Shown piece by piece: positions 1 to 40,439 of a stretch of DNA of 40,439 nt (positions within the stretch are counted from its first letter, which is position 1; every line of letters starts with the position of its first letter). The notes under the pieces were generated by a model that did no database searches, was not told where the DNA came from, and worked only from the letters and a program-made list of their open reading frames with translations. Position numbers and translations under genes: made by a program. The stretch comes from Caldithrix sp. (GTDB lineage Bacteria > Calditrichota > Calditrichia > Calditrichales > Calditrichaceae), in contig WJIP01000034.1 of NCBI GenBank assembly GCA_014730185.1, positions 1 to 40,439 on the forward strand. Reading direction: 5' to 3'.

Positions 1-50
1 ATGGCAAACATCATAAAAAATACCATTAAAAGAGCTAATAACTTCTTCAT
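1..50 (-). CDS. 5' end of an exported protein (partial)
   Basis: Only the first 16 complete codons lie in the window; the gene runs off the left edge. The minus-strand ATG at 50-48 opens MKKLLALLMVFFMMFA, a typical Sec signal-peptide start with two lysines followed by a hydrophobic run. A strong ribosome binding site AAGGAG (about positions 63-58) sits at good spacing upstream. It lies 62 bases downstream of the stop of the 11-haem cytochrome on the same strand, so it is probably in the same operon. The mature protein cannot be identified. Confidence 0.6.
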   Translation of the reverse strand, partial: MKKLLALLMVFFMMFA

Positions 51-112
51 ACGAATCTCTCCTTAAAAATTAATTAATACATGTTGAATTCAATTATTTT
101 CGTTAATTTCTA

Positions 113-1516
113 TTATTCCCAACCATCCGGTAAATGACCATCTACAACAACCGATTCATTAGCTTTCTTCTCATCTTCATCCACATCATCGGCAAACAGA
201 TAATATTTTAAGTTTTCCCGATTTCCGAAACCTTCTTTGGTATGACAACTTTCCCAGCATTGTACACCACCGCTGGTATCGGTGCGGGCCGTATATTTAC
301 GGATGGAATGTGGTGTGGTATATTTCCATGTGGGATAATCATCATAAGCCGGCAAATCTGCTGAAGCCGGCCCCCAGTTTTCGTAGCTATCGCGGTCTAT
401 AGGAATACGCCGCAAGGTCGCAAACTTATGACGGAATCTACCTGACTCGGTTTTACGCGGATTTAAACCGATTTTAAAATTCTCCGTAACGGTGTAATTC
501 GGATCGGTTTGCCACTGACCTTCCACATGGCAGGATGTACAGTTATTGTAAGGTTGAGAATGGCACACATAACAGGACATATCATCAAAATGGGTTGAAT
601 GATAAGTGTTCGCCGTAGACAAATCTTCGGTATGACAGCCATCCTCACAGGAAGGCAGCAATTCATACTCATAGCGATCTTTGTTTTGCGGTGCCGCACT
701 GTGCATTTCAGTTTGATCATGGCAGTTCATGCAGGTAAAGCCCATTTCGGCATGCACATCTTCCGGACGCGGCGGGAAGATATCATAATCACCTTCAAAG
801 TCATGCCCCACACGGGTACCGTGACAAGCGGTACAATTATTTTCCTGATCCGGGGTTTTAAAAAAACGATGGTATTTAAACTTAGGAAAACCGCCGCCGG
901 CACTGTTGGGTACGGCAATATGGCAATCACCGCAAGTAGCATGACAATCAGTACACTCCGAGGCAAAACCGTCTTTGGTACTTTGTGGGCACTGCTCAAA
1001 CTCATCCACACCGGAGCGTAACGCCAACCATTTTTTATAGCCCCATTGCTGCAGATGGAGGCTGTTCTTAAAAGACCCGGCTATGGATTCGTGACAATCA
1101 CTTTCACCGCAGGTGTTTTTACCATTATTGAGAATCTCGGAGGGATCCAAAACCAACCCCTCGTGCGCCACTTCCATATTATTGGGCGCCTTATTGTTAC
1201 CCTCATGGCAATCCACGCAAGATAAATACTTAAGATGTTCATCCAAATCTTCTATGGTTTGACTACCAGCCAGACGGATATAAACTTTTTCCCAGGGCTC
1301 CAACTGAGCCACCTCACCGCCTCAGCCAACGGCGCCGCCGCCCTCGCCTCCTTCTTCCTCTTTAGCCAAGGCTTTCAGCCGATCCTCGTTCGTATGGCAA
1401 TAAATACAGCCATCATCCCCTTCATAGGCATTGGTAACCGTCTCTTCTTCTTCAAGAAACTGAGTACAGCTCATAACCAATGCAAAGATGAACAGTATTG
1501 AAAATATTTTCTTCAT
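113..1516 (-). pseudogene. 11-haem c-type cytochrome lipoprotein interrupted by an in-frame TGA
   Basis: One reading frame runs from the ATG at 1516 to the TAA at 113, broken only by a TGA at 1324-1322. The upstream part encodes a lipoprotein signal peptide ending in a lipobox (ALVMSC) and one haem motif, CIYCH. The downstream part (about 399 residues from a GTG at 1312) carries ten more haem motifs. Seven are CXXCH; three are unusual: CGESDCH (CX4CH), CEDGCH and CWESCH (CX3CH). Without the first part the cytochrome would have no export signal, so the two parts must be read together to work. A single GGA-to-TGA change in the Gly-rich linker, a sequencing error, or recoding could explain it. 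It diverges from the quinol-oxidising operon at 2370 and probably carries periplasmic or surface electrons. The family beyond multihaem cytochrome c is not recognised. Confidence 0.8.
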
Positions 1517-1562
1517 AGATCAACCACCATATATTGAATTGTGAAAAATTTATTATAAGGAT

Positions 1563-1578
1563 TACAAATGTTATGCCA
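1563..1578 (-). promoter_or_regulatory. sigma-54-like promoter of the 11-haem cytochrome
   Basis: On the minus strand the sequence reads TGGCAT-N5-TTGTA. The consensus is TGGCAY-N5-TTGCW, so only the C of the -12 GC differs. Transcription would start near 1551, giving a leader of about 35 bases before the ATG at 1516. Two perfect inverted repeats lie 76 and 147 bases upstream, where enhancer-binding proteins usually bind. Confidence 0.5.
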
Positions 1579-1653
1579 ACATAAAAATGGGCTGATATTG
1601 GCTTTTAGATACCTATTTGCATGCTTAAAATAAGGGCCGGCCGAGTCAGGTTT

Positions 1654-1670
1654 TGAAACATTATGTTTCA
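1654..1670. promoter_or_regulatory. operator-like inverted repeat TGAAACA-N3-TGTTTCA, copy 1
   Basis: TGAAACATTATGTTTCA is a perfect dyad. A second copy with the same seven-base arms and three-base spacer lies at 1725-1741, 71 bases away centre to centre. Both are upstream of the leftward sigma-54-like element, a layout typical of enhancer sites for an NtrC-family activator. The binding protein is unknown. Confidence 0.5.
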
Positions 1671-1724
1671 TATTCTACATTTTCTGCGGTTAAGTCATTT
1701 ATTTTCTTGTAATAAGATTTTTTT

Positions 1725-1741
1725 TGAAACATTGTGTTTCA
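1725..1741. promoter_or_regulatory. operator-like inverted repeat TGAAACA-N3-TGTTTCA, copy 2
   Basis: TGAAACATTGTGTTTCA repeats the arms of the site at 1654-1670 exactly and differs only in the spacer. A lone half-site, TGAAACA, follows at 1765-1771. The exact conservation of both arms argues for a real protein-binding site. Confidence 0.5.
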
Positions 1742-2079
1742 CATTGATCCTGCGGAACATTATTTTGAAACAAAATTCTGTACATTTTGATGATTTGTTT
1801 CTTTGGTAATGATTTTCTCAAAATTAACAATGTTTACCTTCACTTTTATATTTGATAAGAAAAGTGCTATTTTTTCTCTTCTACTTTTTTCAGAACCGAT
1901 CCGTATATATATAAAGGTGATGTTGATATGACCTGGTCGATATGCCATTAATAAAATGAAATTTTACAGATTATAAATAAACTTCATGTATAATCCGCTC
2001 ATAACTAACAGACTATTCGTTCCAAATACCAATATTTAGAATACATTAAGTAAAATTAATTAATCCGTTTATTCAATAG

Positions 2080-2099
2080 ATTCTATGATGAAATAGAAT
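2080..2099. promoter_or_regulatory. inverted repeat upstream of the rightward redox operon
   Basis: Arms ATTCTAT and ATAGAAT are perfectly complementary around a six-base spacer. The centre is exactly 100 bases from that of the inverted repeat at 2179-2200, which also has a six-base spacer but different arms. In such AT-rich DNA a chance dyad is possible. Confidence 0.25.
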
Positions 2100-2178
2100 T
2101 ACCTGGTTCATTACTTTTATTTAAATATAATCTGATGGACAGACCCTAAATAATTTCTCTTATAAACCGTAAATGTGT

Positions 2179-2200
2179 AATGAAATGAGCAAATTTCATT
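2179..2200. promoter_or_regulatory. inverted repeat just upstream of the sigma-54-like element at 2232
   Basis: Arms AATGAAAT and ATTTCATT form a perfect 8+6+8 dyad about 30 bases upstream of the -24 element. It could be an operator for an activator or repressor of the 2370 operon. Confidence 0.35.
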
Positions 2201-2231
2201 TCTTTTTGAACTTGAGTTTTCGTTTTACATA

Positions 2232-2247
2232 AGGCATGAATTTTGCA
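2232..2247 (+). promoter_or_regulatory. sigma-54-like promoter of the FeS/NrfD/cytochrome operon
   Basis: AGGCAT-N5-TTGCA keeps the essential GG and GC at the correct ten-base separation; only the first T of the -24 box differs. The predicted start near 2259 gives a leader of about 110 bases before the ATG at 2370. Confidence 0.45.
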
Positions 2248-2369
2248 TATCTTTTTATCTTATATAACGGTAAAAATCAGTATTTTGGTTTTATGAAAGA
2301 GAAAAAGCAATTGGTTAGTTTTCTTTTTTCTTGTGAAAATTTTAATTTATTGAACTGTAGAGGTTAGCT

Positions 2370-3272
2370 ATGGGTAAACAATCCCGTCGTGATTTTCTAA
2401 AAACCAGTGGATTAATTGGTGCCGGACTATCCGGCTTGTCCAGTAAAAAAGCCCATTCCGGTGTCAAAAAAATAATTGCCGACGACCGCATGGGTGTCCT
2501 TGTAGATACTACACTCTGTATCGGCTGCCGGCGTTGTGAATATGCCTGCAAAGGTGCACACGATATTGATCCCGGACGTATTGAACAGTATGATGATCGT
2601 TCTGTCTTCAAAGAAATGCGCCGCCCGCAGTATAATGCTTACACGGTGGTAAATGAATACACCGATCCGGAAAATCCGGATAATCCCTCGAATGTGAAGG
2701 TACAGTGTATGCACTGCGATCATCCCGCCTGCCTGTCGGCCTGTATTGTCGGAGCTTTTTCCAAAGAAGAAAACGGTGCTGTAATCTGGGATGAAGGCAA
2801 ATGTATAGGTTGTCGTTATTGTATGATTGCCTGTCCGTTTCAAATCCCTCAATTTGAATACCATAAGGCCCTGGAGCCGGAAATCCGTAAATGTGATTTA
2901 TGCTGGGAAAGCCGCACCAAAGACGGCGGTGTACCGGCCTGCGTTGAGATATGTCCTATGGAAGCATTGGTTTACGGCAAGCGTTATGAATTGCTGCAAT
3001 TAGCCCATGAGCGCATTGAAAAAAATCCGGAGCGTTATCTGGATCATGTGTACGGGGAGAATGAAGTGGGTGGTACTTCCTGGCTTTATCTGGCAGCTCA
3101 GGATTTTACCAAGCTGGACTTTCCGCAATTAAGCGATGAACCGGCCCCCGGCGCTTCCGAAAAATTACAACATGCAATTTTTTCCTATTTTATCCCTCCC
3201 GCTTCTCTGTTTGCCCTTTTAGGCGGAATTATGTGGATCAATCGAAAACAAAATACGACCGAAGAAGAATAG
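2370..3272 (+). CDS. Tat-exported 4x[4Fe-4S] electron-transfer protein (HybA-like)
   Basis: This 300-residue protein starts with a Tat signal (SRRDFLK at residues 5-11, then a hydrophobic stretch), so it is folded before export. Four cysteine clusters follow: CIGCRRCEYAC (50-60), CMHCDHPACLSAC, CIGCRYCMIACP and CDLCW...CVEICP. This is the four-cluster pattern of HybA/NrfC/PsrB-type subunits. A C-terminal hydrophobic helix (about 268-286) probably anchors it facing the periplasm, as in HybA. GAGG precedes the ATG. The NrfD-like gene starts 10 bases downstream. No Mo/W or Ni-Fe catalytic subunit is nearby, so it probably passes electrons between the membrane quinone module and the 13-haem cytochrome. 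Confidence 0.9.
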   Translation: MGKQSRRDFLKTSGLIGAGLSGLSSKKAHSGVKKIIADDRMGVLVDTTLCIGCRRCEYACKGAHDIDPGRIEQYDDRSVFKEMRRPQYNAYTVVNEYTDPENPDNPSNVKVQCMHCDHPACLSACIVGAFSKEENGAVIWDEGKCIGCRYCMIACPFQIPQFEYHKALEPEIRKCDLCWESRTKDGGVPACVEICPMEALVYGKRYELLQLAHERIEKNPERYLDHVYGENEVGGTSWLYLAAQDFTKLDFPQLSDEPAPGASEKLQHAIFSYFIPPASLFALLGGIMWINRKQNTTEEE

Positions 3273-3282
3273 GAGCCTGCCC

Positions 3283-4527
3283 ATGTCCGAATTATCCGAA
3301 CCAAGACCGGTTAATCATAAATTTTTAACGCCTGGTGTTATCGTATTATTAATTCTGGCCGCCAATGGCCTGATTTGGGTATTCCTTAGATTTATACTCG
3401 GTATCGGTGCCGTTACTAATCTAAACAATGAATTTCCCTGGGGCATCTGGATCGGTATTGATGTGGCCGCCGGAGTCGCTCTCGCCGCCGGAGGCTTCAC
3501 CACATCCGCTCTGGCGCATATTTTTCACCGGGAGCATTTTCATGATATCGTTCGCCCCGCACTTTTAACCGCAATGCTGGGCTATACTTTTGTTGCCCTT
3601 GGTGTATTTATTGACCTAGGCCGCTATTACAGTATCTGGCACATGTTTATTTACTGGAACGGTAACTCCGTGTTGTTCGAAGTTGGTGTCTGTGTTCTAA
3701 CCTATGTTACGGTGTTGTATATAGAATTTATACCAATCGTAACCGAACGTTTTGTGGGCCGTGTAGACTTACCCGGCTTATGGGCTCGTTTTAACCGCGC
3801 GCTGGATAAAGTATTGCGATTCCTGGACCGTAACATCAACCGGGCCATGTTTTTCTTTATTATTGCCGGCGTGGTATTATCCTGCCTGCATCAAAGTTCA
3901 TTGGGAACACTGATGATGATTGCCGGGCAAAAAATTCATCCTTTGTGGCAATCGCCTATATCACCTTTACTGTTTTTGATCTCGGCCATTTCTGTCGGCT
4001 TTCCCATGGTAATTATGGAATCAATTATTTCTCACCGCTCATTTGGTTTGAAGGATGAAATGGATGTGCTTTCCAGTCTGGCCAGATTTATTGGCCCGCT
4101 TTTAGGCGTTTATCTGGCATTTAAAATGGGCGATATGGTTATCCGCGAAACATTTGTCTATTTAACGGAATTCACCCTGGAAAGCGTTCTATGGATTATC
4201 GAAGTATTAATTGGTGTGATTATCCCTTTGCGCATGTTTTTATGGGATAAGGTCCTGCAATCCAAACCATTGATTTTTGCCGCTTCTTTAATGGTTATCT
4301 TTGGCGTATTTCTCAATCGGTTCAATGTGTTCATCGTCGCTTATACACCCTCTTACATGACGACAAAATACTGGCCTTCTATTGGTGAAATTTCCGTTAC
4401 CCTGGGATTCATCGCTATAGAAGTGCTTCTGTATCGTATTTTTGTAATGATTTTTCCGGTCATTGCTCAACCAATGCGGCGCCCGCAAGTAAAAACCAAG
4501 TATGCAATTCGAGGAATTATACGATGA
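3283..4527 (+). CDS. NrfD/HybB/PsrC-like quinone-interacting membrane protein
   Basis: The 414-residue, highly hydrophobic protein has about ten membrane helices and matches the HybB-type branch of the NrfD/PsrC family (HybB is about 390 residues). Family members exchange electrons between menaquinol and a periplasmic iron-sulphur partner without haem. GGAG lies seven bases before the ATG. The last codons overlap the next gene as ATGA, implying translational coupling. With the FeS protein and the 13-haem cytochrome it would form a quinol:cytochrome c oxidoreductase resembling the Hmc, Qrc or alternative complex III plan without a catalytic molybdoprotein. The direction of electron flow cannot be read from sequence. 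Confidence 0.9.
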   Translation: MSELSEPRPVNHKFLTPGVIVLLILAANGLIWVFLRFILGIGAVTNLNNEFPWGIWIGIDVAAGVALAAGGFTTSALAHIFHREHFHDIVRPALLTAMLGYTFVALGVFIDLGRYYSIWHMFIYWNGNSVLFEVGVCVLTYVTVLYIEFIPIVTERFVGRVDLPGLWARFNRALDKVLRFLDRNINRAMFFFIIAGVVLSCLHQSSLGTLMMIAGQKIHPLWQSPISPLLFLISAISVGFPMVIMESIISHRSFGLKDEMDVLSSLARFIGPLLGVYLAFKMGDMVIRETFVYLTEFTLESVLWIIEVLIGVIIPLRMFLWDKVLQSKPLIFAASLMVIFGVFLNRFNVFIVAYTPSYMTTKYWPSIGEISVTLGFIAIEVLLYRIFVMIFPVIAQPMRRPQVKTKYAIRGIIR

Positions 4528-5630
4528 AACCACTTCTGATCATTACATTCATCACTCTTGTTTCGGCATCATTATGGGGACAAACCACTAAACATCATGC
4601 CAGTATGCCCATAAAATGTTCCAAATGCCATACATGCAATAATCCAACCTATCTGGATCCCTGCCTGAAGGTATGCCCCGATTTTAAAAGAGCGGGAGTC
4701 AGCGTTCGGCACACAGCGGATGAAGCGCCTGAAATCATTAAAATTGATACACTGGCCAATGTCTATCAAGCCAGTATATTTACCCATAAACTACATGCGG
4801 AAATGTCGGCCATGTCCGGTGGCTGTTCACTGTGCCATCATCACAATCCGCCGGGACCAATATTGCAATGTAGCGATTGTCATCAGGCAAAAATTTTGCG
4901 TGATGATTTAACCAAACCCGGTCTGAAAGGTGCTTACCACCAACAGTGCTTGAATTGTCACAAAAGCTGGAGTCATGCCAACAACTGTGAAGTTTGCCAT
5001 GCCCGTCAGACCGATGCTGAGCAAACCGCCTCCACAGCCGACAAAGAGGCTTTTAAGGGAAAAGAACATCCGGAAGTCACTGAACCGGAAAAAAAAGTAT
5101 ACCAAACCGGATTTGAATCGCTCCCAGTGGTTACATTTTATCACGACGATCATGCCCATCGTTTTGGGTATGAATGTGTGGATTGCCATAAAAATGAAAG
5201 CTGTCGACGCTGCCATGATACCCTAGCCAAACCCTCCGAATTTAAGGAAGATGTTCATGAACCCTGTATGGCTTGTCACGCAGAGGCCGTTGAGAACAAA
5301 TGTACGGTATGTCATGCTAAAACCGAACAGGGTCGATTTGAACATGCCAATGTGGGATGGCCTTTGGAATCCTACCACCAAACGTTACATTGCCAGAGTT
5401 GCCATGGGGTGGATAAAACGTTTAATAAATTGAATAGTAATTGTAAATCATGCCACAAAGACTGGACGCCGGACAACTTCAATCATACGGTGACCGGCTT
5501 ACGTCTGGATGAAGTGCATGCCTCATTCGATTGTAAATTGTGCCATGAAAACCGTGCTTTTTCCGAAAACGCCAGTTGTTCAAATTGTCACGAAGGCTAT
5601 ACGTATCCGGCTCAAAAGCCGGGAAATTGA
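4524..5630 (+). CDS. 13-haem periplasmic c-type cytochrome
   Basis: The 368-residue protein has a Sec signal peptide (cleavage near SLWGQ) and 13 CXXCH motifs, from CSKCH near the N-terminus to CSNCH near the C-terminus. Histidines outside the motifs are frequent, consistent with bis-His haems of class III-like multihaem cytochromes. Right after the first haem there is a compact cysteine-proline pattern (CHTCNNPT, then PCLKVCPD) that is not itself a haem motif. A charged, haem-free linker (about residues 165-215) splits the protein into two haem-rich halves. Its start overlaps the NrfD-like stop by four bases. It is probably the periplasmic electron acceptor or donor of the FeS/NrfD module. 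Confidence 0.88.
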   Translation: MKPLLIITFITLVSASLWGQTTKHHASMPIKCSKCHTCNNPTYLDPCLKVCPDFKRAGVSVRHTADEAPEIIKIDTLANVYQASIFTHKLHAEMSAMSGGCSLCHHHNPPGPILQCSDCHQAKILRDDLTKPGLKGAYHQQCLNCHKSWSHANNCEVCHARQTDAEQTASTADKEAFKGKEHPEVTEPEKKVYQTGFESLPVVTFYHDDHAHRFGYECVDCHKNESCRRCHDTLAKPSEFKEDVHEPCMACHAEAVENKCTVCHAKTEQGRFEHANVGWPLESYHQTLHCQSCHGVDKTFNKLNSNCKSCHKDWTPDNFNHTVTGLRLDEVHASFDCKLCHENRAFSENASCSNCHEGYTYPAQKPGN

Positions 5631-5764
5631 TCGTTTATCATTATAAGATATGAACTAAAAAAGAGAATCGTCGGAATTTTAGAATAAGGAAAATGGAACA
5701 CCCAGTCCACGGCATCTAAATAAACAAATGCCTCAACTCGGTGTATTCAATTTTAGTTAAGCTT

Positions 5765-7630
5765 ATGTTTAATAAAATCGGTTTGAAGTTAATTATTGCC
5801 GCAGGGACGGCAATCATCATTATTATCGGTATTTATGCTTATGTAAATATCGCCTCCCAGAAAAATATTTTACTGGAGGAAGTTAAACGCCATTCGCAGC
5901 AGTTAAGCGAAACTATAATTAATAGTACCCAGTATTCGATGCTGGCTAATCGACGCCAGGATACGCATAATATCATCACCAGTATTTCACAGGAAAAATG
6001 TATCCGGGATATTCGGGTACTGAACAAAGAAGGACGAATCATCTATTCGTCCGATTCCAGCATAATCGGTCACATGGTCGACCGCAAAGCGGAGGCCTGC
6101 TACACCTGCCACGCAACCAACGAACCTTTGCACCGGCTTGATTTCGAAGATCGTACACGTATCTTTCGCCCGCACGCAGACTCCAACAGGGTTTTCGGTA
6201 CCATTACAGCCATATACAATCAGCCATCTTGCTACCAGGCCAGTTGTCATGCGCACTCATCGGAACAAACCGTTTTGGGAGTCCTTGATCTGACCGTTTG
6301 CTTAGAACCCATCGATGCTACCATACAGGAAGCAAAAATTAAAGTCGCCATTTTTGCCATTATCGCCATATTCGGATTGGCCGGTGTTATCAGCATAGTA
6401 GTGCGTCTACTGATATCCAAACCCATCAATAATCTGGTAAACGCTACCAATGAGGTTGCTGCCGGCAATCTTAATTACCATATCAAAGACCTCAAAAAGG
6501 ATGAGCTGGGCCAACTGGGCAGTTCATTCAATAATATGACCAAGAAATTATCCGAAGCCCGAATGCAATTATTTCAATCGGATAAAATGGCATCCTTAGG
6601 TCGGTTAGCTGCGGGTGTGGCTCATGAGATCAATAACCCGTTAACCGGTATTTTAACCTATTCCAGCTTCCTGCTTAAACGAACAAAAAACTACCCCGAA
6701 TTGGAAGATGATTTACAGGTTATTGTCAGGGAGACCAAGCGCAGCCGGGAAATCGTAAAAGGATTGCTCGATTTCGCCCGTCAGTCTGTTCCCAAAAAGA
6801 AAGAAGTGATCATTAATGACATCATCAATAAGGCCAAAGAAGTGATTGAAAACCAGCTAACCATTAATCAGATCAAATTAGATTTACAGCTTCGGGAAAA
6901 ATTACCACCGGCCAAAGTGGATGCCAATCAGATGCAACAGGTTTTCATTAATATGATAGTTAACGCCATCCATGCCATTAATCATGATCACGGTAAAATT
7001 ACCATCGTCACAGACCTGACCGATTTAGTTCCCCGGGGCATTGCCCAAATCAAACACGCGGTTTGCCCCAAAGGTCATGATTTAATGGATCATTCTCAAA
7101 AAATAGGTGCTTTACCCAGTATTAAATTACATGTTCGCAAAAATAAACAGGAACGCGATATCTACCTGGATGCAGTTTACGGTAAAAATCGCCACCAATA
7201 TGGTATCAAGCCGGAGCGCAAAAGCGATTTTGAAATCTTTTGTCCAAAATGCGATATGTCCTTATTAGAGGATTATAATAATTGCCCGCAATGCGAAGCA
7301 CCCATCTACTCTATAGAAATTCCGGGGAAGGGTATGCTGCGCGGTTGCCTAATGGAGGATTGCAAGTGGCAATACTGGGACGAGATTGAAAAAGAGGGCA
7401 AAAAACCTTTCATCGAAATAAAAATCCGTGACAACGGGACCGGCATCCCCGATGAAAATCTGGATAAAATTTTCGAACCCTTTTTCACCACCAAAGGACA
7501 AAAGGGCACCGGTCTGGGCCTGGCGGTTATTTGGGGTATCCTGGACAATCATGAAGGCAATATCAGTGTATCGAGCACGGTAGGCGAGGGTACGGAATTT
7601 ACGCTGCGTTTACCGGCTGTTTTATCATAG
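5765..7630 (+). CDS. Haem-c-binding sensor histidine kinase with a zinc-ribbon insert
   Basis: I start the 621-residue protein at the ATG at 5765, giving a clean N-terminal membrane helix; a GTG at 5741 is in frame but neither has a clear Shine-Dalgarno. Order: TM helix (about 5-27), periplasmic domain with CYTCH (112-116) and CYQASCH (156-162, CX4CH), second TM helix (about 192-218), HAMP, HisKA (AHEINNP, phospho-His near 287), then HATPase_c. The ATPase domain is interrupted after the N box by about 110 residues containing CPKGH, CPKC, CPQC and CLMEDC, which look like zinc ribbons, before the G boxes ([18 protein letters not shown]). The two haem motifs suggest it senses redox state, NO or another haem ligand outside the membrane. 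The two receiver genes downstream are likely partners. Confidence 0.88.
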
Positions 7631-7694
7631 AAGTGGGTTAGCGTCTTGTATTCGTTCATTTTTCAATTAAATTAAACGAACAAACAGCAATCGA

Positions 7695-8495
7695 ATGATT
7701 GATTGGAAAAAACATGCAAAAGCTTATGATATATTAGCCGTCGACGATGAACAGGTCATTATTGATTCGGTCAAAAAACTAAGCGCATTCGAAGACTGGA
7801 AAGTGGATACAGCAAAGCAGGCGGAGGATGCTCTGGATAAAGTACGGTCAAATACCTACAGACTTATCATTTGCGATATTATGATGCCGGAAATTGACGG
7901 CTTTCAGTTTTTAGACGAACTGAAAAAACATCATCATGCCATTCCTGTTATCATGACCACCGGATATTCTACGGTTGAAAATGCTGTCAAGTCTTTAACC
8001 AAAGGAGCCATCGATTTTTTACCGAAACCCTTTACCGTTGATGAATTAATAAGCACTGTAATTCGTGGTTTAAAATTTGGTCAACTCGAATTCGGGCATG
8101 CCGGTCACTCCTCTACCGAAATCGTTGTTCCTTGTCCATCAGGACATTATCACCTGGGCTATTCCAGTTGGTCTAAACTGGATGACGACGGTTCGGTACG
8201 TATTGGCTGCACGGACCTTTTTTTGAAAACTCTTGATTCTATAGATCATGTGCATTTATGGGATCTGGAAAGTGATATTATCCAGGGGAATACCTGCGCC
8301 CATATAGACAGCGAGGATGAAATCAGTCATAATTTATTGGCGCCGGTAACCGGTCGCATTATTGAACGCAATGAAAATTTAATCGATAATATCGAGCTGA
8401 TTGAAAAAGATCCGTATTTTGAAGGATGGCTATATCGGGTGATTCCTTCGAATCTGGATTATGAATATAAATATTTATCACCCTGTAACGATTAA
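7695..8495 (+). CDS. Response regulator with a GcvH-like C-terminal domain
   Basis: This 266-residue cytoplasmic protein has an intact receiver (DD at 17-18, phospho-acceptor D61 in ICDIMMPEIDG, K111). It is followed by a domain like glycine-cleavage H protein (about 135-255), recognised by GHYHLGYSSW, the beta-strand VRIGCTDLFLKTL, LLAPVTGRIIERNENL and DPYFEGWLYRV. In true GcvH the lipoylated lysine lies seven residues before the APVSG block; here that position is glutamate, so it cannot be lipoylated there. No DNA-binding or enzymatic output is visible, so the GcvH fold is probably a protein-interaction output. It lies 65 bases after the haem kinase and is the likely phosphorylation target. 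Confidence 0.85.
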   Translation: MIDWKKHAKAYDILAVDDEQVIIDSVKKLSAFEDWKVDTAKQAEDALDKVRSNTYRLIICDIMMPEIDGFQFLDELKKHHHAIPVIMTTGYSTVENAVKSLTKGAIDFLPKPFTVDELISTVIRGLKFGQLEFGHAGHSSTEIVVPCPSGHYHLGYSSWSKLDDDGSVRIGCTDLFLKTLDSIDHVHLWDLESDIIQGNTCAHIDSEDEISHNLLAPVTGRIIERNENLIDNIELIEKDPYFEGWLYRVIPSNLDYEYKYLSPCND

Positions 8496-8547
8496 GTCAT
8501 TGAAATAATCCATTTAAAATAAAAGGCCGAAATATAAGGAGATTGAA

Positions 8548-9723
8548 ATGGGTGTTCTACTTTTAATAATTGCCGTAATTATTTTTGTCATTGCCGATAT
8601 TATTATCCGGACGGTGTTACGTCGATCCAGAGAAAAACGGCTAAGGCAACAACGCGAAGAAGCATTGGAAAAAAATCTTCGTCTCGACTTCAGTCATGAA
8701 GCCAAAACCCTGAAACGTGTGGAAGTTGATAAACCAAAGGCACGTATTTTGGCAGTAGATGACGAGGAAATAATTCTGGATAGTTTCCGCAAAATTCTTG
8801 TGCTGGAAGGCTATTCAGTCGATACAGTGGAAACCGGTCAGGAGACTTTGGGTCTTATCCAAAAACATCATTATGACTTTTTGTTTGTAGACCTTAAAAT
8901 GCCCGCGATGAACGGAGTGGATGTCTGTAAATCGGCCAAACATCTAAGGCCGGATATTGATGTGATTATTATCACCGGTTATGCATCGGTAGATACGGCC
9001 GTTGAAACCATGAAATATGGGGCAATGGACTATGTGCAGAAACCATTCACCGAGGAAGAACTGGTAGACATGGTTAACAAGTTTGTTATCCGGCGGCAAG
9101 ATCGGATTAAAAAGCAACTTTCCTCTAAGGTTCATATCACTCATATGGATGAAACGGAAAGTACTGACTCGGTTGAATTTGCCATCCCCGGTGGCGTCTT
9201 TATTTCAACAGGACATACGTGGGCACAGGTAATACCTGATGGTTTGGTGCATGTGGGCCTGGATGACTTTGCCCGTAAAATTATCGGCCGCGTTGATAAT
9301 ATCGAAATGCCCAATCTTGGTATGGAAGTAAAACGGGGCGACCTCCTGTTCAGCGCCAAGCAGAACAACACTTCTATACCGTTTCACGCGCCGGTCAGTG
9401 GCAAAGTATCCGAAATCAATAAAGCACTGCTCGATAATCCCGAACGTATACAGGAGAGCCCCTACGACAAAAACTGGATTTGTAAAATTGATGCCAGCGA
9501 TTTGGATACCGAACTGTCAAAATTAAAAATCGGACAGGCAGCCGTTGATTTTTATAATGAAGATATAAAAAGCCTGCACGACTATATCAAACAATCGGTC
9601 ACCAGCACTAAGGATGATGCTGATGTTCCTGCCGATGGTCATGTTTATCTGGGCGAATTGGAAGCGCTTACGGAGAAAGATATTAACGCTATTATCAGTG
9701 ATTTCTTTAAACGCACAGAATAA
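8548..9723 (+). CDS. Membrane-anchored response regulator with a GcvH-like domain
   Basis: The 391-residue protein starts with a hydrophobic helix (about 2-24) and a basic stretch (RRSREKRLRQQR), placing the rest in the cytoplasm at the membrane. The receiver follows (DD at 71-72, acceptor D115 in FVDLKMPAMNG, lysine in VQKPF). The next domain (about 188-320) resembles GcvH: GHTWAQVIPDGLVHVGLDDFARK, then HAPVSGKVSEIN and SPYDKNWICKI. The residue aligned with the lipoyl lysine is asparagine. The last 70 residues are mixed and unrecognised. AAGGAG precedes the ATG. It pairs with the shorter receiver-GcvH protein upstream and sits between the sensor kinase and the Otr-family reductase. A terminator follows. 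Confidence 0.85.
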   Translation: MGVLLLIIAVIIFVIADIIIRTVLRRSREKRLRQQREEALEKNLRLDFSHEAKTLKRVEVDKPKARILAVDDEEIILDSFRKILVLEGYSVDTVETGQETLGLIQKHHYDFLFVDLKMPAMNGVDVCKSAKHLRPDIDVIIITGYASVDTAVETMKYGAMDYVQKPFTEEELVDMVNKFVIRRQDRIKKQLSSKVHITHMDETESTDSVEFAIPGGVFISTGHTWAQVIPDGLVHVGLDDFARKIIGRVDNIEMPNLGMEVKRGDLLFSAKQNNTSIPFHAPVSGKVSEINKALLDNPERIQESPYDKNWICKIDASDLDTELSKLKIGQAAVDFYNEDIKSLHDYIKQSVTSTKDDADVPADGHVYLGELEALTEKDINAIISDFFKRTE

Positions 9724-9744
9724 CATCTTAATTTTGATAAAATC

Positions 9745-9786
9745 AAAAAATCGGGGACTTCCTTATTCGGATGTCCTCGATTTTTT
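9745..9786 (+). terminator. Rho-independent terminator after the receiver-GcvH genes
   Basis: The arms AAAAAATCGGGGAC and GTCCTCGATTTTTT pair with one mismatch around a 14-base loop and end in six T. It separates the sensor/regulator run from the octahaem cytochrome gene, which should therefore have its own promoter. Confidence 0.75.
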
Positions 9787-9880
9787 AATCATAATTGATT
9801 AGATTATAACCAACTTTGGCTGCTACCTATACTATTCAGAAAGTAATCTATTTTTATTAAGCTATAACGCGGAGTTCACT

Positions 9881-11248
9881 ATGTTTAAATCTTTACATAC
9901 AATTTTACTAATAGCCGTTGTGGTTCTGACAATGCCATTGCTTCTACGTAGTCAATCGATGCATCAGGAGGTCTTTCAGCAGCCCTATGATGATCCCAGA
10001 CAAGTTACGGCCATGTGTCTTGAATGCCACGACACAGCTGCGGAAGAAATTATGCAGAATATCCACTGGACATGGGTCAAAACCATTCAGGATATTCCCG
10101 GCCACGAAAATGCCCAAAAAGTGGGCAAAAAAAATCTATTTAACAATTTCTGTATTAATGTAAAGTCCAACTGGCCCCGGTGTACTAGTTGCCACATCGG
10201 ATACGGCTGGAAAGACGAGTCCTTTGACTTTGAAGATGAAAATAATGTGGATTGTCTGGTTTGCCATGACAATACCGCTACCTACAAAAAAACACCAACG
10301 GGGGCGGGCATGCCTGCTGATACCGTTAACTTACAATACGTGGCTCAGAATGTTGGTAATCCGACCCGGGAGAATTGCGGCAAGTGCCACTTTTTCGGCG
10401 GAGGCGGTGAAAACGTAAAACACGGAGACCTTGATTTAGGACTGATCAAACCGGAACGGGATTATGATGTGCATATGGGATCGGGCATGGTTTGTCAGGA
10501 TTGCCACATCACCGAAGCGCATCAAATCAAGGGACAATCCATGGCTGTTTATGCCAGTTCCGGTGATCGTATTTTGTGCACCGACTGTCACGGCAACGAA
10601 CCGCATAATTCGGAGCTTATTAACGGCCATGGAGAAAAAGTTTCCTGTCAAACCTGTCACATCCCACAGTTTGCCAAGGATCAGCCCACTAAAATGTATT
10701 GGGACTGGTCAACCGCCGGCAAAGACAGTTCAGCACCTAAAGATCAATATGGAAAAATGACGTATCATAAAAAAAAGGGCTCGTTTAAATGGGGCAAAAA
10801 CGTCGAGCCCGAATATTACTGGTACGATGGCACTTCGCAACGTTATTTACTGGGTGACACCTTTAAACCGGATGAAGTTGTATCATTGAATCATCCGAAT
10901 GGGCAACTCCGGGATGATCAAAGTAAATTAGTGCCCTTTAAAGTGCACCGCGGAAAGCAGATCTATGACGATCAAAATAATTATCTGATTGTACCTAAGC
11001 TCTACGGTGGTTTCTGGAAACATTATGACTGGGCCAAAGCGGCCGAAGAAGGCATGGAATCGGTTGATCTGGAATACAGTGGATCCTATGCCTTCGTGGA
11101 AACCGAAATGTTCTGGAAAGTGAATCACATGGTCAGCCCGAAAGAACAGGCCCTTAAATGTAACGATTGTCATGGAATGGATTCCCGAATGGACTGGAAA
11201 GCTTTGGGCTATCAAGGCGATCAAATGTATCCCAAAAACAGGGAATAA
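9881..11248 (+). CDS. Octahaem cytochrome c, tetrathionate reductase (Otr) family
   Basis: The 455-residue protein has a Sec signal peptide (LLLRSQS) and eight CXXCH motifs: CLECH, CTSCH, CLVCH, CGKCH, CQDCH, CTDCH, CQTCH and a distal CNDCH. The family blocks CTSCHIGYGWKDESFDF, VDCLVCHDNTATYKK, CGKCHFFGGGGENVKHGDLD and DVHM match Otr of Shewanella. That enzyme reduces tetrathionate, nitrite and hydroxylamine in vitro; its physiological substrate is debated. The long haem-free section between haems 7 and 8 is also typical. GGAG precedes the ATG. Its position after the quinol module and haem sensor suggests it is the terminal reductase that module feeds, acting in the periplasm. Confidence 0.9.
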   Translation: MFKSLHTILLIAVVVLTMPLLLRSQSMHQEVFQQPYDDPRQVTAMCLECHDTAAEEIMQNIHWTWVKTIQDIPGHENAQKVGKKNLFNNFCINVKSNWPRCTSCHIGYGWKDESFDFEDENNVDCLVCHDNTATYKKTPTGAGMPADTVNLQYVAQNVGNPTRENCGKCHFFGGGGENVKHGDLDLGLIKPERDYDVHMGSGMVCQDCHITEAHQIKGQSMAVYASSGDRILCTDCHGNEPHNSELINGHGEKVSCQTCHIPQFAKDQPTKMYWDWSTAGKDSSAPKDQYGKMTYHKKKGSFKWGKNVEPEYYWYDGTSQRYLLGDTFKPDEVVSLNHPNGQLRDDQSKLVPFKVHRGKQIYDDQNNYLIVPKLYGGFWKHYDWAKAAEEGMESVDLEYSGSYAFVETEMFWKVNHMVSPKEQALKCNDCHGMDSRMDWKALGYQGDQMYPKNRE

Positions 11249-11329
11249 TGGGGCCATTCAAAGTGGTTAGTAAGAACATCGTGTTTACACAAACGATATA
11301 AATTAATTACCATTAATGAGAGCAAAGCA

Positions 11330-11662
11330 ATGACTTTTTTATATCTGAATTCCGATAAAATGGGTCACGGTGAACCCCAGCTGGGACGTAAATTGATGGC
11401 TAGTTTTTTAAAGGAATTAGCAGAATCCTCCGTACAGGTGGATATGATCGGTTGTGTGAATGACGGTATCTTTTTGACCACAGAAGGCAGTCCGGTTATT
11501 GACAGCCTGAAAAGAATGAAGGAAGACGGCGCGCAAATTGCCACTTGTGGCACTTGCCTGGATTACCATCAGAGACAGGATAAGTTGTTAATCGGTGATG
11601 TGGGCACAATGGATCAAACCGTCGATATTATGGGTATGGCCGACAAGGTAATTCAGCCATGA
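11330..11662 (+). CDS. DsrE-like protein resembling the C-terminal half of YedF
   Basis: The 110-residue protein matches the DsrE/F-like domain of YedF, a sulphurtransferase-like protein associated with selenium metabolism: LNSDKMGHGEPQLGRKLM near the N-terminus, FLTTEGS in the middle and the cysteine pair in CGTCLDYH. The N-terminal TusA/SirA domain of full-length YedF is absent. YedF-like genes tend to occur in genomes that use selenium, which matters because an in-frame TGA occurs in the cytochrome at 113-1516; the exact function is unproven. The stop overlaps the start of the PIG-L deacetylase gene as ATGA, so the two are translated together. Confidence 0.75.
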   Translation: MTFLYLNSDKMGHGEPQLGRKLMASFLKELAESSVQVDMIGCVNDGIFLTTEGSPVIDSLKRMKEDGAQIATCGTCLDYHQRQDKLLIGDVGTMDQTVDIMGMADKVIQP

Positions 11663-12333
11663 AGACATTCCTTTGCATTGGCGCCCATCCCGATGACATA
11701 GAATTTTCATGCACTGCCACCGCTTACCGCCTGATTCAACAGGGTTATAAAGGACGGTTTGTAATTATGACGAATGGCGAAAATGGTTTTAAAGCCGACC
11801 ATGTACCGCGTGAGGAGCGTGTAGCCATCCGTAAAGAAGAGCAAATGGAGGTAGCGCGGCTGATGGGCATTGATGACGTCATTTTACTGGATTATCAGGA
11901 CGGCTTTCTGCAGTATACCGAAGAATTACGCCGGCAGATCACTACAATTATTAAAGATCACCGTCCGCAAATCGTTTTTTCCTTTGATCCCGCCAACCAG
12001 GAGTTTGATGATATCAACCTCTTTCATCGTGATCATCGCGTTGCCGCGCAAGTGGTGTTCGATGCCTGCTTTGCCGCCAAAAATCTGTGGATGTATCCCG
12101 GTGACAGTCATCGGGTTTCCCAACTATATTTTTACGGCAGCAACAAACCCAATCATTATGAAGACATTACCGATCTGATCGATCAAAAAATGGAATGGTT
12201 AACCTGCCACAAATCGCAATTTCCGGATGTTACCAAACTGGAACGATTTATTAAGGATGAACTCTCTTCCGGCCATCCGGTTTATCGATACAGTGAAGCC
12301 TTTCGGGTCATGCCCATCCGGCAGATTACCTGA
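11659..12333 (+). CDS. PIG-L (LmbE) family deacetylase
   Basis: The 224-residue protein has the signature AHPDD near its N-terminus (residues 9-13), which supplies zinc ligands and catalytic Asp, plus a later HRDHR motif with the third ligand. The family removes N-acetyl groups from sugar conjugates (GlcNAc-PI, GlcNAc-malate in bacillithiol synthesis, mycothiol precursors, chitobiose). No bacillithiol partner gene is visible nearby, so the substrate is open. It is translationally coupled to the YedF-like gene by a four-base overlap and is probably cytoplasmic. Confidence 0.85.
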   Translation: MKTFLCIGAHPDDIEFSCTATAYRLIQQGYKGRFVIMTNGENGFKADHVPREERVAIRKEEQMEVARLMGIDDVILLDYQDGFLQYTEELRRQITTIIKDHRPQIVFSFDPANQEFDDINLFHRDHRVAAQVVFDACFAAKNLWMYPGDSHRVSQLYFYGSNKPNHYEDITDLIDQKMEWLTCHKSQFPDVTKLERFIKDELSSGHPVYRYSEAFRVMPIRQIT

Positions 12334-12574
12334 CATCTTTTCCCTCAGTACTGCTAAAGATTTTTTTATCAAGAAATGTGGCGAAAATGTATGAAGGTGA
12401 TGAAACACATCAGTCAATGAATCCGGTTAACCGCAAAACCCCTTGCAAATAGCCCTACTATCAATTTATAAGCTTCAAATCATGTAATATGCCTCTGTTT
12501 TACCGCGCAGTTGCATTTTAAATGCCGAATGCCTATAATTTCACGCGATGTTTATAGACATGGGAGACAAGGTT

Positions 12575-12667
12575 ATGATCGGTTTTTTTATCATGATGTT
12601 TATTGTACCCGTTGCTATTATTGTTTTTGCATTTATGCTCGCTAACCGCAAAAAGGAGGCTATGTAA
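12575..12667 (+). CDS. Symporter small accessory protein (30 residues)
   Basis: A tiny frame encodes a single membrane helix (MIGFFIMMFIVPVAIIVFAF) followed by a basic tail (NRKKEAM). GGGAGACAAGG lies upstream. Its stop overlaps the symporter start as TAATG, and the symporter's Shine-Dalgarno AAGGAGG lies inside it. Very short one-helix proteins in this position are known as small accessory proteins of SSS symporters. It probably assembles with the transporter in the inner membrane. Confidence 0.75.
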   Translation: MIGFFIMMFIVPVAIIVFAFMLANRKKEAM

Positions 12668-14157
12668 TGCCGGAAGGAGTTGCTGTTGATGTTCATGCGG
12701 ATATTTACAGCGTGAGTGCTTTTATAGGCTATTTATTACTTGTAAGCACCATCGGAATTTACGCCACCCGTTTTTCCTCGGCCGGTATCAGTGAATATTT
12801 TATCGGCGGTCGAAAAATGAACCGTTTTGTGGTGGCCCTCTCCGCCGTCGTATCCGGACGCAGCTCCTGGCTGCTTCTTGGGGTAACCGGTATGGCCTAC
12901 AAAATGGGACCATCGGCTGTGTGGGCGGTCATCGGATATATTATGGTGGAATTGCTACTCTTTCTATTTTATGCCCGGCGACTGCGCAAATTTAGCGAAA
13001 CTTATGATTGCATTACCCTGGCCGATTTTTTTGCCCAACGCTTTGGTGACCGTAACGGCAGTTTGCGCAGTGTCTTAGCCCTCGTAATGATGATTTTTAT
13101 GATCAGTTATGTTTCCGCTCAGTTTGTAGGCGGCGGTAAAGCCTTCGCCGCCAGTTTCGGCATCGAACAAACTTACGGTATTTTCCTGACAGCGGGTATT
13201 GTGCTTGTCTATACCATTCTAGGTGGATTTTTAGCCGTCAGTTTAACCGATATGTTTCAGGCTATTTTTATGATTCTGGCTCTGGTCATTCTGCCGATAA
13301 TTGCTATTGCGGACAAAGGTGGTCTTATGGTTGTACTCAATGAATTGACTGCCCTGGAAGCCGGTTATATTGACCCCTTCGCCCTTTCAATCGGTGCCGG
13401 TATAGGTTTTTTAGGTATCGGATTAGGGTCACCGGGTAATCCGCACATTATCGCCCGATACATGTCCATCAATGATCCCGAACAATTGCGTTTTTCCGCT
13501 ATCATCGGCACAATATGGAACGTTTTTATGGCCTGGGGGGCATTATTTATCGGTATTGCAGGACGCGCTTATTTTCCGGATGTTAATGCTTTACCGGGCG
13601 CCGACACCGAAAACCTGTATCCGGTATTAGCCCAATTACATTTGCATCCCATTTTATTTGGTATTGTTGTCGCTTCCATTTTTGCCGCCATTATGTCCAC
13701 CGCCGATTCCCAGTTATTGGTGGCCGCTTCCAGCATTATCCGTGATATTTATGAAAAAGTCCTTAACCAAGGTAAAACGCTGCCACAAAAGAAACTGGTA
13801 TTGTACAGCCGCATAACCGTTTTTATACTGGTCATACTTTCCCTTATTTTGGGTATGCTGGCCAAACAGATTGTCTTTTGGCTGGTTTTGTTCGCATGGG
13901 CCGGTCTGGGAGCTTCCATCGGTCCCACATCCATACTGGCCCTGTTCTGGCGGGGTACTAGCAGGGCAGGCATCTTCGCGGGACTGATAACAGGCACGGT
14001 GGTCACTATTATTTGGTACAACATACCTGCACTGAAAGAATTTATCTATGAATTGGTACCCGCTTTTCTGTTGAGTTTACTGGCTGTTATTATTGTCAGC
14101 CGCATCACAAAAAAGCCCGCTGGTATCGATGAACAATTTGATGTGATGACAAAGTAA
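12667..14157 (+). CDS. Sodium:solute symporter (SSS family)
   Basis: The 496-residue inner-membrane protein has about 13 helices and the PutP/PanF-type pattern: EYFIGGRKMNRFVVALSAVV after helix 1, the GSPGNPHIIARYMS segment, and FAAIMSTADSQLLVAASSI, which carries the Na2-site Ser/Asp region. The family couples Na+ entry to uptake of proline, other amino acids, organic acids or sugars; the substrate cannot be read. The start overlaps the small accessory gene by one base, implying coupling. No substrate enzyme is adjacent. Confidence 0.9.
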   Translation: MPEGVAVDVHADIYSVSAFIGYLLLVSTIGIYATRFSSAGISEYFIGGRKMNRFVVALSAVVSGRSSWLLLGVTGMAYKMGPSAVWAVIGYIMVELLLFLFYARRLRKFSETYDCITLADFFAQRFGDRNGSLRSVLALVMMIFMISYVSAQFVGGGKAFAASFGIEQTYGIFLTAGIVLVYTILGGFLAVSLTDMFQAIFMILALVILPIIAIADKGGLMVVLNELTALEAGYIDPFALSIGAGIGFLGIGLGSPGNPHIIARYMSINDPEQLRFSAIIGTIWNVFMAWGALFIGIAGRAYFPDVNALPGADTENLYPVLAQLHLHPILFGIVVASIFAAIMSTADSQLLVAASSIIRDIYEKVLNQGKTLPQKKLVLYSRITVFILVILSLILGMLAKQIVFWLVLFAWAGLGASIGPTSILALFWRGTSRAGIFAGLITGTVVTIIWYNIPALKEFIYELVPAFLLSLLAVIIVSRITKKPAGIDEQFDVMTK

Positions 14158-14174
14158 ACGGAAATAGTTCCGTT
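14157..14174. terminator. Short hairpin after the symporter gene
   Basis: AACGGAA-ATAG-TTCCGTT is a perfect seven-base stem starting at the last base of the symporter stop. No T-run follows, so it is at best a weak terminator or an mRNA-end stabilising hairpin. Confidence 0.3.
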
Positions 14175-14257
14175 AAATAGCGTTGAGCACTAAAATAGAA
14201 TCGCATAAGAATTAAACTCGTAACCCGTCATTGAATCATGAATAATGAGAACGGATT

Positions 14258-15373
14258 GTGAATAAACTATCTGATACGGTTTCAACACGCCTCGAAGCGG
14301 TCAAACTGGTTTATAGCCGGCATCACAAATGGGTGCCGGTTGTGTCTTTTGTAGCCGGATTCACCTGGGATACTCTTACCCTTACCCGTATCGATTTATT
14401 TATCGATAATTTAATACTTTTTGTCTATCTGGCAATGCTGGCATTGACCATTACAATACAAAATTTATTACAATATGAAAAGATAAACGTACCACGAATT
14501 AAAAAATATGAACACTGGCTACCGATCATCATTCAGTTTTTTATCGGTGGATTGTTCAGCAGCTATGTGGTTTTCTATTTCCAAAGCGCATCTCTGTCCA
14601 AAGACTGGCTCTTTTTAGGCTTGTTGCTCATCGTATTCGTGGGTAATGAGTTTATAGAGAGTAAACTGACGTCACTCAAGTTTCAGTTCGTTTTGTTTTT
14701 TCTGGCTGCGTTCTCCTTTTTCATATTTTTCATACCCATTGTATTAAAACATATGAATAGTTGGGTATTCACCTTGAGCGGACTGGTGACCATGGCATTC
14801 GCGGGGGGACTGCTGTATCTGATCTACAAGCTGGCGGATGCCAAAGATAACCGGCATTTTCAGAAACTTGCAGGGATTCTTGCCATTCTGTTTATTGTCG
14901 TTAATCTTTTATATCATCTGAACTGGATACCACCGGTACCTCTCTCAGTAAAAGATAGCGGCATTTATAATCATGTGCAACGGGTGGGCCAACAATATGT
15001 TCTAAAGTACCAGAAAGGAGCCTGGTACCAATTGTTTAAAGATTCTACGGAGGAATATCAATACAGTGCCGGCGACTCGGTGTTTTGTTTTGCGGCCGTT
15101 TTTGCCCCCACCCATTTGGATAAAGGGATTGTGCACCATTGGCAATATTATAATACAAAAACCGACCAATGGCAGACGACCGATCGCCTAGATTATGTGG
15201 TTCAAGGAGGCCGGGATGGAGGATATCGGGGTTATACGTATAAAACCAACATTATGCCCGGCCGATGGCGGGTTGATATTCAGACGGATCATCAAAAATT
15301 GCTAAGTCGGTTAAACTTTACCGTAGTTAAAACCAATCATCGGTCACTAGAGCTGAAAACCATATATCGCTGA
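14258..15373 (+). CDS. DUF2914 domain membrane protein
   Basis: The 371-residue protein starts at GTG. The N-terminal two thirds contain about seven hydrophobic helices. The C-terminal 120 residues match DUF2914: IVHHWQYYN, a Gly-rich GGRDGGYRGYTYK block and PGRWRVDIQT. This domain occurs alone in periplasmic proteins or fused to membrane domains as here; its function is unknown. It is followed after 9 bases by an EamA transporter gene, so they are probably co-transcribed. Confidence 0.75.
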   Translation: MNKLSDTVSTRLEAVKLVYSRHHKWVPVVSFVAGFTWDTLTLTRIDLFIDNLILFVYLAMLALTITIQNLLQYEKINVPRIKKYEHWLPIIIQFFIGGLFSSYVVFYFQSASLSKDWLFLGLLLIVFVGNEFIESKLTSLKFQFVLFFLAAFSFFIFFIPIVLKHMNSWVFTLSGLVTMAFAGGLLYLIYKLADAKDNRHFQKLAGILAILFIVVNLLYHLNWIPPVPLSVKDSGIYNHVQRVGQQYVLKYQKGAWYQLFKDSTEEYQYSAGDSVFCFAAVFAPTHLDKGIVHHWQYYNTKTDQWQTTDRLDYVVQGGRDGGYRGYTYKTNIMPGRWRVDIQTDHQKLLSRLNFTVVKTNHRSLELKTIYR

Positions 15374-15382
15374 GAGATTTAG

Positions 15383-16228
15383 ATGTTAGCACTTATATTA
15401 ACTATTGCTTGTTCCACTTCCATTGCATTAATTTTAAAATCCAATGCCGTTAACAAGGGTAATGCACTTATTTTGCTGATGGGCAACTATTTAATGGCGG
15501 CTATAATTGGTTTCATTTTTGTGGTTTTTTCACCAAAGGCTACCTGTTCCGTACCCACCTTAATTTTTGGCGCTCTGCTGGCCTTTATGTTTGTCTTTGC
15601 CTTTTTCGCCTTCGCCAAAGCGGTCCATGCTGCGGGAACCGCCTTATCAACGGTAAGTGCCCGTTTATCGGTGGTGGTACCCATCGTATTATCCATCATC
15701 ATTTATCACGAATTGCCCAATGAATGGCAATTGGGTGGATTTTTCTTTACGATCGTCACCATTATTGCTTTTTATTTTTCTCTGAAACGGTTGCGGAGTG
15801 CGGAACCGCTCAGTATTATGGACTATTTCTTTTTATTCGCAGTGCTGGCCGGTATCGGATTCAATGATTTCTGCATGAAAGTGTTTCAACACTGGCGCCC
15901 CTTATCCGAAAAGGCCCTTTTTTTATTTACCATATTTTTATTCGCTTTTATTTATTCGGCGGCCTATGTCAGAATTAAGCGTATTCCATTGGAACAAAAG
16001 ACACTTATAAGAGGTAGCGTTCTCGGTATACCTAATATTTTCAGCAGTTATTTTCTGTTGGCTGCTCTGGATCAACTGCCGGCTATTGTAGTCTATCCGG
16101 TGATCAATATCGGTATAATTTTGTTAACCACTCTGCTGGCCGCCTTGATCTGGAAGGAACGATTAAACTCAGCCGGCATAGTGGCATTAATTACAGGCAC
16201 AACGGCCATTGTATTGCTCAGTTTATAA
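15383..16228 (+). CDS. EamA/DMT-family transporter
   Basis: The 281-residue protein has ten hydrophobic helices arranged as two five-helix halves, the drug/metabolite transporter layout; FFAFAKAVHAAGTALSTVSA and the matching second-half segment LAALDQLPAIVVYPVINIG are the usual half-ending helices. GAGAG precedes the ATG. Its substrate cannot be told from sequence. Genes of this family often export amino acids or nucleoside-like metabolites. Confidence 0.8.
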   Translation: MLALILTIACSTSIALILKSNAVNKGNALILLMGNYLMAAIIGFIFVVFSPKATCSVPTLIFGALLAFMFVFAFFAFAKAVHAAGTALSTVSARLSVVVPIVLSIIIYHELPNEWQLGGFFFTIVTIIAFYFSLKRLRSAEPLSIMDYFFLFAVLAGIGFNDFCMKVFQHWRPLSEKALFLFTIFLFAFIYSAAYVRIKRIPLEQKTLIRGSVLGIPNIFSSYFLLAALDQLPAIVVYPVINIGIILLTTLLAALIWKERLNSAGIVALITGTTAIVLLSL

Positions 16229-16367
16229 AACGAATGATTTCATAATACAATTTGGTCGGTAATTTTCTTCTGTAACATTTTGATATTAAATTACGTAAGT
16301 TTCAAGTCGGAACGAACATTTTTGGTAACTAATGTACCACCTGGTTTAATAAGCTTACAACATTGAT

Positions 16368-17480
16368 ATGATGCCCAATAACCATAATGCAAAAGACCCC
16401 CGTTTACGAGATGTTTTCAGGGATGACTTTAAACAACGGCGCACCATTTTCAGCAGCATCCGGCAAGACTATCGTGAGCTGAAAACTTACTTTTTAAGTG
16501 ATGAGAAAAAAGAACGGCTACGTAAAATGAGCTGGTTTCGCCGTTGGTTTGTCATGGCCTGGTGGTTGTTAAAAACCCTCTTTCTTAATCTGCCCCCTGC
16601 CCGCCGTATACTACTGCTCATAGGACTTGTATTATTTCTGGCCGGTGATACGGTTATTGTCGGTGATGCAAACGTGAATGTGCAGAGCAACGATTCCATT
16701 TTAGCCCCCTTACTGCTTTTATTTGTTTTGATGCTGGAGCTGAAGGATAAATTACTGGCAAAAAACGAATTATTAGCCGGACGAAAAGTTCAGGAAGCCC
16801 TGACACCCAAACCTGACCCTAGTATTCCCGGATGGGACATCTACATTTACAATCAACCGGCAATCGAAATCGGCGGCGATTTAGTGGATTATCTGCAACT
16901 GGATGAATCCCACTTTGGTTTTGCCCTTGGCGATGTGGCCGGCAAGGGACTCAGCGCTGCACTGTTGATGGCTAAACTTCAAGCGACATTACATGCTCTG
17001 GTGCTCGACCGGCCGCACATTGAAGCACTGGGCAAAAAATTGAATACAATTTTTCACCGGGAAATACCCTCCAATCGTTTTGCCAGTTTATTGTATCTGG
17101 AGCTTACGGCCAACCAGGGTAAAGTGCCATTCTTTAATGCCGGTCATTTACCCCCCTTTGTCATTCAAAACGGACAAATAACTGAGTTACCTCAGGGTAA
17201 TCCCGCTCTGGGCATGGTTGCGGATGCTCGATATACCGAGCAAAACATTCAACTCACGGCCGGTGATTGCATCCTGATATATTCCGACGGCATCACAGAA
17301 GCTCAGAATGATGCAAGAGCATTGTATGGTGAAGAACGTTTAAAACACTTTTTGACCGGTATTCAAAATCGTCCGGCAAAAAGAATGGTGGAAGGCATTG
17401 TTGATGATGTGCAGCGATTTCGGGGAGACACGCTGCCATCCGACGATATTTCCATACTTATTCTTAAATACAAAGGATAA
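16368..17480 (+). CDS. Membrane-bound PP2C/SpoIIE-type serine/threonine phosphatase
   Basis: The 370-residue protein has a basic N-terminus, two hydrophobic helices (about 55-125) and a C-terminal RsbU/SpoIIE phosphatase domain. Metal-binding motifs are present: EIGGDLVDYL, LGDVAGKGLSAALLMAKLQ, NAGHLPPFV, YSDGITEAQND and PSDDISILIL. Relatives dephosphorylate anti-sigma-factor antagonists in partner-switching pathways. No antagonist or anti-sigma kinase is adjacent, so its target is elsewhere. No extracellular sensor domain is evident; the helices may simply anchor it. The ATG at 16368 lacks a good Shine-Dalgarno, and the adjacent ATG at 16371 is equally possible. Confidence 0.85.
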   Translation: MMPNNHNAKDPRLRDVFRDDFKQRRTIFSSIRQDYRELKTYFLSDEKKERLRKMSWFRRWFVMAWWLLKTLFLNLPPARRILLLIGLVLFLAGDTVIVGDANVNVQSNDSILAPLLLLFVLMLELKDKLLAKNELLAGRKVQEALTPKPDPSIPGWDIYIYNQPAIEIGGDLVDYLQLDESHFGFALGDVAGKGLSAALLMAKLQATLHALVLDRPHIEALGKKLNTIFHREIPSNRFASLLYLELTANQGKVPFFNAGHLPPFVIQNGQITELPQGNPALGMVADARYTEQNIQLTAGDCILIYSDGITEAQNDARALYGEERLKHFLTGIQNRPAKRMVEGIVDDVQRFRGDTLPSDDISILILKYKG

Positions 17481-17652
17481 TTTTCATTCGAATTCAATAC
17501 ACAAGTTGATTAAATTATAGATTTAAGCAGGCGCTGCCCGCTAAGTGAAATTTAAAATAGGCGGTAATTTTTGGGCTTTGATCAATTAAACTACAGGCAT
17601 TTTATCCGCTTGCACCAAACTAATCTATAAATACATTAATAAGGAGTTATTC

Positions 17653-19539
17653 ATGAAATCATTACTTGGAGTTCTGTTTATGTTAATGCTATTGTTCAAT
17701 CAAAATGTGTACACGGCGGAAGGTCCGGATCGCACACGGGAAGACATCCCCGAGAAGTATAAATGGAATCTGAACGATTTATACCAGGATAAACAGGCCT
17801 GGAAAGATGCCAAAACCCGATTAACTAAACGCATCGACGATTTTAAACAATTCGAAGGCAAACTTGCGGAATCTGCTGATGTGTTGTATGAGTGCCTGGA
17901 GCTGAACACCGAAGTGATTAAAAAATACTACCGATTGTCTTCCTACGCATCACGTTTATACCACCAGGATAACCGAGAATCCGAGCCGCAGGCGATGCAA
18001 CAAAGCATCAGTCAATTAGGCACCAAACTGAGTGCGGCCCTTTCCTTTATCGATCCGGAGATACTGGCCATGGATAAAGCAACCATAAAGCGATTTCTGG
18101 AGACCAAACCGGAACTGAAAACCTATGAACATTATCTGCAAGACCTGCAGAGACAAAAAGATCATACTTTATCCAAAAAGGAAGAAAAAATCATTTCCGA
18201 AGCCGGTATTATGTCAGGTGCAGCCAGTGATATCTATGGTATTTTTAAAAATGCCGATATGCCCCGTCCGACCATCGAGGACAAAGAGGGCCAGCAAATC
18301 CGGCTGGACGATTCCAATTATGCCCTTTACCGGGCCAGTTCCGACCGAAACATGCGCATAAAAGTCTTCGATGAATTTTTCGGTGCTTACAAGGATTTTG
18401 AACGGACATTCGGCACACAATTATTTTCTCAAATCAAGAAAAATATGTTTTATAAAAATGTCCGTAAATACGACTCCTGCCTGCAAAGTGCCCTTGATCG
18501 TAATAACATTCCCACGAGCGTGTATACCGGTCTCATTGACAATGTCAACAAACACCTGCCGACTCTGCACCGATACCTGGAGTTAAGGAAGCAAATGCTG
18601 GGCGTTGATGAACTGCATTATTATGATATGTATCCGTCTTTGGTCAAAGAAGTTGACCTCAGCTATGAAGTTGCCGAAGCTCAGCAACTCATTAAAAATG
18701 CATTACAAACTTTGGGTGATCAGTATGTCGCCACACTGGATCAGGCTTTCAATAATCGCTGGATCGACATGTTTCCCACTACCGGTAAACGATCCGGCGC
18801 ATACTCTGACGGTTCGGCTTATGATGTTCATCCTTATATTCTGATGAATTATAACGGTCAATACGAGGATGTGAGCACCCTGGCCCATGAACTGGGTCAT
18901 ACCATGCATAGTTATTTTTCCAACAAAAATCAGCATTTCGCAAATGCCCATTATCCCATTTTTCTGGCCGAAGTGGCGTCCATTACTAATGAAGCCTTAC
19001 TGATTGACCATGTACTGGATGACATCGATGACCCGGAGACACGATTGTCTATTCTGGGTAGTCAACTGGAAACTTTCCGCACCACCCTGTTTCGCCAAAC
19101 ACAATTTGCTGAGTTTGAGCTCAAAATTCATAAACAGGCCGAAAAAGGGGAAGCGTTAACCGGTCAAAAATTCACGGATATTTATCTTGATATTCTAAAA
19201 AAATACTATGGACATGAACTAAATGTTACCGTTATCGATGATCTTTATGGCATTGAGTGGGCTTATATCCCCCATTTTTATTATAATTTTTACGTTTTTC
19301 AGTACGCCACGTCCTTATGTGCAGCAACCGCTGTATCGGAAAAAATTTTGCAGGAAGGCGATTCCATGCGTCAGAGATATATTAACGATTTTCTGAGTGC
19401 CGGCGGTTCCGATTACGCCATTCCCCTTCTCAAAAACATTGGTGTGGATATGACTGCAAACGAACCCTTCGAACTGGCCATGAAGCGTATGAATGAAATC
19501 ATGGATGAAATCGAGGCTATTCTGGCTGAACGGCAGTAA
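17653..19539 (+). CDS. Exported M3-family metallopeptidase (oligoendopeptidase F-like)
   Basis: The 628-residue protein matches PepF: RTREDIPEKYKWNLNDLYQD near the N-terminus, the zinc motif HELGH at 412-416 in LAHELGHTMHSYFS, the third ligand region FLAEVASITNEALL, and YGIEWAYIPHFYYNFYVFQY, which shapes the active site. PepF is normally cytoplasmic and about 600 residues; this one carries a Sec signal peptide (LLGVLFMLMLLFNQNVYTA), so it acts in the periplasm or outside. It would cut oligopeptides, perhaps for peptide nutrition. AAGGAG precedes the ATG, and a strong terminator follows. It seems to be a single-gene unit. Confidence 0.92.
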   Translation: MKSLLGVLFMLMLLFNQNVYTAEGPDRTREDIPEKYKWNLNDLYQDKQAWKDAKTRLTKRIDDFKQFEGKLAESADVLYECLELNTEVIKKYYRLSSYASRLYHQDNRESEPQAMQQSISQLGTKLSAALSFIDPEILAMDKATIKRFLETKPELKTYEHYLQDLQRQKDHTLSKKEEKIISEAGIMSGAASDIYGIFKNADMPRPTIEDKEGQQIRLDDSNYALYRASSDRNMRIKVFDEFFGAYKDFERTFGTQLFSQIKKNMFYKNVRKYDSCLQSALDRNNIPTSVYTGLIDNVNKHLPTLHRYLELRKQMLGVDELHYYDMYPSLVKEVDLSYEVAEAQQLIKNALQTLGDQYVATLDQAFNNRWIDMFPTTGKRSGAYSDGSAYDVHPYILMNYNGQYEDVSTLAHELGHTMHSYFSNKNQHFANAHYPIFLAEVASITNEALLIDHVLDDIDDPETRLSILGSQLETFRTTLFRQTQFAEFELKIHKQAEKGEALTGQKFTDIYLDILKKYYGHELNVTVIDDLYGIEWAYIPHFYYNFYVFQYATSLCAATAVSEKILQEGDSMRQRYINDFLSAGGSDYAIPLLKNIGVDMTANEPFELAMKRMNEIMDEIEAILAERQ

Positions 19540-19563
19540 TTTGCAACGAGCTGTTTTAAATTC

Positions 19564-19601
19564 AAAACGCCTCTTCACGAAACATGAAGAGGCGTTTTTT
19601 T
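19564..19601 (+). terminator. Strong Rho-independent terminator
   Basis: AAACGCCTCTTCA and TGAAGAGGCGTTT pair perfectly around a seven-base loop, followed by seven T. It ends the peptidase transcript and lies between convergent genes; the reverse strand has only a short T-run, so it may work less well for the pterin operon. Confidence 0.9.
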
Positions 19602-19629
19602 GTCACAATCTCAGCAGACCGGATTGTAT

Positions 19630-20337
19630 TTAAAAGGTTCCGGCCATATTGGATAAATCCAACTCATTAATGCGGATGTTGCTGGGCTGCCGTATGCAAT
19701 ACATTACAGCATTGGCCACATCGGCAGGCTGCATCATCTGTTTGCGGTCCCAACCCAGGTTTAGTTCGTCGTGCAGGGGTGTATTGACAGCTGCCGGAAA
19801 TATGGATGTAACACGGATACCCCGCTCACTAACCTCTTCCCGCAGGGTATCGGCAAAGGCTCTCAGACCATGTTTTGATGCGTTATAGGCCGCCCATTCC
19901 GGAAATGACTGCCGGCCGGCCACTGAATTGATAAATATGACCTGATTGCCTTTTTTCATGCGCGGAAGTAATAGTCTGGTGAGCATAAACGGAGCGGTCA
20001 AATTGCTCTGAATAATTTGATTCCAATCCTCGATGGCAAACGCCTCAATTTTACCAACTTTGGAGATGCCGGCATTATGGATTAAAACCGAAAGATCCAG
20101 ATTACTATCCTTAACAAACTGATCAATTTTCTGCAAATCGTCCTGCCTGGTTACATCGGCAGTTAATGTAAAAGCGATGCCCCCCTCCGCCTGTAAATAT
20201 TCTGAAATACGATTCAAGTTATCCTGAGACCTGGATATAAGTAACACACCGAAGCCGTTTTCCGATAATGAACGGGCGATCGCTGCCCCAATTCCTCTGC
20301 TGGCGCCTGTAATTATGGCTAATTTAGAAATTTGCAC
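19630..20337 (-). CDS. Short-chain dehydrogenase/reductase, candidate sepiapterin-type reductase
   Basis: The SDR has the NAD(P)-binding motif [15 protein letters not shown] in HNAGISK, the catalytic Ser in FINSVAG and YNASK (Tyr-X3-Lys). I prefer the GTG at 20337, which has AAGGAG at eight bases; a GTG at 20346 lies directly on that site. The start overlaps the end of folE, so it is translated with the pterin genes. With GTP cyclohydrolase I and PTPS upstream, the simplest role is reduction of 6-pyruvoyltetrahydropterin to tetrahydrobiopterin, as done by sepiapterin reductase in animals and Chlorobium. The SDR fold alone does not prove this; general ketone reductases look the same. Confidence 0.8.
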
Positions 20338-20893
20338 GTCGTTCACTCCTTATTAAGCTTAAAAATTCCGAACGGGTTTTTTCATCGTCCTTAAACGACC
20401 CGAGCATCGCTGAGGTTACCATTTTGGCCTGATCTTTTTGTACACCCCGCATCATCATGCACATGTGCTGACCTTCTACCACTACCCCCACGCCGTCGGG
20501 GTGGAGAGAATCGTTCAAAATGTCCGCAATTTGCTGAGTCATGTTTTCCTGTACCTGCAAACGGCGGGCAAACATATCCACAATTCTTGGTATTTTACTC
20601 AACCCCACTACTTTACCATTAGGCACATAGCCCACATGAGCCACACCGAAAAAAGGTAACATGTGATGCTCACACAAACTGTAATATTCAATATTGGTGA
20701 CCACAACCATCTCATCATATTTAACATCAAACATGGCCCCGTTGATTAATTTCATCGGGTCCTGATGATATCCTTTGGTAATTTCCCGATACATTTTGGC
20801 TACCCGGAAAGGCGTGCTTTGCAATCCCTGCCGATCCGGTTCCTCGCCAATGCCTTTCAAAAGGGTTTTAACTGCTTTTTCCATTCCTTCCAT
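20324..20893 (-). CDS. folE: GTP cyclohydrolase I
   Basis: The 189-residue protein matches FolE throughout: zinc Cys/His in [44 protein letters not shown] and the second Cys region in [15 protein letters not shown]. It converts GTP to 7,8-dihydroneopterin triphosphate plus formate in the cytoplasm. A TTGGAG element precedes the ATG. It sits between two PTPS genes and an SDR, so its product probably goes towards tetrahydrobiopterin; no other folate gene is present in the window. Confidence 0.95.
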
Positions 20894-20920
20894 AATTCAC
20901 TCTTCTCCAAATTAACATAC

Positions 20921-21373
20921 TTAATCCGTGTGTACGTTATCCGTATAATGCATATTATCCGTAGTCCGCTTTATTTCAAAATAATTATTATTGGTTTCCC
21001 AAAGCTTCAAGTGGTGCAATTGCGCCTCATTAAATTGTTCACTCAAATATTGCCACAAGTAATGTATGATGTTTTCTCCGGTAGAGGTGTTTTCCCGGAA
21101 AAAAGGTACCTGTTCATCCAGATGTTTATAATCCAATTTTTCTAAAACCGAATGTACTTTATTGTCCATTTCACTTAATCCGATTACCATACCGGTTTGT
21201 TGGTCTGGTTGCCCTTTCACAGTAACTTCCAGATAATAATCGTGTCCGTGTCCATTGATATTGTTACATTTATCATACACACTTCGGTTTTCCTCGTCCG
21301 TTAAAGTTGGGGCATGTAACCGGTGCGCGGCGCTAAAAGTGTATATGCGGCTGAAACTGACATTTAAACTCAC
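20921..21373 (-). CDS. 6-pyruvoyltetrahydropterin synthase homologue, copy 2
   Basis: The 150-residue protein has the COG0720 zinc histidines (AAHRL, then HGH) and CNNINGHGH, in which the catalytic Cys is five residues before HGH. That spacing is of the PTPS-II class (mammalian type), whereas QueD has three. GMVIGLSEM, DYKHLDEQVPFF and the catalytic-Glu region SLWET-like LKLWETNNN also fit. The GTG at 21373 is chosen since GGAGG lies eight bases upstream and it overlaps the previous stop as GTGA; a GTG at 21388 is possible. Two adjacent paralogues may form a hetero-oligomer or have split functions. Confidence 0.85.
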   Translation of the reverse strand: MSLNVSFSRIYTFSAAHRLHAPTLTDEENRSVYDKCNNINGHGHDYYLEVTVKGQPDQQTGMVIGLSEMDNKVHSVLEKLDYKHLDEQVPFFRENTSTGENIIHYLWQYLSEQFNEAQLHHLKLWETNNNYFEIKRTTDNMHYTDNVHTD

Positions 21374-21801
21374 TGGCCATTCCTCCACACATCAGCGTAA
21401 AGGTCGTTGCGTTCATACAAACGTACGCGCTGTAACTGCATTCGATCACTGAACGGTTTAAGTCGTTCATCGATTAATTCAAACAGAACAATGGCAACGT
21501 TTTCCGTCGTTGGAACTTTCTTTTTAAAATACGGTGTATCCAAATTTAAGAATTTATGATCAAAGGCATCGACGATTTCCTTTACCCTTGCCTTAAGGTC
21601 GGACAAATTTATAATCATTCCCGTATGAGGATCAATATGTCCAATAACTGTCACATGCAATTCATAGTTATGTCCATGTCCATATGGGTTTGTGCAATTT
21701 CCGAATATACGTTCATTTTTTTCTTTTGACCAATCCTCTCTCCAATAGCGATGGCTGGCCGAGAATTCAAATTTTTTTGTTAATGAAATTTGTTGACTCA
21801 T
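21370..21801 (-). CDS. 6-pyruvoyltetrahydropterin synthase, copy 1 (PTPS-II type)
   Basis: The 143-residue protein closely follows eukaryote-type PTPS: FSASHRYW, GNCTNPYGHGHNYELHVTV, GHIDPHTGMIINLSDLK, DHKFLNLDTPYF, PTTENVA and the catalytic-Glu block RLYERND. The catalytic Cys lies five residues before HGH, as in rat and human PTPS. It would convert dihydroneopterin triphosphate to 6-pyruvoyltetrahydropterin, requiring Zn and Mg. It overlaps copy 2 by four bases and leads a run of PTPS, PTPS, folE, SDR. Confidence 0.88.
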   Translation of the reverse strand: MSQQISLTKKFEFSASHRYWREDWSKEKNERIFGNCTNPYGHGHNYELHVTVIGHIDPHTGMIINLSDLKARVKEIVDAFDHKFLNLDTPYFKKKVPTTENVAIVLFELIDERLKPFSDRMQLQRVRLYERNDLYADVWRNGQ

Positions 21802-21844
21802 AGTTTATCCAATCTTAATACAATTTATATAACGCTCATTTCGC

Positions 21845-22981
21845 TCATTCAAAACAATCCGGTGAAACGGTGGGACAAGAAAATTTATTCCTGAATATCT
21901 TTAATTTATCCAACACTTGACTGGAGATTATTTTCCAATCCAATTGGGCAGCCGTTTTTTGAGCGTTATCGATGATTCGGTTCCTCAACTCATCGCTTCT
22001 GAATAACTGTTCCATTGCTTTATACAAACCTCCCACCGATCCTGTTTTAACCAACAAACCGTTGAACTGATTTTTAATCAACTCGGGAATTGCCGTAGAC
22101 TTATAAGCGATTACCGGCACTCCTGCCGCCATTGCTTCGGCGAAGGCAATACCGAATGTTTCATGATAACTGGGCAAAACAAAAATATGGGCGGATTGGT
22201 ATAAACCGGATAACTTGGTATTGTCATTAATATCGCCATGAAAGGTAACCTTTTCCGGAAGCTCCAATGATTCCACCAATTTCTTATTTTTATCTTCCTG
22301 GGGACCACCACCAACCAAATGCAAATGGGCACCCCCATACCGATCTGCTGCAGATCGGAAAGCCCTTATTAAATCAGCAATACCTTTTCTTGGATACTGA
22401 CGGGCCACACACAAAATATTTTTTTCTTTAGTTGTCATCCCCCGCTCAGTCGCAATATTTTTATGCCAGTACTTAAAATGAATACCTAAGGGAATAACTT
22501 CAATTTTACTTGGTTCGATACCATAATACTGCACGAGTTTCCGTTTAGTATACTTTGTAGGAACGATGATCATACCAGCCTTTTGTAAATTTCGTTTTTC
22601 CAGTTGAGCAAAAGCGGTCAATATTCTGGCAGCCCTACCCGTTTCAAAACGAACAATATCCCCTAAAAGTCCTGCATTTAGAACAACATATTGCCCGGCG
22701 GGCATATTCTCGATTAAGTATCCATCAAAATCACTGGCAATAACACACGCATAGTCATCAAAATTGATGTGTTTAAGTTCATGATTATACTGAATACGGT
22801 ATCGTGTAAGCTGTTTGTCGTTAAGTGTTTTGTAGGGCGGTGCTATCACATCGGTCTGGTAACCCGCCTGACACAGAATATCGCGGTAACCCTCAATCAT
22901 GCGGACAACGCCGGAACCAACGCGGACATCCAGGGGGTAAGAAGTTAGGATGGCAAACTTTTTAGTTACATTGGGCTGCAT
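21845..22981 (-). CDS. Family 4 glycosyltransferase
   Basis: I start the 378-residue protein at the ATG at 22981, which gives the usual GT4 N-terminus (KKFAILTSYPLDVRVGSGVVRMIEGY) and a start four bases after the previous gene's stop. GT-B features include the KIEVIPLGIH block, NILCVARQYPRKGIADLIRAF, HLVGGGPQE and the donor-site motif PSYHETFGIAFAEAMAAGVPVIA with the EX7E pattern. Acceptor and sugar are unknown. It lies 43 bases upstream of the pterin cluster, so a role in making a glycosylated pterin is possible but unproven; envelope polysaccharide synthesis is the default. Confidence 0.85.
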   Translation of the reverse strand: MQPNVTKKFAILTSYPLDVRVGSGVVRMIEGYRDILCQAGYQTDVIAPPYKTLNDKQLTRYRIQYNHELKHINFDDYACVIASDFDGYLIENMPAGQYVVLNAGLLGDIVRFETGRAARILTAFAQLEKRNLQKAGMIIVPTKYTKRKLVQYYGIEPSKIEVIPLGIHFKYWHKNIATERGMTTKEKNILCVARQYPRKGIADLIRAFRSAADRYGGAHLHLVGGGPQEDKNKKLVESLELPEKVTFHGDINDNTKLSGLYQSAHIFVLPSYHETFGIAFAEAMAAGVPVIAYKSTAIPELIKNQFNGLLVKTGSVGGLYKAMEQLFRSDELRNRIIDNAQKTAAQLDWKIISSQVLDKLKIFRNKFSCPTVSPDCFE

Positions 22982-22985
22982 TGCT

Positions 22986-24791
22986 TCAGATAGCTGTGTC
23001 TTCCTCCTCATTAAATAAAGACTTAGGAATCTCCGATAAGGTTTGATCCATATCCCAGCTAAAGGATGGTGCAGGTAATCCGTAATTATGGCATAATTGG
23101 AAGGCTTCTGATTTAATATGATTCCGTGCCGACGGTGATTCACCTTCAATCAAGCTGTTGACCATCTCTTCAAATACGTATTGTGGCTGATCAAAAATCG
23201 CCTCAATTTGCTGTTCATTCAATCGGCAAAGTGCCATAACCACCGGATTATCCATTAATCGTTTTGTAATCGTATCATACTCTATATAAGATTGGGCCGA
23301 TTCTAAAATTTCATTCATTACTTTTCGGTATGTCTTCAATTGACCTCGAGCTTGACCATCCAGTTCTTCAGCTTCAATTTTTATGTATTTGAGTCTGTGA
23401 ATGATCCGTTCGATTCGTTGTTTTCCACTGATCCAACGGCCGTATAAAGGCGCAATAATCATGGGTTCCGGATCGAGGTTTTGCACCGCTTCCAGTGCAT
23501 GAATCATTCTGTGTTTGTATGGCATCATACGGGCATGAAAATCCCGCATTGCGGACCAGTCGGCTTCATGGGTATACGGATCACCGTCGCGAACATCCGT
23601 AAAGCTGCTGAACAATTGGCCACTGAACAGGATACGTTGTTCCGGTTCATATAACATAAATGATCCCGGATAAGGTGTATAAGCTGCCGGAACAATGGTT
23701 AAGCGGTGTCCGGTGGTTAGGGTCATGCGAAAATTCTTAAAACGGCTTGTAAAACGGGTGCGTTCTACACTTAGTCCATAATGTTTTATCCATGACCAAT
23801 TTTCATCCGTTGTCAGGCATACTGCCCGGTTATTGGTATTTCGCAAAAACAGAATATTCATTGCACTATCCGGTCCGGCGTCCAACACGGTATAAACATT
23901 TATTTTAGCAATATTTTCAACAATTTGAGCCACTTTATCTGAAATCGTTTTAAAAAATAACGGACTACCGGGATGGATCAGCATACTAATTTTTTGACCT
24001 TCATTTTCAAAACGGCAAAGGTATGAATTACATAGCGATTGATTTTCTGCGTCACGGGCACCAACCCACCAAACATTGTCATTTATACTGATGGCATGGT
24101 TTTCGTCATAAAGGGTTTTGTTTTTATCAATCGTTTTTTTCGTCTTGCGTTCTTCTTCAAAAACATTTTCTACCGTGCGTATAATAAATAATCCTCTTTG
24201 CCATTTGCGTAGTTCATCCAAAGCTTCGTCCTGTGCAAAATCTTTGTAATGAATGTCTTTAATATCACCCAAATGCAGAGATACCGTAGCGTGTTCATTA
24301 CCCTTTTGAATGGCCATTTCCCCTGTCACCCCTTTCCGGTGTGCCATAGCTAATAGGTCATCAAACGTATATTCTTCCAACGAGCCTTTTAGTTGATAGG
24401 CTTGTTCCTGTGTGTTTTTGATCCGCCGGAAAAGGGCTTCGATTTTTACAATAACTTCGTCCACTACCGGATTCTTGAAAATAAAATCATCCGCTCCTGC
24501 CTGTAATCCTTCAATCATGTCTTCTCTCTGGTCAACATACATAATCAGCGGTATATTTTTTGTGAGCTCATAATTACGCAGTCGTTTACAAAAACGGACA
24601 CCGTCAATTTCCGGAAGGTGTCGGTCAACAATGGCTAAATCAATCTGCATATCCCGGATGCGTTTGAGTGCCTCACGTCCGTCAAAAGCAGATATGACTT
24701 CATAATCACCGCTTAATTCCAATATTTGTTTTATGGTATCCAGAATGGATATTTCCGAAATGGCAATTAATACATTTCTTTTAACGGACAT
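22986..24791 (-). CDS. Receiver-PATAN-flavodiiron-like (ODP) fusion with lost metal ligands
   Basis: The 601-residue protein has three parts. The receiver (1-125) has acceptor D56 in IVDRHLPEIDG and K106. A PATAN/DUF4388-like segment follows (about 136-210: KGSLEEYTFDDLLAMAHRKG, RKWQRGLFII). A metallo-beta-lactamase-type fold like the oxygen-binding diiron domains of flavodiiron proteins follows (about 238-465: VWWVGARDAENQSLCNSYL, IHPGSPLFF, PGSFMLYEPEQRILFSGQLF). Positions that usually bind iron look replaced: the first HXEXD-like motif reads LDAGPD, PTPYLHFPG-type His reads PAAYTPYPG, SSDLFG-type Asp reads SGQLFS, and APQHG-type His reads APLYG. About 130 helical residues end the protein. 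GGAG precedes the ATG. It may sense or relay signals without a diiron site. Confidence 0.75.
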   Translation of the reverse strand: MSVKRNVLIAISEISILDTIKQILELSGDYEVISAFDGREALKRIRDMQIDLAIVDRHLPEIDGVRFCKRLRNYELTKNIPLIMYVDQREDMIEGLQAGADDFIFKNPVVDEVIVKIEALFRRIKNTQEQAYQLKGSLEEYTFDDLLAMAHRKGVTGEMAIQKGNEHATVSLHLGDIKDIHYKDFAQDEALDELRKWQRGLFIIRTVENVFEEERKTKKTIDKNKTLYDENHAISINDNVWWVGARDAENQSLCNSYLCRFENEGQKISMLIHPGSPLFFKTISDKVAQIVENIAKINVYTVLDAGPDSAMNILFLRNTNNRAVCLTTDENWSWIKHYGLSVERTRFTSRFKNFRMTLTTGHRLTIVPAAYTPYPGSFMLYEPEQRILFSGQLFSSFTDVRDGDPYTHEADWSAMRDFHARMMPYKHRMIHALEAVQNLDPEPMIIAPLYGRWISGKQRIERIIHRLKYIKIEAEELDGQARGQLKTYRKVMNEILESAQSYIEYDTITKRLMDNPVVMALCRLNEQQIEAIFDQPQYVFEEMVNSLIEGESPSARNHIKSEAFQLCHNYGLPAPSFSWDMDQTLSEIPKSLFNEEEDTAI

Positions 24792-24999
24792 ATGTACTCC
24801 AATTTATAATCAGGTAACAAAAGGAATAATCGACGCGAATCTAAATAAACATTAAAAAAAAGTTAATTCTTTTCACTCTTTAATGCAAAAAGTTAAATCG
24901 GTGAGAAGCTTGGTTTTATCCATGCCTAAACATAAAAATTGGAATGAATAACAAGCGGCTATTTTAAAACAATTTTGTAGAACTATTGCATTCTGGGAA

Positions 25000-26472
25000 T
25001 CAAGATTGCCACTCATTCAAATTAAAATAAAATGTGCTTCCATGATTAATTTTGCTGTTCACTTTTAAATCGCTATCATGGATTTCCATAATTTTTTTAG
25101 CAATGGCTAGACCTAAACCCGTCCCGCCTTTGGATTGATCCCGGCTTTTTTCCACCCGATAGAAACGGTCAAAAATATAAGCAATTTCTTTTTCATCAAT
25201 ACCCGAACCGTTATCCGTTACTGAGACTACAATATTCCGGCCTTTCTGTTCCACATTAATAGTTACCTTACCATCCGCTTGCGTATAGCACAGGGCATTA
25301 TCCACAAGATTACCCAATACGCGTTCGATCATTCCGATATCACCATATACTTGTGGCATGAATTTGGGGGTATTGGCCAGCAGTTCAATGTGTTTTTGAT
25401 CGGCAATAGGTTTAAATTTTACCACAACCTCATGTACCAGGTCATTTATTGAAAAAGGTTCTTTTTTGGGTTTTTTCTGTCTGGCATCCAATTTGGATAA
25501 CTCGAACAATTGTTCAACTAATTCTTCCATACTGGTTGCTGTATCAAGTATTACATCCATATAATTCTGTCGTTCCTTGGTATTCAAACGCCCGTCTTTC
25601 ATTTGGATGGTCTCCAGATACCCGCGAATAGAAGCCAATGGGCTACGTAAATCATGGGACACATTGGCAATGAGCTCTCTGCGTAATCTGTCGGTCTCTT
25701 TCAACTCATCAATGTTAGCTAAAATACGATCGGCCATCATGTTAAAAGATTGCCCCAGCTGACCAATTTCATCCTCGGTTTTAACGTCGATTCGGGCTTC
25801 CAGATCACCCTCCTGATATTGTTTAACCACTTCATTCATTTTACGAATACGTTTGGTCAGAAAGAAAAACAAAAGTAAACCTATGATTCCCGTAAACAGA
25901 ATGCTCACGCCCAGCCCTCTTAAAACGGTGTTTGTAATAAAACGATCAATGGAGGCCGCCTTGGCGGAGTCATATAATGAGCTACCAATAATAATGTATA
26001 TATAACCGAGTCCCTCGCCCGCGATTTGAATTCGGGCGGCGGAAAAAGGCTTACTTACATCCGGATCACGCGGATCCTGCCCCAGAATGGGTATCTCTTC
26101 CTTTGTGTTCAAAAATTTATGAATTGGCTGAAGATTTACAGATTCTGCTTTTACCTTTTTAGGCGGATCGGCAAAAAAAGCGAGGATATGGCCTTGCTCG
26201 TCTAAAAGATAGATTTCAACCTTAGGATTGTATACCATCATATAGTGAATGGCATGTTTCACCTCGGCCATATTGATGCTATCTTGCAAAAAGGGACGCA
26301 ATTCTTTAGCCATATCGGCAGCCAACCCTAAATTAAGTTTTTGATCGGCCTCTCTGTAATAGGCGGATGAAGCACTGGTTGTAATCAATACCTGGCTGAA
26401 ACCCAGCAACATCAAAAGAATTAAAAATACAACCGACAGTTTCCCAAAAAAAGTGTTGAAAAATTGTTTCAT
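25000..26472 (-). CDS. EnvZ/PhoR-type sensor histidine kinase
   Basis: The 490-residue protein has an N-terminal TM helix (about 10-32), a periplasmic domain with a PAS-like core (about 35-175, IYLLDEQGHILAFF), a second TM helix (about 190-212), HAMP, HisKA with NVSHDLRSPLASIRGY (phospho-His 273) and HATPase_c with N box DNALCYTQ, DNGSGIDEKE and GTGLGLAIAKKI. It has every kinase motif. Its ATG overlaps the stop of the response-regulator gene upstream as ATGA, so they form a cognate pair. The signal is unknown. Confidence 0.92.
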   Translation of the reverse strand: MKQFFNTFFGKLSVVFLILLMLLGFSQVLITTSASSAYYREADQKLNLGLAADMAKELRPFLQDSINMAEVKHAIHYMMVYNPKVEIYLLDEQGHILAFFADPPKKVKAESVNLQPIHKFLNTKEEIPILGQDPRDPDVSKPFSAARIQIAGEGLGYIYIIIGSSLYDSAKAASIDRFITNTVLRGLGVSILFTGIIGLLLFFFLTKRIRKMNEVVKQYQEGDLEARIDVKTEDEIGQLGQSFNMMADRILANIDELKETDRLRRELIANVSHDLRSPLASIRGYLETIQMKDGRLNTKERQNYMDVILDTATSMEELVEQLFELSKLDARQKKPKKEPFSINDLVHEVVVKFKPIADQKHIELLANTPKFMPQVYGDIGMIERVLGNLVDNALCYTQADGKVTINVEQKGRNIVVSVTDNGSGIDEKEIAYIFDRFYRVEKSRDQSKGGTGLGLAIAKKIMEIHDSDLKVNSKINHGSTFYFNLNEWQS

Positions 26473-27194
26473 GATAGTTCTTCCTCAGTTTCACAGAACT
26501 TATAGCCCACACCCCAGAGCGTTTTGATATACTTGGGATTGGAAGGATCCTCTTCAATTTTGTTGCGTAATCGATTGATATGACTGTTCACCGTGTGAAA
26601 ATATCCGTCATATTGGTATCCCCAAACAATATCCAAAAGGGTTTCACGATTGTATATACGACCTGGATGGCTGGCAAATAAATATAACAAATCAAATTCC
26701 TTGGCAGTAAGCTCAATTGTTTTTCCCGATAATGTGACTTTGTGTTTTTCTGCATCAATATAAAGCTCACCCATGGAAAGTGTTTCCTTTTTCCCATTTT
26801 TTTCAACTTTTTCTTTATCAGCTTCAATGCGCCGGATAATAGCCTTAACCCGGGCAATTAATTCCCGAACACTAAATGGTTTGGTGATATAATCATCCGC
26901 CCCGATTTCCAGACCTAAAATTTTATCCAACTCTTCATTTTTAGCAGTCAGCATTAAGATTGGAATATGATAATCCTTTTCCCGAATTCGACGGCAAATT
27001 TCAAGGCCATCAATTTCAGGAAGCATGAGATCCAGAATGATGAGGGCGTAATTTTTGCCAACGGCCATATCCAATCCCGTTCTACCGTCCGAGGCTTTTT
27101 CAACCCTAAAGCCTAAATCTTTCAAATGAATTTCAATCAAATTAATGATCTTCCAATCATCTTCAATTATGAGAATTGAATCTGAAGTTTTCAT
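26469..27194 (-). CDS. OmpR/PhoB-family response regulator
   Basis: From the ATG at 27194 (GGAG 11 bases upstream; an in-frame GTG at 27206 is less likely) the protein has 241 residues. The receiver has acidic pocket EDD (11-13), acceptor D55 in LDLMLPEIDG and the ITKPFSVREL lysine. The C-terminal winged helix is of OmpR type: ELTAKEFDLLYLFASHPGRI, then NRETLLDIVWG and VNSHINRLRNKIEEDP with GVGYKF at the end. It binds DNA as a phosphorylated dimer and is coupled to the kinase downstream. Confidence 0.93.
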   Translation of the reverse strand: MKTSDSILIIEDDWKIINLIEIHLKDLGFRVEKASDGRTGLDMAVGKNYALIILDLMLPEIDGLEICRRIREKDYHIPILMLTAKNEELDKILGLEIGADDYITKPFSVRELIARVKAIIRRIEADKEKVEKNGKKETLSMGELYIDAEKHKVTLSGKTIELTAKEFDLLYLFASHPGRIYNRETLLDIVWGYQYDGYFHTVNSHINRLRNKIEEDPSNPKYIKTLWGVGYKFCETEEELS

Positions 27195-27589
27195 TGATTG
27201 TAACACTCCATTATTTACTATGAAAAAAATGCAGAATAATTATCTATGTTTGATTTATTATTGCACGAATTGCCGGTGAACCTAAAATTTAAACCATTTT
27301 TTTTCCGGACTATGATTTCGTCTATCCGATGCCACCAGTCGGTTAAAAATACTGTCTATTCGATTATTTTTGGCTTTCCCCTTTAATACTGCACTCTGCA
27401 TGTAAAAAGCACCTGATTATCAGTAAAGTCCCGTATTCAATACGGTCGGAGAAACACTTCAAAAAGTTACTCCTTCTCACCGGAGAGGAATAACAGAATA
27501 ATACTAGGCAATGTCATATCTATTACTCGCATAATCCTCGTTATCTTCGATCGCATTGCATATTACATTATGATTTAAAAGTTTCTTAT
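27195..27589. other. Non-coding region upstream of the OmpR-type operon
   Basis: About 400 bases hold no convincing gene. A short hairpin, CCGTATT-C-AATACGG (about 27432-27446), is present. No sigma-54-like element or known riboswitch was recognised. It must contain the promoter of the two-component pair. Confidence 0.5.
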
Positions 27590-27628
27590 TGAAAAATAAA
27601 AGCGGGTAGTTATATGCAACCACCCGCT
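27590..27628 (-). terminator. Rho-independent terminator of the spondin-domain gene
   Basis: On the minus strand the arms AGCGGGTGGTTG and AACTACCCGCT pair with one wobble around a short loop, followed by TTTTATTTTT. It lies about 27 bases after the stop of the spondin-domain gene. Confidence 0.8.
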
Positions 27629-27655
27629 ACTTATGCAAGAAACGCTCAAAAAGCG

Positions 27656-28402
27656 TTAATTAATCCGTGTGATCGTAAGTTTGGCTACCGGCTCATCCCA
27701 ACCGTATACATCCGGGTCCAAATCACCATCACCCTGAATACCACTATGGAAGAAAATCGGTTCTTCTGTCGGCACACGAACCAAAGGATTACCGCAGCAT
27801 GGACCGGGAATATGGGCTTTCATTTCCGTATTTTCCTCGGTTCCGGCATCGAGAGCTCTCAGGTAAACCATTTTTGAACCTTCTCTTGGCAGGGGTACAC
27901 CATCAAAACCAACAATACCATCATTTGTATTAACCAACATGGACACAATCGATAGCCGATGCGCTATTGTTGTTCCCTCAAGCGTAATTGCATCCGACTT
28001 ACCCGGTAATATAACACCATTGCCCTGACCAAAATCATGAACCTTATCAGCTTTGCTCAACAATTCAAGCATAGGAGTGCTAACGGCATCTTCAGCAATT
28101 TGACGTAGTTCATCAGAGGCTAATTCACCTAAACGGAACATATGAAATCCCGGCTTATGTACAGCCACCACAATTGGAGACATTGGCTGGCTGGCACCAG
28201 GTCCGGTGGCGGGGGCCATATTATCCAATTTTATCTCGAAGGTTGCACTGAGAGCACTGGTAGCTCTGTCACCTCCGAACCGGTTTGTTTCCGAGGCCTC
28301 TTCAGTACCTTTGTTAAATGAGACCACATCAGCATTCTCGCTACAGGCCCATAAAAGCGCCACAATGCTTAATAATCCTGCAAAACGATACATTCTTCTC
28401 AT
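27656..28402 (-). CDS. Spondin-domain lipoprotein
   Basis: The 248-residue protein has a lipoprotein signal peptide (lipobox LLWAC) and one spondin N-terminal domain: SPIVVAVHKPGFHMFRLGE, ASDELRQIAEDA, LPGKSDAITL, SMLVNTNDGIVGFDGVPLP, DAGTEENTE, then HSGIQGDGDL and PVAKLTITRIN. Bacterial single-domain spondin proteins are common in marine bacteria; the domain resembles calcium-binding extracellular adhesion domains of F-spondin, but the bacterial role is unknown. AGGAGG precedes the ATG at good spacing. It seems to be a single-gene unit with its own terminator. Confidence 0.85.
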   Translation of the reverse strand: MRRMYRFAGLLSIVALLWACSENADVVSFNKGTEEASETNRFGGDRATSALSATFEIKLDNMAPATGPGASQPMSPIVVAVHKPGFHMFRLGELASDELRQIAEDAVSTPMLELLSKADKVHDFGQGNGVILPGKSDAITLEGTTIAHRLSIVSMLVNTNDGIVGFDGVPLPREGSKMVYLRALDAGTEENTEMKAHIPGPCCGNPLVRVPTEEPIFFHSGIQGDGDLDPDVYGWDEPVAKLTITRIN

Positions 28403-28642
28403 GATTACCTCCTCATAAGAGTTATTGGGTTAAATGAGTTAAATTGGTAATACAAGAATGGAAATCGTTTCTCACAAAAATTTCACATGTTTCTGTCTAA
28501 TATATTAATTCTAAAGGAAGATGACAAGGTAAGTTAAAAGGATACCATCATTAACTGAATGGTTGTGAAATCTCTGACAATTAAACACTCTGTAGCATAG
28601 AAAACCTGTTCAATCCTGTTTAAGTTGAATACAGCATATCAC

Positions 28643-28930
28643 TTATTCCACATCACCGTCATCATCGCAATAACAAGAATCACTCTGGAACTTGTCCCAA
28701 TCGGACTTATAATTTTCCAGTTCTCTTAAATGTTCCATGATCACCTCCTCACCGGCAAACTGACGTCCTTCATCAACCAAAACAGGCACGCTTTCAGTAT
28801 CATATCGCTCGGCCTGATCTTCATTATCTGAATCAACTATTTTAACCTGATGAGCCAGAACCATTGCTTTCAATTTATCTTCAATACGATCAGAAAGTTC
28901 ACAATTGGTTTTACGATATAAAGTAATCAT
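28643..28930 (-). CDS. Glutaredoxin-like protein with CXXS motif and acidic tail
   Basis: The 95-residue protein has the glutaredoxin/thioredoxin fold pattern: ITLYRKTNCELSDRIEDKL at the start, ESVPVLV with the cis-Pro and a late GEEVIMEHLREL. The usual CPYC is replaced by CELS, so only one active-site cysteine remains, as in monothiol glutaredoxins. The C-terminal tail CYCDDDGDVE adds two cysteines in an acidic stretch, which might serve as a resolving thiol or metal site. It diverges from the sigma-54 activator at 29147. Confidence 0.65.
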   Translation of the reverse strand: MITLYRKTNCELSDRIEDKLKAMVLAHQVKIVDSDNEDQAERYDTESVPVLVDEGRQFAGEEVIMEHLRELENYKSDWDKFQSDSCYCDDDGDVE

Positions 28931-29146
28931 TTAGGCAATCCCGATTTATTCTGAAGAATTTTCATCTTTTTAATTGCAACGGTTAAATCGCCATCAATCT
29001 TCCTGCCTAAGTCTGTAAATCATTCAACTTCTGATAAAAAATGTAACCTTTATAAAACACCCTCGTAGTAGGAATTATTGTGATATTCAAAATTCTATGA
29101 TCTGCCATTATTAAATTTTAAAATTTCTGTCGATGAAGCCATTAAT

Positions 29147-30175
29147 ATGCATTCTGAAGGGCTACTTGAAAAATACAGGGAAGTAGGATTACTCGGTAAA
29201 TGTGAAACTTTTAAGCAATTACTTCAAACCATCGATGCTTGCGTTAAAGTTGACGTACGTGTCTTACTGGAAGGGCAATCCGGTACCGGAAAAGAACGAA
29301 TTGCCCGCGCTATTCATAACTTAAGTCCCAGAAGAAATAATCAATTTGTTGCTATTGACTGTGGAGCCATTCCCGGCGATCTCCTGGAAAGTGAACTCTT
29401 TGGACATGTAAAAGGTGCATTTACGGGAGCGGTACGCCAACGTAAAGGTTTACTGCAAGAGGCCGACGGTGGTACCATGTTTTTGGACGAAGTAGCTAAC
29501 CTTTCATTATCTTTCCAGGCAAAGTTTCTTCGTTTTTTACAAGAAAATGAAATCCGCCCGGTAGGCAGTAATAACACGGTTCCCGTTCAAGTAAGAATTA
29601 TATCGGCTTCCAGTCAGCAATTGGACGAACTTGTAATCAAAAACGCTTTCCGACAGGATTTGTATTACCGCCTGAATGTATATCCCATACATGTGCCTTC
29701 GCTGAGCGAACGAAGAGTAGATATTGCCATGCTGGCCCGCCATTTTTTAAGACGCTTCAGTGACCGACAGGAGAAACAATTGCAAAACATCGATGCCCCT
29801 ATGATCGAGTTTTTTAAAAACCGTCCCTGGCCGGGTAACATCCGTGAAATGGAAAATCTAATTGAGCGCCTCGTAACTTTAGTGGATACGGAGACCAATA
29901 CGCTACCTTTTAATATCCTTCCTCAGGAGTACAAACAAGAATGGCAAAAACTTCAAAAAACGGTCATCCCTACGGAAATCAAATTATCCCTTGAGGAGAA
30001 ACTGGCTAAATACGAAAAGCATCTCATCCATGAGGCATTGATGGCGGCTAACTGGAATCAATCCCAGGCGGCCCGTTATCTTGCTATATCCGAACAAACC
30101 ATGCGCTATAAAATGAAACGGTTACATATAGGCAATCCACAGTTAAATTCACAGCAACATACCGGAATATCCTGA
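29147..30175 (+). CDS. Sigma-54 enhancer-binding protein without a receiver domain
   Basis: The 342-residue protein consists of a AAA+ domain and a Fis-type helix-turn-helix, with only about 20 residues before the AAA+ core. Motifs: Walker A GQSGTGKE, the sigma-54-contact loop GAFTGA, Walker B GGTMFLDE, and RQDLYYRLNVYPIHVPSLSER. The C-terminal DNA-binding helix is in NQSQAARYLAISEQTMRYKM. Lacking a receiver or ligand domain, it is likely either constitutively active or controlled by another protein, as in PspF- or HrpR-like activators. A sigma-54-like promoter and an inverted repeat lie just downstream, ahead of the small exported protein at 30458, its most likely target. Confidence 0.92.
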   Translation: MHSEGLLEKYREVGLLGKCETFKQLLQTIDACVKVDVRVLLEGQSGTGKERIARAIHNLSPRRNNQFVAIDCGAIPGDLLESELFGHVKGAFTGAVRQRKGLLQEADGGTMFLDEVANLSLSFQAKFLRFLQENEIRPVGSNNTVPVQVRIISASSQQLDELVIKNAFRQDLYYRLNVYPIHVPSLSERRVDIAMLARHFLRRFSDRQEKQLQNIDAPMIEFFKNRPWPGNIREMENLIERLVTLVDTETNTLPFNILPQEYKQEWQKLQKTVIPTEIKLSLEEKLAKYEKHLIHEALMAANWNQSQAARYLAISEQTMRYKMKRLHIGNPQLNSQQHTGIS

Positions 30176-30235
30176 GCAAGCGCTTTCTGGTTCAACACCC
30201 CAATACTTTCCGACTCCTTTCGTAAACCTAAAAAT

Positions 30236-30250
30236 TTTAGCGAAGCTAAA
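30236..30250. promoter_or_regulatory. Inverted repeat TTTAGC-N3-GCTAAA
   Basis: This perfect 6+3+6 dyad lies 144 bases upstream of the -24 element at 30394 and 60 bases after the activator gene. The position fits an enhancer site for the adjacent activator. It is short enough to be chance. Confidence 0.35.
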
Positions 30251-30393
30251 CTCAATAAAAATAGCAGTACTCTTTTTTCCGTAAATATTTGCGATAGATT
30301 GTCACCTGTTTTAGAAATAGCCCATAATTATAAATCGCTCATATCTACTTGTATTTATTATACTTATAAAGACCATATTATTCAAAAACCACC

Positions 30394-30409
30394 TGGCACG
30401 CTATTTGAA
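30394..30409 (+). promoter_or_regulatory. Sigma-54-like promoter of the small exported protein
   Basis: TGGCAC-N5-TTGAA has a full -24 box and correct spacing; the C of the -12 GC is A. The predicted start near 30421 leaves a leader of about 37 bases to the ATG at 30458. It lies inside an open frame that would otherwise extend the gene upstream, supporting the later start. Confidence 0.55.
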
Positions 30410-30457
30410 ATGTTACCTGATGTAGCGTTAGCAACCAATCATTTGGGGAGGTATGTC

Positions 30458-30889
30458 ATGTTTATCAAACGAATTGTTAGTATTGTTGTCGTCGCCATTT
30501 TATGTTCGGCAACGATGGGTTTTTCCAACAACACCGAAGTCAATTGGGATGCGTTTAGTTTAAATCTGGTCAAAGCCTTTAAATCGGGCCATCCCGGTTT
30601 ACAGCAGTCAGCCATGCAACACGTCATTAAATACGGAGATAATCTGGATGTCTCCGAGGCCATTTATGATATTGCTTTGATTTTCCGGTTCAATGAAAAT
30701 ATCCAGATGCGGCGGCTGGCTATGGTTACGCTGTATTCTATTGGTAGTGATCAGACAATTTCCTATTTATGTGCTTACAAAAAGTATTTGGATGACCCGT
30801 CCGTTTATAACCAGTGCTGTCGGATGATTTCGGAATATGCGAAGAATAAGAATCTGAAAGAACCTTTGGAAATAACAGCAATCCACTAA
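30458..30889 (+). CDS. Small exported protein with HEAT-like helices
   Basis: I start at the ATG at 30458, which has GGGGAGG upstream and gives a signal peptide (MFIKRIVSIVVVAILCSATMGFS). The frame is open upstream to 30299, but that part overlaps the promoter and does not look coding. The 143-residue protein has helical repeats such as LQQSAMQHVIKYGDNL and QMRRLAMVTLYSIGSDQTI that look like HEAT or PBS-lyase-type pairs. No family is recognised. It stands between a sigma-54 activator and an NtrC-type regulator and ends at a strong terminator, so it is probably a single-gene sigma-54-controlled unit of the periplasm. Confidence 0.75.
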   Translation: MFIKRIVSIVVVAILCSATMGFSNNTEVNWDAFSLNLVKAFKSGHPGLQQSAMQHVIKYGDNLDVSEAIYDIALIFRFNENIQMRRLAMVTLYSIGSDQTISYLCAYKKYLDDPSVYNQCCRMISEYAKNKNLKEPLEITAIH

Positions 30890-30946
30890 ATTTCCCTTAT
30901 CATCTCCACCGGTGTTTGAACATCCCTTAATTTCCACACCGGCCAT

Positions 30947-30979
30947 AAAAGGGAGCCTTGTCTCGGGTTCCCTTTTTTT
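30947..30979 (+). terminator. Rho-independent terminator after the small exported protein
   Basis: AAAGGGAGCC pairs with GGTTCCCTTT (one G-U wobble) around a short loop and is followed by seven T. Confidence 0.85.
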
Positions 30980-31110
30980 ATTTAAATTAAATTAAATACA
31001 ATGCAATTTTCTATTATGAATATTACAGATCAATGCATGTCGTTAAGTTGGCAACTTTTAAAACATGCCATTCAATTAAAAGTTTTGCCTGCAACCTCAT
31101 GGTGTTTAAT

Positions 31111-32487
31111 CTATTTATGGGGATTGATGATTTCCAACTTCTGCATCCTGGAACGCAAATGGCGTTCACTAATGCCCAGCAACTCGGCGGCGCGGCTTTG
31201 ATTGCCGTTTTTAATTTTTAGTGCTTCCTCAATTATGGCCCGTTCAAAAGCCGCAATCTTGTCCGTATAACCATCGGAAAAATCCCAGGGATTCAAAACA
31301 GACTGTTCGGTTTGAGCATGCAAATTAGGCGGCAGGTCTTCTTTAATAATGATGCGCTCCCGGGCCAGTACCACCGCACGTTCGATAATATTTTCCAGCT
31401 CCCGCACATTTCCCGGAAAGTGATATCGCATCAGGTAATCCTGGGCCTCACGGCTGATGTCGTTAATTTCTTTTTGATTCTGTTCGGCGTATTTATGGAT
31501 AAAGTGGCGGATAAGTAAAGAGATATCACTTTTACGCTCCCTCAAAGCCGGTAAATCGATGGTCACCACATTGATGCGATAATATAAATCTTCCCGAAAA
31601 CGTTTTTGTACGATCAGATCCTCCAGATCGCGGTTGGTGGCCGTAAGCACCCGGACGTTTACGGTGATGGTTTGGCTGCCGCCCACCCGCTCGAACGTGC
31701 CAAATTGCAGCGCCCGCAGTAGTTTCACCTGGGTTTGGGAAGAAATATCCCCGATTTCATCAATGAACAACGTACCGCCGTCCGCCTGCTCAAAACGTCC
31801 GATACGCTGTGACGTGGCCCCGGTAAACGATCCTTTTTCATGACCGAACAATTCGCTCTCCAGTAAATTTTCGGACAAGGCCGCACAGTTTACCGTGACC
31901 AATGGTTTATCGTGCCGGTCGCTGGCCTGATGAATGGCTTTGGCAATCAATTCTTTGCCGGTACCGCTCTCACCGCGAATTAAAACGGTGGCTTTGCTTT
32001 TGGCTACACGTCCGGCTGTATTAAGTACATCTTCCATTTGCGAACTTTGCGAAATAATGGATTCAAACCGGTAGCGTTCACGAAGCTGTTCTTTGAGAAT
32101 TTTATTTTCCGATAGCAAGTACCGATGCTCTCTGGCCTTATTAACCAGATGTTCCAGTTCATCCAGATCAACGGGTTTGGATAAATAATCGAATGCCCCC
32201 TGCTTCATTACTTCTACAGCATCCTCCGTTTTACTGAACGCCGTAATAACCATTACCGGTATTTCGGGGTTGATGCGTTTGGTTTCTTTAACCACTTCCA
32301 AACCATTTTTATCCGGCATACGGAAATCGGTCAATACCAAATCAATACCGCCATTGGCGATGAGCTTCAGACCGGTTGTCGCCGAATCCGCTGTCGATAC
32401 TTTGAAATCCCGGCGTCTTAAAAACGCTTTAATGGATGTTAACTGGGCCGGTTCATCATCGATTAGTAATATATGAAAGGAAGACAT
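31111..32487 (-). CDS. NtrC-family sigma-54 response regulator
   Basis: The 458-residue protein has a receiver (DD at 10-11, acceptor D54 in LTDFRMPDKNG, SKPVDL lysine), a AAA+ domain (Walker A GESGTGKE, sigma-54 loop GSFTGA in place of GAFTGA, a known variant, and GGTLFIDEIGD) and a Fis-type helix-turn-helix at the C-terminus (NQSRAAELLGISERHLRSRM). It activates sigma-54 promoters when phosphorylated. It is encoded 13 bases after the outer-membrane barrel gene. The NtrB-like kinase at 36402 is the likely partner, and the sigma-54-like promoters at 34442 and 34754 lie between the two genes. Confidence 0.94.
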   Translation of the reverse strand: MSSFHILLIDDEPAQLTSIKAFLRRRDFKVSTADSATTGLKLIANGGIDLVLTDFRMPDKNGLEVVKETKRINPEIPVMVITAFSKTEDAVEVMKQGAFDYLSKPVDLDELEHLVNKAREHRYLLSENKILKEQLRERYRFESIISQSSQMEDVLNTAGRVAKSKATVLIRGESGTGKELIAKAIHQASDRHDKPLVTVNCAALSENLLESELFGHEKGSFTGATSQRIGRFEQADGGTLFIDEIGDISSQTQVKLLRALQFGTFERVGGSQTITVNVRVLTATNRDLEDLIVQKRFREDLYYRINVVTIDLPALRERKSDISLLIRHFIHKYAEQNQKEINDISREAQDYLMRYHFPGNVRELENIIERAVVLARERIIIKEDLPPNLHAQTEQSVLNPWDFSDGYTDKIAAFERAIIEEALKIKNGNQSRAAELLGISERHLRSRMQKLEIINPHK

Positions 32488-32500
32488 GTATTGACTTTCT

Positions 32501-33712
32501 TTAAAACCCTACACTTAAACCACTACTCAACAATTGATTCTTATAATCAAACCAATAACTGTTTGAACTATTACGGATCACATAATAACCGAATGAAACA
32601 TACACTTCGTTTAGCCATTGTTTTTGCATGTAAAATGTTTTGGACCAATGAATGGAGAGCGTACGCTGAATATCCGCACGAAGTCCGCCGGCGCCTACCG
32701 TATCCGTCGCCGAAACATAAGCCCGGTCGCTGAGGTATTTTTTATCCTCATAACTGCCGTTTACCTTTAATTGCATCTGCCAGGGCAAAATGAATGTCAG
32801 TTGACTGGAAAATTCATCACTGGTATAACTGAACGGATCATCGAATAATTCTTCATCCTGATAGTAGTAATCACTGTTATAGATAACATTATCATCCGTT
32901 AAGCTGCGCTGCATCCGATACTGCCCGTACCAACCTATATTGCGATGCAGCGACTGAGCCGTTCGTATCCAGAATACGATTTGATTGAATGAGGGGCCGT
33001 TCAGTTCATCCGTCTGTTCGTTTGTGATAAAGCGATGGCCCCTGCCCCGTCCTCTTTGTATTGGTATGGTATCCACGCTTACGGATGTAATGGTTTCGCT
33101 ACCCGTAAATGATTTGTTACCTAAATCAATCTCTGCCATCAAGGTGGTACGGGTGGGCCATGATTTATTAATTTGGGCAAAAACATAATGGCGGATATTA
33201 TTCAGCGAAGATAGATTGGTATAAGCCCGACTGCGAAAATTGTAGCCGGTTTTAAGTACAAAAATATCCCAATAAAATCTCAGATTACCATAGAAATAAA
33301 ATTGATTGTAGTTGTAAAAATCATAATCCGTCCGGTTGATGCGTTTAATGAAAGTTCCTCCTAGGTATAAATTATGCCGCTCGTTTTCGAAGGGAGAAGC
33401 GGTATAACGCACACCGCCCTGCTGAATTGAAAAATTGCGTTCCGAGAAGGAATCAAAATGATAAAAATCCGGATTATAATAAATGGTTATCCCCGGTTCA
33501 GAAAATGAATAGCTGGCATTAATCGAATAACCGTTGTACCAGTCCCTTTCTGCATCGGGCGAGCGAAACAGATTATCATCCCGATAATAATACACATCCG
33601 AGCTTAAGCTGAACTGGCCATATACCAGAGCGGTTAAGAACAAAACCATTATAAATGATTTCAGCAGATGGAGTTTATTGGCCCCGTTCTCATTTGCAGA
33701 TTGCGTTTGCAT
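32501..33712 (-). CDS. Outer-membrane beta-barrel protein
   Basis: The 403-residue protein has a signal peptide (LLKSFIMVLFLTALVYGQ) and then a dense alternation of aromatic and polar residues typical of barrel strands (NLYLGGTFIKRI, NQFYFYGNLRFYWDIFVLKTGYNF). It ends in SSGLSVGF; a C-terminal Phe is the outer-membrane assembly signal. No named family is recognised. It is followed after 13 bases by the NtrC-type regulator, so the two are co-transcribed. The barrel may be a porin or a secretion/assembly component of the neighbouring surface proteins. The extreme N-terminus (about 15 residues) may be over-extended. Confidence 0.75.
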   Translation of the reverse strand: MQTQSANENGANKLHLLKSFIMVLFLTALVYGQFSLSSDVYYYRDDNLFRSPDAERDWYNGYSINASYSFSEPGITIYYNPDFYHFDSFSERNFSIQQGGVRYTASPFENERHNLYLGGTFIKRINRTDYDFYNYNQFYFYGNLRFYWDIFVLKTGYNFRSRAYTNLSSLNNIRHYVFAQINKSWPTRTTLMAEIDLGNKSFTGSETITSVSVDTIPIQRGRGRGHRFITNEQTDELNGPSFNQIVFWIRTAQSLHRNIGWYGQYRMQRSLTDDNVIYNSDYYYQDEELFDDPFSYTSDEFSSQLTFILPWQMQLKVNGSYEDKKYLSDRAYVSATDTVGAGGLRADIQRTLSIHWSKTFYMQKQWLNEVYVSFGYYVIRNSSNSYWFDYKNQLLSSGLSVGF

Positions 33713-33734
33713 AGTATTTTGAATTTGTTAAAAT

Positions 33735-33773
33735 TTAAATGAAAATGAAAGGGCCGGTTAAAAAAACCAACCC
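33735..33773 (-). terminator. Rho-independent terminator of the TSP3-repeat gene
   Basis: On the minus strand the arms GGGTTGGTT and AACCGGCCC pair over nine bases (two G-U wobbles) around a T-rich loop, followed by a T-rich tract. Confidence 0.5.
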
Positions 33774-33805
33774 CTCCAATTGTTACGATATTGGATTACT
33801 TCTGA

Positions 33806-34387
33806 TTATTTGGCGGCACCGCTTCTCTGTCCTTTGCCTTTGGGCCCGGTACCATCGCAGTCGCCAGCGCCTCTCTGACCGTTGCCCTGGCTACCTTTAC
33901 CCATTTTACCGCCTTTGCGATTCTGCGGTCCTTCATAGTCTTCGTCCCGGCCATTGGGGATGCCGTCACCGTCGCTGTCCATCGCATTGTCATTGATACC
34001 GTCACCGTCTTCATCCACAAAACCGCGGGCGCCGTTGCCTTTGCGATTCTTGACCCCATCATAATCGTCGTCCTGACCATTGGGGATACCGTCATTATCA
34101 TGATCGGCGGCATTATCATTATAACCGTCGCCATCTTCATCAATAAAGCCTTTGGCCTTTTGAGATTGACGCTTGAATGAACCCTCGTAGTCTTCATCCT
34201 GTCCATTGGGAATGCCGTCGCCGTCGTGATCGGGCGCATTGTCGTTATAACCATCGCCGTTCTCATCAACAAATCCAGGGCCATGCTGAACCTCTTCCGT
34301 TTGCTGGGCTGCGACCGGCGCCGCAGAGAATGCCAGTACCAGTAATGCTACACTTAAAAGACCTAAAAATGGATTGAACCGTTTCAT
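33806..34387 (-). CDS. Secreted thrombospondin type-3-like calcium-binding repeat protein
   Basis: The 193-residue protein has a signal peptide (LLSVALLVLAFSAAPVAAQ) and three near-identical 42-residue repeats starting at residues 39, 81 and 123. Each contains two Asp-rich loops (DENGDGYNDN, DHDGDGIPNGQDEDY) of thrombospondin type-3/EF-hand-like kind, which bind calcium. The C-terminal 40 residues are Gly/Lys-rich, with GDCDGTGPKGKG. AAGGAGG lies upstream of the ATG. It diverges from the T9SS protein at 34817, and both have sigma-54-like promoters. No type IX signal is visible on this one. The 126-bp DNA repeats make expansion or contraction likely. Confidence 0.85.
   Translation of the reverse strand: MKRFNPFLGLLSVALLVLAFSAAPVAAQQTEEVQHGPGFVDENGDGYNDNAPDHDGDGIPNGQDEDYEGSFKRQSQKAKGFIDEDGDGYNDNAADHDNDGIPNGQDDDYDGVKNRKGNGARGFVDEDGDGINDNAMDSDGDGIPNGRDEDYEGPQNRKGGKMGKGSQGNGQRGAGDCDGTGPKGKGQRSGAAK
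33884..34273. repeat. Three tandem 126-bp coding repeats
   Basis: The repeats correspond to the three 42-residue units of the TSP3-like protein. Core DNA segments (for instance GATGGGATCC-type codons for GDGIPNG) are kept in all three copies, with more divergence in the linkers. Boundaries are approximate. Confidence 0.6.
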
Positions 34388-34441
34388 TGTATTCCTCCTT
34401 GGTTTGGGTTTGGTTTATTGTTTCAGGTTCGCTTTAAACAA

Positions 34442-34457
34442 TACAAGCCCCGTGCCA
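34442..34457 (-). promoter_or_regulatory. Sigma-54-like promoter of the TSP3-repeat gene
   Basis: On the minus strand TGGCAC-GGGGC-TTGTA matches the extended consensus TGGCACG-N4-TTGCW except at the -12 C. The predicted start near 34430 gives a leader of about 43 bases. Confidence 0.65.
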
Positions 34458-34536
34458 AAACTTTTAGAAACGTGTCTATTATATTGTTTTTAAATAACTT
34501 ATAAATGTTTATTAAACTGGGAAGCTTGCGGGTTAA

Positions 34537-34552
34537 TCGACCATTGGGTCGA
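34537..34552. promoter_or_regulatory. Inverted repeat TCGACC-N4-GGTCGA
   Basis: A perfect 6+4+6 dyad, 80 bases upstream of the leftward -24 box and about 200 from the rightward one. Two related dyads follow at 34588-34612. The position and clustering fit enhancer sites for the NtrC-type regulator at 31111. Confidence 0.5.
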
Positions 34553-34587
34553 ACGCTGTTTTTAATCTGTCGATTGAGGCAACCATC

Positions 34588-34612
34588 CGACCTTTTCGTC
34601 GAGTTTTTCGAC
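34588..34612. promoter_or_regulatory. Two overlapping TCGAC-type dyads
   Basis: CGAC-N6-GTCG (34588-34601) overlaps GTCGA-N5-TCGAC (34598-34612). They share the TCGAC core with the dyad at 34537, so three related half-site pairs lie within 76 bases. Confidence 0.45.
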
Positions 34613-34753
34613 CGACCCGGCTCATTGAGACCTAAACTTCGTCATCCATGTAACCAGGGTTGAAATTCCAGAACCTGCTTATGGCCCTTGTATACTATTA
34701 AGAACCGATAGTATGATGATGATACACCATAATTTTCTGTACAAAAATTTTAC

Positions 34754-34769
34754 TGGCATATTTATTGTA
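34754..34769 (+). promoter_or_regulatory. Sigma-54-like promoter of the T9SS protein gene
   Basis: TGGCAT-N5-TTGTA, identical in its fixed bases to the element at 1563. The predicted start near 34781 leaves about 36 bases to the ATG at 34817, with AAAAGGAGG in between. Confidence 0.6.
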
Positions 34770-34816
34770 AGATTTTTCGTTAACATATAGAGTATGACAT
34801 AAAAAAAGGAGGACGG

Positions 34817-36340
34817 ATGATGTTACGTTATTCATTGTTACTTATATCTGTTGTATTATTGCTCATTGCTCCGGTAACGGCACAGGATTATTATGCAGGA
34901 CAGGATACCTTGCAGGAGATTACGGTTACCGGAAAGGCTATGGTAGATACATCCACCCGCCATGCCAAATTTTTTATAGATACCGATGCGGATTCGCTAG
35001 CTGACTTTCGTCTGAATTTCGGACCCTTTTGGTATACACCGGACAGCAGTGAAGCAACCCGACCGCAGGACGGCGATGCCATCAAAATATTAGGTTATTT
35101 GTCCCGCGAAGAGGCGGATTCCCTTCCGGTTATTATAGTAGCGGAAATCAACGATTTATTCTGGCGGGATTTTTATCAACCGCGCTGGAATCCCAGAGCC
35201 CAAAACCGCGGCCGCCATCATCATCGCCATTCCTTTCGCAATCATCACGGTTTTGCCTTCGGCTGGTTTAACAGCGACAGTGTGCAAGTCGTTGATGTAG
35301 AAGGGGTAGCCCTGGTCGATTCCAATTTCCATTTTCCGCATTATTATCTGGATGCCGATCTGGATACCATGCCCGACTATTTTCTGAACTTCGGACCGCC
35401 CTGGTATCAGCCCGAAACCGATATCAGCAAACCGCAGCACGGCGATACCGTGCAGATTACCGGCGCCTTGATGGAACGGGCCGAAAGGGCTATGATACTC
35501 GTTTTTGAAATCAACGGTGAGGTTTGGCTGGATTCCACCGGTCTCGGCAGCCAAATGGGTGCAGGGTGGATTCATAAAAACATGAACCGCAATCGTTATA
35601 TTCGCGCCCCATTTGATTCGTTATCCGGGCTGCGCATACCGGCAAACTGGAATGATGGTATGGGACACATGAAGATGATGGAACGTATGTACATGCAAAT
35701 ACTGCAGCTTTTCCCGCAAAATGTACCGCAATCCCGGAATCAAATCGGTTTTGCCGCTTTTGAAATCGGCGCCTTTAACCACCGTGGACAAAACATGATG
35801 CTCAATAATGATTCCGTCGGCGGCACTATGTCATTTGCCGAACAGGTAAACCTGCGCTTTCATTATAACGATATTCAGGTTAAAGGTTTTAATGTGGATG
35901 AACAACAGATTCAGCTCAAAGTCTGGAACCGGAACCACTGGCAGGTGGTTGAGGATGCCCAAATCGATACAGAAAACAACACGGTCAGCTATGCTTCAGC
36001 AACCGTTAACGGTGTCTATGTGCTATCAGGACCATCGGCTGCTACGAACTTAGATAATGAACAAAGTGAAGTGCCCGGCTCGTTTACTTTACAGCAAAAT
36101 TACCCTAATCCTTTCAATCCCAAAACCACAATTTCGTTCACATTGAATGAGGACAGTAAAGTTACACTGAGTATTTATAATGTACTGGGACAAGAAATCG
36201 AACAGGCCATCGACACCCGCGTGAGCGCCGGCAGGCATTCGGTTGAAATTGATGGAAATAACTGGCCTTCGGGTATCTATTTTTACGAACTAAAGACCGA
36301 ACAGGGCAGCGCCGTTCGGAAGATGACCCTGATGAAATAA
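34817..36340 (+). CDS. T9SS-secreted protein with duplicated N-terminal domain
   Basis: The 507-residue protein has a signal peptide (LLISVVLLLIAPVTAQ) and a C-terminal type A sorting domain (about 425-507: LQQNYPNPFNPKTTISFTL, LSIYNVLGQ, SGIYFYEL, MTLMK), so it should cross the outer membrane by the type IX system and be anchored or released. The N-terminal part holds two copies of a roughly 85-residue unit: FFIDTDADSLADFRLNFGPFWY and YYLDADLDTMPDYFLNFGPPWY, each followed by RPQDGD or KPQHGD and a beta-rich end. A His-rich segment (GRHHHRHSFRNHH) links them. The middle is Met-rich. No enzyme motif is seen. AAAAGGAGG precedes the ATG. Confidence 0.85.
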   Translation: MMLRYSLLLISVVLLLIAPVTAQDYYAGQDTLQEITVTGKAMVDTSTRHAKFFIDTDADSLADFRLNFGPFWYTPDSSEATRPQDGDAIKILGYLSREEADSLPVIIVAEINDLFWRDFYQPRWNPRAQNRGRHHHRHSFRNHHGFAFGWFNSDSVQVVDVEGVALVDSNFHFPHYYLDADLDTMPDYFLNFGPPWYQPETDISKPQHGDTVQITGALMERAERAMILVFEINGEVWLDSTGLGSQMGAGWIHKNMNRNRYIRAPFDSLSGLRIPANWNDGMGHMKMMERMYMQILQLFPQNVPQSRNQIGFAAFEIGAFNHRGQNMMLNNDSVGGTMSFAEQVNLRFHYNDIQVKGFNVDEQQIQLKVWNRNHWQVVEDAQIDTENNTVSYASATVNGVYVLSGPSAATNLDNEQSEVPGSFTLQQNYPNPFNPKTTISFTLNEDSKVTLSIYNVLGQEIEQAIDTRVSAGRHSVEIDGNNWPSGIYFYELKTEQGSAVRKMTLMK

Positions 36341-36366
36341 TTTATATTAAAGCATTATGATTACGT

Positions 36367-36397
36367 ACAAGAGCCACTTAACTGAAGTGGCTCTTGT
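36367..36397. terminator. Bidirectional terminator between convergent genes
   Basis: ACAAGAGCCACTT and AAGTGGCTCTTGT form a perfect 13-base stem with a five-base loop. It lies between the convergent T9SS gene and NtrB-like kinase gene, just before the kinase stop. T-rich stretches flank it on one side. Confidence 0.8.
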
Positions 36398-36401
36398 TAT
36401 T

Positions 36402-38414
36402 TTAGACCGTTATCGGTAATCGCATTGTAAATACCGTCCCTTTGTTCAATTCACTTTCCACATTAATCACTCCCCTATGCTCATAAATAATACGCTGAAC
36501 CATACTCAATCCAATGCCCGTTCCGGTATTTTTAGTCGTAAAATACAAATTAAAAATACTGTTTTTTACCTGCTCTTCCATACCCATTCCGTCATCTCTG
36601 ATTTGAATTTCGATTTCATCTTGGGAAATCGAGTCAACATTAATTATGATGCTGCCGGAAGAGCCAATGGCATGAACACTGTTCTCTATCAGGTTTAAAA
36701 AAACCTGTCTCATTTGTTCTTCATCCCACTGTACTTTACCATCCCATTGGGCATGGATTTCAAATGTTATATTTTTTTCCTGGAATGTGGACAGGTATTG
36801 CTTTTCCAGAGTATTAAAAAACTGGATTAATTTGAACGATGTGGGCCGCACCGGTGCCGGACGGGCAAAACTTAAAAAGTCTTGCACAGTATGATTAATA
36901 CGTTGGACTTCTTTGCTGACCAATTGTGCTAATTCATGGTATTCATTGGAATGCATTTGGGGTTCGAAATCTTTATCCAATTGTTGTATAATGGTACCTA
37001 TTGTGTTTAGAGGATTCCGTATCTCATGGGCTACTCCGGAAGCCAGCTCTCCCATGGCCGATAGTCTTTGTTTACGTTCTATTTGCTCTTCCAGATGTTT
37101 TTGCTCGGTCATATCACGTATAACAATGATTGTATTGGTAATGCCTTCTTCATCATTGAAATTGTTTTTGGAAGCCAGTAAAAAGCGCTGTGACCCACTA
37201 ATACGGCATTGAATTTGTTTTATGTTAGATCCATCTTCCAGCAGTCCGATACAATCCAATTCAGTAAAAAGAGGGACCACATCTTTGCCAATCGCTGCAC
37301 CATGCTCCACCTTAAACAATTGTTCGGCCGCTTTGTTAAATACTTTTATTCCTTCTCTGGTATCAAATACAATAATTGCATCACTAACATTTTCAAGTAT
37401 TTTTCCGGAATAGGTCTCGATTACCTCAAATTGTTTCTGGAGCAATTGAAATTTTTCTCTTGTAAAAATAAAACTGATGATAATCGACCCGAATGCTATT
37501 AATATGATACTGATTATAACCAGACGGCGAATAATACGTTCATTAATGGTTTGTACTAATTCCATGGATATACCCAGCCGGAATAAACCAATCGTTCTTC
37601 CTTTGTAATTAAACGGGTGTACAGCTTCGAAGATATTGAGCGTATCAAATTGCGTTGTACGTGTGCGGAATAGAGAATCTTGCAATGATTGCATTAAAAA
37701 TTTTGATTGTTGTATGGCTTCCAGAACTCGGACATTGCCGGAAGCAGCTAATATATTGGCGGTATCCTGCAAAGAGGCAAAAACAATGTGTTGGTTTTTA
37801 TTAACCAATCGTCGTAACAGACTGCCAAATCCTATGTCTTTGCGTATCTTTTGTAAAGCTTCCGCCTTTCCGCTTAATAATAAGGCACCATTATCTTTCA
37901 AAGCCAGGGCGACTTCGAAAAACAGTACATCGGTTCGCGGGTGCTTGCGAAATCCTATAATTAATGTATCCTGATAACCATCAAAAATGGGCATTAATTT
38001 TGGCCTCGGATCATAGCTTTCGGGCTTTTCAATGCCTCTGTCATAAAGCAACTTTCCTTGTTGATCATAAATACGAACCTGGGCAATACCATCGTACATT
38101 TCATCTTGAGCTAATCGTTTGCCGAATGCGTCATTTTTTTGGTAAAAGTGTTTTAACATAACCGCTTTTTCAAGCAATGCCTTGCGGGAAAAATCATCCA
38201 AATAACCATAAGTGTCCAGAGCATTACCCGATGCAATTAACAAGGTATTAAGCAAAGAATGGGCATCATTTTCCATTACCTGATACAGTTCACGTTTACT
38301 TTGGTACAATTCCAAAAGGGCGCTCACGATCATTATCAGAGCTAATGATAAAAAAATCAAAATCATATTGCGTGGTGTACCGGGTATTTTTTTAAATCGG
38401 TCCAATACATTCAA
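36402..38414 (-). CDS. NtrB-like sensor histidine kinase with periplasmic and PAS domains
   Basis: The 670-residue protein starts at a TTG at 38414 with GGGAGG upstream. Order: TM helix (about 17-40), long periplasmic sensor (about 40-290, dCache- or Cache-like, with VRIYDQQGKLLYDRG), second TM helix (about 293-315), PAS domain (about 330-440: NVSDAIIVFDTREGIKVFNKAAEQL), HisKA with GVAHEIRNPLNTI (phospho-His 463) and HATPase_c with NLIENSVHAIG, DDGMGMEEQV and GTGIGLSMVQRI. This layout typifies kinases that phosphorylate NtrC-type regulators. The regulator at 31111 is the likely partner, with the outer-membrane and secreted proteins encoded between them. Confidence 0.92.
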   Translation of the reverse strand: MNVLDRFKKIPGTPRNMILIFLSLALIMIVSALLELYQSKRELYQVMENDAHSLLNTLLIASGNALDTYGYLDDFSRKALLEKAVMLKHFYQKNDAFGKRLAQDEMYDGIAQVRIYDQQGKLLYDRGIEKPESYDPRPKLMPIFDGYQDTLIIGFRKHPRTDVLFFEVALALKDNGALLLSGKAEALQKIRKDIGFGSLLRRLVNKNQHIVFASLQDTANILAASGNVRVLEAIQQSKFLMQSLQDSLFRTRTTQFDTLNIFEAVHPFNYKGRTIGLFRLGISMELVQTINERIIRRLVIISIILIAFGSIIISFIFTREKFQLLQKQFEVIETYSGKILENVSDAIIVFDTREGIKVFNKAAEQLFKVEHGAAIGKDVVPLFTELDCIGLLEDGSNIKQIQCRISGSQRFLLASKNNFNDEEGITNTIIVIRDMTEQKHLEEQIERKQRLSAMGELASGVAHEIRNPLNTIGTIIQQLDKDFEPQMHSNEYHELAQLVSKEVQRINHTVQDFLSFARPAPVRPTSFKLIQFFNTLEKQYLSTFQEKNITFEIHAQWDGKVQWDEEQMRQVFLNLIENSVHAIGSSGSIIINVDSISQDEIEIQIRDDGMGMEEQVKNSIFNLYFTTKNTGTGIGLSMVQRIIYEHRGVINVESELNKGTVFTMRLPITV

Positions 38415-38900
38415 AGCGCTTACACCTCCCTATAGGTAGGATTTTCAGCGTGAAGACAACATCAAGAATTGTTAACTTACCGACTATTATAAATCATAGT
38501 TCGAAATATTGCTTAACCATTTAACGACAATAAAAATTAATCCTAACCCGTGTTTCTGTGCACTTTTACTAAAAGGATGCCTATGGGACTGAATAGTGCT
38601 GATCTAAAATCCGATCCCAAACCACCTATTCTGGACGGGAAAACTGACGGTCTCGTAGTTGAAACCACAATCAAAAATTTTCTCTACCCATCATAAATTC
38701 TCAAACCGGTTTAATTTAGAATATTTTGTTTAAATCCTAAAATAAAAATGGCGTCCGAATAATGGCCTTAATGTATCCGGCAAATTTAGCGGTTGAAAAT
38801 TGCCAAATGGCCGATATGAGCCAGCTAATGGTGTAAAACATCAATTTCAGATATGGCCTTCTAGAATATAAGTCATTCATAAACATATTCTTAAAGTATC
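38415..38900. other. Intergenic region
   Basis: Nearly 500 bases with no well-supported gene. It holds the palindrome AAACCGGTTT (38703-38712) and one possible 39-codon frame at 38577-38696. A longer minus-strand frame at 38973-38737 overlaps the sigma-54-like promoter and is rejected. Confidence 0.5.
38577..38696 (+). CDS. Possible 39-residue protein
   Basis: An ATG with AAAAGGA directly upstream opens a frame beginning MPMGLNSADLKSDPKPPILDG and ending at TAA. Residue composition is plausible for a protein, but the frame is short, the Shine-Dalgarno spacing is tight for this ATG (better for the one at 38583) and no family is recognised. It could equally be a remnant or chance. Confidence 0.2.
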   Translation: MPMGLNSADLKSDPKPPILDGKTDGLVVETTIKNFLYPS

Positions 38901-38916
38901 TGGCATTTATATTGCA
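38901..38916 (+). promoter_or_regulatory. Consensus sigma-54 promoter of the lipoprotein gene
   Basis: TGGCAT-TTATA-TTGCA is a full match to TGGCAY-N5-TTGCW, the best in the window. The predicted start near 38928 leaves a leader of about 40 bases to the ATG at 38968. Confidence 0.75.
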
Positions 38917-38967
38917 CATGATAAAGATTGTTAAATGGATTTTGACCATAATTTCACGGAGGATACT

Positions 38968-39528
38968 ATGCAAACTTTAAAAACGCTGCTTATCTCAGTA
39001 TTATCATTAACAACCTTGATCCTTTTCTTTAGCTGTGAACACAATCCGCCATTCGATCCGTCTGAAAGCACCATCAATGATGGTAACGTTTCGAATGGTA
39101 TTTATGACAGTGGCGCTAACTTTGATTTGTTTGCCTCACATACCTTTTCATACTGGAATACGGAAAATGGTTATTTCGGAGGTCGTTTTAACTTAGCAAG
39201 CGGTCATGAAATTTGGGTTGAAGATTTGGCCCTTACGCCACCAGAGGGAACACCAGTTGGTGAAGATATCGTTATTAGTGCCGAGTGCAGCAGATCTGCA
39301 GGTGAAAATGAATTGGTTTATACATTCGGGCCTTCCGGGAGCCAGTTTTCTCCTCCTCTAAAAATCCAACTGGATAGGGCCAAGTACGATATCGACAATG
39401 CCAATCTTTTCCTGATTGATGAGGAGGGTAATTACATTGAACAGGACGAAGATGATATCAATTATGATGATGAATATTTAAACATTTCCATTCATCATTT
39501 TTCGCGATATGCTGTCAGCATTGACTAA
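38968..39528 (+). CDS. Lipoprotein of unknown function under a sigma-54 promoter
   Basis: From the ATG at 38968 (ACGGAGGATACT upstream) the protein has 186 residues with a lipoprotein signal ending in LILFFSC. The mature part is beta-rich and acidic; the region from about residue 95 (VGEDIVISAECSRSAGENEL ... FGPSGSQFSPPLKIQLDRAKY) resembles ZU5-type extracellular domains, which often include a FGP segment and a late HFSRYAVSID-like ending (compare HHFSRYAVS here). The domain call is tentative. It is probably a single-gene unit on the cell surface or in the periplasm. Confidence 0.75.
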   Translation: MQTLKTLLISVLSLTTLILFFSCEHNPPFDPSESTINDGNVSNGIYDSGANFDLFASHTFSYWNTENGYFGGRFNLASGHEIWVEDLALTPPEGTPVGEDIVISAECSRSAGENELVYTFGPSGSQFSPPLKIQLDRAKYDIDNANLFLIDEEGNYIEQDEDDINYDDEYLNISIHHFSRYAVSID

Positions 39529-40055
39529 CTATTCATAATTAATCTGTTTTTGCACAAGCTTACATTACACTAGAGATTTAAAATCGATGAGATGCCGGAG
39601 AAATTGCTGTTACCTTTTCTTCGGTATTTCATTATTCATTTTATATTCTTTGCTGAACCTACGTTTTTATTAACTTTCATAGTTTTTTGAATTCCGGTAA
39701 CCTTGTCTGCAATTAGTGCCAGCCACCTCCAACTGTAACGAATGCCAACTTCAGTTACCTGTTGAACCGCTTTCCTACAGTTATCTTTTTTATTTTAGTT
39801 CGCATTTTATTATAGCCGCGGCTAATGTTATCAACTTATTTGTTGCCGATATAACAAAATCGATCCATTCGATTAGAGAAGTGTATTCCAATTCGTTCGG
39901 GGAAAATGTCTCTACTAACATCCATTTTAATGCCGGTCAAAAACTATGGTATATTTTTAATTAAAAAGGTAATGCAAGATTAAACTATTGCCAATTTGGT
40001 CGAATATAGAGCAAGCTCGGTTAAAGTTAAATTCTAATCAAACTGCGTCAGTAAT
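39529..40055. other. Intergenic region with no supported gene
   Basis: About 530 bases of AT-rich DNA. A hairpin at 39594-39625 may end the lipoprotein transcript. An open frame at 39716-39964 starting with GTG has no Shine-Dalgarno and no protein-like pattern, so it is not called. Confidence 0.45.
39594..39625 (+). terminator. Possible terminator after the lipoprotein gene
   Basis: GCCGGAGAAA pairs with TTTCTTCGGT (two G-U wobbles) around a 12-base loop, followed by a T-rich but not continuous tract. Confidence 0.35.
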
Positions 40056-40439
40056 ATGCAAAAAGAATATATACCCGATACGGTTAATTATCCGACAAAT
40101 GATTTATATCAACCTATTGAATCTCTTTCAAAATTAAAAGGTATTTTTAAAAAGACCACAAACGGTAAGGGTGGAGTTGTAATTATTGAAGGTGAAACCG
40201 GAATCGGGAAGTCCACGTTGCTTCATCACTTTAAAAATGAAATTCAGCCGGGTAACACCGAAATTCATACCACCGATTTCAAAACCGACACGCATACTCA
40301 TCCCTATTCTCCCTTTTTATTTTTAACCAATGAATCGGCAACCGAAACCGAGGTTGCCACAGCAAAAAAGAAAAAAAAATTTAATACCGATGGCCCCGTT
40401 ACAGAAAGCAAAGGCCTGTTCAACTGGCAGGCCCTTGAG
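40056..40439 (+). CDS. N-terminal part of a P-loop NTPase (partial)
   Basis: The ATG at 40056 opens a frame that runs off the right edge after 128 codons. It contains a Walker A motif, GETGIGKST (about residues 49-57), in VVIIEGETGIGKSTLLHHFK, preceded by a segment (LYQPIESLSKLKGIFKKTTN) like the start of AAA/ORC-type or STAND-type ATPases that carry helical repeat or sensor domains. A Lys-rich insertion (AKKKKKFN) follows. No clear Shine-Dalgarno is seen. The C-terminal domains that would tell its role lie outside the window. Confidence 0.65.
   Translation, partial: MQKEYIPDTVNYPTNDLYQPIESLSKLKGIFKKTTNGKGGVVIIEGETGIGKSTLLHHFKNEIQPGNTEIHTTDFKTDTHTHPYSPFLFLTNESATETEVATAKKKKKFNTDGPVTESKGLFNWQALE

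Follow-up and report, generated by a model that had tools for sequence, protein, structure and literature searches.

The 40,439 bp window analysed here (contig WJIP01000034.1 of assembly GCA_014730185.1, Caldithrix sp., phylum Calditrichota) contains two open reading frames, both on the forward strand and together spanning exactly the 7695-9723 interval given in an earlier sequence-only reading of this DNA, whose products each combine a response regulator receiver with a domain resembling the glycine cleavage H-protein, GcvH. The first, R1 (7695-8495; 266 aa, with 71 relatives), has a receiver at residues 13-122 (7731-8060; Pfam Response_reg, 8e-28) with D61 (7875-7877) as the phospho-acceptor, and a GcvH-like domain at residues 157-257 (8163-8465; Pfam GCV_H, 2.5e-18). 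The second, R2 (8548-9723; 391 aa, with 74 relatives), begins with a transmembrane (TM) helix (residues 2-20, 8551-8607; hydropathy 3.29) that is found in all 74 relatives, followed by a receiver at residues 67-176 (8746-9075; 7.9e-30) with phospho-acceptor D115 (8890-8892) and a GcvH-like domain at residues 222-335 (9211-9552; 3.1e-21). Its C-terminal tail (residues 355-391, 9610-9720), as read from alignments, is like the 'DGG ... W ... FF' tail of a group of receiver-free TM-GcvH-like proteins described below. The E-values of both domains in both proteins are far above chance, and R1 has no TM helix while R2 has one at its N-terminus, in agreement with the earlier description of one soluble and one membrane-tethered protein.

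Both receivers are complete, as had been proposed, with D17/D18, D61, T89 and K111 in R1 and D71/D72, D115, T143 and K165 in R2. D61 and K111 are kept in all 71 R1 relatives, the T89 position being Thr (67) or Ser (4), and the R2 receiver residue set, including D115, T143 and K165, is kept in 74/74. Response_reg and GCV_H are present in every member scanned with Pfam (59 R1 and 54 R2 sequences); above the Pfam cut-offs these are the only domains in R1 and R2, and a DNA-binding domain is absent from both. R2 members also have weak matches to NQRA_N (36/54) and RnfC_N (3/54), which are barrel-sandwich domains of other respiratory complexes. In having a complete receiver and no DNA-binding domain, R1 and R2 are similar to the CheY-like regulators that act by protein binding, but differ from them in that the output is a GcvH-like domain.

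GcvH (PF01597; PDB 3a8i, 3ab9, 1htp) carries the aminomethyl intermediate between the P, T and L proteins, and the R1 and R2 domains have the same fold throughout, the lipoate-carrying hairpin included. They differ in lacking the lipoyl lysine, in being fused to receivers and, for R2, in being anchored to the membrane, and they score below the NCBIfam cut-offs for GcvH: R1 has 71.8 against 117 (NF002270) and R2 has 76.9 against 117 (NF002270) and 69.7 bits against 115.85 (TIGR00527). Normal GcvHs of the same phylum keep the V-K motif, including the one encoded elsewhere in the same genome (G000:C182), which passes the NCBIfam cut-offs with 183.8 and 166.4. AlphaFold models built on alignments of the relatives have mean pLDDT values of 92.8 (R1) and 82.8 (R2), with a pTM of 0.54 for R2, such that its domain arrangement is unreliable. 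The top Foldseek match of both models is the E. coli H-protein. Superposition on GcvH had been set beforehand as the point on which assignment to this fold would stand or fall, and the modelled domains match solved H-proteins with TM-scores on target of 0.87 for R1 (best match 3a8i) and up to 0.93 for R2 (3ab9, 3a7a).

The former lipoyl hairpins lie at residues 200-215 of R1 (8292-8339; including H212) and residues 266-280 of R2 (9343-9387). Taking the lipoyl position to be at -8 relative to the proline of the AP(V/I/L)(S/T)G block identifies E209 in R1 and N274 in R2, the Glu and Asn reported from the sequence. Compared with E. coli GcvH, R1 has one more residue in the hairpin and R2 one fewer, and the strict residue count is therefore only approximate; no alignment places a Lys at the lipoyl position of the window R1 or R2. 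Alignment of this position across all receiver-GcvH relatives, which had been suggested as a check, finds Lys in 0/71 R1 proteins, where the residues are Glu (28), Gly (23), Asp (10) and others, and in 7/74 R2 proteins, where the position is unconserved (Asn 32, Thr 9, Gly 7, Gln 7, Lys 7 and others). Absence of the lysine is a family trait of R1 and R2. The seven lysines among the 74 R2 proteins look like drift at an unconserved position of a basic hairpin; where GcvH has a Glu just before its lipoyl lysine, most of the R2 proteins have Lys (48) or Arg (16).

The genes upstream of R1 are transcribed in the same direction and code for components of a membrane redox complex together with a sensor kinase. 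They include an HmcB/HybA-like iron-sulfur (FeS) protein that is Tat-exported and tail-anchored by a hydrophobic C-terminal segment (2370-3272; NCBIfam HmcB 9e-96 and HybA 2e-77, both below cut-off), a HybB/HmcC-like membrane quinone subunit of the NrfD family (3283-4527; Pfam NrfD 2.6e-24; NCBIfam HybB 2e-107 and HmcC 6e-82, below cut-offs), and a periplasmic c-type cytochrome of class III/c7 (4524-5630; Pfam) with 13 CXXCH motifs, and thus 13 hemes, and partial similarity to HmcA (4e-12). The 629-residue histidine kinase (5741-7630) has two TM helices, a periplasmic loop with two c-type heme motifs, and HAMP, HisKA and HATPase_c domains. The heme motifs, CYTCH (residues 120-124) and CYQASCH (164-170), lie at 6098-6250, and their Cys and His residues are kept in 66/66 kinases. 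Downstream of R2 is an octaheme cytochrome of the tetrathionate-reductase family (9881-11248, forward strand; TIGR04315 1.9e-178). Between R2 and the octaheme gene, at 9735-9795, an imperfect hairpin followed by a T-run can be read from the sequence and is a possible terminator; it is not listed by the terminator scan, which is limited to short loops, and the matches of the promoter and terminator scan are near chance level. A multiheme c-type cytochrome with 10 C(X2-4)CH motifs is transcribed divergently from the operon (113-1312, reverse strand), and is kept near it in several Calditrichota genomes.

Conservation of this arrangement was assessed at those R2 loci that have 5.2 kb or more of upstream DNA; these 58 loci are mostly from Calditrichota and Ignavibacteria, with members in KSB1, Elusimicrobia and Verrucomicrobia too. 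The exact order FeS-NrfD-c7-kinase-R1-R2 is found in 47 of these, and counted singly the genes upstream of R2 are the kinase (56), R1 (55), FeS (55), NrfD (54) and c7 (51). A complete kinase gene immediately precedes the R1-R2 pair at almost all loci. The octaheme cytochrome gene is present in only 3/58 and is thus placed outside the core operon. No gcv gene was observed within the conserved operon. R2 proteins of this kind occur in about 32/245 genomes of the class searched, and all 14 R2-containing genomes in a set of 40 Calditrichota genomes have an NrfD homologue, which in one (G009) is more distant and sits beside a second R2-type gene. Three genomes (G042, G044 and G427), most of them drafts, have the kinase and R2 (and R1 in two of the three) with no recognisable NrfD of this type, and in G454 the NrfD match is weak (1.3e-9). 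These loci are related by descent, and the shared operon is no proof of contact between its products. At one locus (L126, 5463-8885) R1 (at 6858) and R2 (at 7734) lie in the same open frame, uninterrupted by a stop codon; the upstream part of this frame resembles an out-of-frame reading of the kinase region, and for this reason the apparent fusion was not used as a Rosetta-stone argument.

The ATPase domain of the kinase contains a Cys-rich, zinc-ribbon-like insert of ~120 residues (residues 430-553, 7028-7399; C442, C501, C504, C515, C518, C536 and C541), positioned between the N-box region and the G1 box. It is carried by the kinases that are paired with R1, with its cysteines conserved, and is absent from the kinases of a related cassette containing an NtrC-type regulator (see below). 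All of the complete kinases with long spacing (54 by the motif rule, plus those of L103 and L112, which match one CxxC) are beside R1, and none of the 13 complete kinases with short spacing is, save that of L121, whose neighbouring cassette supplies the R1. As the kinases are related by descent, this pairing is correlative and does not test contact.

The same genomes also encode receiver-free GcvH-like proteins of about 220-295 aa, most of which have one N-terminal TM helix and the C-terminal 'DGG' tail, and which are likewise without a conserved lipoyl lysine. Their genes adjoin those for FeS and NrfD proteins, a diheme kinase, an NtrC-type regulator and a Peptidase_M54-like protein, and at some loci this kinase-NtrC cassette and the R1-R2 cassette are side by side. 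Loci with receiver-free proteins that have both the TM helix and the 'DGG' tail include L047 (9154-12901), L050, L074, L076 and L080, among others. In five proteins (L080_12, L074_12, L076_12, L051_7 and L053_6) the TM helix is replaced by an N-terminal Cys-rich segment (C.WM.AG...YQLC......CE.C). The Peptidase_M54 (archaemetzincin-like) protein is a constant component of the kinase-NtrC-NrfD cassette (e.g. L047 16017-16544, with equivalents beside NtrC in L074, L080 and L146-L148).

In a tree of the H-like domains, resting on 128 columns, the R2 domains are monophyletic (support 99) inside a clade (97) that also includes the receiver-free GcvH-like proteins, and the R1 domains form a separate clade with support of 71. 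R2 looks like one of these TM-anchored proteins to which a receiver has been added, after the helix and before the GcvH-like domain. Five TM segments of one receiver-free branch match HmcD (E-values 8e-6 to 4e-4), with 19-26 bits against a cut-off of 34 for this 38-residue model; the TM segment of R2 itself has no HmcD match, which limits what a reading of direct control by R1 and R2 can take from the resemblance. With the R2 domain nested in a family that flanks FeS-NrfD genes, its likely partner is the Hmc/Hyb/NrfD-type electron-transfer complex encoded by the operon; the partner of R1 may differ, given that its domain branches apart with modest support. These relationships suggest that the H-like domain is most likely an accessory of Hmc/NrfD-type complexes that has been brought under putative phospho-control.

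Hmc is a known transmembrane complex of six redox proteins, among them the small membrane peptide HmcD, and the D. vulgaris hmc locus also carries the regulator genes rrf1 and rrf2 (PMC10924467); the cytoplasmic redox partner of Hmc is not known (PMC4215793). The operon described here shares with the Hmc/Nhc (HmcABCDEF) and Hyb-type NrfD complexes a tail-anchored FeS protein, a HybB/NrfD quinone subunit and a multiheme cytochrome, with subunit scores that are below the curated cut-offs despite clear similarity (HmcB 320.5 against 420, HmcC 276 against 550). It differs in that its cytochrome has 13 hemes and that of Hmc has 16, in that no HmcE or HmcF open reading frame is seen between the FeS gene and R2, and in the addition of two receiver-GcvH proteins and a diheme kinase. 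A module of FeS protein, HybB and octaheme cytochrome has been described for which no conserved flanking genes are reported (PMC10924467). The window contains all of its elements (the tail-anchored FeS protein, the HybB-like subunit and the tetrathionate-reductase-family octaheme cytochrome), although here it is the kinase and R1/R2 that are conserved and the octaheme gene that is not.

A complete receiver, no DNA-binding domain, a neighbouring heme kinase and domain cousins linked to NrfD together suggest direct control of the complex. We tentatively propose, rating the chance of this as just short of even, that R1 and R2 form the output side of a two-component system that senses redox state, and that they act directly on the operon-encoded Hmc/Hyb-like (NrfD-type) respiratory complex. 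The proposal builds on the observed domain content, lysine loss, operon, tree position and insert association. The periplasmic diheme domain of the kinase would sense the redox state of the cytochromes in the periplasm, a pool to which the 13-heme cytochrome probably belongs, and the kinase would then phosphorylate the receivers of R1 and R2, as their complete catalytic residues and the operon pairing suggest. Phosphorylation might alter the docking of the GcvH-like domains on the NrfD/FeS complex at its cytoplasmic face, a location for these domains that is inferred from the receiver, with R2 presumably tethered beside the complex by its TM helix and R1 coming and going from the cytosol. The outcome could be gating of electron flow to or from quinone, or of assembly of the complex. 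The GcvH fold would in this case be a lipoate-free docking domain that was part of Hmc/NrfD-type complexes before receivers were added, an order suggested by the synteny, by the tree position of R2 within the receiver-free family and by the HmcD-like TM helix found among those cousins. The phosphotransfer, the docking, the gating and the direction of control are the parts of this scheme that we infer. A fuller version, in which the phosphorylated receivers move lipoate-free H-fold domains on or off the NrfD-type complex and so let redox state control quinone-linked electron flow quickly and without acting through genes, is possible but more doubtful.

The earlier suggestion that the fold is reused as a signalling output thus stands insofar as a lipoate-free domain has been put to use on a functional-looking receiver; the domain does not appear to be a mere generic output, as that of R2 falls inside a receiver-free, NrfD-linked family. 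The redox- or metabolic-enzyme partner suggested with it finds support for redox in general terms, from the neighbouring genes, and none for the enzymes of glycine cleavage or lipoate metabolism. Mimicry of GcvH by the R1 and R2 domains so as to regulate those enzymes is very improbable: the H-protein fold is kept, but the Glu before the lipoyl lysine has become Lys or Arg in 64/74 R2 proteins and a normal GcvH is encoded elsewhere in the genome, and the link to glycine cleavage was rejected on the absence of neighbouring gcv genes. Lipoylation of either protein on a lysine at a shifted position is scarcely credible; the Lys at the aligned position of 7/74 R2 proteins and the basic residues common on the hairpin strand would permit it, but the position is unconserved, is Glu and Asn in the window proteins and is never Lys in R1, and lipoylation at a shifted lysine was rejected on the alignment of the R1 and R2 relatives. 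A different redox role is raised by conserved residues of R1, where C147 (65/71), C264 (63/71), C201 (55/71) and H212 (69/71) might make the protein a thiol switch acting through its N- and C-terminal cysteines. The precedent is LbpA, a GcvH-like protein that Hdr-like sulfur oxidation requires; it has a single conserved Cys close to either end of the GcvH fold and a strictly conserved lipoyl lysine (PMC6067878). In LbpA the GcvH fold has been recruited to a redox pathway, as it may have been in R1, and most R1 members also have a Cys near each domain end, but LbpA has the lysine that R1 lacks and no receiver, no sHdr genes are seen in the R1-R2 operon, and several R1 members have lost the cysteines with the operon kept; we regard the switch as improbable. 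No Cys pair flanking the domain as in LbpA is found among the conserved columns of R2. A metal site in R1 (C147, C201, H212 and C264), which seemed invariant in 13 sequences, was weakened at 71 and was set aside. Lysine-bearing GcvH-like proteins of 152-156 aa with a Cys near each end, similar to LbpA, are present at L020 and L024 (class-level relatives).

Two further explanations retain the two-component system and part from direct control of electron flow at the last step. The H-like domains could be structural or oligomerisation modules that stay off the complex, with R1 and R2 serving as phosphate sinks, relays or adaptors for some other output such as an unlinked transcription factor. The three genomes with kinase and R2 and no recognisable NrfD of this type are consistent with this, as is the related cassette in which kinase and NtrC serve transcription and which adjoins the R1-R2 cassette in some loci; it fails, however, to explain either the receiver-free, lysine-less H-like proteins beside FeS-NrfD or their HmcD-like TM helix, and we consider it unlikely. 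Alternatively, the H-like proteins could help to assemble or mature the NrfD/FeS/cytochrome complex, with phosphorylation timing its assembly and not electron flow. The operon linkage would be the same, and a subunit and an assembly factor are indistinguishable by sequence, but the resemblance of the cousins' TM helix to HmcD favours a stoichiometric subunit, and this explanation strikes us as distinctly unlikely.

To our knowledge few response regulators act on enzymes instead of genes, and a respiratory complex under direct phospho-control would be an uncommon case. If it is correct, phospho-gated control of NrfD-type complexes would be founded on a broader group of H-like subunits that is so far undescribed. 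The receiver-free cousins are even more common than R2, and suggest that lysine-less H-like accessories of NrfD-type complexes have been overlooked. In the part of the literature covered, outside which most subscription journals lie, we found no report of receiver-GcvH proteins or of lysine-less H-like proteins beside NrfD. The R1-R2 family is widespread in Calditrichota and Ignavibacteria and includes Stygiobacter electus, the record of which is named as a strain and not a metagenome-assembled genome, such that the system may be testable in culture.
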